In this document: in pieces, positions 1 through 57,521 of the stretch
How positions within the stretch are numbered: the first letter of the stretch is position 1
How the letters are laid out: each line of letters opens with the position of its first letter
Assembly: GCA_018673955.1 (NCBI GenBank)
Contig: JABHBJ010000103.1
Location: forward strand, 1 to 57,521
Source of the DNA: Chloroflexota bacterium
GTDB lineage: Bacteria; Chloroflexota; Dehalococcoidia; Lucifugimonadales; Lucifugimonadaceae
Direction: 5' to 3'
DNA: 57,521 nucleotides
Notes under the pieces: model-generated
Database searches by the model: none
What the model was told of the DNA's origin: nothing
Seen by the model: the letters and a program-made list of their open reading frames with translations, nothing else
Made by a program: the position numbers and the translations under genes

Positions 1-1211
1 GCAACAACTGCCGACCCGAACGCCCCACCGAGCGTCTGCGTGACTGTCACGACGTTCCCTTCAGAGTCGGCGGTAACAAAGTGAGTCGTCAGACCGCTCG
101 CATATTCGGCCTTCACGCCTACAGGAGGATGATCGACACGAGATCGCTCCCATCGTTCAGCGGGAGGACCCGAAGTTTGGAGCATGTTTATTTCGGCAGC
201 ACGATCGGCTGCGTACTCTGCTGAAAGCAATCGATCCAACGGAATTTCGACGTGAGCAGGGTCTCCAGCGTACTTGGCTCGATCGTCGGCTGCGATGTAT
301 ACCGCCTCGACTAATTTGTGCAGTGTGTCGCTCGATCCGTACGGGAGTTCATCGAAATTGCTAAGAATATTTAGCGTTTCGAGAATTTGGAATCCTGAAG
401 AATTTGGAGGAGCTACCCGGACCTCTAGTCCTCGGTAGTTCGTGCCTAGCGGCTCCTGCCAGTACGCTCGGTACGCAGCAAGTTCTTCTCGGCTGATGAT
501 TCCGCCGGCTGCTTTCAGTCCGGCTTGAATTCGATCACCAAGCGCACCTTCATAGAACTCTTTTTGCCCGCCTTCTGAGATTGCGGCAAGCGATTCAGAA
601 AGTTGTGGCATTCGGAAAACCGAACCACCGCTGAGTCCGTTTCGTTCGACTATTACAGCCTTCTGCGACGAGTCAAAACGGTCGATACGGACAAGGTTTT
701 CCTCGATCATTGCCGCATTGAACGGCGTTAGCGCAATGCCCTCGTCGGCATACTGAATCGCATCTCGCATTACTCTCGAAAGTGACATAGAACCGTACGT
801 GTCGTGCATCGTCATCCAGCCCGAAACGTTTCCGGGAACGAGCGGTGCTATCGGACCTGTTTCGGCGTTTAGATGGTCGTACATCTCAGGCTGAGCAGCG
901 TTCGGGGCATGACCTGAGAAGTTGAGAATTCGAGTGCGTTTTTCTTTGGCGACATAAACCATTGCGATGCCGATTCCGCCAACTCCCGACATGTATGGCT
1001 CGGCAATGTTCAGAGTCGAAGCAACGGCAACTGCGGCGTCGAATGCGTTACCGCCATCACGCAGCACATCGAGTCCGGCTCTCGAGGCGTACGGGTGCGC
1101 TGAGGAAACCATTCCCTTCGTTCCGGTCGCGGGAGCACGAGTGGATCGACCGTGAGGGGACACGCCTTTCGGGAAGAGCGCATTGGGATCGATTTCTTCG
1201 ACGTTGTACAC
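1..1211 (-). CDS. gamma-glutamyltransferase-like N-terminal-nucleophile hydrolase, 3' end cut by window
   Basis: Reading leftwards from a GTG at 1211, the frame stays open to base 1, so about 403 residues are visible and the C-terminus lies outside the window. The N-terminal stretch GGNAFDAAVAVASTLNIAEP followed by SGVGG is the typical start of the family, and TTHFVTAD near residue 375 is the self-cleavage site with the nucleophilic Thr. Family members hydrolyse or transfer gamma-glutamyl groups, or act as amide acylases. No signal peptide is visible, unlike secreted GGT. AAAGG lies about 10 bases before the GTG and supports this start. It begins 38 bases after the sugar-isomerase-like gene on the same strand, so the two are probably co-transcribed. 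A paralog lies at 53,752-55,467. Substrate unknown. Confidence 0.85.
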   Translation of the reverse strand, partial: MYNVEEIDPNALFPKGVSPHGRSTRAPATGTKGMVSSAHPYASRAGLDVLRDGGNAFDAAVAVASTLNIAEPYMSGVGGIGIAMVYVAKEKRTRILNFSGHAPNAAQPEMYDHLNAETGPIAPLVPGNVSGWMTMHDTYGSMSLSRVMRDAIQYADEGIALTPFNAAMIEENLVRIDRFDSSQKAVIVERNGLSGGSVFRMPQLSESLAAISEGGQKEFYEGALGDRIQAGLKAAGGIISREELAAYRAYWQEPLGTNYRGLEVRVAPPNSSGFQILETLNILSNFDELPYGSSDTLHKLVEAVYIAADDRAKYAGDPAHVEIPLDRLLSAEYAADRAAEINMLQTSGPPAERWERSRVDHPPVGVKAEYASGLTTHFVTADSEGNVVTVTQTLGGAFGSAVV

Positions 1212-1249
1212 GGATTCGCCTTTCGATATTGACTGTTTATTGTTGGCGT

Positions 1250-2053
1250 TTATACCAGCGAAACTAGATGATTTCGGGAGTCGATTCGTTCTTGATATGA
1301 GCCGTAAGCCATCGAATAGTGACCTTTGTATCCGGCGTTTTCGAGTCGGTTAAACATGTTGGTGAAATCCAGAGTTCCCTCGCCAGGAATCAGGTGAACC
1401 TCGTAGTCGCCGTGATTATCGGCTAATCGCACTTCGCCGATCCGGTCGATACCGAACGCGTCTAAGAAGCCATCGATGCCTTCTGGGACAAGGTGTGAAT
1501 GGTTGGCAGTGAACGCCCAGCCCATGTGCTCAGGCGGAATCTCATCGAAATACTCACGAATCTCTTCGACTGTGTGCGCCATGTAGTGAACTTCAGCCTT
1601 ATCGGGCTCAAAATTCAGGTTTTCAAGAAGTATTTTCTGCCCTGTATCGGCACCGTACTTGCAGATTCGTTTTAGCCGATCGAGCGATGCCTTTTTTCGT
1701 TCAGGAATATCGCCACTGAAGTGATAGCCAGCGTGAACCACCGTCCATGCGCAATCGAGCGAATTCGATAGATCGACACTCGCCCGCATGTACTCCTCGA
1801 CGGCACGAGAAACGTGCGGCGAGAATTCAGCGACGTTCACAGCCGAAAGAGTGTGTAAGCCGATAGAAATGCCGTTCGATTCGCATAGGTCGCGAACTGC
1901 GCGGGTTCGTTCGGGAGTCCACGTGTCCATGTGGTTCGGACCGGCATCTGCGTTGAAATCTAAAAAGAAGAATTCGTTGTCAATCGCCCATTGGATTGCG
2001 TCTTCCAATCGGGTTTTTCCTGCGTCGACACCTATGCGATCTTTTAGCGACAT
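1250..2053 (-). CDS. sugar phosphate isomerase/epimerase-like TIM-barrel protein
   Basis: This 267-residue protein has the features of the xylose-isomerase-like TIM barrel family (AP endonuclease 2 superfamily): LDFNADAG near the N-terminus, VVHAGYHFSG in the middle, the metal-binding Glu in ILLENLNF and the late LIPGEGTLDF stretch. Members are cytoplasmic metal-dependent isomerases, epimerases or dehydratases of sugars, inositols and related compounds. AAAGGATC precedes the ATG at 2053 at normal distance. It lies between an amidohydrolase upstream (gap 57 bases) and the GGT-like gene downstream, all on the minus strand, so a catabolic operon is likely. The exact substrate cannot be told from sequence. 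Confidence 0.8.
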   Translation of the reverse strand: MSLKDRIGVDAGKTRLEDAIQWAIDNEFFFLDFNADAGPNHMDTWTPERTRAVRDLCESNGISIGLHTLSAVNVAEFSPHVSRAVEEYMRASVDLSNSLDCAWTVVHAGYHFSGDIPERKKASLDRLKRICKYGADTGQKILLENLNFEPDKAEVHYMAHTVEEIREYFDEIPPEHMGWAFTANHSHLVPEGIDGFLDAFGIDRIGEVRLADNHGDYEVHLIPGEGTLDFTNMFNRLENAGYKGHYSMAYGSYQERIDSRNHLVSLV

Positions 2054-2110
2054 TCGAGTGATCCTTTTGCGAACCGATATTCGTTCTATTCACACCAAAC
2101 AAACTACAAA

Positions 2111-3550
2111 CTAGTTCCAGTTCTCGTAGAGTCGGCTATTTTCCAGATTTACTACTTCGTAGGGCAAACCGGTAGCAGCAGCGGCGTCTTTGCCCTCTTC
2201 AAGCACCAGCCATGTGCCGCCTTTACCAATAGCTCGACCGTTCAGCATGATGAGTTCGCCAGCTACTAGCGACATTGACGCCTTGCCGGATCCGGGGTTT
2301 ATCACCGTCACATCAGCATCTGCGCCTTCTGTGAAATGACCCTTGTTGAGCAGCCCGAGCATTCGTGAAGGAGTGTAACTAAGTTTGATGACTGCTTCGT
2401 CCATGCTCAAAGCGCCGAACTGCACGAGAGCCATAGTGCGTTCGATAGCGACGTTGCGAGGGAGCGATCCGCCGTCGGTAGAAATTGCATCGACCCTGAA
2501 CGTGCCGTCATCGTACTTGGCAGTAGCGAGACTAAACGCGCTGGTCGGAGGGTTCACAGGGTAGCTAAGCGAAGCATCAGTCGAAGCTGATTCCCAAATA
2601 TCTACCGCCTCTTTGCCAGTGACAGCAATCACGCGCCCACCACGTTCGATCAATGCCGATCCGTAACCATCCATGAGCGATGCTTTCACGCCTTCGTCCG
2701 TAATCGGGTACCCACGGGCTTTTAGGCAGTTCTGAGCAACGTTGTAAACAACATCGCCGTTCTCGTCACAGAGTCCGTTCGTGCCGTTGGCCTGTGCCAG
2801 GTACGCCTCGGTTATCCACTGCGAGCGCATCTTCTCGATTATCCCGAGTGCTTCCTGAACTTCCTCGTGAGGCTGATCGATCATTCCACGCGTGTACGAA
2901 TTTATATGTGCGACATGAAGTCGACCTTTTCCGGTAATTCCCGGTACTTCACGAAGCCCGGTCATATCGCTGCCGGAATCTTTTGTACCAACGTGAAATG
3001 CAACCCATGCCATCTGCTCGTTCGCAGCGTTCACGACATCGGCTGAAGCTTCTGGAGTGAACGGGTGGTAGCCACCGAGTATCTTCACACCGTATCCGCC
3101 GCGTTTCTTTACATCGGCGATAACGTCTCGGAGCACTGACGGTCTTGGGTCGTCTTCAGAAACGGTTTGGTGCGGAACTAATCCCATGAGGGACGCAACG
3201 TTGAGCCCTGCACCACGCTGAATCATGCCGGTAACCATCGCAGTAGGATCGCCAGCGAGGTCGATCGCTGTAGTCGTGCCCGATTCGACAAGCATTGCGT
3301 GACCATAGGCGCGGTCGACATTGCTATTGAACGGGCTCGATAGGTGGGCGTGGGTATCGATATGACCAGGCATCACGATCCGACCAGAAACATCGATAAT
3401 GTCATCGGCCATTTCCGGTGCGATCGACTCCGCTATCGACGCGATCTTTCCGTGTCGAATACCAACATCTAACTTTCCATCGATATTGTTTGTTGGGTCT
3501 ATGACACGGCCGTTTTGTAGAACGGTGTCGAAGTGCTGTGAAGTGGCCAA
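2111..3550 (-). CDS. amidohydrolase-superfamily metallohydrolase (N-acyl-D-amino-acid deacylase / dihydropyrimidinase type)
   Basis: This protein has 479 residues. The N-terminal beta-sandwich strand DTVLQNGRVIDPTNNIDG is followed by the metal motif IDTHAHL, a putative bridging Lys in GVKILGGYHPFTPE, metal His residues in AFHVGT and HVAHINSYTRG, and the catalytic Asp in DAISTDGGSLPRN. The C-terminal ADVTVINPG strand closes the sandwich. This ligand set fits a binuclear zinc hydrolase that cleaves cyclic amides or N-acyl amino acids. The start is a TTG at 3550 without a strong Shine-Dalgarno sequence, so the N-terminus is less certain. It is a close paralog of the gene at 5,199-6,632; the two share GGYxPFTPE and the DxGxLPRN block. 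Substrate unknown. Confidence 0.83.
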   Translation of the reverse strand: MATSQHFDTVLQNGRVIDPTNNIDGKLDVGIRHGKIASIAESIAPEMADDIIDVSGRIVMPGHIDTHAHLSSPFNSNVDRAYGHAMLVESGTTTAIDLAGDPTAMVTGMIQRGAGLNVASLMGLVPHQTVSEDDPRPSVLRDVIADVKKRGGYGVKILGGYHPFTPEASADVVNAANEQMAWVAFHVGTKDSGSDMTGLREVPGITGKGRLHVAHINSYTRGMIDQPHEEVQEALGIIEKMRSQWITEAYLAQANGTNGLCDENGDVVYNVAQNCLKARGYPITDEGVKASLMDGYGSALIERGGRVIAVTGKEAVDIWESASTDASLSYPVNPPTSAFSLATAKYDDGTFRVDAISTDGGSLPRNVAIERTMALVQFGALSMDEAVIKLSYTPSRMLGLLNKGHFTEGADADVTVINPGSGKASMSLVAGELIMLNGRAIGKGGTWLVLEEGKDAAAATGLPYEVVNLENSRLYENWN

Positions 3551-3681
3551 ATCGAGAGTGAATCCTGAATGAGAACTGGTAGAGAGCGAATTGTTTTCGG
3601 AGATTCTACAGATGGGTAGTGATTCGGAGGGGTTTTCATCAGCTGTAATCGACCAGTAACGGAAGTATAATCAAAGCCTAA

Positions 3682-3774
3682 CAAGGAAGCTCCGATATCG
3701 CCGGATCTGGAGATTCAGGCAGTGGAAACTCTGGTGGTGGTCCACCTGACGATAAAGGCAAGAAGCCTAAGTAA
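3682..3774 (+). other. short Gly/Ser/Lys-rich open frame inside a possible short transcript
   Basis: The interval 3,551-3,916 holds no full gene. A TATAAT-like box (3,666-3,671) is followed by AAGGAAG and a short open frame after a TAA at 3,679. The frame encodes a low-complexity tail, SGDSGSGNSGGGPPDDKGKK, ending at TAA 3,772. No normal start codon exists in this frame. A strong hairpin terminator follows at 3,802. It may be a small RNA, a leader, or the end of a decayed gene. Confidence 0.25.
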
Positions 3775-3801
3775 CCCGATTCATTCATAGAGAATCAATT
3801 G

Positions 3802-3838
3802 AACACCCGTGACACCAGTACAACGGGTGTTTTGCTTT
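3802..3838 (+). terminator. rho-independent terminator
   Basis: A 9-bp perfect stem (AACACCCGT at 3,802-3,810 pairing with ACGGGTGTT at 3,823-3,831) with a 12-base loop is followed by TTGCTTTT. It lies 28 bases after the short open frame ending at 3,774 and before the MFS gene, so it would end the short upstream transcript. Confidence 0.7.
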
Positions 3839-3916
3839 TGACGCTGGGCATAAGTCGTAAGACTGTTAGCGGAGATGGTTGGGGCAGGTCTACACTCCGC
3901 ACTTCGATAATCCCGA

Positions 3917-5194
3917 GTGAGCATGACTTCCCAAGACGCATCAATTTCAACCGAAAACGCCGGAGCCGATCCGCAAGGTCGACCTTCGTTCGACGCGCTG
4001 ATCGTTTACACGGGTCGAGGTTTGCGAGACATGGGTCGAGGTCTGATCGCTGTGATTCTGGCGATATATCTCGCCGAAATCGGACTTTCCATCCCACAGA
4101 TCGGACTGGTGCTAGGCTCTAGCCTTATCGGCGGATTTGTTCTGTCGTTAGTTGTGATGTTCAGTGCAAACATCATTTCTCGACGTGCTTGGTTCGTAAT
4201 CATTGCCGTCGTCACCGCCGGTGCGATGGTGATGCTTTTCCTAACAGAGAACGTTTGGCTAATCGGGCTCGCGTCGTTCTTTGGCTCTTATGCAGGAAGC
4301 GGTATGCACTGGGGGCCAAGTCTTCAACTGGAGCAGTCAGCGTTAACTGAAGTCACCAGTTCCCGAACTCGCACGAGATCGTTTTCGAACTTATCCGTCT
4401 CTTCCGCGTGCGGTCGAGCACTTGGAAGTGCGCTCGTTGGCATAGCGACCTATCTGATCGGCGTTCGCGGTTGGGAATTGATCGACGCTTACAAAGTTCT
4501 ACTGGCGATCTATCTCGGAATCAACCTACTCAGCGTAGTCGTTTATCTAGGGCTTTCATCAGCGATCGAATCGAAAGCAAGCGCTGGTGAGCTGCTCGTA
4601 AATCCGTTCAAAACGCCTTCTCGCAAGCCAATTCTGAAAATATCGAGCCTGTTCGGTGTCGATTCGTTCGCTGGTGGAATGATTTTCGACGCGTTCTTCG
4701 CGCTTTGGATGGTCGATAAGTACGGTATGAACGAAGGCACGATCGCTGCGATTATGATTGCTACGCAGGGTTTGAATTTGGTTTCGATCTGGCTTGCGCC
4801 GTCGGTAGCGAAGCGAATTGGTCTTCTCAACACGTTCGTTTGGACTCAGGTGGTAGCGAATATCTGTCTGATTGCATTCGCGTTTGCACCCGGAGCTGCT
4901 ATCGCCGCCGGAATCTGGATGCTTCGTGGAATTTTCGATGAGATGGACGTTCCCACACGCCAGGCGTACATGATGGCTCTTGTACCTCCGGAAGAACGGA
5001 CCGTTATGGCGGGATCGGCTAATTTGGGTCGTGGACTGGGTCGAATGCCAAGTTCGACCGTCACCGGGTTCTTATGGGCTGGTGCGTACACCGTCGCACC
5101 GTGGTTGATCGGCGGAGGACTGAAGTTGGCCTACGACTTCGCCATCTACTTCTCATTTAGAAACATAGAGGTTCCAGAAGAATATGATGATTAG
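3917..5194 (+). CDS. MFS transporter
   Basis: This 425-residue polytopic membrane protein has about twelve hydrophobic segments. The first is near residue 40 (GLIAVILAIYLAEIGLSI), and GRALGSALVGIATYL in the middle is typical of the major facilitator superfamily. Late segments include the conserved-looking GRGLGRMPSSTVTGFLW. It should move a small solute across the inner membrane; the substrate is unknown. Either GTG 3,917 or ATG 3,923 can be the start. The gene ends only four bases from the convergent amidohydrolase gene. Being between two paralogous amidohydrolases, it may import their substrate or export a product, but that is inference from position. Confidence 0.85.
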   Translation: MSMTSQDASISTENAGADPQGRPSFDALIVYTGRGLRDMGRGLIAVILAIYLAEIGLSIPQIGLVLGSSLIGGFVLSLVVMFSANIISRRAWFVIIAVVTAGAMVMLFLTENVWLIGLASFFGSYAGSGMHWGPSLQLEQSALTEVTSSRTRTRSFSNLSVSSACGRALGSALVGIATYLIGVRGWELIDAYKVLLAIYLGINLLSVVVYLGLSSAIESKASAGELLVNPFKTPSRKPILKISSLFGVDSFAGGMIFDAFFALWMVDKYGMNEGTIAAIMIATQGLNLVSIWLAPSVAKRIGLLNTFVWTQVVANICLIAFAFAPGAAIAAGIWMLRGIFDEMDVPTRQAYMMALVPPEERTVMAGSANLGRGLGRMPSSTVTGFLWAGAYTVAPWLIGGGLKLAYDFAIYFSFRNIEVPEEYDD

Positions 5195-5198
5195 GAAG

Positions 5199-6632
5199 CT
5201 AGTTACGCCCGGCGTACATCATGGCTTTGGTTAGGTCGATTACTTCATGTGATATGCCGGATTTATCAACCGCGTTCACGCCCCGTTCGGTGGTCAGAAT
5301 CGTTCCGCCTGAGCCAACGACTCGACTCGCTAGCATTATCATCTTGCCCGCAACGATTCCGTAACTTGCCTTGCCCGGAATCGGATCGACGATCGTCACA
5401 TCAGCATCGAAGCCTTCCGTAAGCCGTCCTTTGGAACCCAAGCCGATCATCTTTGCCGGATTCAAACTCAGCTTCGAAACCATTTCAAGCGGTTCTAGCG
5501 CACCAAACTTCACCATTCGCATTGCTTGTTCGATGTTCACGTTACGTGGCAAAGCTCCGGCATCGCTTCCGACTGCATCGATGATGAATTCATCGTCAGA
5601 ATTTTTAGCCGTGGTGAGATGAAACGCTGATTCTGCGTTGTTTACTGGGAAGCTCATAGGCACATCGGTATCGCCTTGGTCGAATAGCTCGACTCCTCGC
5701 TCGCCAGTTACAAGAACTAGCCCGCTTCGAGTCTCCTCAACCGTCGAGGCGTATCCGTCACGCAGAGCAGCCCTGATGCCTTCAGCTGTCGGGTCGTAAT
5801 CTCGTAGTCGGAGGCAATTGTCAACGACATCAGCGAGGACGTTTCCATCATCATCACATTTGCCGAGAGTGAAGTTGGGCCGAGCAAGATGCACTTCCGA
5901 AACGACCTGATTTCGAATCGCCGAAATGATATCGAGCGCTTCACGAATTTCTTCTTCGACAGAGAGAATTGATCCCCTGCAATATGCGTTGATATGGGCG
6001 ATATGAACCCGACCCGTGCTACCGAGCAGCGAAGGCACTTCGCGTAGTCCGTCTAGTCTCGAACCAGATTCTGTAGTTCCGACGTGATAGGCAACGTAGG
6101 CGTTTAAGTGATTAGCTGTTGATATGAAGTTGGCAGTTTCCTCTGGGGTGAAGGGATAGTAGCCACCCCACAGTTTTATGCCGAGCGAGCCAGCTTCGAG
6201 GGCTGTACCAACAATTTCGAGAATCGCGTCAGAGCCGAGCCGCCCTTCTGGGACGGTCTCCCCAGGCTTTAGATAGCCGAGACTGCCAACATTCACTCCT
6301 GAGCCGCGTGCGGCGATTCCAGCACTAAGAGCGTCCATGCTTCCGCCAAGGTCGATAACAGTAGTTGCACCGGCTGCGGCAACCATCTGAAGTCCGAGTC
6401 CTCTAATTCGACCAAGATCGGCCGCATTTGCCACATGAACGTGCGTATCGATCATACCGGGTATGACCCACTGGTTTGTGGCGTCGACCGAATCTGACGC
6501 ATGAACCGGGTCGATGTCCTGGTCTATTCGCTCGATTTTCCCGTTAGAGATTCCGATATCCGCTACTTCATCTAAGCCAGATTCGGCGTCGAGAACACGT
6601 CCGTTACGTATCAGGAGATCATAGTTAGCCAA
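5199..6632 (-). CDS. amidohydrolase-superfamily metallohydrolase, paralog of the 2,111-3,550 gene
   Basis: This protein has 477 residues and the same architecture as its neighbour. It has the N-terminal strand DLLIRNGRVLDAESGLDEV, metal motif IDTHVHV, candidate bridging Lys in GIKLWGGYYPFTPE, His in AYHVGT and HIAHINAYCRG, and Asp in DAVGSDAGALPRN. The start TTG at 6,632 is preceded by GAGGA at about 7-11 bases, a good Shine-Dalgarno, which supports TTG over a later codon. Members of this group hydrolyse N-acyl-D-amino acids, hydantoins or related amides in the cytoplasm. Both paralogs keep all metal ligands, so both are likely active, perhaps with different substrate ranges. Confidence 0.83.
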   Translation of the reverse strand: MANYDLLIRNGRVLDAESGLDEVADIGISNGKIERIDQDIDPVHASDSVDATNQWVIPGMIDTHVHVANAADLGRIRGLGLQMVAAAGATTVIDLGGSMDALSAGIAARGSGVNVGSLGYLKPGETVPEGRLGSDAILEIVGTALEAGSLGIKLWGGYYPFTPEETANFISTANHLNAYVAYHVGTTESGSRLDGLREVPSLLGSTGRVHIAHINAYCRGSILSVEEEIREALDIISAIRNQVVSEVHLARPNFTLGKCDDDGNVLADVVDNCLRLRDYDPTAEGIRAALRDGYASTVEETRSGLVLVTGERGVELFDQGDTDVPMSFPVNNAESAFHLTTAKNSDDEFIIDAVGSDAGALPRNVNIEQAMRMVKFGALEPLEMVSKLSLNPAKMIGLGSKGRLTEGFDADVTIVDPIPGKASYGIVAGKMIMLASRVVGSGGTILTTERGVNAVDKSGISHEVIDLTKAMMYAGRN

Positions 6633-6772
6633 GTAAAATTCCTCGTTCTTTCCAAGCTATTGAGCGATTCTTGCGGCAGAATTGGGTGCAGTTTATTCAC
6701 AAAAACTAAAATTAGTGCACGGCATCCAACAGTTCGGCGTCGATTCGACACTTCAACGGGCTTCAAATAGAT

Positions 6773-7369
6773 TTGAATACGAATAATTTTCCAACTCGGC
6801 CACTACTAACGTACTTCTCGGTGATGTTCGTTATTGCGATAAGCTTTTCTGCTCTGTCCGTGACCGCACGTGCACAAGATCAAGACGAAGAGCCGATCGT
6901 TGGCTATCGAATACTTGGCGAGTCACAGGCGGGAGCGCATCTGATTCAACTGCAAGTGAGCCCCGTCACTCCGATCGTCGGCACATCTCGATTCGCAGTG
7001 CGAATTCGTGATGCCGCAACCAGGGAAGACATCGACGATGCAAAGGTCACCCTGCTCGCTGCACCAGCCGAGCACGGAGAAGCGCAGTACACGCTTGTAT
7101 TGAACTCTCCGGTAGATCCAATCTTCTACTTATCACAGCTTGATCTTGAAACAGAAGGTCTCTGGGCGGTGGAAGTTGGCGTTGAGACCGAGCTCGGAAC
7201 GGGCACGACTGTTATGTCGGTTAAGGTCGAGTCAAGGGGACGAAACAGTACTGGAAACGGATGGGGAACCGCGCTGTTCGTACTGATTTCGCTATCGTTC
7301 GTTGTTGGTACCGGATGGATCTGGTACACCTCTAAGAAAGCGCTCAAACGTCGTGACCAACTTCGCTAG
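6773..7369 (+). CDS. exported single-pass membrane protein, possibly with a YtkA/FixH-like beta domain
   Basis: The 198-residue protein has a signal peptide (hydrophobic core FSVMFVIAISFSALSV, cleavage likely after ARA near residue 34). A periplasmic beta-rich domain follows, containing VSPVTPIVGTSRFAVRIRD and DDAKVTLLAAP, and a C-terminal membrane anchor lies near residues 165-185 (ALFVLISLSFVVGTGWIWY) with a short basic tail. The beta region resembles YtkA-like/CopC-like domains seen in proteins that handle copper or accompany oxidase assembly, but no metal motif is obvious, so that function is only a suggestion. The start is TTG 6,773 without a Shine-Dalgarno; ATG 6,822 is an alternative that keeps the signal core. 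Confidence 0.65.
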   Translation: MNTNNFPTRPLLTYFSVMFVIAISFSALSVTARAQDQDEEPIVGYRILGESQAGAHLIQLQVSPVTPIVGTSRFAVRIRDAATREDIDDAKVTLLAAPAEHGEAQYTLVLNSPVDPIFYLSQLDLETEGLWAVEVGVETELGTGTTVMSVKVESRGRNSTGNGWGTALFVLISLSFVVGTGWIWYTSKKALKRRDQLR

Positions 7370-7587
7370 ATAGAAATTGTGATCGTTTTGCGGTTACACG
7401 AATTTCGCTGATTTTGAGTTCAGAGCAGGTCGAAATTATTGACCAAAGACGCTCTCAGTGCTAGGTTTGCGGCATCTACGTGGTGTGCGATGACCAATGA
7501 GTAACCTGGCTTCCTCGTGCGTAGTCGACACAATCTATAAGGCAAGATTGAGTTCAATACTCAGTGTTGACTAATGAGGAGTACGAT

Positions 7588-8361
7588 ATGACGGAACCGG
7601 TACGGTTTGAGGCTGAAGAGATCACTCCGAAAGAGAGTGGACGAGGAATGCTTGTTGAATCAGCACCTTTTGTGGCCTCGGTTGAACGATTGATGATCAG
7701 AGTTCGCAGTGCGAATCTCAAGGATCACGGCCAGATGCTCGATAATCTCCAAGCTTGGATAGATCGTGCAATGTCTGGTGGAATTGACGTCCTTAGGGAT
7801 GGCGATCAAATTTTAGGGACTCTCAACGCTAACGTGGGTGAGATGATCCATTCTCGGACGATGCTTCGTCGCATTGTTGCACCAATGGTTGGTCTCACAA
7901 TTTTGGCGACCGCACTAGCGGCAGTAACGGTGACAGTTTCAGGCGTTGAAGCACTATTCCTATCGACCCCGCTTGAAATCGTATTTGCGGCGATCATCTT
8001 CGGTATCGCAGGAAGCGCTTTCACAGTGCTACTGCGAGCGGTAACGATGCAGCTGGAATACACCGAAAAGGTGGCGTTGTTCATGGTCGGCTTGGCTCGA
8101 CCGTTGGTTGGTGGAGTTCTGGCTTTAGCAGTGTTCGCACTGTTTGGTGCCGGAATCATCTCTCTGCCGCTAGTTTCTGATCAGGAATCAACCACTCGGG
8201 TGGCCTTCTTGGCAGGTTACGGTGGAACGGGAATATTCGCAGGTCAGCTAGCACTGTTTGCATTCGCATTCGGCGCTGGAATCTTCGAAGGCTACCTAAC
8301 GCCTCGATTCTCACGAGGAGTGGCTCGAGTTGCTGACAAGATCAGCAACGCAACTTCGTAG
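7588..8361 (+). CDS. four-TM membrane protein of unknown function
   Basis: I chose the ATG at 7,588 because GAGGAG lies six bases upstream (7,576-7,581); an upstream GTG at 7,564 is less likely. The 257-residue product has a soluble N-terminal part of about 85 residues, then hydrophobic segments around APMVGLTILATALAAVTV, EIVFAAIIFGIAGSAFTVL, GGVLALAVFALFGAGIISL and GQLALFAFAFGAGIFEGYL. No catalytic motif is recognised. The gene is monocistronic: 194+ bases of non-coding sequence precede it and a strong terminator follows 32 bases after the stop. I do not recognise the family. Confidence 0.75.
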   Translation: MTEPVRFEAEEITPKESGRGMLVESAPFVASVERLMIRVRSANLKDHGQMLDNLQAWIDRAMSGGIDVLRDGDQILGTLNANVGEMIHSRTMLRRIVAPMVGLTILATALAAVTVTVSGVEALFLSTPLEIVFAAIIFGIAGSAFTVLLRAVTMQLEYTEKVALFMVGLARPLVGGVLALAVFALFGAGIISLPLVSDQESTTRVAFLAGYGGTGIFAGQLALFAFAFGAGIFEGYLTPRFSRGVARVADKISNATS

Positions 8362-8393
8362 TTTCATCAGTTCGACAATACGAACGAAATCGA

Positions 8394-8430
8394 AAAGACC
8401 GGTTCCATTTAGTTGTGACCGGTCTTTTTT
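8394..8430 (+). terminator. rho-independent terminator
   Basis: A perfect 10-bp stem, AAAGACCGGT (8,394-8,403) with ACCGGTCTTT (8,418-8,427), a 14-base loop and a T run. It lies 32 bases after the four-TM gene. Confidence 0.85.
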
Positions 8431-8498
8431 ATTGATCATTTTTATGTGGTCGTTGGGTATGTTGACAGTGACCAAGGTTGGCTTTGGCTCTGATCCGA

Positions 8499-8663
8499 TT
8501 AGAGTTCCTCACTCACTGACACTCTAACGTCATCTGTAACGATCCAAATGATCATCGCCGCCGATAACACCAATAGCATGGCGAGGACGATCGACATACC
8601 CTTCATGGAAGATATGTGTCGTACACGTCGGGTGTTGGCTCTGCGCTCGTACTTCGGTCGCAC
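8499..8663 (-). CDS. putative 54-residue single-pass membrane protein
   Basis: A short frame on the minus strand from GTG 8,663 to TAA 8,499. It encodes a basic N-terminus (about nine Arg/Lys in the first 25 residues), one hydrophobic helix (MSIVLAMLLVLSAAMIIWIV) and a short acidic tail ending in SVSEEL. This positive-inside layout is what a small bitopic membrane protein shows. GGAAAG lies only two bases before the GTG, so the start may be a later ATG in MKGM. It is downstream of another tiny membrane protein gene and the PLP deaminase gene on the same strand. Function unknown. Confidence 0.4.
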   Translation of the reverse strand: MRPKYERRANTRRVRHISSMKGMSIVLAMLLVLSAAMIIWIVTDDVRVSVSEEL

Positions 8664-8808
8664 GACTTTCCATATCGGAACCGATCATTGGGTCATTCAG
8701 ACTCTGTTTCAGGCTTCGAAAGTCCAACGAAGCAGTCAGACTCGATGCCGTATGCACATCATATATCGGGTGGAATTTATTAAAATACGAACAGAGCTGG
8801 TTACGCCA

Positions 8809-8937
8809 TCAACCCTTCGCCCACCAGATGATCAGAGCGAAAATGATGACGTAGAAAATAGTTCGAATAACGAGTTGGCGAACTGTAACCGAACGTCGAC
8901 CATCGGGGTCGCCATCGCCTCTGTTCCACATATTCAC
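8809..8937 (-). CDS. putative 42-residue single-pass membrane protein
   Basis: Minus-strand frame from GTG 8,937 to TGA 8,809. A strong Shine-Dalgarno, AAAGGAAAG, sits five bases before the GTG. The N-terminal half is polar with several Arg (GDGDPDGRRSVTVRQL), and the C-terminal half is one helix (TIFYVIIFALIIWWAKG) that ends at the stop. It starts 52 bases after the PLP deaminase stop, so it may be on the same transcript. Small inner-membrane proteins of this size often modulate a partner, but no partner can be named. Confidence 0.55.
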   Translation of the reverse strand: MNMWNRGDGDPDGRRSVTVRQLVIRTIFYVIIFALIIWWAKG

Positions 8938-8989
8938 AATCGCTTTCCTTTGGTGGTGATTCCTAGCGGTTCCACGTTACGTGCTGGGT

Positions 8990-10042
8990 CTAAACCGAGC
9001 CCTTGAACGATGCCAGTTGATCGGCAAAAGTAAACACAGCAGGAAGTCCACCAGTGTGTAGGAATATGACCGTTTCATCTTCGGAGAATCCGCCCTCTCC
9101 GACCTGATCGATCAAAGCTGCCATCGCGGTGCCCGTGTAGTTGGGGTCGCAGATTATCGCATCGGTCTGAGCAGCAATGTGAATAGCCTCGTTGACCTGC
9201 GCACTCATCACACCGTAGCCCTCGCCAACGTACTGGTCGAGTATTCGCATATCCCTTTTCTCGAACGTCACCGGCAGATCGAGTAGCTCCTGGATGTCCT
9301 TGTTGTGATCGAAGATATATCCACTAAGAGGAACATCGTAGTTCACCGTGACACCCGTGAACTTCCAGTCGAGCCCCATCGATTTCGCGGCAATGATGAG
9401 CCCCGAGAGAGATCGACCCGCAACGCCGATGATATGGACGTTCTTGAGGTCGTTTTCGTCGATTTGTTCGAGAATTTCGATTCCTGCCTGAATGAATCCG
9501 ACCATTCCGACAATTCGTGGGAAGAGATGGTCTTGGATCAGGTAAGGCTTGTGGCCTTCAGATTCCAACTCTTCTTTCATGCGAGTTGCGTAGCCTTCGG
9601 CGTCGCCCGATTGATATTCGTCGAGAAGGTGAAGTTCGGCTCCAAGAATTTTGTCGATCAACAGGTTGCCCTGAATGTTGCGATTCGCTGCGTTCTTTAG
9701 AACGAGAATGTAGCGCATGCCGATTTTATTTGCGGCAGCGGCGGTCATTCGAGCATTGTTCGAGTGATAGTCCATGACGTTGATCATCACGTCGTAGCCT
9801 AGATCAGCAACGTGAGGCATTTCGAACTCGTAGTGCCGAGCTTTATTCCCGCCGTACGCGAGGCCGGTCATATCTTCACGCTTGATCCAGATTTTTGGAC
9901 CACCGAGTCGCTCGGTAAGCCGTGGCATTTCTTCCAGCGGGGTTGGCAGATGTGCGATGTTCATCCGCGGAAGCTTGTCGATCTTGGCCTGAAGTTCGTT
10001 GGGCGTGAGATGTTGTGTCATGGTGCTGGGTGCCAGTGGCAC
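8990..10042 (-). CDS. PLP-dependent ACC deaminase / D-cysteine desulfhydrase family enzyme
   Basis: This 350-residue protein belongs to the tryptophan-synthase-beta-fold (type II) PLP enzymes. The PLP Lys is in LAYGGNKARHYEFEM, the substrate-contacting Ser/Asn are in YHSNNARMTAAAANKIG, and FLHTGGLPAVFTFAD closes the active site. The family includes 1-aminocyclopropane-1-carboxylate deaminase and D-cysteine desulfhydrase, which release ammonia and a 2-oxo acid from small or D-amino acids. The start is GTG 10,042 or ATG 10,021; neither has a good Shine-Dalgarno. It lies downstream of a paralog (10,142-11,170) and an amidohydrolase, and the trio may release and deaminate unusual amino acids. Exact substrate unknown. 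Confidence 0.8.
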   Translation of the reverse strand: MPLAPSTMTQHLTPNELQAKIDKLPRMNIAHLPTPLEEMPRLTERLGGPKIWIKREDMTGLAYGGNKARHYEFEMPHVADLGYDVMINVMDYHSNNARMTAAAANKIGMRYILVLKNAANRNIQGNLLIDKILGAELHLLDEYQSGDAEGYATRMKEELESEGHKPYLIQDHLFPRIVGMVGFIQAGIEILEQIDENDLKNVHIIGVAGRSLSGLIIAAKSMGLDWKFTGVTVNYDVPLSGYIFDHNKDIQELLDLPVTFEKRDMRILDQYVGEGYGVMSAQVNEAIHIAAQTDAIICDPNYTGTAMAALIDQVGEGGFSEDETVIFLHTGGLPAVFTFADQLASFKGSV

Positions 10043-10141
10043 TTTTTCTATGTCTTGGCGGATCTGGGCTAAAACGGGAATTGTAAAGGTGTCGAGTATC
10101 TTGTGTGGTTTGAATTATGATTTCTGTAAAAATTGTCTAAG

Positions 10142-11170
10142 CTAATCTACGAATTTATCGGCGTGGGCGAAGAGTTGGGGGAGTCCGCCGGAGTGGATGA
10201 ACACTATGGTTTCTTCGGGGTCGATTCGTCCCGCACGAAACTCGCCGATCAATCCCGACATCGCCTTTCCGGTGTAGTTGGGATCGAGAATCAGTCCTTC
10301 TGCCTTGCCGACCATCTGAATCGCTTCGATCACACGGTCGTCCGGTTCGCCGTACGCAGGACCTTGATAGTCCTCAAGCACTTGAATATCGTCAGTATCT
10401 AGTGGCTGCTCAAGATCGAACATTTCGACAACCTGCTTCGACCTATCGGCAGTTACGTTCTGGAAATCTTCTATCTTCCCAGGAGAGTACTGGCATGCTG
10501 TTGTGCGCCAGTCGAGACCACGGTTCTTGGCGTAGAGGCGTAAACCGGCGATTGATCGGCCGGTGAGTCCCCAGAATCGAATCGGAGCTTCGACTCCCTC
10601 GTCGGCAAGCTGCTGTTCAAGTTCTAATCCCGTTTCCATGAATCCGATTATTCCCATTACATCAACGAACGGGTCGTCTGGCACGATGTATGGCTTGCGG
10701 TTGCCTGCTGTTTCTGCTGCGAAAATCTTCTCAGCCACTTGTCGGGCGTACTCGATCGGAGTTCGGTGAATCACAGCACCCATAAGCTTGCAGAGCAGGA
10801 GATTTCCAGTGAGCGAAGCATCAATGTTGTCGTGAGACACGATGTGGTATTTCAGCCCAGCCTTCGCGCATCCTGCTGCGATAAATCGAGCCTGATTCGA
10901 GTGATAGTGATTGATGTTGATCACGGTGTCAAAACCACCTTTGAGGATGTTGGCGATCTCGAATTCGAAGTGGCGACCCTTGTTCCCACCGAAAGCCAAA
11001 CCAGTCACATCATCACGCTTCACGAGCATCCTATTTGGTACGTCAACGCCTTCGTCGGTCATCGCTTGCTTCAACCGATCAAGCGGTTCAACAGGTGTAT
11101 TTAGAGTCGAAAGCTTGAAGCGTGGAAGTTCTTCGAGTTTTGTACGGATATGTTCTTGAGAGACGGTCAC
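10142..11170 (-). CDS. PLP-dependent ACC deaminase / D-cysteine desulfhydrase family enzyme, paralog of the next gene
   Basis: This 342-residue protein has the same fold markers as its downstream neighbour: LAFGGNKGRHFEFEI with the PLP Lys, YHSNQARFIAAGCAKAG, and FIHSGGLPQLFAHAD near the C-terminus. Start GTG 11,170 has GGAG eight bases upstream. It begins 24 bases after the amidohydrolase stop and is followed after 99 bases by its paralog, so three minus-strand genes likely form one operon. The two PLP enzymes differ throughout in sequence while keeping the core motifs, so this is an old duplication rather than a recent one. Likely role: deamination of D-amino acids or related small amino acids. 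Confidence 0.8.
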   Translation of the reverse strand: MTVSQEHIRTKLEELPRFKLSTLNTPVEPLDRLKQAMTDEGVDVPNRMLVKRDDVTGLAFGGNKGRHFEFEIANILKGGFDTVININHYHSNQARFIAAGCAKAGLKYHIVSHDNIDASLTGNLLLCKLMGAVIHRTPIEYARQVAEKIFAAETAGNRKPYIVPDDPFVDVMGIIGFMETGLELEQQLADEGVEAPIRFWGLTGRSIAGLRLYAKNRGLDWRTTACQYSPGKIEDFQNVTADRSKQVVEMFDLEQPLDTDDIQVLEDYQGPAYGEPDDRVIEAIQMVGKAEGLILDPNYTGKAMSGLIGEFRAGRIDPEETIVFIHSGGLPQLFAHADKFVD

Positions 11171-11194
11171 AGTGTGTACTCCGAGATTTTGGCG

Positions 11195-12415
11195 TTAGCT
11201 GTTCTGGGCCGGTAGCCAGCCCCACGGTCGGGGTCCGTGATCGAGTGGTTGCGGGATACCGTCTTTTATCGCCATAACTGGCTTGATCGCCTGTGAACCA
11301 GCTTTAGTAGCGCCTGAAGATTCGATGAACGAAAAATCGCCTTCAACAAGATCGACAATCGAGATATCGGCCGTTGTTCCAGTACTGAGCGAGCCAAGAT
11401 TATTGGCGATTCCAAGAATTTCGGCTGGCTTTGATGTAGTCATTCGAATCGCATCCTCGAACGAAATACCCATCGTCATTACTTTGCCCATGCATTCAGT
11501 TAGCGAGAACACCGGGCCAGCGTAAATACCCATTGCGGTGATATCGGAACTGATCGTATCGGGGAGGAACCCTTGGTCGATTACTGCCTGTGCTGAAGCA
11601 AACGTGAAGTTACCTCCCCCAACACCAACGTCGAAGTAAACGCCGTTTTTGCGGGCTTCTTGCGCTTGTGAGATTAGCGATCCGTCTGCCAGTAAAGCAC
11701 CGACAGCCCCACTCAAAGTGTGAGTAACAACATCGCCCTTGCCGAGAATGTCGGCCAAGAGAATTGGCGTGAGATCGGCTGCGATTGGGTTTTGTCCTGC
11801 AATATCTCCAACGTGAACCATCACGAATCCACCAGCTTCATCGGTAATTGCTTTCGCAGCTTTTGGCATGTCATTTCCGAGAGCAGTAATTCCGGGTGTG
11901 ACCATTCGAGCCTTTACGCCCTTGATGATGTCGGGTGCTGATTGGATTACCTGAACCGATGAAGCGTGATCGATATCGCTTGAAGACTTGACCTCAGGAA
12001 GATTTGCAACGCCCATCTTCCCGATGTTGAGAAGCGCCAAAAGTCGGGTTTTGGCATTTGGGACGAGATAGTTGATGAGTCCACCAGAGTTCAAGGCACC
12101 GATGGAACCGGCATCGAGAATGGTCGTCACACCCGCGCTCACCCCGGCGGTATCGGGATCGACCATGAAATCATCGTTATTTGGCTTGCGAATACCGCCA
12201 GCGGCGTGTGTGTGAAGGTCGATTAGGCCTGGCGTTACAACGAGTCCTGTGGCATCGATAGTCCGCTTGCTTGCAGAAGCATCAATGTTGACCTCAACAG
12301 CAGCGATTTTCCCGTTGTTCACGGCGATATCGAGTTTAGTGTCGATGTTATTGGTGGGGTCGAGTACTCGACCGCCAGTGATTACGAGATCGTAGGAAGT
12401 AGGAGGTGTTGGCAT
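11195..12415 (-). CDS. amidohydrolase/deacetylase-family metallohydrolase
   Basis: The 406-residue protein starts at ATG 12,415. It carries the N-terminal strand DLVITGGRVLDPTNNIDT, metal motif LIDLHTHAAGG, candidate carboxylated Lys in GVKARMV, metal His in VMVHVGD and VVTHTLSG, and the catalytic Asp in TISSDITA. It resembles the EF_0837/AHA_3915-type branch of dihydroorotase-like proteins and is shorter and clearly different from the two amidohydrolases at 2-6.6 kb. Such enzymes hydrolyse amides or cyclic imides of amino acids in the cytoplasm. As first gene of a probable operon with two PLP deaminases, it may supply their free amino acid; that link is inference. Confidence 0.8.
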   Translation of the reverse strand: MPTPPTSYDLVITGGRVLDPTNNIDTKLDIAVNNGKIAAVEVNIDASASKRTIDATGLVVTPGLIDLHTHAAGGIRKPNNDDFMVDPDTAGVSAGVTTILDAGSIGALNSGGLINYLVPNAKTRLLALLNIGKMGVANLPEVKSSSDIDHASSVQVIQSAPDIIKGVKARMVTPGITALGNDMPKAAKAITDEAGGFVMVHVGDIAGQNPIAADLTPILLADILGKGDVVTHTLSGAVGALLADGSLISQAQEARKNGVYFDVGVGGGNFTFASAQAVIDQGFLPDTISSDITAMGIYAGPVFSLTECMGKVMTMGISFEDAIRMTTSKPAEILGIANNLGSLSTGTTADISIVDLVEGDFSFIESSGATKAGSQAIKPVMAIKDGIPQPLDHGPRPWGWLPAQNS

Positions 12416-12480
12416 GTTTGTTCCGGAATCGGCAAGTTTGTCACCCCGGTGCGTATCGGAGTTGGAAGTTCGATATAAAT

Positions 12481-12987
12481 CATCTTAGAATTCAGCCAGC
12501 GATTGTGAACGATGCGATGCTCGTTGTCATCCTGCTCAGCGAAATCGTAGAATCATTCCATCCTGTCACCGATCGATTAGGACAAAACGTTCAGATTGAG
12601 CAGCACTAAGAAGCGATTTATGTTGCCGTTGAGCCTGACCGATTTGCGCAAGGAATTACCAGCATTCTAAGCAACACTTCAAAGTTCTCACACTCGGCTC
12701 AAACCATAAGAGCGAGTATCACCAACGTTCGAAATGGAGCACGAATCTAACTCGTAGATAACGGATCTGCAACGGTCGCCGAAGATTTGGAAAACGTCTT
12801 CGATTGCGCTGTGAAGTCCGACATAGAACGTTCGGTTGGCAAACAAGGTTCTGGAATAGGCCTTTTCGTTGCAAATGCAATTTTCGAAGCCCACGGAGGA
12901 AAAATCGTGATCGAAAGTATGCCCGACATCGAGACCAAGGTTTGGATAGAAATTCCAAACGCTGTTGAATCGATAATTTCGGGTTAG
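12481..12987 (+). pseudogene. decayed sensor histidine kinase, C-terminal part
   Basis: A single plus-strand frame reads through HK sequence. It contains the post-DHp linker (EIVESFHPVTDRLGQNVQIE), an N-box-like region (VEPDRFAQGITSILSNTSKF), DNGSATVAEDLENVFD, and the G2 box GSGIGLFVANAIFEAHGGKI followed by the terminal VWIEIP strand. Two TAA codons interrupt it, at 12,607-12,609 and about 12,749, with no frameshift between. The N-terminal sensor and phospho-acceptor His are missing; the frame runs into the start of the divergent amidohydrolase gene. The last bases overlap the end of the convergent enolase-superfamily gene. It is almost certainly non-functional. Confidence 0.8.
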
Positions 12988-14153
12988 TACTCCCGCAAAC
13001 TTCCGTCAGGATTAATAAGCGCTGGGCGTTCGTATGGCACTGGCGGGTAGTGCTTGAATGCTTCTTCGTTTAGTTCCACCCCAATACCGGGTTTGGTTGG
13101 CACTTCGAGATAGCCACCTACTCGCTTAAGAGGTTCTTTTACGAGTTCGGCCTTGATGCCGTGATCGTCGTCATACGGGTATTCCTGCACTGAAATGTTG
13201 TGCACTGCAGCATCGATCTGAACGCATGCCGCGGTGAGAACGCAGCTAAGCGGGTTATGCGGAATGACGCCAACATAGGCCGCTTCTGCCATCGCCGCTA
13301 TTTTCTTCACGTTGGTGATGCCACCGGCAAGCGATAGATCAGGGCGAACAAACGCTGCACCCTGATGATTCATCAGATCACGGAACTGATAGATCGTGTA
13401 CAAACGCTCACCCATTGCCAACGGAATCGGCTGCTGTTGCGCAACCCAACCCCACTGATCCATGTTTTCTGGCTCGATAGGGTCTTCGTAGAAATATAAG
13501 TTGAACGGTTCTAATGCTCGACCCAGCCCGATCGCCTCTGCGGGTGTTAGGCGGTTGACAACGTCGATCATGATGTCGCAATCGGGTCCGGCAGCTTCTC
13601 GAACCGCTGCAATCCGCTCGACGGCGTTGTTCTGCATGCCGGTGAAGCTCATGTTTTCGAGCCCGATCCCTTCTTCGAAATCAGAATTTCCGAAATCTCC
13701 GAACGGATAGACCCTCAGCGCGGTAAATCCCTCCTGGACCCGTACTGCGGCTTCTTCAGCCAGCGCTTCGGGGGAATTGCCGCCGAGATGCGTATACAGG
13801 CGAACTTTCTCGCGAACGGGACCGCCCAGCAGTTCGTAAACCGGCTTGTTTAGCGCCTTGCCCTTAATGTCCCATAAGGCGATGTCGATAGCGCCAATAG
13901 CCGCCATCATGTCCGAACCGCCCCTGAACAGCTGGCGTCGGAACATATGCTGCCAGTGTCGTTCGATGTGCGAAGGGTCTTTGCCGACCAAATACTCTGC
14001 ACAGTACTCAACGGCTGCTCGTGGAACGAACGGCGTACCGCCCGTTCCGCTCGCTGGGTGAAGCTCGCCAACGCCGGTGATCCCTTCATCAGTTTCAACT
14101 TTCACATAGTTGAAGCGATCGACAGGTAGAACGGTTACTTCTGTAACTTTCAT
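12984..14153 (-). CDS. mandelate racemase/enolase-superfamily acid-sugar dehydratase (ManD/RspA-like)
   Basis: This 389-residue protein has the N-terminal capping domain (VKVETDEGITGVGELHP) and a TIM barrel with Mg ligands in IMIDVVNR (Asp), YFYEDPIEPEN (Glu) and LAMGERLYT (Glu). The His of GVIPHNPLS is a candidate acid/base. Instead of the usual KxK base it has ALRVYPFG, with Arg and Tyr, as described for ManD-type dehydratases. Family members remove water from aldonic acids such as D-mannonate or D-gluconate. ATG 14,153 is the start. It converges on the decayed kinase and is divergent from a Gfo/Idh gene. Substrate cannot be fixed from sequence. Confidence 0.85.
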   Translation of the reverse strand: MKVTEVTVLPVDRFNYVKVETDEGITGVGELHPASGTGGTPFVPRAAVEYCAEYLVGKDPSHIERHWQHMFRRQLFRGGSDMMAAIGAIDIALWDIKGKALNKPVYELLGGPVREKVRLYTHLGGNSPEALAEEAAVRVQEGFTALRVYPFGDFGNSDFEEGIGLENMSFTGMQNNAVERIAAVREAAGPDCDIMIDVVNRLTPAEAIGLGRALEPFNLYFYEDPIEPENMDQWGWVAQQQPIPLAMGERLYTIYQFRDLMNHQGAAFVRPDLSLAGGITNVKKIAAMAEAAYVGVIPHNPLSCVLTAACVQIDAAVHNISVQEYPYDDDHGIKAELVKEPLKRVGGYLEVPTKPGIGVELNEEAFKHYPPVPYERPALINPDGSLREY

Positions 14154-14294
14154 AGTGTGAGTGCTCTCAGGTTAGTAGTGACTCGAGGCATTGAATACCC
14201 GTTAGCGACATTTGGCAATAGGCGAGTCGGTGCAGCTGTTTGACCCGAATAGATGATCTCCGGTGTAAGATTTTCGAGAGATTTCTGCAGTTGG

Positions 14295-14309
14295 CTTGAA
14301 GATTTCAAG
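14295..14309. promoter_or_regulatory. palindrome CTTGAA-GAT-TTCAAG upstream of the Gfo/Idh gene
   Basis: A perfect 6-3-6 inverted repeat lies 52 bases before the ATG at 14,361. It overlaps a possible -35 (TTGAAG, 14,296-14,301) with TATATC 18 bases further on. It could be an operator for a local regulator; only the palindrome is directly seen. Confidence 0.3.
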
Positions 14310-14360
14310 TGCGGGTTGGTATATCGGCTGCTCTATACATTGGTGACAAGGAAAAAACTC

Positions 14361-15536
14361 ATGGCAGGACCCCTGCGCGTTGGATTAGTTGGTGTTGGGC
14401 AGCGTGGACTTCAGCATGTTCAGGCGTTGGTAGGCATGCAGGCCGACGAGATGATCCAGATCACCGCTCTTGCCGACCCTTACCCGGAAAACCTCGAAGA
14501 CAGCAAGATCAACAAGTTCGTTGACGGCTACTCATCAGCTGGAATCAATATGTTCGATAGTGCCGACAGCATGATCGAATCGGGTTTGGTCGACGCCATT
14601 TGGTTCGTCATTCCGCCAAACCAGCACAAGGGCGAAATCGAACGAGCTGCAGAGCGCGGAATTGCCATCTTGGCTGAAAAACCTCAGTCGCTTTACTTAG
14701 ACGACATCATTTCTCAGGACGCCGCAATCACCAAGGCTGGCGTGCCAAGCACCGTCGGTTTCCAGATGCGACACGATCGTGGTTACACCGATATCCATGA
14801 CTACCTCAGCGACAAGTGGGTCGCAGCGATGACGATGATCGCCGAGGGCGCAGTTGAAGGCCACGGCGTAAAGCACACCCGAACTGAAGAACAGGGCGGA
14901 CCCGCCAACCGTGTTTGGACCGCCAACCGGGCGTGGTCGGGCACTTCTGTCGTTGAAGCCGGAATTCACCAGACCGACATCATGCGGTACTGGTCGAACG
15001 ACGATGTCGGCTGGGTTCGAGCAACCTACACCGATCGTCCTGCCGAGCTTCACGAAACCGAAGGCGACAATCCGATTGCCTACACCGTGACTTACGGTAT
15101 GAAAAAGGGCGGCGTCGCAAACATCATCTTCACCAAGCCTGCCCGCTCGTACTACGGCGGTCGATTCGATGTGATTATTCACACTCACGGCACGATCAAG
15201 CTTGAAGATGATTTTGTCGACTACACGTTCGATGGCGATTGGCCACCTGCACAGAACCCGACTATAGATCAGGTTCGCAAGGTGATTTCGGCAGGTCCCC
15301 ACACGACTGCAATGGGTGCAGAGAGTACTCGTGCCATCGGTCAGGCATTTGCCAACTCGATTACCGAGAGCGATCCTTCGAGGCGGTTGAATTCGTTCAA
15401 TTCTTCGATCAATTCACTTGCGGCAGTACTTGCAGCGAACATCTCGAACGATCTCGACGGTGAGAAGATTGTTATCGACGAGTTCATCAACGACGATAAG
15501 TACGCCAAGTATCGAGTGAACCCAAACCGGTTGTAA
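14361..15536 (+). CDS. Gfo/Idh/MocA-family NAD(P)-dependent oxidoreductase
   Basis: I place the start at ATG 14,361, with AAGGAAA just upstream, giving 391 residues; an earlier in-frame ATG at 14,253 adds 36 residues without homology. The Rossmann motif VGLVGVGQRGLQH is at the N-terminus, AILAEKPQSL carries the family EKP motif, and VEAGIHQTDIMRYW holds the likely catalytic His/Asp pair. Members oxidise or reduce sugars, inositols and sugar acids. It stands between two enolase-superfamily genes (one divergent upstream, one 205 bases downstream in the same direction), which fits an oxidation-plus-dehydration route for sugar acids. Confidence 0.85.
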   Translation: MAGPLRVGLVGVGQRGLQHVQALVGMQADEMIQITALADPYPENLEDSKINKFVDGYSSAGINMFDSADSMIESGLVDAIWFVIPPNQHKGEIERAAERGIAILAEKPQSLYLDDIISQDAAITKAGVPSTVGFQMRHDRGYTDIHDYLSDKWVAAMTMIAEGAVEGHGVKHTRTEEQGGPANRVWTANRAWSGTSVVEAGIHQTDIMRYWSNDDVGWVRATYTDRPAELHETEGDNPIAYTVTYGMKKGGVANIIFTKPARSYYGGRFDVIIHTHGTIKLEDDFVDYTFDGDWPPAQNPTIDQVRKVISAGPHTTAMGAESTRAIGQAFANSITESDPSRRLNSFNSSINSLAAVLAANISNDLDGEKIVIDEFINDDKYAKYRVNPNRL

Positions 15537-15576
15537 TTCGTCTCGCTTAAATATCAGTCGCGAAATATTACGACCA

Positions 15577-15668
15577 TCATCCTGAGCTCCGTCGAAGGGT
15601 CTTACGTTGCAACAGGTGCATGTCGACTTGCTGCCGCAATCGTGACCCTTCGACGGAGCTCAGGATGA
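15577..15668. repeat. 25-bp perfect inverted repeat, REP-like dispersed element
   Basis: The arm at 15,577-15,601 (starting TCATCCTGAGCTCCGTCGAA) and its exact reverse complement at 15,644-15,668 flank 42 bases. It fills most of the gap between the Gfo/Idh gene and the next enolase-superfamily gene. The arm sequence CCTTCGACGGAGCTCAGGATGA is of a kind found dispersed in intergenic regions of many bacteria. As RNA it would fold into a very stable hairpin and may also work as a bidirectional terminator, although no T run follows. Confidence 0.85.
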
Positions 15669-15741
15669 CAACGAAAAATTCAACCTTAGTCGATACATTC
15701 GTACTTCAGGAACAAGTGCGAAATTACGGAGAAAACATAAA

Positions 15742-16929
15742 TTGCCAATAGCAGGTGAATGGTTCACCCCGACAGGTTTGAGCTTCAATTCGATCAAGGC
15801 CCGCCCCGAAACGACGTGGGTTCACTTTTCTCTCAGCGACTCCAATGGCATTGTTGGGCAGGGCGAGATCACCGATACTCAGGTCGATCAATCTATCGCT
15901 CCGATAGTTGCGAGCCTGGCGAATAATCTTCGTGGCGAGAAACTTACTGCCGATACCGATGTCATCGCACTGAACAATCTAACCATTGAACAGCTTGAGA
16001 CTGATCTTCCGCTAGCAACTGCTGTAAGTGGACTTCGATGTGCAATTGCCGATGCTCTCGCACAAGTTATGCAGTTGCCGCTAGTTGATTACCTGCGCGA
16101 GTTGTACGGTCACCAAGGCAAGGCCGATCGTAAAGTTCAGCTTTACTCGAATATCAATCGAGCGTTGAAGCCGACTTTCGATGGCATGATGGATCGGTCG
16201 CCAGACGGCTTTGCAGAAATGGCACAACGTGCGATGGAGGCCGGGTTTACGACGGCTAAGTGTGCACCGTTCGACGAGTGCAACGCTCCGTTCAATAATC
16301 CCGGTGTTCCCCGGGAAGCCGAAATCGGATTAGACCGAATTCGTGCTGCAAAAGATGTGATTGGATCTGACCGAACGCTATTAGTTGATTGTCATTCACG
16401 CTTTGATCTTCAATCTGCCCTTGCACTTGAGCCTCAACTTCGTGAAGCAGGTGTTGGTTGGTTCGAAGAGCCGGTCGATCCGATCACCATGGCTGACGAC
16501 ATTCGAGCCATTCGTGACAAGGCTGAAATGACCATGGCTGGCGCAGAAATGGGCTACGGTGTGGCTCTATTCAAGAAACTCATGGAAGATGATGTACTCG
16601 ACGTCGTAATGCCCGACGTTAAGTTCTGTGGTGGCCCTGTTGAGGCGTACTTGATCGGACGAGAGCTTGAACCGCGCTGGGGAGGCTCGGTGTCGATGCA
16701 CTGTCCGTCGGGGCCACTCTCGCTACTGGCATCTGCTCACGCAACAGCAGCGTTCGGCGCGACGATCCCGCTTGAGCACGCCGTGTACGAAGCCGATTGG
16801 CGACACGAGGTATTGGAGCCGTTTGAGATCGTGAAGAACGGGTATCTCGAACTACCGGAAGGTCCCGGGCTCGGCGCACGGGTTGATCCGGTGGCTATCG
16901 CCATGCGTGGAAAGCAGTGGACCGAGTAA
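15742..16929 (+). CDS. mandelate racemase/enolase-superfamily protein, divergent galactonate-dehydratase-like
   Basis: The TTG start at 15,742 has GGAG about 11 bases upstream; the product has 395 residues. Active-site candidates are Lys in TTAKCAPFDECN, Asp and His in LLVDCHSRFD, Glu in GWFEEPVDP, Glu in MAGAEMGYG, and His in SMHCPSGPLS. The DxH pairing and late His resemble D-galactonate-dehydratase-type members, but the N-terminal cap is unusual (no clear VKVETD-type strand motif), so the substrate may differ. It follows the Gfo/Idh gene after a repeat-filled 205-base gap. Probably a cytoplasmic Mg-dependent acid-sugar dehydratase. Confidence 0.75.
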   Translation: MPIAGEWFTPTGLSFNSIKARPETTWVHFSLSDSNGIVGQGEITDTQVDQSIAPIVASLANNLRGEKLTADTDVIALNNLTIEQLETDLPLATAVSGLRCAIADALAQVMQLPLVDYLRELYGHQGKADRKVQLYSNINRALKPTFDGMMDRSPDGFAEMAQRAMEAGFTTAKCAPFDECNAPFNNPGVPREAEIGLDRIRAAKDVIGSDRTLLVDCHSRFDLQSALALEPQLREAGVGWFEEPVDPITMADDIRAIRDKAEMTMAGAEMGYGVALFKKLMEDDVLDVVMPDVKFCGGPVEAYLIGRELEPRWGGSVSMHCPSGPLSLLASAHATAAFGATIPLEHAVYEADWRHEVLEPFEIVKNGYLELPEGPGLGARVDPVAIAMRGKQWTE

Positions 16930-16964
16930 CACGCAGGCGTTTTTTTAGGATCTGTCTGGACAAT

Positions 16965-17003
16965 ACTTCCCGAGTGCATCCGAGGGATCTGGTGGGGTAG
17001 CGC
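16965..17003. repeat. dispersed intergenic repeat, copy 1
   Basis: ACTTCCCGAGTGCATCCGAG and the following GGATCTGGTGGGG closely match 25,829-25,866, which differs at only a few positions over the first 27 bases. Both copies are just downstream of a stop codon. The function of this family is unknown. Confidence 0.5.
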
Positions 17004-17065
17004 GAGTCGGCACTGGGCTACATATAAGCTAAATCTGGCTACTCTCACACTGAAAGTTCATAGGC

Positions 17066-17815
17066 GTGCCTTCCGAACCACCCGTTTCTTCTGCTCCTTC
17101 TTTCGTCGGACCTAATCTGACTCATCGTTCTGTTTTGGCGGAACGACTGATCGATCTTGAGATCGAACCGGGCTCAGAGTTTGTGGTTGAGATGATTCCC
17201 CGAGGATATTCGCTAGGTGAAGATTGGGAGAGCCTCCCTAAATCTGCCCAGAGTTCTGAAAACGGGGTCGTCTTGATAAGCGTTGTCGATTCGCTAACAG
17301 GAATCCGACCTAGATTGGCATTTCTACCTCCGTTTCCAATTGGTGATGCAAGCGAATCAAACTCGTTCGACACCCTTCGGCAGCACATGGTTAATCACCA
17401 TACGATTGCGATCATCCTGCTTCGACTCGGTCACTGGGCAATCGCTATTGCTGAAGATGGCGAATTGGTGGTTACGAAAACGGGAAGCCGGTACGTGAAA
17501 AACCAACATAAAAAAGGTGGTCAATCATCGAACCGGTTCCGGCGCGGTCGTGAGAAATGGATTCGGGAGTTGTTCGATCAGGCGGGCGAAGTTGCTACCG
17601 CTCGATTTCGAGATTACCCAGGGCATTTGGAGTACTTAGCAATGGGTGGTGATCGAGTTGTGCTTAGTCAGTTTTTGAAACGTATCAAGTTGCCTGATGG
17701 GCTCGGCGATAGAGCTTTGCCCAATCGAATATCGGTCGATCAACCGGGAAGAAAGGCACTTGACGATGCTGTTCGAGATGCATGGTCGTATCGTATGTAC
17801 GAGTTTGTAGACTAG
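17066..17815 (+). CDS. VLRF1-type (Vms1/ANKZF1-like) peptidyl-tRNA release factor
   Basis: The 249-residue product starts at GTG 17,066. Its core around residues 115-170 has ILLRLGHWAIAIAEDGELVV, then KTGSRYVKNQHKKGGQSSNR, where Gln153 follows two Gly in a basic loop. This is the hallmark of the VLRF1 domain, related to eRF1, which frees the nascent chain from stalled large ribosomal subunits; the Gln positions water for peptidyl-tRNA cleavage in the eukaryotic members Vms1 and ANKZF1. Bacterial VLRF1 forms are known in several phyla. The assignment rests on motif recognition. It is a lone gene between sugar-acid and amino-acid enzymes. Confidence 0.65.
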   Translation: MPSEPPVSSAPSFVGPNLTHRSVLAERLIDLEIEPGSEFVVEMIPRGYSLGEDWESLPKSAQSSENGVVLISVVDSLTGIRPRLAFLPPFPIGDASESNSFDTLRQHMVNHHTIAIILLRLGHWAIAIAEDGELVVTKTGSRYVKNQHKKGGQSSNRFRRGREKWIRELFDQAGEVATARFRDYPGHLEYLAMGGDRVVLSQFLKRIKLPDGLGDRALPNRISVDQPGRKALDDAVRDAWSYRMYEFVD

Positions 17816-17818
17816 CTT

Positions 17819-17956
17819 TCAGTTCGACTCTTTTTCAATCTTCGAAACGTTTTTCTCAAGAGTTTGCTGGACTAACCTATCGATATTCATTCCGAGTTTT
17901 CGTGCCGCTTTTACGAGAGAACAGTAGGACTTTTCGGATAAATCGATGATGGGCAT
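17819..17956 (-). CDS. putative 45-residue helical protein, possibly RHH-type or antitoxin-like
   Basis: Minus-strand frame from ATG 17,956 to TGA 17,819, ending three bases from the end of the VLRF1 gene. The product begins MPIIDLSEKSYCSLVKAARK and continues into a second predicted helix, LGMNIDRLVQQTLEKNV, then a charged tail. The strand-helix-helix layout with DLSEKSYCSLVKAA is reminiscent of small ribbon-helix-helix DNA-binding proteins. AGGAG is 18 bases upstream of the ATG, too far for a normal Shine-Dalgarno. No toxin gene is next to it. It may equally be a remnant. Confidence 0.3.
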   Translation of the reverse strand: MPIIDLSEKSYCSLVKAARKLGMNIDRLVQQTLEKNVSKIEKESN

Positions 17957-18065
17957 AACGGTTTCTCGGGTTAGCTCCTAAAAATGCCTTTGCAAGAACC
18001 ACTGTTTCAATACTGAACCAAAATCTGCCCATACATATATACAGTGTGGAACTATACGTACGTGT

Positions 18066-18113
18066 GCATGAGGCGTAGCATCGTGCAGCCCGACGGTTTA
18101 GGGCATGAGGCGT
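18066..18113. repeat. pair of 11-bp direct repeats upstream of the aminotransferase
   Basis: GCATGAGGCGT occurs at 18,066-18,076 and again at 18,103-18,113, a 37-base period, 90-140 bases before the start of the class IV aminotransferase gene. It could be a regulator-binding pair. The rest of the interval 17,957-18,205 shows no gene. Confidence 0.3.
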
Positions 18114-18205
18114 CCGTTCCAGAGCATTGATTTGTTCTAAAAAACCGGTGAACGTCCTGAGGTCGAACCTCTCACGTAGATATCGAAATATAGGATGTTA
18201 AAAAT

Positions 18206-19141
18206 ATGACTAGTGCACAAGAGGGTGAACGAGTCGCCTATTTCAACGGCGAGATTATCCCTGAATCAGAGGTCAAAGTGCCTTTCCGCGATCGTGGCTT
18301 CAAGTACGGCGATGCCGTGTTCGATATGACTCGAACCTTTGGGCACAAAATATTCAAGCTCGAAACCCACATCAAGCGTTTTTACGATTCGCTCAAGTAC
18401 GTCGACATCGATCCGGGCATGTCTCAGGATGAGATGGTTGCTAAATCCAAAGAGGTGCTAGAAGCCAATATGCATCTTCTAGGTCCTGACGACGACTTCT
18501 GGGTTGGGCAACGTGTTTCGCGCGGAGTCGACCTTGTTGGTGGTGATATGTGGGAGACCGCTGGAGGCCCCAACGTGATTATCGAGTGCGCACCGCTCCC
18601 TCTGAAACCTCGTGCCCGCCTTTTTAAAGATGGCATGGATGTACTCGTTCCTTCAGTAAGACGAACGCCGCCAGAGTCACTTAGCCCTCGAGCGAAGTCG
18701 CACAACTATTTGAACTTGATCATGGCCGATATGGAAGCCAAGGCTCAAGACCCTGAGGCGTGGGCGATTCTTCTCGATACCCGAGGTTTCCTCACGGAAG
18801 GCATCGGATCGAACATTTTTACGATCAAAGATGGTGTGATCTACTCGCCTCAGGAACAGTATGTTCTTGGCGGAATCTCTCGTGAAACGGCAATCGAGAT
18901 GGCTGCACGTATCGATGTTCAGGTTGTGACGAAGGACATCGACCTTTTCGATGCCATGACGGCCGATGAAATATTCCTAACTTCCACTTCGCTATGTATT
19001 TGCGGAGTTCGTTCGTTCCAGGGGCGCCAGATTGGCGATGGCACTGCCGCAGGACCGATTACAAAGGCTCTCATGAACGAATACGTCGATTTTGTTGAGT
19101 ACGACTGGCTCGGTCAGTACCTGAAGCGACTAGAGGACTAG
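18206..19141 (+). CDS. class IV (branched-chain-type) PLP aminotransferase
   Basis: This 311-residue protein has the fold-type IV PLP enzyme markers. They are FRDRGFKYGDAVFDMTRTF near residue 27, the PLP Lys at about 164 in PRAKSHNYLN, LLDTRGFLTEGIGSNIFTI, and LGGISRETAIEMA. The family includes branched-chain amino acid aminotransferase, D-amino acid aminotransferase and 4-amino-4-deoxychorismate lyase. The GIGSNIF motif (instead of the usual SGSNIF) and the FGHKIFKLETHIKRFYDS start leave open an (R)-amine or D-amino acid specificity. The next gene starts 18 bases after its stop on the same strand, so the two are likely co-transcribed. Confidence 0.8.
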   Translation: MTSAQEGERVAYFNGEIIPESEVKVPFRDRGFKYGDAVFDMTRTFGHKIFKLETHIKRFYDSLKYVDIDPGMSQDEMVAKSKEVLEANMHLLGPDDDFWVGQRVSRGVDLVGGDMWETAGGPNVIIECAPLPLKPRARLFKDGMDVLVPSVRRTPPESLSPRAKSHNYLNLIMADMEAKAQDPEAWAILLDTRGFLTEGIGSNIFTIKDGVIYSPQEQYVLGGISRETAIEMAARIDVQVVTKDIDLFDAMTADEIFLTSTSLCICGVRSFQGRQIGDGTAAGPITKALMNEYVDFVEYDWLGQYLKRLED

Positions 19142-19159
19142 GACAGGATTTAGACAAAC

Positions 19160-20317
19160 GTGAGCACGACCAATAACTTGTACCTGCCTGCCAAGGGTGA
19201 ATGGGAACGACGAGCCGCTCGCGACATTGGTGTCGATCAGTCGAAGCTCGATGAGGCCGTTCAGTTCGCCAAAGACAACGAAATAAACTGGCCTATCGAC
19301 ATTCGCCACGGCAATGTCGGTCAGGACGCTCCTGAATGGGCCGAAAAGCTAGGTCCGTTCAAGGATCGCGGTGGACCGGCTGGAGTCGTGATCAAAGACG
19401 GCTACATAGTTGCTGAGTGGGGCGACCTAGAACGGGTTGATCTCACGTTCAGCGCTACTAAAAGCTATGTTGCAACTATCGCAGGGCTGGCATTCGATAA
19501 GGGCATGATTAAAAGCACGTCTGACACTGTTCTAGAGTACGAAAAAGAGCACTCGATCATCCAAAAACACACTGGTAAGCCAGTGGACGGATTCGATACC
19601 GACCAAAACCGCGGGATTACGTGGGAGCACCTTCTTCAGCAGACGTCTGAATGGGAAGGAACGATCTACACCAAGCCGGATATCGTCGATTGGAATCGAA
19701 ATCTCGATCCCGAGGGTATGGGCGCTTCTGGTGACTACTCAAGACGTGAGCGAAAATCGCCTGGTGATCACTGGGAATACAACGATGTTCGAGTGAATCG
19801 AACTGCGTTGGCATTATTGGCAGTTTGGAGCGAGCCTCTTCCGGGTGTTATCAAGCGTGAAGTTATGGATCCAATCGGGGCTTCCAACAGCTGGAAGTGG
19901 CACGGGTACGGCGATCACTCGGTAGTTGAACTCGATGGAATGGTGTCTGAATCGGTTTCAGGCGGAGCACATTGGGGTGGTGGCTTATGGGTCGACACTC
20001 TGGATCACGCCCGCTTCGGGATGCTTTATTTGAACCGTGGCCGCTGGGGTGATAAGCAGATTATTTCCGAGAAGTGGATCGACATGATGACGGAGCCGTG
20101 TGATCAGAACGATCAATATGGTTACATGTGGTGGCTCAACACTGGTGGGGTGCGCTACGGCAAGCATGCTTCGGAATCGACGTTTGCGGCTTCAGGCGCT
20201 GGTGGTAACTGTGTAGTTATCGATCCTGAAAAGGATCTTGTGGTTGTGACTCGGTGGTGCGAAGACGTTGCTGGTGTGGTTGATCTCGCAGCTTCAGCCG
20301 TTAGGTCGGGAAGCTAA
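19160..20317 (+). CDS. serine hydrolase of the beta-lactamase (class C / esterase) fold
   Basis: GTG 19,160 starts a 385-residue protein. The nucleophile motif SxxK is seen as FSATKSYVA (Ser98, Lys101), and the second motif YxN is in WEYNDVRVN. GGLWVDTLDHARFGMLYLNRG is typical for the family. Family members are penicillin-binding-like esterases, D-aminopeptidases or beta-lactamases. There is no signal peptide, so a cytoplasmic esterase or amidase role is more likely than cell-wall work. It follows the aminotransferase gene after 18 bases and precedes a DMT transporter after 12 bases, which suggests a three-gene operon for handling an amino-acid derivative. Confidence 0.82.
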   Translation: MSTTNNLYLPAKGEWERRAARDIGVDQSKLDEAVQFAKDNEINWPIDIRHGNVGQDAPEWAEKLGPFKDRGGPAGVVIKDGYIVAEWGDLERVDLTFSATKSYVATIAGLAFDKGMIKSTSDTVLEYEKEHSIIQKHTGKPVDGFDTDQNRGITWEHLLQQTSEWEGTIYTKPDIVDWNRNLDPEGMGASGDYSRRERKSPGDHWEYNDVRVNRTALALLAVWSEPLPGVIKREVMDPIGASNSWKWHGYGDHSVVELDGMVSESVSGGAHWGGGLWVDTLDHARFGMLYLNRGRWGDKQIISEKWIDMMTEPCDQNDQYGYMWWLNTGGVRYGKHASESTFAASGAGGNCVVIDPEKDLVVVTRWCEDVAGVVDLAASAVRSGS

Positions 20318-20329
20318 CTCCAGTCACTA

Positions 20330-21322
20330 ATGTCATCCAATTCTGTAGAAGATTCTCAAAATACTGAACAGCCTGAGGCTGCCGAAAAAATTGATCAGCG
20401 TCAGCCGCTTTCATTAAAAGCGGGTGCGTTCGCGCTGTTGCTGGCAACGATGTGGGCAGGGAATCCCGTTGCGAACAAGGCTGGGCTTCAAGATGCCGGC
20501 CCATTACGACTCGGCTACTTGCGATTCATTCTTGGGGCGATCGTCGTACTCATATACGCACTCGCCACTCGCCAGTCGTTCAAAGTTAAGAAACGCGAGT
20601 GGATTCCGCTGATACTTCTCGGCATTTTGTTCACCGTTCAACTTGCATTTATGAACGTTGGGCAAGATTACACATCGGCGGGTCATGCAGTAGTCGTGAC
20701 CACCACATTTCCACTGTGGACAGGCGTGTTCGCCCATTTCTTTGTTCCGGGCGACCGTATGTCGCGATCGAGAACGTTCGGAACTTTGGTGGCGTACGGC
20801 GGTGTAGTTGCCGTGTTCTACAAGGGGTTCGCCGATTCCAGTTCAGATTTCCTAATTGGTGACCTGCTATTGCTTGGATCGGCAGTGCTTCTGGGCGGGC
20901 GCCAGGTGTTCTTGTCGCAGCTCGGTCAAGGCATCGATCAGCACAAGCTCTTGATGGCTCAGAGTGTGTTCGGCATCGTAACGTTCGTGGTTGCCAGTAT
21001 GATATTTGAAGGCAACGAGGCCTTTACGGTTACAACGAAGCTGGTGCTAGCGCTGTTCTACACAGGTGTGTTGATCGCTGGGCTGGGCTTTATCGGGCAA
21101 ACATGGCTTCTGAAGCGGTATTTGCCTTCGAGAGTAACCGTTCTGTCGTTGAGCCAGCCGATATTCGGCGTGTTGTTCAGCTGGTGGATACTTGGCGAGT
21201 CGATAGGCGGCGAACTGTACGTTGGCGCGATGCTTGTCGTTATCGGTTCAGCATTGGCGCAGCGTAGAGGCAAGCCTAAGGCTACTAACCTGCCAAAACC
21301 TCCTGGTGATGCTTCTCGATAA
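20330..21322 (+). CDS. EamA/DMT-superfamily transporter
   Basis: The 330-residue membrane protein has about ten helices in two EamA halves. The first begins near residue 30 (ALLLATMWAGNPVANKAGLQ) and the second near residue 180 (LLLGSAVLLGGRQVFLSQLG). The motif LSQPIFGVLFSWWILGES in the last part is characteristic of drug/metabolite exporters. It probably exports amino acids or other metabolites. Its start is 12 bases after the serine hydrolase stop, so it belongs to that operon. Its 3' end overlaps by 38 bases the tail of a convergent response-regulator gene. Confidence 0.85.
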   Translation: MSSNSVEDSQNTEQPEAAEKIDQRQPLSLKAGAFALLLATMWAGNPVANKAGLQDAGPLRLGYLRFILGAIVVLIYALATRQSFKVKKREWIPLILLGILFTVQLAFMNVGQDYTSAGHAVVVTTTFPLWTGVFAHFFVPGDRMSRSRTFGTLVAYGGVVAVFYKGFADSSSDFLIGDLLLLGSAVLLGGRQVFLSQLGQGIDQHKLLMAQSVFGIVTFVVASMIFEGNEAFTVTTKLVLALFYTGVLIAGLGFIGQTWLLKRYLPSRVTVLSLSQPIFGVLFSWWILGESIGGELYVGAMLVVIGSALAQRRGKPKATNLPKPPGDASR

Positions 21323-21666
21323 CGCTGTGAACTACTTCGATGTCGAGACTGTATTTCGGGTAGAACGCTTCGACCCCCTGCTTCTTGAGCAAGGCTTTCG
21401 TACTCGCAGTCCTGTTTCATTGAAGTCAACACAACTACAGCAAGCGGATCTATTTTTAAGATTGTGCTTACCGCTTTGAGACCGTTCATCTTGGGCATCT
21501 GCACATCCATGACTACGGCGTCAGGAAGAAGTTCCTGAAGCGTATCACCGGCGTCTGCGCCATCTTCTCGTTCAGCAACAACAGCGAATCCACCAGCCTT
21601 ATCGAGCATTGCTCGGATAATGTCACGGAAAATCGGCTGGTCATTGATTAGAAGAAGTCGGTACAT
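21285..21666 (-). pseudogene. single-domain response regulator (CheY-like) with a one-base frameshift
   Basis: From ATG 21,666 the protein begins MYRLLLINDQPIFRDIIRAM and has the phospho-acceptor Asp54 in VMDVQMPKMNG and Thr81 in VVVLTS. In the run CCCCC at 21,374-21,378 one base too many shifts the frame and removes the conserved Lys. Dropping one base restores AGVEAFYPKYSLDIEVVHSV with the conserved Lys, ending normally at 21,285. A receiver-only protein of about 126 residues would result. It may be a true frameshift mutation, a homopolymer sequencing error, or slippage. It overlaps the 3' end of the DMT gene. Confidence 0.8.
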
Positions 21667-21723
21667 GTGTTGCTCTCGTCGCGCTAGAAGGGCCTGTTCG
21701 ATAGGTAGAATTATCGCTGCACC

Positions 21724-22446
21724 ATGTCAGATACAAAGTCCAATACAGAAAATAACGAACCTGCCACAGGATTCGTCCCAACAGCTGAGACTTCAGGAAT
21801 CACGCGTCTAAGTAAGACCGACAGTGAGACCGAAGGTGATCATCTTAGGCGCGTTGCCGATGAGTTGAGCGGATCGGGAGAAGAACGGTTAGGCAAGCTT
21901 CGAGCGATGCTTTCGAGTAGAGACCCCAATGAGCAAGTGGCGGCTGCACGCGAGCTTGGGAAGATCGGATCATTGAAAGCGATTCAAATGCTTCGAGAAC
22001 TTCTGGTTTCAAGTCATGATGTATCGTGGAAGCTCGCCATACATGGTCTGCGCGTGGGTGGATCTCGTGAAGGATGGTTGTGCCTTGAAGGCGTGGCGCA
22101 GGAAGATGCGTTACAGCTTGCATCTGATAATCGAAGGCTTTCAGATTTGTCGTTCAAACGGCTGATGTCGATGGGGCGCACCAAAATGATGGATCGACTG
22201 TTCAGAGCAGCCGATGGTCATTCAAGATCGATTCCTGGTGATGTTGCAAGGAAATTCTCTGTGGATGCTGTTGCGACGCTACCTGCAATGCACAAAGGCG
22301 TGATGGAGCATCGTCTTGGATTGCTCAACGGTGCATCGGCGACACCTTCCGACACCGCAGCCGCTCTGAGTATCGAACTTTCGAAGGCTCGGGCGCTCGA
22401 ATTGGAGAGCTGGCAGACGATTCATTCGCCTGCAGAGTTCGGATAA
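21724..22446 (+). CDS. HEAT-repeat-like protein of unknown function
   Basis: The 240-residue protein has a disordered N-terminus rich in Thr/Ser/Glu (about 45 residues). Helical repeats follow, such as GKLRAMLSSRDPNEQVAAAR, ELGKIGSLKAIQMLRELLVS and HDVSWKLAIHGLRVGGSREG, which look like HEAT/PBS-lyase-type repeats with the usual DP and GD turns. No catalytic residues were recognised. Such proteins are scaffolds for protein binding in the cytoplasm. It is divergent from the response-regulator remnant (57 bases apart) and 39 bases before an MFS gene. Confidence 0.7.
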   Translation: MSDTKSNTENNEPATGFVPTAETSGITRLSKTDSETEGDHLRRVADELSGSGEERLGKLRAMLSSRDPNEQVAAARELGKIGSLKAIQMLRELLVSSHDVSWKLAIHGLRVGGSREGWLCLEGVAQEDALQLASDNRRLSDLSFKRLMSMGRTKMMDRLFRAADGHSRSIPGDVARKFSVDAVATLPAMHKGVMEHRLGLLNGASATPSDTAAALSIELSKARALELESWQTIHSPAEFG

Positions 22447-22485
22447 CCCGACTTTTCCCTCTGGCAGGCATATACTTTCGAAGTA

Positions 22486-23790
22486 TTGAGTAAAGATCAG
22501 GCAACCGAGCAACCATCTGAATCGTCTAGCAGCCCGCCAAAAACGATTGTTGACCGTGGAGCAATTTCACGGCTCATGCCCGACACCCTCGCAGCTGCCT
22601 TCCGGTCACTAAGCAATCGTAACTTCCGGTTCCTTTGGTTTGGTCAACTTCTATCAGCCACCGCGATGCACGCCGATATGGTCGCTCGAAGCTGGCTTGT
22701 GTGGGATCTCACAGGCTCGTCCACTTCCGTTGCTTCGGTTCTTGTAGCAAGAGCCGTGCCAATGCTGATTCTCGGGCTTATTGGTGGTGTCGCTGCTGAT
22801 CGATTCGACCGTCGCAAGCTGTTGATGATCATCCAGATATGGACGTTGTTGATGCATGTCTTGATGGCTGTGCTATTGCTATCTGGCATTATCGAGCTGT
22901 GGCACGTGTACGTACTGGCTTTTGGGCTTGGGGCCGGAATGGCGATGAACCAACCGGTGCGAACTTCAATCATTCCTAATTTGGTCGCTAAGAAAAACAT
23001 GATGAACGCCATGTCGTTGAATTCGGTTGCGATCAACAGCACCAGGCTCATAGGACCAGCGTTGATCGCACTATTGATCGCTGCTACGGACGTTGGCTGG
23101 GCTTACGTATCGGCGGCTGGCGCGTTCGTATTGGTGATCATATTTACTACCAAAATTGAAATTCCTCGCATTCCGGTTACGGGTGGACGAGGAAATCCTA
23201 TTCACCAACTGATCGAAGGATTCGTGTTCATCGGTCAGAACCGAGCGATTTTGGCATTGGTGTTGCTTGGCCTTGGTCCTCTAGCGATCGGATTTTCACA
23301 TCAGGTTTTGCTGCCTCAATTGGTTCAAGAACAGTACGGATATGGCATCGCTCTATTGGGAGTCCTGACATCTGTAGGAGCGGTTGGTGGTCTGGCCGGC
23401 GGACTGTTTATCGCTTCTAGAAAAGATGTGTCATACAAAGGCAAACTGATGCTTTTCTCCGCCGGATCGTACGGGTTTGCACTACTAGGGTTCGCGGGCG
23501 CTTCGTATTTGTGGATGGCGTTCCCACTGATTATCTGGATCGGTGCTTCACAGACTTTGTTCCGAGCAGGTAACAGTGCGACGTTGATGGAGCTCGCTCC
23601 CGACCGGTTGCGAGGCCGGATAATTTCGGCAACTCTTCTTGATACCGCCCTTTCTCCCGCCGCGGGAATCGCCGCAGGGTTCGTAGCCGATCAATATGGT
23701 GTTAGCGCGGGCTACCTGCTGCTTTCGGCAGGGTGTCTCGGAATCGTTGCACTTACTCTCGCCATCTATCCGAAAATAAAAGACCTTTAA
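22486..23790 (+). CDS. MFS exporter (EntS/MFS_3-like)
   Basis: TTG 22,486 starts a 434-residue protein with twelve membrane segments. After about 45 soluble residues comes SNRNFRFLWFGQLLSATAMH, the typical first helix of the EntS/MFS_3 group. GLIGGVAADRFDRRKLLM then gives the loop 2-3 motif, and APDRLRGRIISATLLDTALS lies in the second half. Such proteins export siderophores, drugs or metabolites. No Shine-Dalgarno is seen; TATACT ends only nine bases before the TTG, compatible with a leaderless mRNA. It follows the HEAT-like gene by 39 bases. Substrate unknown. Confidence 0.85.
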   Translation: MSKDQATEQPSESSSSPPKTIVDRGAISRLMPDTLAAAFRSLSNRNFRFLWFGQLLSATAMHADMVARSWLVWDLTGSSTSVASVLVARAVPMLILGLIGGVAADRFDRRKLLMIIQIWTLLMHVLMAVLLLSGIIELWHVYVLAFGLGAGMAMNQPVRTSIIPNLVAKKNMMNAMSLNSVAINSTRLIGPALIALLIAATDVGWAYVSAAGAFVLVIIFTTKIEIPRIPVTGGRGNPIHQLIEGFVFIGQNRAILALVLLGLGPLAIGFSHQVLLPQLVQEQYGYGIALLGVLTSVGAVGGLAGGLFIASRKDVSYKGKLMLFSAGSYGFALLGFAGASYLWMAFPLIIWIGASQTLFRAGNSATLMELAPDRLRGRIISATLLDTALSPAAGIAAGFVADQYGVSAGYLLLSAGCLGIVALTLAIYPKIKDL

Positions 23791-23940
23791 TCATTTCTTC
23801 TGCGACTCATACCGCATAATATGTTGCCGATTCGAGTTCACTGAATCTGCGTATTCGAATGTTCCGACTCACACGTTCCACTCGGCACTTCTGCGGAGCG
23901 GGCGACTCACAGACCCCAGCAATGATCATGACCTCTAAAA

Positions 23941-25089
23941 ATGAAAATCACTGATATCAAAACGTTTCTCGTTAAAGGCGGCAACCGCAATTGGGTTTTC
24001 TGCAAAGTTCAGACCGACGAAGGCGTTCACGGTTGGGGTGAAGGCACGCTCGAACGACACGAGCAAGCTGTTGAATCGGGAATAAAGGCCCTTTCTGAAC
24101 GGTTGATAGGTCGGGATCCGACTGAGATAGAGCGCAACTGGCAGATCATGTACCGACATGGCTTTTGGCGCGGTGGAGCGGTGATGGGTTCGGCGATGGC
24201 GGCGATTGATATCGCGCTGTGGGATGTGACCGGCAAGATATACGACCTTCCCGTGTACAAAATGCTCGGTGGCGCTGTTCGAGATCGAGTTCGGGCGTAC
24301 ACACACGCTGGCGATCTTCGAGGTGGATGGGACGCTGTGGATCAAGGGTTCACCGGATTCAAAACAGGTGGCTGGGATCTGAGCAAGCCAGAATTCCATG
24401 AAAAAGACGGTGCTGATTATCTTCACGAAAAGATCAAGGAGATGAGAAATCATTTGGGGCCCGACATGGAGATCATGATCGACAATCACGGACGTTCAAG
24501 GCCGTCTGAGGCGATTCGTCGCATGGCAGCTGTTGCGGAGTTCGATATCACGTTCTTCGAAGAGCCAGTTCCGCCAGACACCCTCGATGCGATGGAGCAG
24601 ATTCGAAATTCTGACATCACGATGGACATCGCTACCGGTGAACGACTGTTCTTCAGGTATGGATTCCGAGATATTTTGCACCGACGACTTACTGATGTGA
24701 TTCAGCCGGATATCGCTCACACTGGCGGTATTTCCGAGATTAAGCGGATCGCTTCGATGGCTGAAATCGAGTACATCAAGTTCGCACCGCACAATCCGAA
24801 CGGCCCTATCGCAACTGCTGCTTCGATGCACGTGTGTGCGACGGTTCCGAATTTCTTGATCTTGGAAACGGCAAGAGATATGCCGTGGCACGACAACATT
24901 CAGACGACTCCGCTTGAAATCAAAGACGGTTACTTCGAGCTACCAACTGCACCGGGACTTGGAACTGATCTGGACGAGTCAATTATCTCAGAACGAACTT
25001 TCGACCCTGATGTCGAAAGAACTCTAGGAAATGCAGGTGGCGGTTCCGGGAGCTGGAACGCAGAGGATATGTCGCCAGCTGACGTTTAA
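23941..25089 (+). CDS. D-galactonate-dehydratase-like mandelate racemase/enolase-superfamily enzyme
   Basis: The 382-residue protein has the cap strand VFCKVQTDEGVHGWGEGTLE and barrel motifs matching the galactonate/arabinonate dehydratase group. These are Lys in GFTGFKTGGWD, IMIDNHGR with Asp and His, ITFFEEPVPPD, ATGERLFFRYGF and APHNPNGPIATAA. The reaction would be Mg-dependent beta-elimination of water from an aldonic acid to a 2-keto-3-deoxy acid. ATG 23,941 starts it. It is followed after 47 bases by a HAD hydrolase, so the product of the pathway could be dephosphorylated nearby, but this is only positional. A later HpcH/HpaI aldolase gene (28.3 kb) could cleave a keto-deoxy acid. Confidence 0.85.
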   Translation: MKITDIKTFLVKGGNRNWVFCKVQTDEGVHGWGEGTLERHEQAVESGIKALSERLIGRDPTEIERNWQIMYRHGFWRGGAVMGSAMAAIDIALWDVTGKIYDLPVYKMLGGAVRDRVRAYTHAGDLRGGWDAVDQGFTGFKTGGWDLSKPEFHEKDGADYLHEKIKEMRNHLGPDMEIMIDNHGRSRPSEAIRRMAAVAEFDITFFEEPVPPDTLDAMEQIRNSDITMDIATGERLFFRYGFRDILHRRLTDVIQPDIAHTGGISEIKRIASMAEIEYIKFAPHNPNGPIATAASMHVCATVPNFLILETARDMPWHDNIQTTPLEIKDGYFELPTAPGLGTDLDESIISERTFDPDVERTLGNAGGGSGSWNAEDMSPADV

Positions 25090-25136
25090 GACTCTTATAC
25101 AACCATCTACTCCGCTCTACATCTAAAATTTGGACT

Positions 25137-25820
25137 ATGACGAATCAAACATTCCGCGCTGCACTTTTCGATATGGACGATACGCTGATCGATCGGCACG
25201 GGGCGTATGGCGATGTGTACAGAGTGCTTTACGACCAACATGAGGCGATTAACGGAACGACCAGTTGGGATGATGCATTCAAATATTTCTGGACGCTCTC
25301 ACCCGATAATGCCACTGAACCTCGTCAGGCATTTTTAGATATTCAGAGTAAATACCCTGGCGTCATGGGTGATCCCGATTCTCACTACAACTTTTACTTT
25401 TCGAACATGGTGAAGTTTATGAAAGTGCTGCCGGGGGCAGTTGAGTTTGTCGATTGGATGAATTCAAAGAATATTACATGGGGGGTTGTGACCAACGGCG
25501 ATCAGTTCCAGCACCAGAAAGCAGAAGCGACTGGGCTTGATAAGAAGGCTCCGTTCGTGCTGGCTTCGAAGATATTTGGGGTAGATAAGCCTGCGCCTGA
25601 GGTTTTCTTGGAAGCCGTTAGACTCCTTGAAATTGAAGGACTTAAAACCGAGGAAATTTTGTTTGTAGGCGACAACCCGTACACCGACATAATCGGTGCT
25701 CACGGCGTAGGGATGAAGACTGCATGGATACGGATGGGGCGTGAACAATATCCATGTGACGCACCCGCCCCCGACTACATTGTCGATCACGTCGAAGAGC
25801 TGAAGCACTTATTGGCGTAG
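25137..25820 (+). CDS. HAD-family hydrolase (phosphatase)
   Basis: The 227-residue protein has the four HAD motifs: FDMDDTLID with nucleophile Asp12 and Asp14, VVTNGDQ (motif II), a Lys in KIFGVDKPAPEVF (motif III) and FVGDNPYTDIIGAH (motif IV). The helical cap lies between motifs I and II (subclass I). It likely dephosphorylates a small metabolite. ATG 25,137 has no Shine-Dalgarno; TAAAAT ends eight bases upstream, so the mRNA may be nearly leaderless. Substrate unknown. Confidence 0.85.
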   Translation: MTNQTFRAALFDMDDTLIDRHGAYGDVYRVLYDQHEAINGTTSWDDAFKYFWTLSPDNATEPRQAFLDIQSKYPGVMGDPDSHYNFYFSNMVKFMKVLPGAVEFVDWMNSKNITWGVVTNGDQFQHQKAEATGLDKKAPFVLASKIFGVDKPAPEVFLEAVRLLEIEGLKTEEILFVGDNPYTDIIGAHGVGMKTAWIRMGREQYPCDAPAPDYIVDHVEELKHLLA

Positions 25821-25828
25821 AGTGCCTG

Positions 25829-25866
25829 ACTTCCCAAGTGGATACGAGGGATCTTGTAAAAAGTGC
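25829..25866. repeat. dispersed intergenic repeat, copy 2
   Basis: ACTTCCCAAGTGGATACGAG plus GGATCT matches the copy at 16,965. Again it directly follows a stop codon. A weaker relative (GTTGGAGTACGAAGGATCTC) is near 56,154. Confidence 0.5.
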
Positions 25867-25966
25867 GTTGGGCGGCTTTCCAACCGAAGTCTGTGTTTGA
25901 GATGGTAGTAACTCTCCCCAACTTCTTCGCAGCGGTCTACAATTCCGCCAAATTGGTCAGTGCACT

Positions 25967-27043
25967 TTGCGTGCACTCGAAATGGTCGCGAAAGAACGAA
26001 AGCGAGACAGCAATTTGGTTGGAGTTGCAGTACTAGGCACTGGACGTATCGGCGGAAGCTACATTGATGTAGTTAATCAGACTCCCGGAGCAGTCTTAAA
26101 AGTGGTTGCAGAGCAAAGGGCAGAAGCAGCAGCTCCGTGGGAAGACAAATACCCGGACGTTGAGTTTGTTTCCGACTATAAGGCCGTACTAGAGCGAGAC
26201 GATGTCGACATTGTGATCGGCACACTACCGCATTGGCTCCACTACGAGGCAGGTCTCGATGCTGCCGAAGCCGGCAAGAATGTGTTCATGGAGAAACCTC
26301 TAGCATTGACCTCTTTGGAAGGCCGTCAGATGATCGATGCCGCAGCTGCCAACGGCGTGAAGTTGATGACTGCTCACACCCAGCGATACTATCCGGCGGT
26401 TCAGGCGATGAAGAAGCTAGTCGATTCGAAACGGCTGGGCGAACTAGTGATGGCGCACGATATGTGGCACAAGCCTTACCAGCCGTGGACTCGTCCTCCG
26501 TGGATGTTGATCGGTTCGAAGGGTGGCGGAATGGGTCAGATGGACGGAACTCACGAGATCGATAGGCTTATGTGGATCATGGGCGACGATATCGAGACTG
26601 TTAGTGCGCAGATCGGACAGGTCACATACCCGAGATCTGAAAACCCAGATATCGATTGTGATGACACTGCGATGTGCTTCCTGCGCTGGAAATCTGGCAA
26701 GGTAGCGACTATTAGCCGAATCGCTTGGCGTGTTGGTGCTACTGAATACGGTGGTGACTTCTTTTTCTCGAACGGAATGGCTCGCTTCAGGCTCAAGTAC
26801 GGCAACGCAGAAGGCCAAGAGACGGCACTTTATGTTGCGGATTCAGAAGAAGGCACTTGGAAGAAGGAAGAGATTCGAGAGAATAATCCGTTGCTCGAAG
26901 AGTTCACTGAATACGTTCGGTCGATCGAACGATGTGATGACGATACGCCAATTCCACAAGAACACGGTCTGCGCGTACTAAGGGTGTTCGAAGCCACTGA
27001 GGAGTCGGCCCGAACTGGTCGAGAGGTAAAGATTGACTGGTAG
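25967..27043 (+). CDS. Gfo/Idh/MocA-family oxidoreductase
   Basis: The start is TTG 25,967 or ATG 25,982; the protein has about 353-358 residues. The NAD(P)-binding motif VAVLGTGRIGGSYI, the EKP motif in NVFMEKPLALTSLEGRQM, and GQMDGTHEIDRLMWIMGD with the catalytic-type His and Asp place it in the family. It differs clearly from the other member in this window (14,361). It probably oxidises a sugar, cyclitol or amino-sugar-like ring in the cytoplasm. No operon partner follows: a 340-base gap and a convergent phosphatase come next. Confidence 0.83.
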   Translation: MRALEMVAKERKRDSNLVGVAVLGTGRIGGSYIDVVNQTPGAVLKVVAEQRAEAAAPWEDKYPDVEFVSDYKAVLERDDVDIVIGTLPHWLHYEAGLDAAEAGKNVFMEKPLALTSLEGRQMIDAAAANGVKLMTAHTQRYYPAVQAMKKLVDSKRLGELVMAHDMWHKPYQPWTRPPWMLIGSKGGGMGQMDGTHEIDRLMWIMGDDIETVSAQIGQVTYPRSENPDIDCDDTAMCFLRWKSGKVATISRIAWRVGATEYGGDFFFSNGMARFRLKYGNAEGQETALYVADSEEGTWKKEEIRENNPLLEEFTEYVRSIERCDDDTPIPQEHGLRVLRVFEATEESARTGREVKIDW

Positions 27044-27382
27044 ATAGTTTGGACTCGGATTTATCAGCTCGAGTTTTAAGCTAAACAGCATCTACGAATC
27101 AGGATTCATACGTCCGTAAAACAGGTTCATTCCAGTTGGTTCTGACGACCTGATCGAATTTCTATCACAAGACAAAGTAACTTCCGCTCAACGAAGTTTG
27201 AAGGTTATATGACGTTTCTGGATGGATGATTCGTATTCTAGAGTAGGAGAAATCAGCGTTCGAGCGTGGGCTGACTCGCGCTTACTTTCGGGTTAATCCA
27301 GATCGTGAAACGATCGAGCTAGATTCGCTAGCGAAAATTCCCGAGGCAGTTCACGAAATATCCAATTAGCGGCAAGATCGCT
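27044..27382. other. intergenic stretch with a short protein-like fragment
   Basis: No complete gene is seen. From 27,247 to TAG 27,367 one plus-strand frame reads like protein (LTRAYFRVNPDRETIELDSL and onwards) but has no start codon and a TAG directly before it. It may be a gene remnant. Nothing else is recognised in this stretch. Confidence 0.3.
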
Positions 27383-28096
27383 CTAAACCCCGAGTCCACC
27401 CTGAACGATCTGATCGTCACGGACGATATCTCCGAGGTGGAGCGTGTGCGATGAATCGTTGATAGTTCCGACACTCCATCCGTATTTTCCGAAGCGGAAT
27501 CGACTTATCGAGCAGTTGAAAATGTCGGTTCGCATGGCGAGACGATTGTCGATGCCCATGATGTAGTGGAACAAGGCACGCATAGTGTCGCCATGGCTGA
27601 CGATAGCAATGGTGTGATTACCAGACTTCTCGTACCAATCCTCGTTGTAGAGAATTTCATCTTCGAGCCAGTTTGATGCTCGGCGTTCGACCCAGCGCAT
27701 TGTTTCGCCGTCGGCAGCCTTGAAGTACTTGCCCTTCTCAGCCATGAGCAATCGAACTTCGGTCGGCATCACGTCCTTGGCAAGTTTTCCTCGCCATCCG
27801 GGAGTCTGCTTTTCGATTATTTCATCGACTCGAGTAAACTCTGCATCGGCGATGCCCATGCCCTTGAGCACGCCCTCGGTGGTCTGCACAGCCCGTACAA
27901 GCGAAGATGAGTAGATCCTGTCGAACTTCACGCCTTCCTTGCCTAGACGCTCACCCGCTGCTTCAGCTTGCTGATGGCCTCGATCGGTCATCGGAGCGTC
28001 GAAATTCACACCGGCAGCGATGCCCGGGGTTATGTTCGACTGTGATTCGCCGTGCCTGATGAAATAAAGATCGAATTCAACGTTGTCGTGAATCAA
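27383..28096 (-). CDS. histidine phosphatase family (phosphoglycerate-mutase-like) protein
   Basis: I place the start at TTG 28,096 because GGAG lies nine bases upstream; a start at 28,144 is also open. The product of about 237 residues carries the catalytic YFIRHGESQSN near the N-terminus, RIYSSSLVRAVQTTEG, and the second His in IAIVSHGDTMRALFHYIMG. This is the branch-1 histidine phosphatase fold; members hydrolyse phospho-sugars, phospho-cobalamin precursors or other phosphoesters. It converges with the Gfo/Idh gene across the 340-base gap. Substrate unknown. Confidence 0.85.
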   Translation of the reverse strand: MIHDNVEFDLYFIRHGESQSNITPGIAAGVNFDAPMTDRGHQQAEAAGERLGKEGVKFDRIYSSSLVRAVQTTEGVLKGMGIADAEFTRVDEIIEKQTPGWRGKLAKDVMPTEVRLLMAEKGKYFKAADGETMRWVERRASNWLEDEILYNEDWYEKSGNHTIAIVSHGDTMRALFHYIMGIDNRLAMRTDIFNCSISRFRFGKYGWSVGTINDSSHTLHLGDIVRDDQIVQGGLGV

Positions 28097-28333
28097 GTTA
28101 AAGGTCTCCGCGTGAACTAATTGTCTGCGAGTAAAAAGCAGCAAACGAACCGTAACATCTGATGGCGGTCTCCGCTGTCATGTCCCCGTCTGGTCCGATG
28201 AAAGAGTCTCGGGACATTCTTGTTTGGTTATAAAAACAATCAGACAACTGTTCGGGTACTATTACGCTGCGCGTAGGAAGACGACGGTTATTCGATCCGC
28301 CGAGCATTCAACTAAGTCACCTAAGAGGACAAC

Positions 28334-29164
28334 ATGAAACCAGCTGATCTGAAAGCTGCTCTGAAAGCTAAGACACCCGTATTTGGATTTATGATCTCGG
28401 CCACCGCAAGTATGCGCTGGGGACGAGTGTTCGCTGGTAGTACTCTTGATTTCGTAGTTATCGATTCAGAACACGGGTCACGTGACCGACAGCTCATCGC
28501 CGACACTGTTGCGCAGATGCAGTCACTCAGCATCACCGCTATCGTTCGAACCCCGAATACAGACGAGGTTTGGGTTGCTATGGCGTTGGACGCCGGGGCT
28601 GATGGTGTATTGGTTCCTTACTGCGAAACAGTCGATGAAGTTCGCCACACCGCAATCAAGGCTAAGACTCACCCTTTAAAGGGCGAGTACTACGAGAAAG
28701 TTGTGGCGACGGGTGAGTACCCTAGTGAAAAATCGGAAAAGTACCTCAATAACCGACACAAAGACCGCATCTTCATCATGGGTATCGAGAGTGAGCCTGC
28801 AGCGAACCGAGTTGAGGAGCTGATTGAGTGCGCTCCGATCGACGCCGTGTTTATTGGCCCTAACGACATGACGACTTCACTTGGAATTCCCGACGAAGTC
28901 GACAACCCGATCTACATCGACACTTTGAGCAAGATCATCAAGGCTGCAGACGATCGTGGATTGCCGACTATGATTCACCAGCAGACGATTTCAACGTCGG
29001 CTAAGGCGATCGAGTTAGGCGCACGATTCATCATGCACTCGTCTGACGCTGGAATTCTTCTGCGAGGAACTCAGGATGAGTTCGCTGAGCTTCGTAAGAT
29101 CGCCGGCAAGAAGCACGGTGGAGTTGCTGAAGTTGTAGCTGAAGACACTCTCGACGTCGTTTAG
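28334..29164 (+). CDS. HpcH/HpaI-family class II aldolase
   Basis: The ATG 28,334 is preceded by AGAGGA. The 276-residue protein has FVVIDSEHGSRD (metal/acid-base region), GADGVLVPYCETVDEV, a metal-ligand Glu in MGIESEPAANR and the late Asp in FIGPNDMTTSLG. The family cleaves 4-hydroxy-2-oxo acids (for example 4-hydroxy-2-oxoheptanedioate or 2-keto-3-deoxy-sugar acids) into pyruvate and an aldehyde. It is a logical partner for the dehydratases in this window, which make 2-keto-3-deoxy acids. It is monocistronic with a very strong terminator 37 bases downstream. Confidence 0.85.
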   Translation: MKPADLKAALKAKTPVFGFMISATASMRWGRVFAGSTLDFVVIDSEHGSRDRQLIADTVAQMQSLSITAIVRTPNTDEVWVAMALDAGADGVLVPYCETVDEVRHTAIKAKTHPLKGEYYEKVVATGEYPSEKSEKYLNNRHKDRIFIMGIESEPAANRVEELIECAPIDAVFIGPNDMTTSLGIPDEVDNPIYIDTLSKIIKAADDRGLPTMIHQQTISTSAKAIELGARFIMHSSDAGILLRGTQDEFAELRKIAGKKHGGVAEVVAEDTLDVV

Positions 29165-29201
29165 CAGCCTCAGGGTGGTTTTCTCAACTGCTCATGTTTG
29201 A

Positions 29202-29244
29202 ATAAAGAAAAGCCCCGGTCGTAATGACTGGGGCTTTTCTTTAT
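29202..29244. terminator. strong, bidirectional-looking terminator
   Basis: A 19-bp stem (one G-T pair) made of 29,202-29,220 and 29,226-29,244 with loop GTAAT. The base of the stem is AAAGAAAAGCCCC against GGGGCTTTTCTTT, giving a T-rich end in both directions. It separates the aldolase gene from the convergent deacetylase gene. Confidence 0.9.
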
Positions 29245-29277
29245 ATTAAATTCTCGAATCCGAGGTTTATTTGCGCA

Positions 29278-29371
29278 CTGTCATTATGGGGCGTTCGACT
29301 GTTTCCAAAATCGACAGTTATGTTACTCACAGCGACTGGTTGCCACGTCGTATAACGCCTCGCAATGACAG
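29278..29371. repeat. dispersed palindromic repeat (REP-like), copy A
   Basis: The left arm CTGTCATTATGGGGCGTT is an imperfect inverted copy of the right arm AACGCCTCGCAATGACAG. The right half, CTGGTTGCCACGTCGT followed by CCTCGCAATGACAG, matches copies at 32,971 and 44,502. It lies just after the terminator at 29,202, between convergent genes. Confidence 0.7.
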
Positions 29372-29434
29372 GGTTGGGTAGGACGAAAGTGGGACGATCA
29401 GAACGAGTCATCCCAACTTGCGTTCGGGTTTTCG

Positions 29435-30166
29435 TTAGCTGAGAGTGAACTTGCGGAACGATTCTGCGTAGCCGGCATCGATTTTCTTGCCGAGTTCTGC
29501 TCGTCGTGACTTCATCCACCTGCCAGCTTGTTCAGGGTCATCAACTTGACTCGTGTGCTTCTTGAGCGCGGCAATTGAAAGATCTACATCTTCCTCAGTA
29601 AGCGGATTCCAGAAATTAGCGTTATCTCCGAAGCTCATCACCCAAACCTCGCGGACCTTGTGTGGCTCAAGTCCCTCGTCGTAAAACAGCTCAGGGAATG
29701 TTAGGTGATCACGTGCGCTCGGAAACACGGCGGATAGAGCGGCTTCCCCGGCAGCGAAATGGTCGGGATGTCCAATATACGTCGAATTGAGCAGGTCACG
29801 AGTAGGGCTGGTTGTAATTAGGACGTCGGGTTGGTGCTTCCTGATCTGACGAGAAATATCTCGACGCACTTCGAGCGTTGGCTCTAAATATCCGTCTGGG
29901 TATCCGAGAAACTCGACCGTCTTAAGCCCGAGCGTCTTGCCGGCAGTGATCTGCTCTTCAGCACGTAACTTGGCAAGGCTTTCCGATGAGATATCTCGAT
30001 CCTCGGTGCCCTTCGATCCGTCGGTGCACAGAACGTACGTGACTTCCCAGCCTAGTCGTGTCCATTTTGCCACGCTCCCCGAACAGCCGTATTCGGCATC
30101 GTCGGGATGGGCCGTGACCACCATAGCGCGCTTGAAATCATCTTTAGAACCGTTGCCGGTTGTCAT
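29435..30166 (-). CDS. PIG-L/LmbE-family deacetylase
   Basis: The 243-residue protein has the zinc motif VVTAHPDDAEYGCSG (His20, Asp22/23) and the third ligand in YIGHPDHFAAG (around residues 131-140). Other family features are ICTDGSKGTED-like VLCTDGSKGTED and LGYPDGYLEPT. Members remove the N-acetyl group from N-acetylglucosamine-containing or similar small molecules (MshB, BshB, LmbE types). The gene starts ATG 30,166 and is 107 bases after an alpha/beta hydrolase gene on the same strand. Chloroflexota may use it in thiol or N-acetyl-sugar metabolism, which is inference. Confidence 0.85.
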   Translation of the reverse strand: MTTGNGSKDDFKRAMVVTAHPDDAEYGCSGSVAKWTRLGWEVTYVLCTDGSKGTEDRDISSESLAKLRAEEQITAGKTLGLKTVEFLGYPDGYLEPTLEVRRDISRQIRKHQPDVLITTSPTRDLLNSTYIGHPDHFAAGEAALSAVFPSARDHLTFPELFYDEGLEPHKVREVWVMSFGDNANFWNPLTEEDVDLSIAALKKHTSQVDDPEQAGRWMKSRRAELGKKIDAGYAESFRKFTLS

Positions 30167-30273
30167 GGAATACGCAGCCCCCCAAAGGACGAGTAACGAA
30201 AAAGAAAATAGCGATCAATGAAAATCTCGCACAGTCATGAATTTTAGCACTAGATCAGCGATGCAACCGAAGA

Positions 30274-31008
30274 TTACTTCAAATGTTTTGCAACGAAATT
30301 GGTAACCGAGTTGACCGCTATTTCTGAAGAGAAAAATGTGCTGTTGTGATCGGTATTTGGGAGTCCGGCGAACTCGAATCCGTAATGCCTTGAGGATTCT
30401 TCGGCATTTGGAAAATGTGCATCTTCTTCACCACAAAACAACAACGTTGGTGCGTTTAGGCTATCTAACCGACCATCAACACCCTTCCACCAGAGCAGGG
30501 CTTCGTGCGAGGCTGCTAATGCGAGTGGGTCGTTCCCGGGTCGATCACCGTCTGGCTTTTCGACAGATTTCGCCCTGCCCGATCGAAGGATTTTTGTGTG
30601 ACGAATGAATCGATCCGCGTTTGCTGTGGGGGGGAGCAGATGCATTCCACCAATTGCCAGCATTGAAAGTCGCTTGGGAGTTGATGCAGCCAGCTCGAGT
30701 CCGGTTCGTCCACCCATCGAAAATCCGATGTAGCCGTATGTTTCCGATTCTGCTTCGTCTGCTAGGGTGTTCACCACATCGGCTCGTCGTTCAACTGTGT
30801 GGTCGTTTGGGTCGTGCGTTCGGGTCGACAAACCGTGTCCAACCGCATCGAATATCAGCAATCGGGCATAATCTCGCAGCGCATCGAGCCAACCGCCGCG
30901 ATTCCAATCACGACCCCAAGATCCAAACCCGTGATGAAGTATCAGTAGCGGTCCCGACCCAGAAATTTCGTAGTTAACCTCGAGTGAATCGAGTTTTAGC
31001 TTAGGCAT
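30274..31008 (-). CDS. alpha/beta-fold hydrolase
   Basis: The 244-residue protein has the oxyanion-hole motif LILHHGFGSWGRDW, the nucleophile elbow YIGFSMGGRTGLELA, an acid in CGEEDAHFPNAEE, and the catalytic His in NTDHNSTF near the C-terminus. This triad order is that of carboxylesterases, lactonases and similar enzymes. A helical cap of normal size lies between. It is divergent from purE, 124 bases away; that gap contains the hairpin at 31,030-31,053. Confidence 0.85.
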   Translation of the reverse strand: MPKLKLDSLEVNYEISGSGPLLILHHGFGSWGRDWNRGGWLDALRDYARLLIFDAVGHGLSTRTHDPNDHTVERRADVVNTLADEAESETYGYIGFSMGGRTGLELAASTPKRLSMLAIGGMHLLPPTANADRFIRHTKILRSGRAKSVEKPDGDRPGNDPLALAASHEALLWWKGVDGRLDSLNAPTLLFCGEEDAHFPNAEESSRHYGFEFAGLPNTDHNSTFFSSEIAVNSVTNFVAKHLK

Positions 31009-31029
31009 CGGGCGATTCTAAATGCTCAA

Positions 31030-31053
31030 TCGCTCGCGGTTTGGGTCGAGCGA
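31030..31053. promoter_or_regulatory. 7-bp inverted repeat between divergent hydrolase and purE genes
   Basis: TCGCTCG (31,030-31,036) and CGAGCGA (31,047-31,053) are separated by ten bases. Lying between two divergent genes about 80 bases before purE, it may be an operator; no T run is present. Confidence 0.25.
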
Positions 31054-31132
31054 CTGTAAAATCGTCTAGTCGTATCATTGAGGCAGCAGCCTCGTAGACA
31101 ATTTATACGCCTTAAAATGGAGCGTCAAAATA

Positions 31133-31633
31133 ATGTCAGACCCGCTCGTTTCGGTGATTATGGGCAGCACTTCGGATTTGCCTACCATGCAGCACGCAGC
31201 CGACATGCTTCAAGAGCTCGGGGTGCCTCACGAAATCAGAGTCGTTTCTGCGCACCGAACGCCTGATCTGATGTTCAAATTCGCCGAAGAAGCGAAAGAT
31301 CGTGGGATCAAGGTCATAATCGCTGGCGCCGGTGGTGCCGCTCACCTTCCTGGAATGACCGCAGCTAAAACTATATTGCCTGTGATCGGTGTACCCGGAG
31401 TTGGGCCGCACCTCGACGGTATGGACTCGCTTATGTCGATGGTTCAGATGCCCCGTGGATACCCAGTTGGAACTGTAGCTATAGGTGAATGGGGAGCCGT
31501 AAACGCAGGCATCATGGCCGCTCAAATCGTCGGACTCATATATCCTGATATTCAAGCAAAAATCGAAAATCGAAGAGTGAAAATCACGGCCGAAATCGAG
31601 GCCGTTACATATGTGAAGCCCGTGGGCGAGTAA
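31133..31633 (+). CDS. purE: N5-carboxyaminoimidazole ribonucleotide mutase
   Basis: This 166-residue protein is a textbook class I Pur[21 protein letters not shown] forms the N-terminal nucleotide site, [10 protein letters not shown] holds the catalytic His, [19 protein letters not shown] is the glycine-rich loop, and GVPG and the GNAG-type [13 protein letters not shown] follow. It converts N5-CAIR to CAIR in purine synthesis. GGAG is 12 bases before the ATG. purK follows three bases after the stop, so the two are coupled. No other purine genes are in the window. Confidence 0.96.
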
Positions 31634-31636
31634 TCG

Positions 31637-32803
31637 ATGCAACGAGAATCACTATTGAACCCAGGCTCGACTATCGGAATCATCGGAGGTGGTCAGCTGG
31701 GACGAATGCTGGCTATCGCCGCTCGACAGATGGATTACAAGACCGTAGTTCTGGATCCCGACCCCAACTGCCCGACATCACAGGTCGCTGATGGCCAAAT
31801 TGCCGAGGCGTATGCGAGTAGAGAGGCTTCGAGGCAACTTGCTCGTTCTACGGACGTTGTTACCTACGAATTTGAGAATGTTGACGCTGATTCGGTTTCT
31901 GCCGCATCAGAGCTAAAACCAGTTCACCCCTCACCGGATGTGTTGCGTACTGCCCAACACCGATTGCATGAAAAAAACGCTCTCCTAAAAGCGGGGATTC
32001 CCGTTGCGCCGTTCCGTAACGTCGAATCGTTGAACGATTTGAAGAGTGCATCGGACGCACTCGGATTCCCTATGGTGTTGAAGACATCGACTCAGGGATA
32101 CGACGGTAAAGGGCAGATAATGATCACCCGGGCCGAGGATATCGAACATTCGTACGAGCTATTGAACAAGAACAGTACGGAACTCATCGTCGAGCAGTTT
32201 GTTCCTTTTAAGATGGAAATTTCGACGATCTGTGCGCGTTCTGCCTATGGTAGAACCGCGACATTTCCGCCTTCTGAAAACATTCACCGCAATCACATTC
32301 TTGATGTTTCGATTGTTCCAGCACGTATTGACGAAAGTGTGATCGAGAATGCTCGATTGCTAGCTGCGGATATTGCTGTCCAACTCGATGTTGTTGGTCT
32401 GATATCAGTCGAGATGTTCGTTACCAAAGAAAACGAAATTCTGGTGAACGAACTTGCTCCAAGACCACATAACTCAGGTCACTACACGATGGACGGTTGC
32501 GACACTTCTCAGTTTGAGCAACTGGTGAGAGTTTTAGTCGGAATGCCTATTGCTGAACCCAAGCTACATTCGCCGACGGTGATGGTTAACTTGCTCGGTG
32601 AAGTGTGGGAAGACACCGATGGAGATCCTGATTGGGAGCGAGCCTTGGAATTGCCGGGCGTGAGTTTGCACTTGTACGGCAAGTCAGAGGCGCGTGTGGG
32701 CCGCAAGATGGGGCACATCAACGTGGTTGCCGATACTGTCGAAGACGCTCTCTACATCGCCACAGAAGCCCGCGACAGGGCATGGCGACGTTCACGAGCG
32801 TAG
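31637..32803 (+). CDS. purK: N5-carboxyaminoimidazole ribonucleotide synthase
   Basis: The 388-residue protein begins with IGIIGGGQLGRMLAIAARQM, the PurK signature, followed by the ATP-grasp domain (GFPMVLKTSTQGYDGKGQ, VEQFVPFKMEIS) and NELAPRPHNSGHYTMDGCDT. It makes N5-CAIR from AIR, ATP and bicarbonate, feeding PurE. The start ATG 31,637 is three bases after purE, so translation is likely coupled. About 280 bases without a gene follow, with a REP-like repeat near 32,971. Confidence 0.96.
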   Translation: MQRESLLNPGSTIGIIGGGQLGRMLAIAARQMDYKTVVLDPDPNCPTSQVADGQIAEAYASREASRQLARSTDVVTYEFENVDADSVSAASELKPVHPSPDVLRTAQHRLHEKNALLKAGIPVAPFRNVESLNDLKSASDALGFPMVLKTSTQGYDGKGQIMITRAEDIEHSYELLNKNSTELIVEQFVPFKMEISTICARSAYGRTATFPPSENIHRNHILDVSIVPARIDESVIENARLLAADIAVQLDVVGLISVEMFVTKENEILVNELAPRPHNSGHYTMDGCDTSQFEQLVRVLVGMPIAEPKLHSPTVMVNLLGEVWEDTDGDPDWERALELPGVSLHLYGKSEARVGRKMGHINVVADTVEDALYIATEARDRAWRRSRA

Positions 32804-32970
32804 TCAGCGCGTCGATTTGTCATTCCGAAGGGAGCCTACTCTGAGGCAACCTGCTAATCAGTGGACTCAGCAGCGCTGTGTTCTATCTTGAAACGATTTC
32901 CGACGACGAGGCGTAGTTGAATTCGATTGATCCACGCGCTGCGAAGTTGAGCGTCGCGGTGCTTGGCTAA

Positions 32971-33011
32971 CTGATTGTCACGTTACTGATTCTTCGTTCC
33001 TCGTAATGACA
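32971..33011. repeat. dispersed palindromic repeat (REP-like), copy C
   Basis: CTGATTGTCACGTTACTGAT then TCGTTCCTCGTAATGACATG is a diverged copy of the elements at 29,336-29,371 and 44,502-44,535. It lies between purK and the convergent ABC operon. Confidence 0.55.
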
Positions 33012-33084
33012 TGTGCAGGAACATCATTAGGGTAACGAGATACCACTCTCGTGATGTAGTGTTTGTCTTGCCAGAGTCAGGGCC

Positions 33085-33870
33085 CTATTCGGAGTCGGCG
33101 TGTGGGCGTTTGAACTGAGCGTGCGCGTCGACGTTTTTCCCGACTTCAGTTAGTTCAATTTCGCCGTTGGTAACGGTGTAAATTTTGTCCGACATATCTA
33201 GAAGAGTACGGTCGTGCGTGGTTGCAACGATCGACATGTCTTCTTCCGAAACCATCTGGCTGAATAGTCCGAAAATCTCGGCAGCGTTCACAGAGTCGAG
33301 CTCACCGGTTGGTTCGTCGGCGAGGATTACGTTTGGCTTCATTGCAACTGCTCGTGCGATGGAAATTCGCTGTTGCTCACCACCAGATAGTTCGTATGGG
33401 CGATGCTTTGCACGCCGACCGAGACCAACGATGTCGAGAACTTCGTTTGTTCGCTTTGTTCTTTCAGAAGCACCGATTCCCGCTATTCGCATTGGAAGTT
33501 CGACGTTCTCGTAAGCTGATAGCAATGGGAGAAGGGCAAACGATTGAAATACGACACCGATGCGATGTCTTCGAAGCTGAATAAACTGCTTTTCACTGAA
33601 ATCTGCCATGTCGTTGCCTTCGAACAGCACCTGCCCTGAAGTTGGTTGGTCGAGACCTGCCAACATGTTCAAAAGCGTCGTCTTACCCGAACCTGATCGC
33701 CCGACGAGTGTGATGAATTCGCCTGTGCGTACTTCGAGGTCAACTTCTCGAACGGCATGGACTGTTTCGCCAGCCAGTTCGTATTCACGAGATGCCTTGA
33801 TCGCGTGAATTACTGGAGTCGTTGCTCCGCGTGATTCTCGGGCTGTTATTTGCTCAGTCGCCTGACTCAA
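33085..33870 (-). CDS. ABC transporter ATP-binding protein, LolD/MacB type
   Basis: The 261-residue ATPase has Walker A in [18 protein letters not shown], the Q loop in [20 protein letters not shown], signature LSGGEQQR, Walker [14 protein letters not shown] and the switch His in VATTHD. The sequence is typical for the LolD/MacB/YknY branch, which powers FtsX-type permeases that move lipoproteins, peptides or drugs outwards or act mechanically. Last gene of the ABC operon; its start overlaps the previous ATPase gene by 17 bases. C-terminal tail of about 25 residues is polar. Confidence 0.92.
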
Positions 33871-34732
33871 GTGTCACTCTTCCATCTTTCATATCAACTC
33901 GAACTCGTCGTCCGATATTAAGTTCGTCGAGCATCTCACGAGGAATTTGAACCGACCCTGCCGAATCGATCAGGAGGAATTCTTCGGTACCCATTGTGTC
34001 TCCACCAAGTTTTCGCTCCAATGAAACTTCTCGGGTTGTTTCGGTGCTTGTCTTGCCATCTTTGATCGCTACGGCTCGACCAACACTCGTTGCGATAGCG
34101 GGATCGTGTGTGACGATAACGATAGTTGTTCCGAGCTCCTGGTTGACCTTATTGAGCAGTTCGAGAACTTCGGTTCCTGTTTGGTCGTCTAGCTCACCAG
34201 TCGGTTCATCAGCAAGCAATAGAGGAGGCTCGTTCGAAAGTCCAACTGCGATAGCGACACGTTGTTGCTCACCGCCGGAAAGCTGCGCTGGTCTGTGATC
34301 TGCTCGATCGCCCAGGCCAACAACATCCAATAGCTCTTGTGCACGCTTCCTACGGTCAGGTACCGGCGCACTGGCTATGACCATCGGTAGCTCTACATTT
34401 TCGAGAGCTGTGAGATAAGGAAACAGGTTTCGAGAGGTTTCCTGCCAGATAAACCCGACCTCGTGTCGGCGGTATTTGACAACCTCTTTATTGGTCATCT
34501 GAAGTAGATCGAAATCGCCAACTCTAATTGTCCCTGCTGATGGAGTATCGTACCCCGCAAGAATGTTCAATAACGTCGATTTACCGCTACCTGATGCACC
34601 CACGATGGCAATGATTTCGCCACGTGCGACGGATAGTTCGAGACCACGCAACGCAACCACTTCTAAGTCGGCGGCTTTGTAGATTTTGAACAGGCCGCTG
34701 CACTCAATATAAGTAGAGTTAGATGTTGTCAC
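33854..34732 (-). CDS. ABC ATPase (LolD type) with a C-terminal AbrB-like domain
   Basis: Residues 1-235 form a LolD-type ATPase: Walker A in IVGASGSGKSTLLNILAG, Q loop FIWQETSRNLFPYLTALENV, signature [12 protein letters not shown], Walker [14 protein letters not shown], switch IVTHDPA. The last about 45 residues, beginning EEFLLIDSAGSVQIPREML and continuing DELNIGRRVRVDMKDG, match the swapped-hairpin AbrB/SpoVT DNA-binding fold (IPREMLDELNI is the classic core). Normal LolD proteins of about 230 residues lack this. The tail may allow dimerisation or autoregulation. The gene starts 31 bases after the second permease and overlaps the next ATPase by 17 bases. Confidence 0.88.
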   Translation of the reverse strand: MTTSNSTYIECSGLFKIYKAADLEVVALRGLELSVARGEIIAIVGASGSGKSTLLNILAGYDTPSAGTIRVGDFDLLQMTNKEVVKYRRHEVGFIWQETSRNLFPYLTALENVELPMVIASAPVPDRRKRAQELLDVVGLGDRADHRPAQLSGGEQQRVAIAVGLSNEPPLLLADEPTGELDDQTGTEVLELLNKVNQELGTTIVIVTHDPAIATSVGRAVAIKDGKTSTETTREVSLERKLGGDTMGTEEFLLIDSAGSVQIPREMLDELNIGRRVRVDMKDGRVTLESGD

Positions 34733-34763
34733 TTAGCGTCACCTCTATTTGACGAGTTGTTGA

Positions 34764-37700
34764 TCAACTTTCGCCCATCCTCATGATTCGATGTATCGAC
34801 ATTCGGTATACAGAAACTAGGATAAGGCCAATTACCGCGAGGAATACTACGCCTAATAGCCCGAAAGTGATTCCAAATCCTAACCAGTCTATTTGAACTG
34901 CCATTGGTGGTACAACTGCGGCGTTTTCGCCTGAACTGGCGAGGTACGGCATGATTGTCGAACCCATTTGAGCACCCATAAATATGCCCAATCCAACGGC
35001 CACGCCTATGACCATGACCTGTTCGAGCACCACCAAAAATAGCATCTGCTTCATTGATAGTCCGATGGTTCGTAGCAACGCGAGTTCGGCGCGCCGACCG
35101 TCGAACGAAACTTTCGCGTGAACTAGGAATCCGATAGCGCTAACGACGAGAACTGTGAAGAATGCAATTCCCAAAAGTGCTCGCCAACCGGCGGAAACTA
35201 GTGGGTCGAAAGCCACGCTTGCCAGGTCAATGCTACGGTCTATAGTGTTTGATCCGGGTCGGATTCTCAGGCTCGAAAGCTTCTGTTTGATCTGGGGAAC
35301 AGCTCTATCGCCAGCCACTACTGATTCCAAGATACCTTCTTCGGACAGCAGCAACTCTGATCCTTGAACAGTTGATACCCAGAATTCAGTCGGTTGAATA
35401 TTTCCAACCGTTCTAGTGATATTCAGACGTTCATGAACAGCCTCGAAATCTGTCAGAAGGAACGGTTCTTCATCGAGCGAGAGAGTCGGGAAGTAATCGA
35501 CGACATCTCGAATAGATATGTTTACTGGCACACCGTCTAGTGAAATTTGGAAAATCTCGCCATCTTCCCCGCCAAACTGTTCGATGAACGAAGTGCTGGC
35601 AACAGCTGGCACAACTTCAAGTTCCGATCCGTGAGCGAGTCCTCGGTATTCGCTTGGTCCTGCGGACGTCCAACGCAGACGAGCGACGCTGTCGATAGGA
35701 GCCCCGTCTGGTTTGGACGCGGGAGCTAAGCTGTCGCCAAGTGCCTCGCGGGTTGGTGCCATAGTTCGCCAGTTGTTCACAGAATCAAACGTTTCGATGA
35801 TGATTAGCTCTGTGCCTGTGGCGTTTAGAACGGCAATATCGTCGATATCGAGAGCCGCTGGCCCTAGCAGGTTTTCGTAGTTGACCACACCGATTGAGTG
35901 CAAGCGGATAGGCGCCCTTGGGAGTAAGCCTGTAACACCACGGAATGGCGCAGCTTGGATACTCGATCCAATTCGACACCACTCGGGCGGTTCGCCATCG
36001 ACAGGTATCGGGCAGTTGAATCGAAGCTGATCGGATGCAAGCGGAACCATAGAGCCAAGAGGAATAGAGAAGAACTGCCCGTTTGCGTCCGACAGTCGAG
36101 CAACCATGAATGTTGAAGGCTGTCGGACGAGCGGCAATATGTTGGCTGTGAGCCATTTTCCTTCTGTTGGAAGCTCAATCCCTGCGGCGCCGCCAACATC
36201 GAGTACTGCAACTTTAGAATTGAACGGAGTTAACCCGAAGTCATCTCTAAACCAACCGACATCTTCGATCGTTTCCAGATCAACGCCAATCAGCTGGAAT
36301 CCTTCAACAGTGAGACCCGCGTTGATGTTTGCTGTTTCTCGATAGATCGGTGAAACGGCCTCAACGTCATCAAGTTCGCTTAGTTCATCGACAATGGAGA
36401 ATGAAATACCGCCTGAACGAACATTTACGGATGTGATTTTTACGTCGGCACCGGTTCGATAGTACGCCTGGTCTATCGCACTTTGTTGGAGAGTCGCTCC
36501 GAAGCTAGCGGCGAACACGCCGAGGGCTGCCGTGAGGATCAACAACAGTGAGAGTCGAGAGTGATGGGCGGGATTTCGTGCCATTTGCCAGATTCCCAAA
36601 ATCAGAGCAGGCGGAGTGATACTCGACAACGGACGACGCGAAAGCACTTTGCCCATCAGGTCCATCCCAACTGGGAAGACCCGTAGAAGAACAAGACCGG
36701 CCGCAACGAGGAATATCGCTGGAACACCGAGTATGAGTTGGTTGACCGTCGTTTCGCCAAATATGCTCACTGCAACGAACGATCCCTGTTTAGTGAGTTG
36801 CCAAAAGAGGAACATCACCAATCCCAAGAACCCTAGATCCAAGTAGTAACGCTGCACCAGAGCAAGTCGGGCAGGCCTAGCGTGAGTGGCTCGGCTCGCA
36901 ATAAGCCCTAATCGTGTTGCTCTGAGGGCGGGTATGAACAATGCCAGTAGACCTAACAGGCCGCCAAAGAACGCCATTCGGAATGCTCCGACCGTCAACC
37001 GAACTGGGAGGGCATCTCCGCTGTTCAGGTCGCCATATATCGGAAGTATTCCGATCAGTCCGACGCCAAATATTGCAAGGAACGGTCCTGAAATAGCTGC
37101 GATCAACGCCAAAAAGCCAGCCTCAATAACGAACACGGCAAGAATCTGTCGAGAAGTCGCCCCGCGTGTGCGCAGTAGCCCGACTTCACTTCGCTGGGCG
37201 TCGACGAGTAGTGATGCGAGAGTGACGACGTAGTAGAGCACGACGAGGACGATAAGTATGAGAACGATAAACATTGGCAATCTGTTGAAGAAGAGATCGG
37301 TTTCAAACGCACTCAGTACTTGAGGTAAGTCAGATCTGAGAAGGAATCCATCGACGATTGCCTTGAGCTCGCGTTCGGTGCCATCGATGGTATTCCGTAT
37401 TGATTCAGTTTCTGAAGCAGCGATTCGTTCCGGATCTACGTCTAACCACCAAGCGTAGTCGCTACCCATATTTGGGAAGTAGGGACCGAGGCCATCGAGG
37501 ATTGTCGCTTCGGGAACTACGAATCGTGCAAATTGAAGAGTGTCGGTTCGAGAGCCGAATGCCTCGTTCTGAATTCTCCAGTGATCCATATCGGGATCTT
37601 TTCGTTCAAAAAGACCCGTTACGAGAATGTTGACCTGATTGTGGGCATCCTCCCAGTGAGGGCTTACTGGATATATATCCCCAACCTTGATGTCCATGGC

Positions 37701-38264
37701 TTTGGCTGATGCGACATCGAGTGCGCCTTCAATTTGAAGCGAATCATCGGCAGCCACAGTAGTAGCTGGAAGCGACATTCGTCCTTCGGTAATGTTGAGC
37801 CGCTCGTCTGCCTCAGGAACCGTCATCATCGTGACGCGACGACAGTCACACTCGATCAGTTCATCACTATTGCCTAAACCCACGTTTGATCTACATGGAC
37901 AATCAGCGGGCTGCACCATAGCCGGGGGTAAATCTACGAAGAATGTCCACGTTTTTAGTGCAAATTCGCGTTGGTCGAGGAACGGTTCGAACCGCTTGAC
38001 GATAGTGCCGTTCATCGCGTCGACGATCGTCGAATGGGTTTCTCGATTGGTCGGAACTTGCCCAGCTTCAACAAGAACGTCTATATCGGATTGTTCATGG
38101 GTTGAAAGTGCGCGTTGTAGAGCTACATCACGCAGCGCATCGAAGAAAACTACCGAACTCGCCATGATCGTGGACGCGAGTACAACACCCACTACAACTG
38201 CGGATAGCAGCCGCCAGTGGGCAAGCGTTCGCTTGACGATAAGTTGAAACGAGTTACCGATCAT
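34764..38264 (-). CDS. very large FtsX-type ABC permease (1,166 residues), second of two
   Basis: One N-terminal helix (LLSAVVVGVVLASTIMASSV) is followed by a long extracytoplasmic domain of about 290 residues. An FtsX core follows near 330-560 (IVLILIVLVVLYYVVTLASL, then SEVGLLRTRGATSRQILAVF). A second large extracytoplasmic domain comes next, and a final three-helix FtsX block near 1,040-1,150 contains ELALLRTIGLSMKQMLFLVV. The first outer domain has two close Cys pairs (DCPCRS and ECDCRR). It overlaps the upstream permease by four bases. Role: export or mechanical function at the membrane; substrate unknown. Confidence 0.85.
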   Translation of the reverse strand: MIGNSFQLIVKRTLAHWRLLSAVVVGVVLASTIMASSVVFFDALRDVALQRALSTHEQSDIDVLVEAGQVPTNRETHSTIVDAMNGTIVKRFEPFLDQREFALKTWTFFVDLPPAMVQPADCPCRSNVGLGNSDELIECDCRRVTMMTVPEADERLNITEGRMSLPATTVAADDSLQIEGALDVASAKAMDIKVGDIYPVSPHWEDAHNQVNILVTGLFERKDPDMDHWRIQNEAFGSRTDTLQFARFVVPEATILDGLGPYFPNMGSDYAWWLDVDPERIAASETESIRNTIDGTERELKAIVDGFLLRSDLPQVLSAFETDLFFNRLPMFIVLILIVLVVLYYVVTLASLLVDAQRSEVGLLRTRGATSRQILAVFVIEAGFLALIAAISGPFLAIFGVGLIGILPIYGDLNSGDALPVRLTVGAFRMAFFGGLLGLLALFIPALRATRLGLIASRATHARPARLALVQRYYLDLGFLGLVMFLFWQLTKQGSFVAVSIFGETTVNQLILGVPAIFLVAAGLVLLRVFPVGMDLMGKVLSRRPLSSITPPALILGIWQMARNPAHHSRLSLLLILTAALGVFAASFGATLQQSAIDQAYYRTGADVKITSVNVRSGGISFSIVDELSELDDVEAVSPIYRETANINAGLTVEGFQLIGVDLETIEDVGWFRDDFGLTPFNSKVAVLDVGGAAGIELPTEGKWLTANILPLVRQPSTFMVARLSDANGQFFSIPLGSMVPLASDQLRFNCPIPVDGEPPEWCRIGSSIQAAPFRGVTGLLPRAPIRLHSIGVVNYENLLGPAALDIDDIAVLNATGTELIIIETFDSVNNWRTMAPTREALGDSLAPASKPDGAPIDSVARLRWTSAGPSEYRGLAHGSELEVVPAVASTSFIEQFGGEDGEIFQISLDGVPVNISIRDVVDYFPTLSLDEEPFLLTDFEAVHERLNITRTVGNIQPTEFWVSTVQGSELLLSEEGILESVVAGDRAVPQIKQKLSSLRIRPGSNTIDRSIDLASVAFDPLVSAGWRALLGIAFFTVLVVSAIGFLVHAKVSFDGRRAELALLRTIGLSMKQMLFLVVLEQVMVIGVAVGLGIFMGAQMGSTIMPYLASSGENAAVVPPMAVQIDWLGFGITFGLLGVVFLAVIGLILVSVYRMSIHRIMRMGES

Positions 38265-41200
38265 GTTGAGGTTGCCGAGAATCCTTCTCGAGCCATCTGC
38301 GCAATTTTTATCTCACGGAACGATCGGACTGAGTTGATCACTCCGGCCAGGACAATTACAAATATCGACGCAATTGTAACCATGGGAAGTATCCAATTGG
38401 TCTGCAAAATAAATGGAGGGAGCAGTTGATCGCCGTTTCGCGTGTGAGCCATTGAACCAACCATTAGAGAGCTGGTTGCAAAACCAGTTCCGATTCCGAC
38501 CAATGTCCCTGTGATAATAGCGGGAAGCAGTTCGGAAATTGTGATCAACCAGTGATCACGGGTACTTGCTCCTAAGGCGAGTAACAAGGCTGAATCGCCC
38601 TTTGTTCTGAGCGAGTATGCCGTGAGAAATACGGCGTACGCCATGAGCACGATGAGCCCTGCGACGATTGTGGCAATAATGCTCATTCCTCGCCATCCTG
38701 CGACTGCAATTGGGTCGACGAACGTACTGTCTATCTGCTCTGATCGTGAATCAATTCTGGCAAGTCGGAATACGTCACGTACCTCTTCAACGATTTCGAC
38801 GGTTGAAAGATCAGGTTCATTCAAGCTTGCGAACAGTTCGTTGGGTGTTACGTTCCGACGACCTCCGAGCTCTACAAAGTCGATTATTGCATCGATATCG
38901 ACAACCGCTAATGGCGCGCTTTCGGGGTCAAGAGTTGGGAAGTATTTGATCGTTTCGATAACCTCTACGGGTACGAATCCCCCTTGAATATCGATTATGA
39001 AAGGTCGTTTGATACCGACCCCAGTTTGATCCATGAATATTTCGCTAGCGATCATAGGAATCGGTCGGTCGACAGCTCTGCGATAGATACCTCTAATACC
39101 CTGATTCGACCCTCTGCCGAGTGAAATTTTTCCAATTCCTGTGCCGGCATCGCCTTCGATTTCTCCTGAAATACCTTCTGGTTCGGGAGTAATCGTGAAT
39201 CCGGCATCTTCACCTTCGGCAGACGGAAGACCGGTCCAAAGTTCTGGTGCGTCGAAATCGATTACGAGATGTTGCTGACCCGATGACGTAGTTGCAGAAA
39301 GATCGTCGATTAGCACGTTCGTCGGCGGCGCACTGTCGGGACCTACCTTGAGAAAGGTTTGAATTGACGTTATTTCGACTGGCTGCGGGTAGTTCGATAT
39401 TCGAGCAGAAGTTTTAAACCAACCATCCTCAAACGTACCCATGTTGATGGTGTGTGTGTCTCGAATCCCATCTCGAAGTACTATCCAAAGCTCGTGATTC
39501 GGTGTGACCGGATCGCTCTTCGCCCAGATGGATATCTCAGTCGTGTCGAATGGAAGAAAAATTGGCTCCGGTACTACTCGAACAGCCAAGCGATCGACCA
39601 ATTGATGAATACCGACGTCGGAACCAGAGAAGTCACCTCGGAACCATGCCACTTTCTGGAAGTCGATCGGGTCGATGGCGAAAAGAGTAAATAGTGAGCC
39701 GTTAGAGGTTGTACCTACGGTTGTTTTACTCCTAAGAGCTGGGGTTGCAACATCGATGGCAGCGAGATCACGAACTTCTGCAAGTTGATTTCGACCTACT
39801 TGACCTGTTGATCCGGTCGTCATTACATGGATGTCGGCACCCGTGTTATATAAAACTTGCTCGTTGGCGGAGCGTTCGAGAGTGGAAACGACTGATCCGG
39901 CGATTATTCCTGTGCTGATGGACAGGGCGAACGCCAGCATTGGCCAGCCATGAAAGAACGGTCGCCTCGCTACGCTGGCTAGTCCTAGACCTATGGCTGC
40001 TGAGTTGGAACTCAGTCCAATGCCCGTTAATACATTTATGACGATTGGGAATAATCTGAGTGCTGCGAGAGAACTTGCGATCACTATTAGAGCTGGAGCA
40101 GCGAGTAAGCTCAAATCGGGAACTAATTCGCCTTCACGCTGTGAAGTTACAACGCTAGATCGGCTGCTCACCTCCCACCAGACGATTCCGCTGAGTGCGA
40201 CCAAAAGTGCATCGATGTAGAAGCGCTGAAACCATGGAGCATCGACAGGACGAGCGTCATTTGATCGACTCGCTGCCATAGTCGATTTATCCCAAAACGA
40301 GGAAGCAGCAGTGACTACGATGACTGTGCAAATTGCTGCTCCGAACGACCACAACCATGCCGATGGCGAAAGCTCGACAGGCATGCCGCTCCCACCAGTG
40401 ACTGTGCTGTAAGTCGGAAGATAGCCAGCCAGTCGGATGAGTAATAAAGAAATAAGCGGAGCGATTAGAGCAGCAGGAACTGCGCCGATTGCTGCTTCGA
40501 GAACGTGAATTACGAGCTGTTGCTTCAAGTCTAATCCACGGCTTCTCAACATCATGTATACCGACACTCGACGACGCCCCAACAACCCAGCTGCCATCGT
40601 TAGATAAAAGGCGACACAAGCCAGCAGCAGTAACGCCATTAAAAGAAGCGGTATGCTGCCGAAAAGCGCTCGCCTCTTCATCGTTTCGAGTCGAGGAATC
40701 AGATTGGTGATGATGAAAGGTCGTGCAATCGATTCATCGAGTTGAATCTGGAGATTATCGAAGCTAGATTGCAGATCATCAACAGATTTTTCGGCGAGCA
40801 GCGATTGGTCGGTGTAGAGGAACCAATCGTAGTTTGCTGGTAAACCTGCGTTCGCTGTTGCAACAACCGTGAACATCGAATTGCTTGTCGGAAGCATGAT
40901 GAGAGGCTGCTCCCGTCCTTCTATGGCGGGAGCCAAATATGCTTCGCCGAGTTCGATCCAATACACATCGGTAGGATCTGTCTGTTCGAACGTTCCGGTT
41001 ATCACTGCCCTCACTAGACCTGCGCCTGTATCGACCGGCTGGGAGTTAATCACATCTCCTATCGATAGCTGGAGAATCCTTGCTCGATCGGCGAACACAG
41101 CGACTTCGATAGTAGGTTCGCCATCGATAACCCATACGACATCGGTCGGTGCAGCCCCCTCGGTGTAGGTCACATGGTCATTAAGATGTTCGATGAACTG

Positions 41201-41656
41201 AAATGCACTTTGTGACGCTAATCCGTCTTTCCGCATTGGTTGGCCTAGCCAGCCCCACCAATGTACGCGGGTTTTTGTAAGCCTTGTCGACGACTGAACG
41301 AGTTCGCCAAGATTCTCGTCGACGGCTGAAAATACTGCGGCATCGGCAATCTGGCGATCTTCTGCGGCCAGAGGAATCCACGAACTATTGATATGGACGT
41401 TTGTGTTCACTTCGCCAATATCTTCAACCGCAGCACGCATTGAGATAATTTCTAACGATCTCCCATACTGCGGGATGCCAGATGCGGTTGCCGAAGCGAA
41501 GAGTGCGCCGAGCATTAATCCGACGATCATCCATCGGTCGGTGTTGGCATGCGCTCTTATTAGTCTTAGCAGGCTCAGATTTGTTCTCGAATTATTCCGG
41601 TTCCGCGTTGTTTTTGACGCGTATTTCAAATCGGTGAGTGAAGTAATTCGATTCAC
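38261..41656 (-). CDS. very large FtsX-type ABC permease (1,131 residues), first of two
   Basis: The start is GTG 41,656. After a basic N-terminus comes the first helix (WMIVGLMLGALFASATASGI), an outer domain of about 270 residues, an FtsX core near 320-450 (LLMALLLLACVAFYLTMAAG), further helices, a second outer domain of about 400 residues, and a last block with SALLLALGASTRDHWLITIS. It lacks the CxC pairs of its partner. Its stop overlaps the next permease start (ATGA type, 38,261-38,264), which indicates tight coupling and a heterodimeric transporter. It is the first gene of the operon and is divergent, 99 bases apart, from an HtrA-like gene. Confidence 0.85.
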   Translation of the reverse strand: MNRITSLTDLKYASKTTRNRNNSRTNLSLLRLIRAHANTDRWMIVGLMLGALFASATASGIPQYGRSLEIISMRAAVEDIGEVNTNVHINSSWIPLAAEDRQIADAAVFSAVDENLGELVQSSTRLTKTRVHWWGWLGQPMRKDGLASQSAFQFIEHLNDHVTYTEGAAPTDVVWVIDGEPTIEVAVFADRARILQLSIGDVINSQPVDTGAGLVRAVITGTFEQTDPTDVYWIELGEAYLAPAIEGREQPLIMLPTSNSMFTVVATANAGLPANYDWFLYTDQSLLAEKSVDDLQSSFDNLQIQLDESIARPFIITNLIPRLETMKRRALFGSIPLLLMALLLLACVAFYLTMAAGLLGRRRVSVYMMLRSRGLDLKQQLVIHVLEAAIGAVPAALIAPLISLLLIRLAGYLPTYSTVTGGSGMPVELSPSAWLWSFGAAICTVIVVTAASSFWDKSTMAASRSNDARPVDAPWFQRFYIDALLVALSGIVWWEVSSRSSVVTSQREGELVPDLSLLAAPALIVIASSLAALRLFPIVINVLTGIGLSSNSAAIGLGLASVARRPFFHGWPMLAFALSISTGIIAGSVVSTLERSANEQVLYNTGADIHVMTTGSTGQVGRNQLAEVRDLAAIDVATPALRSKTTVGTTSNGSLFTLFAIDPIDFQKVAWFRGDFSGSDVGIHQLVDRLAVRVVPEPIFLPFDTTEISIWAKSDPVTPNHELWIVLRDGIRDTHTINMGTFEDGWFKTSARISNYPQPVEITSIQTFLKVGPDSAPPTNVLIDDLSATTSSGQQHLVIDFDAPELWTGLPSAEGEDAGFTITPEPEGISGEIEGDAGTGIGKISLGRGSNQGIRGIYRRAVDRPIPMIASEIFMDQTGVGIKRPFIIDIQGGFVPVEVIETIKYFPTLDPESAPLAVVDIDAIIDFVELGGRRNVTPNELFASLNEPDLSTVEIVEEVRDVFRLARIDSRSEQIDSTFVDPIAVAGWRGMSIIATIVAGLIVLMAYAVFLTAYSLRTKGDSALLLALGASTRDHWLITISELLPAIITGTLVGIGTGFATSSLMVGSMAHTRNGDQLLPPFILQTNWILPMVTIASIFVIVLAGVINSVRSFREIKIAQMAREGFSATST

Positions 41657-41755
41657 TCACGCTGGAGAACCAAATTTTCAATGACGATTAGCGTTATCGC
41701 TTGATACGCTGGCAAAACGGAATATGCCCTACTCGATCCGGACAATACCATTACT

Positions 41756-42877
41756 GTGACTCTTATGCGTCTTCCAAAACTATTGAATATTGCCTTGCTG
41801 GCGATCGCGCTTGCGGTTGTTGTATCTGCTTGTTCAGGTTCAACTAACAACGATATTTCTTCAGAGCAAGCAGATGCTGCAGCGGTTACTGAAGGTAGAC
41901 ATTCAGCAACTGAACTGACTCCTGTTTTTACGCCAACGCCGGTTTCTAGAAAGCCCGAACAGCCGCGGCTATTGACACCCGAATTAGTCGAAATTCTTAC
42001 GCCGTCTGTAGTGCAAATCGCTGTTAGTTTGGAACGTGGTCAAGGTGTCGGTACTGGCGTTATTCTCGATGAAGAGGGTCTAATTCTCACGAACTGGCAT
42101 GTAGTCGAAGGCGCTGTTGCGATCACTGTTGGTTTCGAAGACGGAACAGTGGCTGAGGGTGAGTTGTTCAGGCGTGACCCACAGCTCGATCTGGCAATAA
42201 TCAAGGTCACAGGTGAAACAGGGCTAAGGCCAGCGATTTTTGGAGATTCGGATGCCCTTCGAATCGGTGAAGACGTAGTTGCTATCGGGCACGCACTGGG
42301 TCTACGCGGTGGTCCGACAGTTAGTAAGGGCGTTGTTAGCGCTCTCGATCGAACTATCGTTGGTGATGCTGGTGGTGACCTCACAGGCCTCGTTCAAACT
42401 GATGCGGCCATCAATGAAGGCAACTCGGGCGGACCGCTCGTAAATATGTTTGGCGAAGTCGTTGGCATCAACACTGCAAAGATCAACATTGGCGACCGGA
42501 TCGGATTTGCGATCAATATCAATGCTGCAAAAACTGCCGCCGACAGGCTGATCGCTCAGGGGCCGGTGCCACCTCCAGGTTTTCTGGGGGTTGGTGGCGT
42601 TGATGTCACCAGAGCTCTCGCTCGTGCGCTGAGATTGCCGGTTGGCGAAGGATTCGGCGTGACGGTTATCGAGCCGGGGTCGCCGGCCGATGAGGCGGGA
42701 ATTCAGCTCGACGACATCATCGTGCAACTCGATACAACGGAGATTACTCGTGGGCAGGATCTGACAGATTTCCTCCGAGAGCACCCCTCGGGCAGCAATA
42801 TTAGTATCACCGTTGTTCGGGACGCTCAGTTCTTGGTTTCACTAGAGGCAACATTAGCCGAACGGCCTGAACGCTAG
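41756..42877 (+). CDS. HtrA/DegP-like serine protease, lipoprotein with one PDZ domain
   Basis: The 373-residue product (GTG 41,756, or ATG 41,765) has a lipoprotein signal, AIALAVVVSAC with the lipidated Cys at about residue 26, and a Pro/Thr-rich linker to residue 85. A trypsin-like domain follows with His in LTNWHVVEGA, Asp in PQLDLAIIKV and Ser in NEGNSGGPLVN, and one PDZ domain (GFGVTVIEPGSPADEAGIQL). This is an envelope quality-control protease. It is divergent from the ABC permease operon with 99 bases between, so shared control is possible. Confidence 0.9.
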   Translation: MTLMRLPKLLNIALLAIALAVVVSACSGSTNNDISSEQADAAAVTEGRHSATELTPVFTPTPVSRKPEQPRLLTPELVEILTPSVVQIAVSLERGQGVGTGVILDEEGLILTNWHVVEGAVAITVGFEDGTVAEGELFRRDPQLDLAIIKVTGETGLRPAIFGDSDALRIGEDVVAIGHALGLRGGPTVSKGVVSALDRTIVGDAGGDLTGLVQTDAAINEGNSGGPLVNMFGEVVGINTAKINIGDRIGFAININAAKTAADRLIAQGPVPPPGFLGVGGVDVTRALARALRLPVGEGFGVTVIEPGSPADEAGIQLDDIIVQLDTTEITRGQDLTDFLREHPSGSNISITVVRDAQFLVSLEATLAERPER

Positions 42878-42980
42878 TCGCTGTTATTGATCGGTTAGTT
42901 GACCATGGACCGCACATTAGCGCAGTCGTTCATGCAGAATGTGCTCAAATCTTCATTTTCTAAGTGCGGAGGACTATTGA

Positions 42981-43808
42981 ATGACCGATCAGGCCGGTTC
43001 TGAACTAAAAGGCAAAGTTGCGATCGTTACTGGTGCTGGGCGTATGCGCGGTATTGGCCGAGGCACCGCCACTGTTCTCGCCCGAATGGGCGCACATGTT
43101 GTAGTGACTGGAACAGGTCGCGATCCCGCTTCGTATCCACAAGATGAGAAAGATGCTGGCTGGAGAGATATTCATTCAACCGCCGAGCAGATAGAGGCGT
43201 TTGGCGTGCGTGCTCTGCCCCTTGTCTCGAACGTCGCCGATCAGGAAGACGTTCAGAAAATGATCGACGCTGCTGTTGCTGAATTTGGTCGACTCGACAT
43301 TATCGTCAACAATGCTGCTGCTCCGTACGGAGATGATCGAGTTTCGGTGATGGATATGCAGACCGATGTTTTCAAATCGATAGTTGATGTAAAGCTGATG
43401 GGAACGTTCTACGCGTGCAAAGCGGCCGCTGCTCAGATGGTCAAACAGGGCGAAGGCGGGCGGATCGTGAACTTATCGTCGACTATGGGCAAGAGCGGTC
43501 GTCCGAATACCAGCGCTTACAATGCTGCGAATTTTGCTGTTGATGGCTTTACTCAGGCGTTAGCGAAGGAAATTGGCGTTCACGACATCACGGTGAACAG
43601 CGTTTGCCCCGGTCTTATCGAAACGGCGAGGCTTGACCCGATGGGGCGTACCGATCGTTGGGATGCTCGGCTCGCTGAAATTCCGATGAAGCGTGCGGGA
43701 ACCGACGAAGAAGTTGGCGAGCTAATTGGTTTTTTGTGCAGCCTGCGTGCTTCGTACATCACTGGGCAGTCGATCAACGTCAACGGCGGTGTTATTACCG
43801 AACGCTAG
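42981..43808 (+). CDS. SDR-family protein lacking the catalytic lysine
   Basis: The 275-residue protein has the short-chain dehydrogenase Rossmann start (VAIVTGAGRMRGIGRGTA), NNAA at about residues 110-113, catalytic Ser in IVNLSSTMG and Tyr180. The YxxxK motif reads YNAAN, so Lys184 is replaced by Asn (codon AAT). Without Lys the usual oxidoreductase chemistry should be badly impaired, unless another residue replaces it. The C-terminus (SYITGQSINVNGGVI) is normal. GGAGG lies about 10 bases before the ATG. It ends exactly next to the convergent JAMM gene. Confidence 0.85.
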   Translation: MTDQAGSELKGKVAIVTGAGRMRGIGRGTATVLARMGAHVVVTGTGRDPASYPQDEKDAGWRDIHSTAEQIEAFGVRALPLVSNVADQEDVQKMIDAAVAEFGRLDIIVNNAAAPYGDDRVSVMDMQTDVFKSIVDVKLMGTFYACKAAAAQMVKQGEGGRIVNLSSTMGKSGRPNTSAYNAANFAVDGFTQALAKEIGVHDITVNSVCPGLIETARLDPMGRTDRWDARLAEIPMKRAGTDEEVGELIGFLCSLRASYITGQSINVNGGVITER

Positions 43809-44339
43809 CTAAATATCGAGACCTTCGTACTCCGCGATTTCGACGAAATCTTCTGTTTGCTCATTCCACGCAAACTGACGAGCTTCTACAACGCGATCGC
43901 TGTCGATACCGATAACGATTTGATGAACAGGGTACGCAGGCCCATCGCCCCAAGGATCGGACGCATTTGCCTTGTCGGTCTCAGAAAAATAGGCGCGTCC
44001 GTTTGGGTGCGAATGATAGATGATTCGGGGCCGAACATCATCGTCGAGAGTTCTGTTCAGAGCTAGCAGGTCGCCATCTGAGATAACGAACGCTGTTTGA
44101 GCCGATCTGTCTTTCGCAGTGGGGTGAGTTTCTGGCTCGTAGGCGTTGATTGCAGATCGAACACCGGGTGCATCATTCGAGTTTTTATCGCCGGTTAGCC
44201 AGCCGCAGCATTCGTTCGGGTATGACTCACGGGCGAGTTTGAATATTTCCTCAAGCGAGGCACGTGGGACGTTGATTGGCTCGGGCGTTGGCAATGGGTG
44301 TTCCTGAGTGAGGTGTTGTTCTTCGGGCTTGATCGCCAC
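43809..44339 (-). CDS. JAMM/MPN-domain metalloprotease
   Basis: The 176-residue protein has a stand-alone JAMM domain. The catalytic Glu is in YPNECCGWLTG (Glu43), and the zinc motif HxHP...S..D is seen as YHSHPNGRAYFSETDKAN with His109, His111, Ser119 and Asp122. Bacterial members cleave C-terminal extensions from ubiquitin-like sulfur carriers (Mec+/CysM systems) or act on other isopeptide bonds. No sulfur carrier or E1-like gene is next to it. The N-terminal 25 residues are Pro-rich. The stop directly abuts the SDR gene, so these convergent genes have no spacer. Confidence 0.85.
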   Translation of the reverse strand: MAIKPEEQHLTQEHPLPTPEPINVPRASLEEIFKLARESYPNECCGWLTGDKNSNDAPGVRSAINAYEPETHPTAKDRSAQTAFVISDGDLLALNRTLDDDVRPRIIYHSHPNGRAYFSETDKANASDPWGDGPAYPVHQIVIGIDSDRVVEARQFAWNEQTEDFVEIAEYEGLDI

Positions 44340-44424
44340 GGTAATTCGATGCGATAAGACTATATGTGTTCGAACTGGCTAACCACAGGCGCAATTGATA
44401 TTTCTACCGTAGCGATAGCGAAGC

Positions 44425-44535
44425 GGAGAGACCTTTGGGAGACGGGCGGTGCGTAGGAGTGCGGGTATTTGGGCGAATCGTTGGTAGCGTTCCTCATCAC
44501 ACTGATTGCCACATCGTCCCTCCTCGCAATGACAG
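44425..44535. repeat. intergenic stretch with REP-like repeat copy B
   Basis: Within the gene-free interval 44,340-44,698, CTGATTGCCACATCGTCCCT followed by CCTCGCAATGACAG (44,502-44,535) matches copies at 29,336 and 32,971. Upstream at about 44,425 is GCGAAGCGGAGAGACCTTTG, a sequence often forming the other half of such elements. Nothing else is recognised in this interval. Confidence 0.6.
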
Positions 44536-44698
44536 GTAAACATTGGGTGATAAATAAGATTTATCGACACGCGAACGTGTAGATTGTTTGAGTGCTTAGA
44601 TCGCACCCTGACATGGCGTTTAGCATTCGGTTCTTGGGTGTGGCACGATTTTATTGTTCCGACCCGTTAGCAACGCTGACCAACCCTGAATTTTGTAG

Positions 44699-45163
44699 AT
44701 GCCCGGACTTCCTAAAAGCTGGATAGATCGAAGACGACGAAAACTTCGTCGTGTTCAACGCGATGTTTTGGCACGTATAGGGCTGGCTACTGCTGGTGCA
44801 CCTGCGGTTGGCGCTACTACGATGTGCATTGCTTATATGTGTCCATTCGCTCACTCGTGCAGTGCAGCGACGTCTCGCCCTGCTTCGGTGGCTGAACGAG
44901 ATTGCCTCAGGAAATTTCCTGAAGATCACCGGCCCGACCCGGGATTGTCAGATGCCGCACTCGATAATTTGGCGAAACAACGAGAAGACGGGATTCGGCT
45001 CGAAAGCGTGACTGTCGGTATTTTGGACGAATTTAGGCCAACTGGACCAACGCCTTCGATGAATCAAAAGCGACCCATACGTCCGATTTACGATGCAGGT
45101 GTCAAGGGAAAGCCGTTTCTACCTACGTTCGATCAGGTAAGCCACGTTCGACGCAGTTCTTAG
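44699..45163 (+). CDS. hypothetical protein, uncertain
   Basis: A frame of 154 residues from ATG 44,699. The N-terminus is Arg/Lys-rich (SWIDRRRRKLRRVQRD), with an Ala/Cys-containing middle (TTMCIAYMCPFAHSCSAATS) and a polar C-terminal half (LDNLAKQREDGIRLESVTVG) that looks coding. No known domain was recognised. The four-base overlap of its stop with the convergent CoA-transferase gene fits a real gene end. The middle part could carry a frameshift. It is the only candidate for this interval. Confidence 0.4.
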   Translation: MPGLPKSWIDRRRRKLRRVQRDVLARIGLATAGAPAVGATTMCIAYMCPFAHSCSAATSRPASVAERDCLRKFPEDHRPDPGLSDAALDNLAKQREDGIRLESVTVGILDEFRPTGPTPSMNQKRPIRPIYDAGVKGKPFLPTFDQVSHVRRSS

Positions 45164-46422
45164 CCGTGTAGTTCGGCGATCTCGTCTGAACTTAGTCCGA
45201 TCTCAGCCAAAATATCCGACGTGTGCTCGCCTAGCGCCGGAGATGACTTCAGTTCTGGCATGCCTCCGCCGAACGTTAGAATTGGGCCTGACGTTCTGAT
45301 TTTATGGCCGGTGTGATGATCGACCTCGATTACGTAATCGTTCGCAAGTACCTGCTCGTCGTCCACCATCTCTTCGATGAACCGAAGCGGCTCGCATGGG
45401 ATATCGTGTGATCGAAGCTCTTTGAACCAGTGATCGGTCGTTTTGTTGGCGAATGTATCTTCGAATTTGGCGACCAGCTCGTGTCCGATACGAATAGCCT
45501 CTGGTGTAGTGTCATCGTAGGTTGGATCGGTCACGCGCGGGTCTTTGAGACCGAACACATCGAGCAGTCTGGCCCGGGCATGGACGGCAAGTGTGCCAAG
45601 GGCGAGTCCGCCATCGAGCGTTTTGTACGCTCGGTAGTAGCATCGGTAGATCAGAGGCCGAACAGTTATCTGGTAGCTGTCTTGAATTTCCTCGTAGCTG
45701 GCTCCCCGTTCGATTAGTCCGGGTCGAGTTTGTTCGAACCAGGTTTTTGCCGGCGAGGGGATACCTTCGACATCTGAGATACGAAGGCTCTGCATGGCAA
45801 TGGCGTTCGCCAATAGACTTGTAGATACAAGCTGACCTTTGCCGGTTTTTCCTCGTCCGATGATGCCAGCGAGTATTCCGTTCGCTGCTGCGTACCCGGT
45901 TGAGAAATCGATGTACGAAGATGACCAAACGACTTCTGGTTGTCCGTTTTTGGTGATTTTGCCTTCGCTAGCAACCGCTCCCGTATAGCCCTGAACGATT
46001 AGATCAAAGCCCGGCATGTCTCCCATGTGGCCTTTCGAACCGTATGCGGTGATATCTACATAGACGAGTCGAGGGTTGATCTTCGAAACCGATGAGTAAT
46101 CAATACCGAGCTTGACGGCAGTATCGAGTCGATTATTGGAAATGATGCCGTCGGCTGATTCTATTAGCTTCCGAAGGGCAGTCTGAGCAGTCTTCAGTTT
46201 GAGATCAAGGCAAATACTCCTCACGCCTCGGTTTAGCGGAACGAACACTCGGCTTTCGTTCTGGGCGAAAGAACTAGCGTGTCGCCATGGATCACCGTTT
46301 GGTGGCTCGATTTTGATCACATCGGCACCCATGTCGGAAAGTAGTTGTCCGCCCCATGGGCCGGCAACAAAACTGCCGAACTCGAGAACTCTTATCCCCT
46401 CTAATGGACCTGCCATCGACAT
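45160..46422 (-). CDS. CaiB/BaiF-family (class III) CoA transferase
   Basis: The 420-residue protein has the family start PLEGIRVLEFGSFVAGPWGG, GADVIKIEPPNGDPWR, NRGVRSICLDLK and VYVDITAYG. The catalytic Asp of class III CoA transferases fits VWSSSYIDFSTGYAA (near residue 173). These enzymes move CoA between carboxylic acids such as formate/oxalate, carnitine or bile acids and others. ATG 46,422 is the start (an ATG two codons later is also possible). The gene stands alone, followed by decayed genes upstream. The acid substrate is unknown; SAR202-type genomes often have several of these. Confidence 0.88.
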   Translation of the reverse strand: MSMAGPLEGIRVLEFGSFVAGPWGGQLLSDMGADVIKIEPPNGDPWRHASSFAQNESRVFVPLNRGVRSICLDLKLKTAQTALRKLIESADGIISNNRLDTAVKLGIDYSSVSKINPRLVYVDITAYGSKGHMGDMPGFDLIVQGYTGAVASEGKITKNGQPEVVWSSSYIDFSTGYAAANGILAGIIGRGKTGKGQLVSTSLLANAIAMQSLRISDVEGIPSPAKTWFEQTRPGLIERGASYEEIQDSYQITVRPLIYRCYYRAYKTLDGGLALGTLAVHARARLLDVFGLKDPRVTDPTYDDTTPEAIRIGHELVAKFEDTFANKTTDHWFKELRSHDIPCEPLRFIEEMVDDEQVLANDYVIEVDHHTGHKIRTSGPILTFGGGMPELKSSPALGEHTSDILAEIGLSSDEIAELHG

Positions 46423-46441
46423 ACGATTTCCTATCTGTGTG

Positions 46442-46786
46442 TTACGTGCCTGCGCTCGTCGCTCGAATTGTGTTTTCGAAACCGCTTAGTTCGTCCGGGT
46501 AGAGCGTGAATATCGGTATGGAGGTTGAGTGCAGAACTCGATCAGCGACGCTGCCCAGAACACCTCTTGCCAGTGCTTATTCTAATTGAGTTGCCATCGC
46601 CATTTCATCGGAATTTTGATTTTGAGCTTCTGAGACGATCACTTCCGCGGGTGATCCGTCTCCAACGATAATGCTTCTAGAAACACCCTCTAAATGAATT
46701 CGGCCAGCCTCAGGTTACAGGTCATTTGTTGCCTCAGTGAGGGCATCATCTATCACATCGGCAGGGGTGCGTATGACCTGAGTCAT
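46442..46786 (-). pseudogene. decayed universal-stress-protein (UspA) domain
   Basis: A minus-strand frame reads PADVIDDALTEATNDL, then TAA (46,715-46,717), then GVSRSIIVGDGSPAEVIVSE, a second TAA (46,577-46,579), and ALARGVLGSVADRVLHSTSI, ending at TAA 46,442. The last block is the USP ATP-loop signature region (GSVAxxVL), and the GDGSPAEVIV strand is typical too. The N-terminal half of the domain is absent. Two stops and the lost N-terminus mean it is dead. Confidence 0.8.
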
Positions 46787-46894
46787 GCCCTCTTCGTATT
46801 TTTTGATGCAGATCTCTAGTTGTTGATTTGAGAATCTCAATTTCTTCAGGGTCTATCACTGACTTCAGAGCACTCGCCCAGATTTTCGCCCATC

Positions 46895-47107
46895 TCACAA
46901 AACGTCGTAGCACTTCTTCACGACTACTTGCTCACTTTTGTTTCCGAAAATCTTCTCGGAAGCAGCGTTCCACAGTTTTATCTTGTGGTCTGAACCTAAA
47001 GTGAGCATGCCATCGGACGTGCGAAACTCCGTCGTTATCGAATTCAACGATTCTGTTGGCCCAACCGGCATACCTAGGTCTTCTAATTTGAATAGAGGGC
47101 ACAACAA
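46895..47107 (-). pseudogene. PAS-domain remnant
   Basis: A 70-codon minus-strand frame from about 47,107 contains SDGMLTLGSDHKIKLWNAAS followed by EKIFGNKSEQVV and KKCYDVL. This is the PAS core: DG, LWNxAxE, FG, CYDVL. Normal proteins of this type continue with a G-x(6-8)-C pattern. Here a stop comes right after DVL, and the continuation (EMGENLGEC) is in another frame. It was probably part of a PAS-containing regulator and is now broken. Confidence 0.65.
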
Positions 47108-47184
47108 GTAGAGTTGATCGCAGATACTTTTTTCCGGTGTGTATTTTTTAGTCAGTTATTTTCAGTTGATATGGGGTCTGATTC

Positions 47185-47607
47185 GTGTTCATAAGTTCAA
47201 AATTTATTGTTCTCTCGACACTCGCTGTTTTCACGCTGCTGATGCTTGTTGCGTGTGTGGAAGCAACTGAAAATCCGGTGGGAACGACCACTCTAGTTCC
47301 AGAAAACGGTTCTTTAGCGCCTGCCACAAGCGAATCTGCAGCCTCCGGCCCCGATATCGCCAATGGTGCACGTCAGTTCAAAGGACTTGGGTGTAGCGGT
47401 TGCCATAGAACCGACTCGACTAAGTTGGTAGGCCCTGGATTGTCTGGTATCGGCGCACGAGGTGATGACGCCATTAGGACCTCGATCATCGATCCGTCTG
47501 CAATAATCGTCGATGGATTCAACGACTTAATGCCGAAGACTTTCGGCGATGTGTTATCGGATTCCGAACTGGACGATCTGATCGGCTACCTGAACACACT
47601 GAACTAA
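47185..47607 (+). CDS. small lipoprotein cytochrome c
   Basis: GTG 47,185 starts a 140-residue protein. It has a lipoprotein signal (VFTLLMLVAC, Cys24) and a Thr/Ser/Glu-rich linker of about 35 residues. A single class I cytochrome c domain follows, with the haem motif CSGCH (Cys70, Cys73, His74) and the axial Met in NDLMPKTFGDVL (Met116). The C-terminal helix DSELDDLIGYLNTLN is standard. It would be tethered to the outer face of the membrane and carry electrons, often to or from a terminal oxidase or dehydrogenase. No partner gene is nearby, and both flanks hold unrelated or decayed genes. Confidence 0.88.
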   Translation: MFISSKFIVLSTLAVFTLLMLVACVEATENPVGTTTLVPENGSLAPATSESAASGPDIANGARQFKGLGCSGCHRTDSTKLVGPGLSGIGARGDDAIRTSIIDPSAIIVDGFNDLMPKTFGDVLSDSELDDLIGYLNTLN

Positions 47608-47757
47608 ATCAGCGATGTGAGGTGGTGGTGGGGGCGAGTCGGCAAGTTCTTTCGAACAGGGATGGCGTTATTCTGGGTAGGATTGATCTATGGTTCTCCC
47701 GGCCACTCGCAGAGAAAGAGACGCTTCATTGACGCGATCGTTGGCTACCCCAATTAT

Positions 47758-48981
47758 CTAGCTGAGATCTACGCCTGATGCCTTTGCGATGGTGTCTAGG
47801 TCTTTGTCGCCTCGTCCGCTAAGCAGAAGAAGCACGATCTGATCTTTCGGCAAGGTCGGCACCCACTTCATCATGTATCCGATCGCGTGAGAAGGTTCGA
47901 GAGCCGGGATGATTCCCTCGTTTCGGCTAAGGAACCTGAAGCCTGCAAGTGCGTCATCGTCAGTTGCCGAAACGTACGTCGCCCGCTCGGTGTCTTTCAA
48001 ATACGAGTGTTCTGGGCCAACGCCTGGGTAGTCGAGACCGGCCGAAATGCTGTGAGCCTCGGTCACTTGCCCATGCTCGTCTTGCAATAGGTAGCTCATC
48101 GATCCGTGAAGTACGCCTGGCCGACCTTTGGTCATAGTCGCTGCGTGACGCTTGTCGAGACCTTCGCCTGACGCTTCGACACCGATAAGACCAACGCTCT
48201 CGTCCTTCTGGAATCCGGAGAAAATGCCCATAGCGTTCGATCCACCACCGACACATGCGACGACGTAGTCAGGTAGTCGCCCAGCGATATCGAGCATCTG
48301 CTGTCTAGCCTCGGCACCGATCACTGCTTGGAAATCTCGAACGATCTTCGGGTATGGGTGAGGGCCTACAACGCTACCAATTATGTAGTGAGTATCTTCG
48401 ACGTTCGAAACCCAGTCGCGAATCGCCTCATTTGTGGCGTCTTTCAGCGTTCGGCTTCCTGATGTGACAGGTTCGACTTTGGCACCAAGTTCTCGCATTC
48501 GGTAAACGTTTGGTGACTGGCGTTCGATATCGGTATCGCCCATGTAGACAATGCACTCTAGGCCCATCTGCGCACATACAGTTGCTGTCGCCACACCGTG
48601 CATACCAGCTCCGGTTTCGGCGATGATGCGTTTTTTGCCGAGTCGCTTTGCCAATAGCGCCTGTCCGATTGCGTTGTTGATCTTGTGAGCGCCTGTGTGG
48701 TTCAGATCTTCACGTTTGATGTAAATTTTCGTTCCGCCGAGTTTCTCGGTGAGGTTTTTGGCGTGGTACATGGCAGAAGGTCGGCCAACGTAGTGCGTTA
48801 GAAGGTCTTCAAACTCAGCCCAGAACGAATCGTCCTGCCTTGCCTCGTCAAAGGCGTTTTCGAGCTCCGTTAGTGCCGCCATCAGCGTTTCAGGCACGAA
48901 CTTGCCGCCATAGGGTCCGAACCTGCCGAGTGCATCGGGCAGTGATTCTTCGTAGTTAGATTTAGGCGGGGTTGATGTCAT
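47758..48981 (-). CDS. trpB: tryptophan synthase beta chain
   Basis: The 407-residue protein is of normal TrpB length. [16 protein letters not shown] lies near the N-terminus, the PLP Lys (Lys100) is in [15 protein letters not shown], and [17 protein letters not shown], the phosphate loop [15 protein letters not shown] and the C-terminal [11 protein letters not shown] are all present. It condenses indole with serine to give tryptophan. No trpA or other trp gene is adjacent: both sides hold unrelated genes. It is class 1 TrpB by sequence. ATG 48,981 is the start. Confidence 0.95.
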
Positions 48982-49114
48982 CGAATAGTCGTTTTAGAGC
49001 ACGCAATAATGTTTGATTCGTCGTCGATCAGGATTCAAAATAATATTGGAATGTTGCGCATGAATCTCGATCACAAGCTAGGATAGCAGCCGGGATCCGA
49101 GCCGACCTTCGTTT

Positions 49115-49696
49115 ATGCAGACGTGCTCTGACGTATATCTCGAATCACTAGTTTCATTAAGGACACCTGCATCATTGGCTGAGTCGAACTTAACCCGACC
49201 TAATATGGACGATTACATGATGTCGATCGCAGTAGGAGTTCGTGCTCGTGCGAACTGTCTGGGAAGCCAAATCGGCGCGGTGCTGGCTCGCGACGGTCAC
49301 ATCGTTTCGACTGGCTACAACGGCACGCCCCACAAGACACCCAACTGCGACGAAGGTGGCTGCGCAAGGTGCTCGAATCGTGATCTGTATCCATCTGGAA
49401 CTGGTTATGACATGTGCATTTGCGTCCATGCCGAACAGAACGCTCTGCTATCGGCAGCAAGGTTCGGAATAGCGGTCGAAGGCTCGATTCTGTACACCAC
49501 TTGGCAGCCTTGCTTTAGCTGCACGAAAGAAATGCTTCAGGCGGGGGTTCTCGGTGTTCGTTACGGCGAAAACTGGGAGCCGAATCCTGATTTGAAGGAA
49601 GAATACGAACGACTCCAGAGTTTCTTCCCTCAGAAAGTAACGAAGGTCGATCTCCCAGCATATGCCGACTCACACATAAGGGGCATCAAGGCGTAA
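49115..49696 (+). CDS. dCMP/cytidine-deaminase-like zinc deaminase
   Basis: The product (193 residues from ATG 49,115; a start at ATG 49,205 would give 163) has the zinc-deaminase core. It comprises the N-terminal CLGSQIGAVLARDGHIVSTG, the His-Ala-Glu motif in CICVHAEQNALL (His105, Glu107), and TTWQPCFSCTKEM with Cys133 and Cys136. The YNGTPHKTPNC region with an extra Cys-rich loop (CARCSNRD) matches dCMP deaminases (ComEB type). The reaction is dCMP to dUMP plus ammonia. The next gene starts two bases after the stop, an unexpected pairing with an enolase-superfamily enzyme. Neither start has a Shine-Dalgarno. Confidence 0.85.
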   Translation: MQTCSDVYLESLVSLRTPASLAESNLTRPNMDDYMMSIAVGVRARANCLGSQIGAVLARDGHIVSTGYNGTPHKTPNCDEGGCARCSNRDLYPSGTGYDMCICVHAEQNALLSAARFGIAVEGSILYTTWQPCFSCTKEMLQAGVLGVRYGENWEPNPDLKEEYERLQSFFPQKVTKVDLPAYADSHIRGIKA

Positions 49697-49698
49697 TC

Positions 49699-50901
49699 AT
49701 GAAAATAACTAGTGTTGAGACGATTGCGCTACGAGACGATGCTGACGGTACCGTAACGTCGTGGAATCCGTCGTTTTCCGAAGGCGATGAAGGTCCAGCC
49801 AGCACCGGCGGTTACGACCTCACCGTCGTTCGAGTTCACACCGACGAAGGTATAAGTGGTATCGGGCAATGTGAGGCCCCGAGTTTGGTGATCGACGCGA
49901 TTATTCGGTCGACGCTCGGACTCGAAGTGCTGCTGGTTGGTGAGGACCCTACAGAAGTTCAGCGCTTGTGGCAGAAGATGTACAACTCGACCGGTGTATT
50001 TGGTCGGCGTGGAGTTGTTGTCGGTGCAATCGGAGCGATTGAAACCGCGCTCTGGGACATCGCAGGCAAGGCGGCCGGAAAACCCGTTCACAAGCTCATT
50101 TGGCGGTCGTTTACTACCACCGCAAGTGACACCGAATCCCTAAAACGGGTGACCCCTTACGCAACCGTCTATCCACCGGGGGCGAATCTGGAAGAGCTTG
50201 AAGAACGACTCAAAATTGCCGTTGCTCGTGGCGTGAAAGCGGTGAAGATCGAAGAGTGGCCGGGCCAGTTCGCGAACGTAGACCTCGAAACGGATGTTGC
50301 GGTAATCGAGAAGGCGCGATCGATAATTGGACCCAAGCGCGACTTGATGATCGATGTACAAAATCGGTGGCGAGACGTTGGTCAGGCGATACAGACCATC
50401 GATGCTATCGAGGAGTTCAGCCCATACTTCATAGAAGCTCCACTCCCTGCCGACAATATGGAGGGCTATCGTCGTTTGTATGAATCAACCAACGTGCGAA
50501 TTGCGGTTGGCGATTGGGGATTCAGTACCCGCCACGAATTCGCCGATTTATTACGCCGTGGAAAATTGGGAGTCGTTCAGCCAAGCGCAGTTCGTGCAGG
50601 TGGTATGCATGAAATATTGAACATTGCCGAGGATGCCTACCGCTTCGGAGCGTTATGCATCCCACACACGTGGTGTCATGTGATCGGCGTCGCTGCTCAA
50701 CTTCATCTTGCAGCTATCACCCCGAACATGCCCTATTTCGAATTCCCGATAGCGTTTCCTGCATCGCCATTGGTTGAGAATCTGCTGCTCCCTAACTTCG
50801 AGATAGCGCTGGACGGAACAATGGAGGTTCCGGATCGACCGGGTCTTGGTTTTGAGCTCAATGAAGAAGTTATTTCAGAGTTCAGAGTCGATCCTTACTA
50901 A
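49699..50901 (+). CDS. mandelate racemase/enolase-superfamily protein with Asp at the third metal site
   Basis: The 400-residue protein has the cap strand DLTVVRVHTDEGISGIGQCE. The barrel has Lys in KAVKIEEWPG, Asp in LMIDVQNRW, Glu in YFIEAPLPADN, and IAVGDWGFSTRHEF where the third Mg ligand, usually Glu in GE, is Asp. The late acid/base His is in PHTWCHVIG. The overall pattern fits the mandelate-racemase/fuconate-dehydratase side of the family. It is translationally close to the dCMP-deaminase-like gene (two-base spacing). Substrate unknown; activity is likely but unproven given the changed ligand. Confidence 0.82.
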   Translation: MKITSVETIALRDDADGTVTSWNPSFSEGDEGPASTGGYDLTVVRVHTDEGISGIGQCEAPSLVIDAIIRSTLGLEVLLVGEDPTEVQRLWQKMYNSTGVFGRRGVVVGAIGAIETALWDIAGKAAGKPVHKLIWRSFTTTASDTESLKRVTPYATVYPPGANLEELEERLKIAVARGVKAVKIEEWPGQFANVDLETDVAVIEKARSIIGPKRDLMIDVQNRWRDVGQAIQTIDAIEEFSPYFIEAPLPADNMEGYRRLYESTNVRIAVGDWGFSTRHEFADLLRRGKLGVVQPSAVRAGGMHEILNIAEDAYRFGALCIPHTWCHVIGVAAQLHLAAITPNMPYFEFPIAFPASPLVENLLLPNFEIALDGTMEVPDRPGLGFELNEEVISEFRVDPY

Positions 50902-50996
50902 TTGTGCCACCTCCTGCAAGTAGTTATCGAGATAATCGGCGTCAGATATCTGGATCTGGCAATGCTGCTCGTAAATTCAGCGATCGCCATTAGGGC

Positions 50997-51557
50997 ATGA
51001 CTGGGATCATTTTTGTTGAAGATGACACCAGCCTAAAGGGTCGGTTAAGGAAACATCTGCGTAATCCACCGATGCGATCGGTCTTCTTGATCGTACTTCT
51101 GGTATTCGCTATCCCTGTTGCGATTGCTTACCCAAAGGTTTCCGGTGTTGCGCAAGAGAATTGGAGCGATGTTCAGCAAGCTCGAGAACGACACTTTGTG
51201 AACGTGACGGTAGCAAGCCGGATATACCCGTTCCTTAGAAAGTAAGCAGTACGAATGCAAGAAGCAGACGTACCTGCGGAGTGGCTCAGTGTGAGATTCA
51301 AGAACGGCCCATGTTTGGCAGAGCACATGACTCAGCTGCCCGGATGTAAGTACGCTTACGCTATTGAGAGTGCTTGCTGGCTGCTCGATGAAATCTAAAT
51401 GAAATATTCTCCTGAATGCACTCAAACTTCAGCGTGCAATATTCCTGAAGAGGCCGTTGTGGATCTTCAGATCGTTTTAGATCGATTGAAGGTGGCTTTC
51501 TCTGACGCCAATCTCGTTCGACTGGCGACTGACGATGAGGGGCAAATCAGAGATTAG
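50997..51557 (+). pseudogene. first copy of a tandem Cys-containing single-pass membrane protein family, interrupted
   Basis: From ATG 50,997 one frame runs to TAG 51,555 with two TAA codons inside, at 51,243-51,245 and 51,396-51,398. The N-terminus has the family motif GRLRKHLRNP, then a membrane helix (SVFLIVLLVFAIPVAIAY). After the first stop the outer domain continues with VPAEWLSVRFKNGPC, SACWLLDEI and, after the second stop, ECTQTSACNIPEEAV, all matching the two intact copies downstream. No frameshift occurs. Either a recent loss of function or an unusual readthrough case. Confidence 0.75.
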
Positions 51558-51696
51558 TGGGGTGTATATCCGCGATTATTTTTCTGCCATGCGGTGGTAT
51601 TAGGGAGTAGCATGCACTGTCGATACATCCGATCTGTCCGATAATCGCTAGGTCTGAATTTTTTACTCATGATCTCAGTACTGATTGAACTTTAAT

Positions 51697-52254
51697 ATGG
51701 ATATTTCGTTCGACAACGACACTTCAAAAAGTGCCCGCTTACGACGTGAACTGCGGAATCCTTCATTGCTCACGATTTTCTTAATCGTCACCGTTGTTTG
51801 TGTTGTGATTTTTGCTCCGTTCGCTCCGGGTTGGATTTCCACAACAAAAGAAAGCTTTGCCGATATTGCGAAGAAGAAAGAGATCACTGAAGCGAGCATG
51901 AGTTCGCTCACGTCGATTGTTCCAAGCCAAATTTCACCCTGGCTAGCGACTCAAGCAAATACGATGATTAATGCCGAGGGGCCGCTCGATTGGAAGGTAG
52001 TGTCGTTCAGGAGAGGGCCATGCAGTGGCGGAAACCTGTCTCAGCTTCCAGCTGGTAAGTACTCCGATTCGATCGGTACGGCATGCGTTGAGCTCGATCG
52101 TATTCAGCAGTTGTACTCAGGAAAGTGTTTTAGGGCATCCGATTGCACTGTTCCTGAAGTCGCCAAAGAAGAAATTAGTGCAGCGATTGGCAACGTTTGG
52201 GAAGCGTTCTCCGACGCCGGATTCGTGCTTCCTTACGACGTAATCGAGCAATGA
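51697..52254 (+). CDS. tandem Cys-containing single-pass membrane protein, copy 2
   Basis: ATG 51,697 gives 185 residues (an upstream TTG at 51,685 adds four). A short cytoplasmic segment ends in the motif ARLRRELRNPS. One helix follows (LLTIFLIVTVVCVVIFAPFA), then an outer domain of about 145 residues. Shared features with copies 1 and 3 are a Pro-Trp-Leu after a helix (QISPWLAT), a Trp followed by FRRGPC, a second Cys in GTACVELD, and a C-x5-C pair CFRASDC, followed by a C-terminal helix. Four conserved Cys suggest two disulfides outside the membrane. I recognise no family. Confidence 0.75.
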   Translation: MDISFDNDTSKSARLRRELRNPSLLTIFLIVTVVCVVIFAPFAPGWISTTKESFADIAKKKEITEASMSSLTSIVPSQISPWLATQANTMINAEGPLDWKVVSFRRGPCSGGNLSQLPAGKYSDSIGTACVELDRIQQLYSGKCFRASDCTVPEVAKEEISAAIGNVWEAFSDAGFVLPYDVIEQ

Positions 52255-52369
52255 TTCCCTCAACCGCACGTTGCCTCGTCTAAACTGACTCCAAAACTTG
52301 GCATGTTGTGTGCCGACGCAGTTCGATGAATTGAAACATAGCCGTTTGGCTACAAGGGGTGGTCGCAAA

Positions 52370-52912
52370 ATGGGTCTTCAGTACGAGCAAGATAATTCCG
52401 GTAAAGAACGCCTGAAACGTGCGATTAAGAATCCGTCTAAGCGCACGCTATTGATCCTCTTGTTGGTGATAGTCGTGATTACTGGTCCGTTTACATTGAA
52501 GACGTTTAGTACAGCTCAAGAAGGTATCGGAGAAGTACTCTCTGATCATGATTTGAATGAAAGCCTGAGCGCAGGACCGAGGAATCTGACTGACGAACAG
52601 ATTGCACCGTGGCTGGTGTCAAACGGCGAGATCATGATTGGTGCGACTGTTCCTCCTGAATGGGAGATCGGCAACTATAGATTCGGTGCTTGTTCAACCG
52701 ATCGTCTCGACGAAATCGTGGATCCGGTCTACCGAACGGCAATAATTGGAGGCTGTAACTCATTTTACGATATCCAAGGCAAGTACAACCGAGACTGCCA
52801 TATCGCCTCCAATTGCAATGTGAAGCAGATTGCGAAGGACCAACTTGCCGCCGCTATGGATATTGTCAGGTCGGCACATGCAGCTGCTGGCTACGTTTGG
52901 CCAGGTTCATAA
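52370..52912 (+). CDS. tandem Cys-containing single-pass membrane protein, copy 3
   Basis: ATG 52,370, with GGTGG eight bases upstream, gives 180 residues. The layout repeats copy 2: ERLKRAIKNPSKR, helix TLLILLLVIVVITGPFTL, a helical linker, QIAPWLVSNGEIMI, PPEWEIGNYRFGAC, GGCNSFYD and the C-x5-C pair CHIASNC, then a C-terminal helix. It is only about 115 bases after copy 2. The two intact copies are divergent in sequence, so the duplication is not recent. Function unknown; the fixed Arg/Lys-Asn-Pro motif at the membrane may be a topology or partner-binding signal. Confidence 0.75.
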   Translation: MGLQYEQDNSGKERLKRAIKNPSKRTLLILLLVIVVITGPFTLKTFSTAQEGIGEVLSDHDLNESLSAGPRNLTDEQIAPWLVSNGEIMIGATVPPEWEIGNYRFGACSTDRLDEIVDPVYRTAIIGGCNSFYDIQGKYNRDCHIASNCNVKQIAKDQLAAAMDIVRSAHAAAGYVWPGS

Positions 52913-52983
52913 TCAAATCTGAAGCTACCTTGTGTGATTGTTCGCTACTGCTCGCCGGCATATAACTGGTTCGTTGTAAAATT

Positions 52984-53047
52984 TTCGCTAGCACGACAAA
53001 ATTGCGATATTCGGTCCATATCGCACCGCAAGGACACTTCTAGCGAA
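52984..53047. repeat. nested inverted repeats in the gap after the tandem family
   Basis: Outer arms TTCGCTAG (52,984-52,991) and CTAGCGAA (53,040-53,047) enclose inner arms TGCGATAT (53,003-53,010) and ATATCGCA (53,018-53,025), all perfect. As RNA this could form a two-stem structure. It is not followed by a T run. Confidence 0.45.
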
Positions 53048-53092
53048 TATTCGTTTTGCCCCCCAACTACGAATCTCACAATGAACATTTGA

Positions 53093-53751
53093 TTTTCTCC
53101 TCGGAATGTTTTGATAGTAATTGCCGTACTTGTTGTTTCTACTGGACTAGTAATGGTGGTGACCGATTCTGCTTCGTCTAAAGCGAATGATCACGCTATT
53201 GCTATGACTGGAATTAATATGGTAAATGGCGAACAGGTTCTTCTTCAGATCATTGCTTCAGTACAGGCTAGAAAGTCAGATCGAGAAGTTGCCACCGCTG
53301 CTCTAAGAGGCGTTAACGCTCGTGGTCTAAGGTCTGTCTGATCGCCTCGCATGATTGCGACACCGTAGGAATCTGATCCGTATTCATTGACCGGAACTGA
53401 GATCATCGAGCGACCGGACTTTTCTAATACGTGTGCTAACGCTGCCCCGACAGGACTAGTTACGAATATGACATATCTCCCCTGGCTACGGCGATCATGC
53501 CGGTTGCCGACTTGTCGTTTCCACGCCAATACCCGATGTAAGAAGTTCGCGACGTCAGGATTATTTACCGATGGGGTGTAGTTCCTTTGAGAACCACATG
53601 TGTTACTGATTATTCGTAAGGAAATAATCGAATATACAAGCTCTGGAGAATTGGCGAGTAGGGGCTGCTAGACTGCCTGAAATTCACTCAGAGTTGCGTA
53701 GCACGTAAACAACGATCGGTATTTCACGATCACAAAAGGAAAGCCACCTAC
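53093..53751. other. gap with uncertain short frames
   Basis: A plus-strand frame from TTG 53,111 to 53,341 begins with a hydrophobic stretch (LIVIAVLVVSTGLVMVVTD) and then an Ala-rich part. A minus-strand frame (53,245-53,529) overlaps it and contains protein-like text (GRSMISVPVNEYGSDSYGV). Both look like possible decayed genes; neither gives a recognisable domain. The rest to 53,751 holds only the GGAAAG ribosome binding site of the next gene. Confidence 0.3.
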
Positions 53752-55467
53752 ATGGACAGCAACCTATCTCCGCACGGGCTGATTGGTGAGGCGTATCGAC
53801 CGCCAAAGATCGGTAGCAAAGGGGCGGTCGTTGCGAACCACACGATGGCGACTCAGGCTGGGATGCGAATACTCCACCGGGGAGGAAACGCAGTCGACGC
53901 CGCAATCGCTGTGGCGTTCGCTCTGGGCGCAGCCGAGCCACAGGGATCGTCGATTGGTGGCGATGGATTTGTGATGGTTCACATGGCTGCGAACGCCACG
54001 GTAGAGGTTGCAAACGGAACCGGTTCAGCTCCGCTCGCCGCCACTGCCGATAAGTACAAAGACGGCATACCGTACACAGGTATTTTGGGGACGTCGGTTC
54101 CGGGAATCGTCGATGCCCTACTGAGCGCCCATCAAAAGTACGGAATATTGACTCTGGCACAGTGTTTAGACCCTGCGATTGAACTTTGTGAAGATGGCGT
54201 TCCTGTTTCTGATTTTCAATCTCGAATGGCAGCACTTAATCCGGTGCTTAGAAGTTCTGCAACCTCTGGACCAGTATTTGCTCCGAACGGAAACTGGCTG
54301 AAGCCGGGCGAGATTCGCCGAAATCCTGATTTGGCTCGCACATACAAGCAAATTGCCGATCAGGGTCGTGACGCTTTCTATGAAGGCGATATTGCCCGTG
54401 AGATCGCACGGTACTCAGAAGAACACGATGGGTTGTTGACCTACGAAGACCTCAAACGTCATGAGGTTGAGTGGCAGGCTCCGTTGTCGATCAACTACCG
54501 AGGTCGAACTGTGTACGAAGCACCACCGAACTCAAGCGGTCACGTTTTGCTTCAAGAGCTGGCGATGTTTGAGAAGTTCGATCCGAAGCAGTACAGCTAC
54601 ATGACGTCCGGATCAGTGCAGCTAATGGTCGAGGCGAAAAGACTGGCGTTCGCAGATCGAGAGGCCTACCTCGCTGACCCCAACTACGTCGATGTTCCTA
54701 TAGATGGCATGCTCAATCCCGAGTATTTGGCAGAGCGAGCAGCGCTGATAGATATCGATCGAGCGGCTTCCGATGTCGTAGAGGGCGATCCTTGGGCCTT
54801 TATGGATCGATCGCCTGATGCAGCAAAAAGGCACCGCAGAGGTCGGCGACTTCATTCGGCTGAAACCGATACGACGCACTTCTGTGTGGTCGACCGCTGG
54901 GGCAACTCAGTCGGTGAACTCCAGAGCATCCAAACCATGTTTGGATCGTGCGTCATCGCAGGGTCAACTGGAATATTGATGAACAACCGGATGACCTACT
55001 GGCACCTCGAACCCGATCACATCGACTATCTCAATCCGGGTCAACGAGTACGACACACTATGAACCCTGTGATGGTTTTCTCTAAGCCGGCAGAAGAAGG
55101 CGGTAAGCTCGAGTTGGTCTGCGGAACGCCGGGAGCTGATACGCAAGTGCAAACTAACTTTCAGGTAGTTACGAGCGTATTTGACTATGGATTGAACGTG
55201 GCAGAAGCGATCGACGGTCCACGTTGGACTCACAATCAGGCGGGAATGGGATCGGCATCACCGCGATCAACGGTGGATGTACTTCAGATCGAAGATAGGT
55301 CAGGGTCGGAAGTTATTCAAGGCCTGAAAAAGCGTGGGCAACCAGTGGAATCCACTGGCGCTTGGGGTGGAGCCGGTAGCGAAGGGGCGATACAAGTTGA
55401 TCTTGAGAACGGAACGATGTTTGCAGCGTCGGATCCTCGCCGAGAGGGTGACGCACAAGTTTGGTAA
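53752..55467 (+). CDS. gamma-glutamyltransferase-like N-terminal-nucleophile hydrolase
   Basis: The 571-residue precursor has the conserved GGNAVDAAIAVAFALGAAEP and IGGDGFVM near the N-terminus, LTYEDLKRHEVEWQAPL, ANSSGxLLQ-like PPNSSGHVLLQEL, and the processing site ETDTTHFCVVDRWGN with catalytic Thr374. VTxxLxxxFG is replaced by LQSIQTMFGSCVI. The chain should self-cleave before Thr374 into two subunits. No signal peptide precedes the family domain, so it is probably cytoplasmic, unlike most GGTs, and may act as an amide hydrolase or acylase. GGAAAG is eight bases before the ATG. A paralog is at 1-1,211. Confidence 0.88.
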   Translation: MDSNLSPHGLIGEAYRPPKIGSKGAVVANHTMATQAGMRILHRGGNAVDAAIAVAFALGAAEPQGSSIGGDGFVMVHMAANATVEVANGTGSAPLAATADKYKDGIPYTGILGTSVPGIVDALLSAHQKYGILTLAQCLDPAIELCEDGVPVSDFQSRMAALNPVLRSSATSGPVFAPNGNWLKPGEIRRNPDLARTYKQIADQGRDAFYEGDIAREIARYSEEHDGLLTYEDLKRHEVEWQAPLSINYRGRTVYEAPPNSSGHVLLQELAMFEKFDPKQYSYMTSGSVQLMVEAKRLAFADREAYLADPNYVDVPIDGMLNPEYLAERAALIDIDRAASDVVEGDPWAFMDRSPDAAKRHRRGRRLHSAETDTTHFCVVDRWGNSVGELQSIQTMFGSCVIAGSTGILMNNRMTYWHLEPDHIDYLNPGQRVRHTMNPVMVFSKPAEEGGKLELVCGTPGADTQVQTNFQVVTSVFDYGLNVAEAIDGPRWTHNQAGMGSASPRSTVDVLQIEDRSGSEVIQGLKKRGQPVESTGAWGGAGSEGAIQVDLENGTMFAASDPRREGDAQVW

Positions 55468-55515
55468 TGGTTTCTTAGCCAATTGCCAAATCGTTAATTT
55501 TTTTATCGATTCGAA

Positions 55516-56058
55516 CTAGTTCCAGAAGGCAATAAAGTTCCACATTGCCTCGACGGCTTCAAACAGTGTGAAACTGTCGAGGTATTGACCGCCATGCAGT
55601 ACCCACTCTTGTGTCAGCTTCAGTACGAGCACGATAATTAGCCACCTAATGATTCGTTGTCGGGTCATTTCGTACTTTGGCCAGTAGTGCCGTCTTATCG
55701 CAATGAATACGAACCAAAATTCGAAAACGTTCGGGAATGCGAGAAGAATTGGTCGAATCTGCATTAGTTCGAACGCCACGAATCCGACCATTCTGAATCC
55801 GAACAAAACTAAAGTGATTTTACGTTCTGGGCCATCCCATTTATTCGCAACCCACAAGAAGGTGAGCATGTACACGACATCGATCCACTTATCGAAGGTC
55901 TGGTAGTTCGGAAGTCCGCCTAGATCTAGAACGCCCATCCAGAACAGATCGGAAAAATCGACCGTAATCGCGATTAAAGCGCCCGCGAACGCCCAACGCA
56001 GCACCGGTACTGATCCAGCGATTCGAATGAGCCCTATTACGATCTGTTCGAGTGTCAT
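55516..56058 (-). CDS. multi-TM membrane protein of unknown function
   Basis: A 180-residue protein with about five hydrophobic segments: WAFAGALIAITVDFSDLFWM, WIDVVYMLTFLWVANKW, ITLVLFGFRMVGFVAFELM, FEFWFVFIAIRRHYWP and RWLIIVLVLKLTQEWVL. It is rich in Trp and Phe. Conserved-looking polar residues include Asp in DFSD and the Glu and Gln in TQEW. No family was recognised. ATG 56,058 has no clear Shine-Dalgarno. It is convergent with the GGT-like gene (48 bases apart) and divergent from the aldo/keto reductase. Confidence 0.75.
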   Translation of the reverse strand: MTLEQIVIGLIRIAGSVPVLRWAFAGALIAITVDFSDLFWMGVLDLGGLPNYQTFDKWIDVVYMLTFLWVANKWDGPERKITLVLFGFRMVGFVAFELMQIRPILLAFPNVFEFWFVFIAIRRHYWPKYEMTRQRIIRWLIIVLVLKLTQEWVLHGGQYLDSFTLFEAVEAMWNFIAFWN

Positions 56059-56300
56059 TTTCTATTAAACCGTCAACGCTAGTTCGTCACCGGTTTAAAC
56101 CAAAATTCTGAACTTAGATACCCTGAATCGAGTCGAGTGGGAATTAGTACCCCGTTGGAGTACGAAGGATCTCTTCTCTTTCCGCTCACAGTGACAGTTG
56201 TAACAACCATAAGAGGGTTCACCATCTATAATCACCGGCGTTAACGATAATCGACCCCACAAAAACCCAGTTCCTAATTCCCCCTAACGAGTAAAAAATT

Positions 56301-57239
56301 ATGAAGTATCGCCATCTAGGAAATTCTGGTCTTGAAGTCAGCGTAATTGGTCTCGGGACCAACAACTTTGGCGGTCGAATGGAATTCAAAGAAGCTCGAG
56401 AAGTGATCTTTGCCGCTATCGACGAAGGTATGAACCTCATCGATACAGCAAACATCTACTCGCACGGAAATTCTGAAGAAATTATCGGTCGGTCGCTGGT
56501 TGATCGTCGAGATGAAGTGTTGATCGCAACCAAGTTCGGCATGCTTTGGGAAGAGGGTCCTCACGGCAAAGGCGGCTCTCGCAAGCACATTGTTGATTCG
56601 CTCGAAGGTTCGCTTCGACGGCTTCAAACCGACTACGTTGATCTGTACCAGATCCACAAGCAGGATCCCGACACGCCGATCGACGAGACTTTGCGGGCTC
56701 TCGATGACATGGTCAAAGACGGCAAGGTGCGATACATCGGTCTTTCCAATTTTGACCCATGGCGAATAGCTGATGCTCAGTGGACAGCTAAACACAACGG
56801 TTACACCCCGTTTATTTCTTCTCAGCCGGAATACTCTATGCTCGAACGTGGAGTTGAGCGAGCAGTGCTGCCGGTTTCTGAAAAATATGGACTCGGCACA
56901 TTGCCATACTTCCCGCTCGCTCACGGATTTCTTACGGGCAAATACCGTCGGAACGAGGCTGTTCCAGAGAACACGCGACTGGCACTTACGCCGACGGCTC
57001 AGGTCAAACGGCTTTCGGGAGCGAACTTCGACATTCTCGATCAGCTTGAAGTGTTCGTTGAAAAGCGCGGTCACACGATGGTCGAATTGGCTTTTGCGTG
57101 GATACTTCGTCGAGCTTCAGTCGGATCGGTGATCGCTGGAGCTAGCACGCCTGACCAGATTCGCCAGAATGCTGCCGCTGCCGAGTGGGAGCTTTCGTCA
57201 GACGAGATGGAAGAACTTGCTGGAATACTCGACGGATAG
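56301..57239 (+). CDS. aldo/keto reductase
   Basis: The 312-residue protein has the complete AKR tetrad: Asp48 and Tyr53 in LIDTANIYSHGNSEE, Lys78 in LIATKFG, and His119 in YVDLYQIHKQD. RYIGLSNFDPWRIADAQW and a C-terminal NADPH-binding GSVIAGASTPDQIRQN are also typical. It is close to the YajO/AKR11-like group that reduces sugars or aldehydes with NADPH. The strong ATG at 56,301 follows AGTAAAAAATT, without a Shine-Dalgarno. It stands alone, 240 bases from the divergent membrane protein gene. Confidence 0.92.
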   Translation: MKYRHLGNSGLEVSVIGLGTNNFGGRMEFKEAREVIFAAIDEGMNLIDTANIYSHGNSEEIIGRSLVDRRDEVLIATKFGMLWEEGPHGKGGSRKHIVDSLEGSLRRLQTDYVDLYQIHKQDPDTPIDETLRALDDMVKDGKVRYIGLSNFDPWRIADAQWTAKHNGYTPFISSQPEYSMLERGVERAVLPVSEKYGLGTLPYFPLAHGFLTGKYRRNEAVPENTRLALTPTAQVKRLSGANFDILDQLEVFVEKRGHTMVELAFAWILRRASVGSVIAGASTPDQIRQNAAAAEWELSSDEMEELAGILDG

Positions 57240-57279
57240 GTGTCTAAGAGCTATTTCCCCTAAGACAAAAGTAGTTTAG

Positions 57280-57426
57280 TTATCTAGAGAGATCGTCTTC
57301 AGCTTCGACCGTGATCGTTGTTGCTGGAGGCGATATTTCGGCGGGCGTCGGCAACTCTGCGGATGAGCATGAAGCTATGAATCCTTCGATAAGTGTCGCG
57401 AGTGTTACGCCTTTTGTCTTGACCAT
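57280..57426 (-). CDS. putative 48-residue small lipoprotein
   Basis: Minus-strand frame from ATG 57,426 to TAA 57,280. The product starts MVKTKGVTLATLIEGFIASC, which resembles a short lipoprotein signal with lipobox IASC, and continues with a Pro/Thr/Glu-rich tail (SSAELPTPAEISPP). The hydrophobic core is short for a signal peptide and the ribosome binding site (ACGGAT) weak, so the call is tentative. Convergent with the aldo/keto reductase gene. Confidence 0.35.
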   Translation of the reverse strand: MVKTKGVTLATLIEGFIASCSSAELPTPAEISPPATTITVEAEDDLSR

Positions 57427-57521
57427 CTATCCGTCATTGAGCATTGTCGCGATCGTCACATCAGTGAATAGATGAGCTAATGGGTTCAGCGTGGGGGATC
57501 CCTCACTTGATTTCACGGTGA

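Follow-up and report, generated by a model that had tools for sequence, protein, structure and literature searches.

Several described systems resemble in build the membrane proteins treated here. The sensor domains of Tar/Tsr, NarQ, KinB and McpZ are membrane-anchored extracytoplasmic helical bundles, and in the 4HB/TarH-type layout two transmembrane segments flank a four-helix sensor domain and a cytoplasmic transmitter follows. Psb27, a lipoprotein of oxygenic phototrophs and a four-helix assembly factor of photosystem II, is likewise a small anchored helical bundle outside the membrane. Type IV pilins and the N-terminal domain of geopilin combine a short basic N-terminus, a hydrophobic helix and an outer domain; the class III signal of pilins and archaellins has Gly/Ala ahead of that helix and Glu at +5. 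OppC_N (PF12911), the N-terminal anchor of dipeptide permeases, contains a similar basic stretch with R-N-P preceding a transmembrane helix.

SAR202 bacteria are abundant marine organisms, and to our knowledge little is known about what they display at their surface. In a stretch of 57,521 nucleotides of SAR202 DNA (the window), a first-pass annotation had reported three adjacent plus-strand homologues with common motifs that belonged to no family it recognised. We found that the three copies do share four cysteines and an N-P motif, and models from Pfam, NCBIfam, PDB sequences and PADLOC all failed to recognise them. The hallmarks of the family are a cytoplasmic R-N-P-S/P motif, one transmembrane helix, and an ectodomain with a Trp, a G-x-C and three further cysteines.

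The family differs from the helix-bundle sensors in having one transmembrane segment only, no cytoplasmic output and four conserved cysteines, and its members end 10-12 residues past the last helix, unlike the 4HB/TarH-type layout. No sequence relation to Psb27 was found. A relation to type IV pilins or archaellins was considered and rejected: N-P-S/P precedes the helix, a 55-member alignment has no conserved Glu, and there is no prepilin peptidase site; the geopilin/pilin PDB-profile match was weak (E 0.25), and the outer domain of pilins is beta whereas that of the family is predicted to be helical. Membership in OppC_N was likewise set aside, as hmmscan returned no match; PF12911 matches five other loci in the genome, none of them on the window's contig.

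The locus and its relatives

The family genes and their conserved neighbours, in order along the window, are as follows.

49115..49696, plus strand: dCMP/cytidine deaminase (PF00383), conserved upstream neighbour
49699..50901, plus strand: mandelate racemase/muconate lactonizing enolase-superfamily enzyme, conserved upstream neighbour
50997..51557, plus strand: copy 1 (paralogue P1), pseudogene; a single frame with TAA at 51243-51245 and 51396-51398 and a final TAG at 51555-51557
51697..52254, plus strand: copy 2 (paralogue P2), intact, 185 aa; cytoplasmic 1-23, RNP 20-22, transmembrane about 24-43, ectodomain 44-185
52370..52912, plus strand: copy 3 (paralogue P3), intact, 180 aa; architecture as in copy 2
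53752..55467, plus strand: gamma-glutamyltranspeptidase (PF01019), conserved downstream neighbour

Translation of copy 2 probably begins at 51697, and that of copy 3 at 52370 instead of at the TTG upstream of it. Copies 2 and 3 match over their whole length, with 31% identity (phmmer E about 3e-32 in a three-sequence database). The N-terminal piece of copy 1 matches copy 2 with an E-value of 6e-11 (again in a three-sequence database), and copy 1 read through its stops aligns with copy 2 at residues 5-177 with 36% identity (whole-genome search, E 8.6e-28). Two copies had been called intact and one interrupted by stops; this stands for copies 2 and 3, and copy 1 is here corrected to one frame with two TAA codons and no frameshift. 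The three copies are the only family members in the window's genome (2.2 Mb, 103 contigs, 87% complete).

Profiles from Pfam, NCBIfam, PHROGs and PADLOC gave best E-values of 0.001-0.2, all under the curated cut-off where one is present (Pfam, NCBIfam), and a search of the published literature found nothing on the family. With the sequence of copy 2 as query, relatives were recovered from 27 of 60 genomes, including 17 of the 18 other same-genus genomes sampled. A 16-sequence profile found the family in 44 of the 76 sampled genomes of the window's GTDB family, and found nothing convincing among 250 genomes from the order's other families or in a phylum sample of 400 genomes. Matches in two genomes, G153 (E 0.0018) and G048 (E 0.0099), covered only the N-terminal/transmembrane or first-helix region and were treated as chance. 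The proposal that the family is restricted to this clade agrees with these counts, and as judged from sequence searches it appears to be an old, uncharacterised family found so far only in one marine SAR202 family. Its interest lies in this presence across one SAR202 family without described relatives; its mechanism is so far unsurprising, small clade-specific single-pass proteins being common.

Within the genus, a maximum-likelihood tree resolved three monophyletic paralogue groups, P1 (15 rows, 100/99), P2 (17 rows, 90/94) and P3 (10 rows, 100/100), which argues that the tandem is old. A P2-clade sequence is present in all 17 same-genus genomes that carry the family, the window's own excluded. 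Most relatives have P1 intact; G001 and G007 lack it, and in the window it is a pseudogene. Copies 2 and 3 are under purifying selection, with pairwise dN/dS of about 0.11-0.32. The gene order runs from trpB (on the opposite strand) through the dCMP deaminase, the enolase-superfamily enzyme and the family genes to the gamma-glutamyltranspeptidase. It is conserved across the greater part of the genus, and two further genera retain it in part; in G013, a same-genus genome in a single contig of 3,094,136 bases, two copies stand at the conserved locus. By the tree and the gene order, the three copies are ancient paralogues inherited vertically. We rejected a recent amplification of the tandem and phase variation, as the paralogue clades are older than the genus radiation and the copies are 31-36% identical.

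The expectation that the genes would always be found in tandem failed: in other genera the family is represented by one or two unlinked copies at other places, beside purL, D-Tyr-tRNA deacylase, argS or an amidase, so the tandem arrangement is not a general property. We judged the linkage to the enolase-superfamily gene incidental, because the cultured SAR202 strain JH545 has about 80 such genes (PMC10444878) and because these other genera carry the family elsewhere. Separately, codon 51 of the P2 orthologue of G018 (L042:5001-5555) is an in-frame TAA. It is the family's second nonsense mutation of independent origin, and P2 is therefore not strictly indispensable.

Topology, cysteines and predicted fold

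Among 53-54 aligned members, P22, W99, C109, C130, Q137 and C144 are invariant, and N21, P81, M90, G107 and C150 are 96-98% conserved. Hydrophobicity indicates one transmembrane segment in 51 of 53 members. Because Lys and Arg are more numerous before this segment than after it (means of 4.9 and 1.9), we infer an N-in/C-out orientation by the positive-inside rule. The ectodomain cysteines of copy 2 are C109, C130, C144 and C150 (C-x20-C-x13-C-x5-C); all four are kept across all groups, with three of four present in two members, and additional cysteines are few. In the P1 orthologue of G009 (L038:4291-4848) the fourth cysteine is replaced by Ser, the sole such loss seen in P1.

The window's genome has a match above cut-off to VKOR, a disulfide-forming enzyme, which makes extracytoplasmic disulfides plausible. 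Since JH545 is monoderm by thin-section TEM (PMC10444878), the ectodomain would face the medium. We consider it probable that the ectodomain is outward-facing and has structural disulfides, and the original description of single-pass proteins with four conserved, probably disulfide-bonded extracytoplasmic cysteines is supported to this extent, as a predicted topology with putative disulfides.

AlphaFold, run on copy 2 with a 16-sequence alignment, gave a mean pLDDT of 71 (about 80-90 in the ectodomain) and a pTM of 0.55, with helices at residues 76-91, 121-141 and 154-173 at pLDDT of about 80-90. Alpha periodicity of hydrophobicity in the alignment supports the three helices (p 0.027, 0.054 and 0.026), and the best conserved segment, W99-C109, has a beta-like periodicity, so the fold may contain some strand besides helix. 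A single-sequence model of the copy 3 ectodomain had a pLDDT of 33 and was not usable. With moderate confidence, the ectodomain is predicted to be mainly helical.

Foldseek against the PDB returned no match at E <= 0.001 (best E 0.55), which is not proof of a new fold. VIA-align against the PDB returned only generic helix bundles, with Z at most 7.8, a value ordinary for unrelated helical bundles. The sensor domains of McpZ, KinB, NarQ, Tar and Tsr scored 6.8-7.8 over about 100 residues at 5-11% sequence identity, and Psb27 scored a non-specific 7.3-7.4.

Candidate roles

The first-pass annotation had suggested a surface or envelope function, as a binding protein, an antagonist or its immunity-like partner. 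The general binding role survives, our best guess being a protein of housekeeping type that serves in binding or as a scaffold at the surface. The antagonist and immunity part is not supported, for reasons given below. In the specific form that we tentatively favour, this is a lineage-specific signal-anchor family that serves constitutively as a scaffold or receptor-like protein, its ectodomain binding either a membrane complex or some component of the envelope. On the predicted cytoplasmic side, a short basic stretch that ends in R-N-P-S caps one transmembrane helix, and the C-terminal part of about 140 residues would lie outside the membrane as a mainly helical domain (from AlphaFold, at moderate confidence), held by two disulfides presumably formed through the VKOR pathway. 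In a monoderm cell the ectodomain would be exposed to the medium or the wall and could bind a partner there, as a scaffold or receptor-like subunit without a signalling output of its own. Ancient duplication gave rise to three paralogues with diverged ectodomains, of which P2 is the most stably kept and P1 is dispensable and broken in the window's genome. The tandem's neighbours are metabolic enzymes unrelated to the family, and we counted this against the explanation, along with the 16-sequence basis of the structural model and its pTM, the low pLDDT for copy 3, the beta-like W99-C109 segment and the nonsense mutation of P2 in G018.

Evidence from g4, another genus of the same family, bears on how the anchor is used. 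Four of its genomes (G097, G031, G096 and G021) encode a protein that matches the family only in the first 55 or so residues, and in the three of these four proteins that were read (L100:902-1369, L101:538-1197 and L102:748-1365) the RNPS-transmembrane anchor is joined to a different, two-cysteine ectodomain. The alternative ectodomains had no match to the family profile, and the one tested had no Pfam match; in the window's genome the anchor profile finds copies 1-3 only. An anchor whose sole task is display of the outer part would be expected to occur with other ectodomains in this way.

The same module, kept even in the most divergent members and reused with another ectodomain, also speaks for a possible, if unlikely, alternative: an accessory role, as a small subunit of a membrane-bound transporter, respiratory or protein-export complex, in which the transmembrane and juxtamembrane parts are functional and the ectodomain caps a partner. 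The first ectodomain helix (0.92) and the juxtamembrane segment (0.83) are highly conserved in P1, and anchored assembly factors, Psb27 among them, appear in the non-specific structural matches. Against this, the neighbourhoods examined have no conserved linkage to membrane-complex genes, and confinement to part of one bacterial family means that the protein is not a core subunit of a universal complex.

Returning to surface binding, we regard as rather unlikely a broader version of it, in which a modular, SAR202-specific surface display combines the shared R-N-P-S transmembrane anchor with varied disulfide-bonded ectodomains for different external ligands or envelope partners, and in which the three long-kept paralogues of the Lucifugimonas-like genus would be included.

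We think it quite unlikely that the family is a split receptor, that is, an extracytoplasmic helix-bundle sensor that feeds a separate cytoplasmic partner and has no transmitter of its own. The sensor domains listed above are among its top structural neighbours, and one genus has a copy upstream of a LuxR-type response regulator; however, Z scores under 8 are ordinary for helical bundles, the regulator linkage is limited to that genus, and the proteins have no second transmembrane segment, HAMP domain or kinase. The four near-invariant cysteines, together with the invariant Trp and Gln, would also suit a redox-active or metal-binding protein, in which they ligate a metal or an Fe-S cluster or undergo dithiol cycling. 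We hold this to be improbable, as CxxC and CxxCH motifs are absent, no profile of a redox or metal-binding family matches above cut-off, and cysteines outside the membrane, in a genome that encodes VKOR, favour structural disulfides.

An antagonist or immunity-like protein, which would be membrane-anchored and neutralise or act as an inter-bacterial toxin or exclude phages, is compatible with tandem diverged copies, a single transmembrane segment and extracytoplasmic cysteines, with a weak match of one of 16 members to a PADLOC single-TM effector model (E 0.005) and with a matrixin protease directly downstream in some relatives, but is very improbable given the fixed housekeeping gene order with vertical inheritance, the purifying selection, the persistence of copies 2 and 3 while copy 1 decays, and the lack of a toxin gene, a mobile context, a homologue in the one viral-contig scan or any defence model above background. 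A phage origin was also rejected, one degenerate pattern scanned against viral contigs having found no relative.

Decay of copy 1 and its surroundings

Both TAA codons of copy 1 are CAG in the sister genome, and intact P1 orthologues are present in G014 (L051:1412-1969) and G009 (L065). Because both stops face Gln, we considered whether TAA might be read as Gln in copy 1. This was ruled out by the pattern of change: the window lineage has 18 nonsynonymous and 18 synonymous changes, the sister lineage 1 and 12 respectively (Fisher p 0.008), and those of the window lineage include the loss of conserved Trp75 and Gly residues.

By comparison with the sister genome, the stretch from copy 3 to the transpeptidase is decaying in the window as well; genes for a matrixin-type peptidase and an NAD epimerase are intact there. 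The window has a matrixin-type (Peptidase_M10) remnant on the plus strand at 53138-53335, which has 71% identity to the intact L051 gene across 66 aa, and an NAD-dependent epimerase remnant on the minus strand at 53326-53525, about 78% identical to its intact L051 counterpart.
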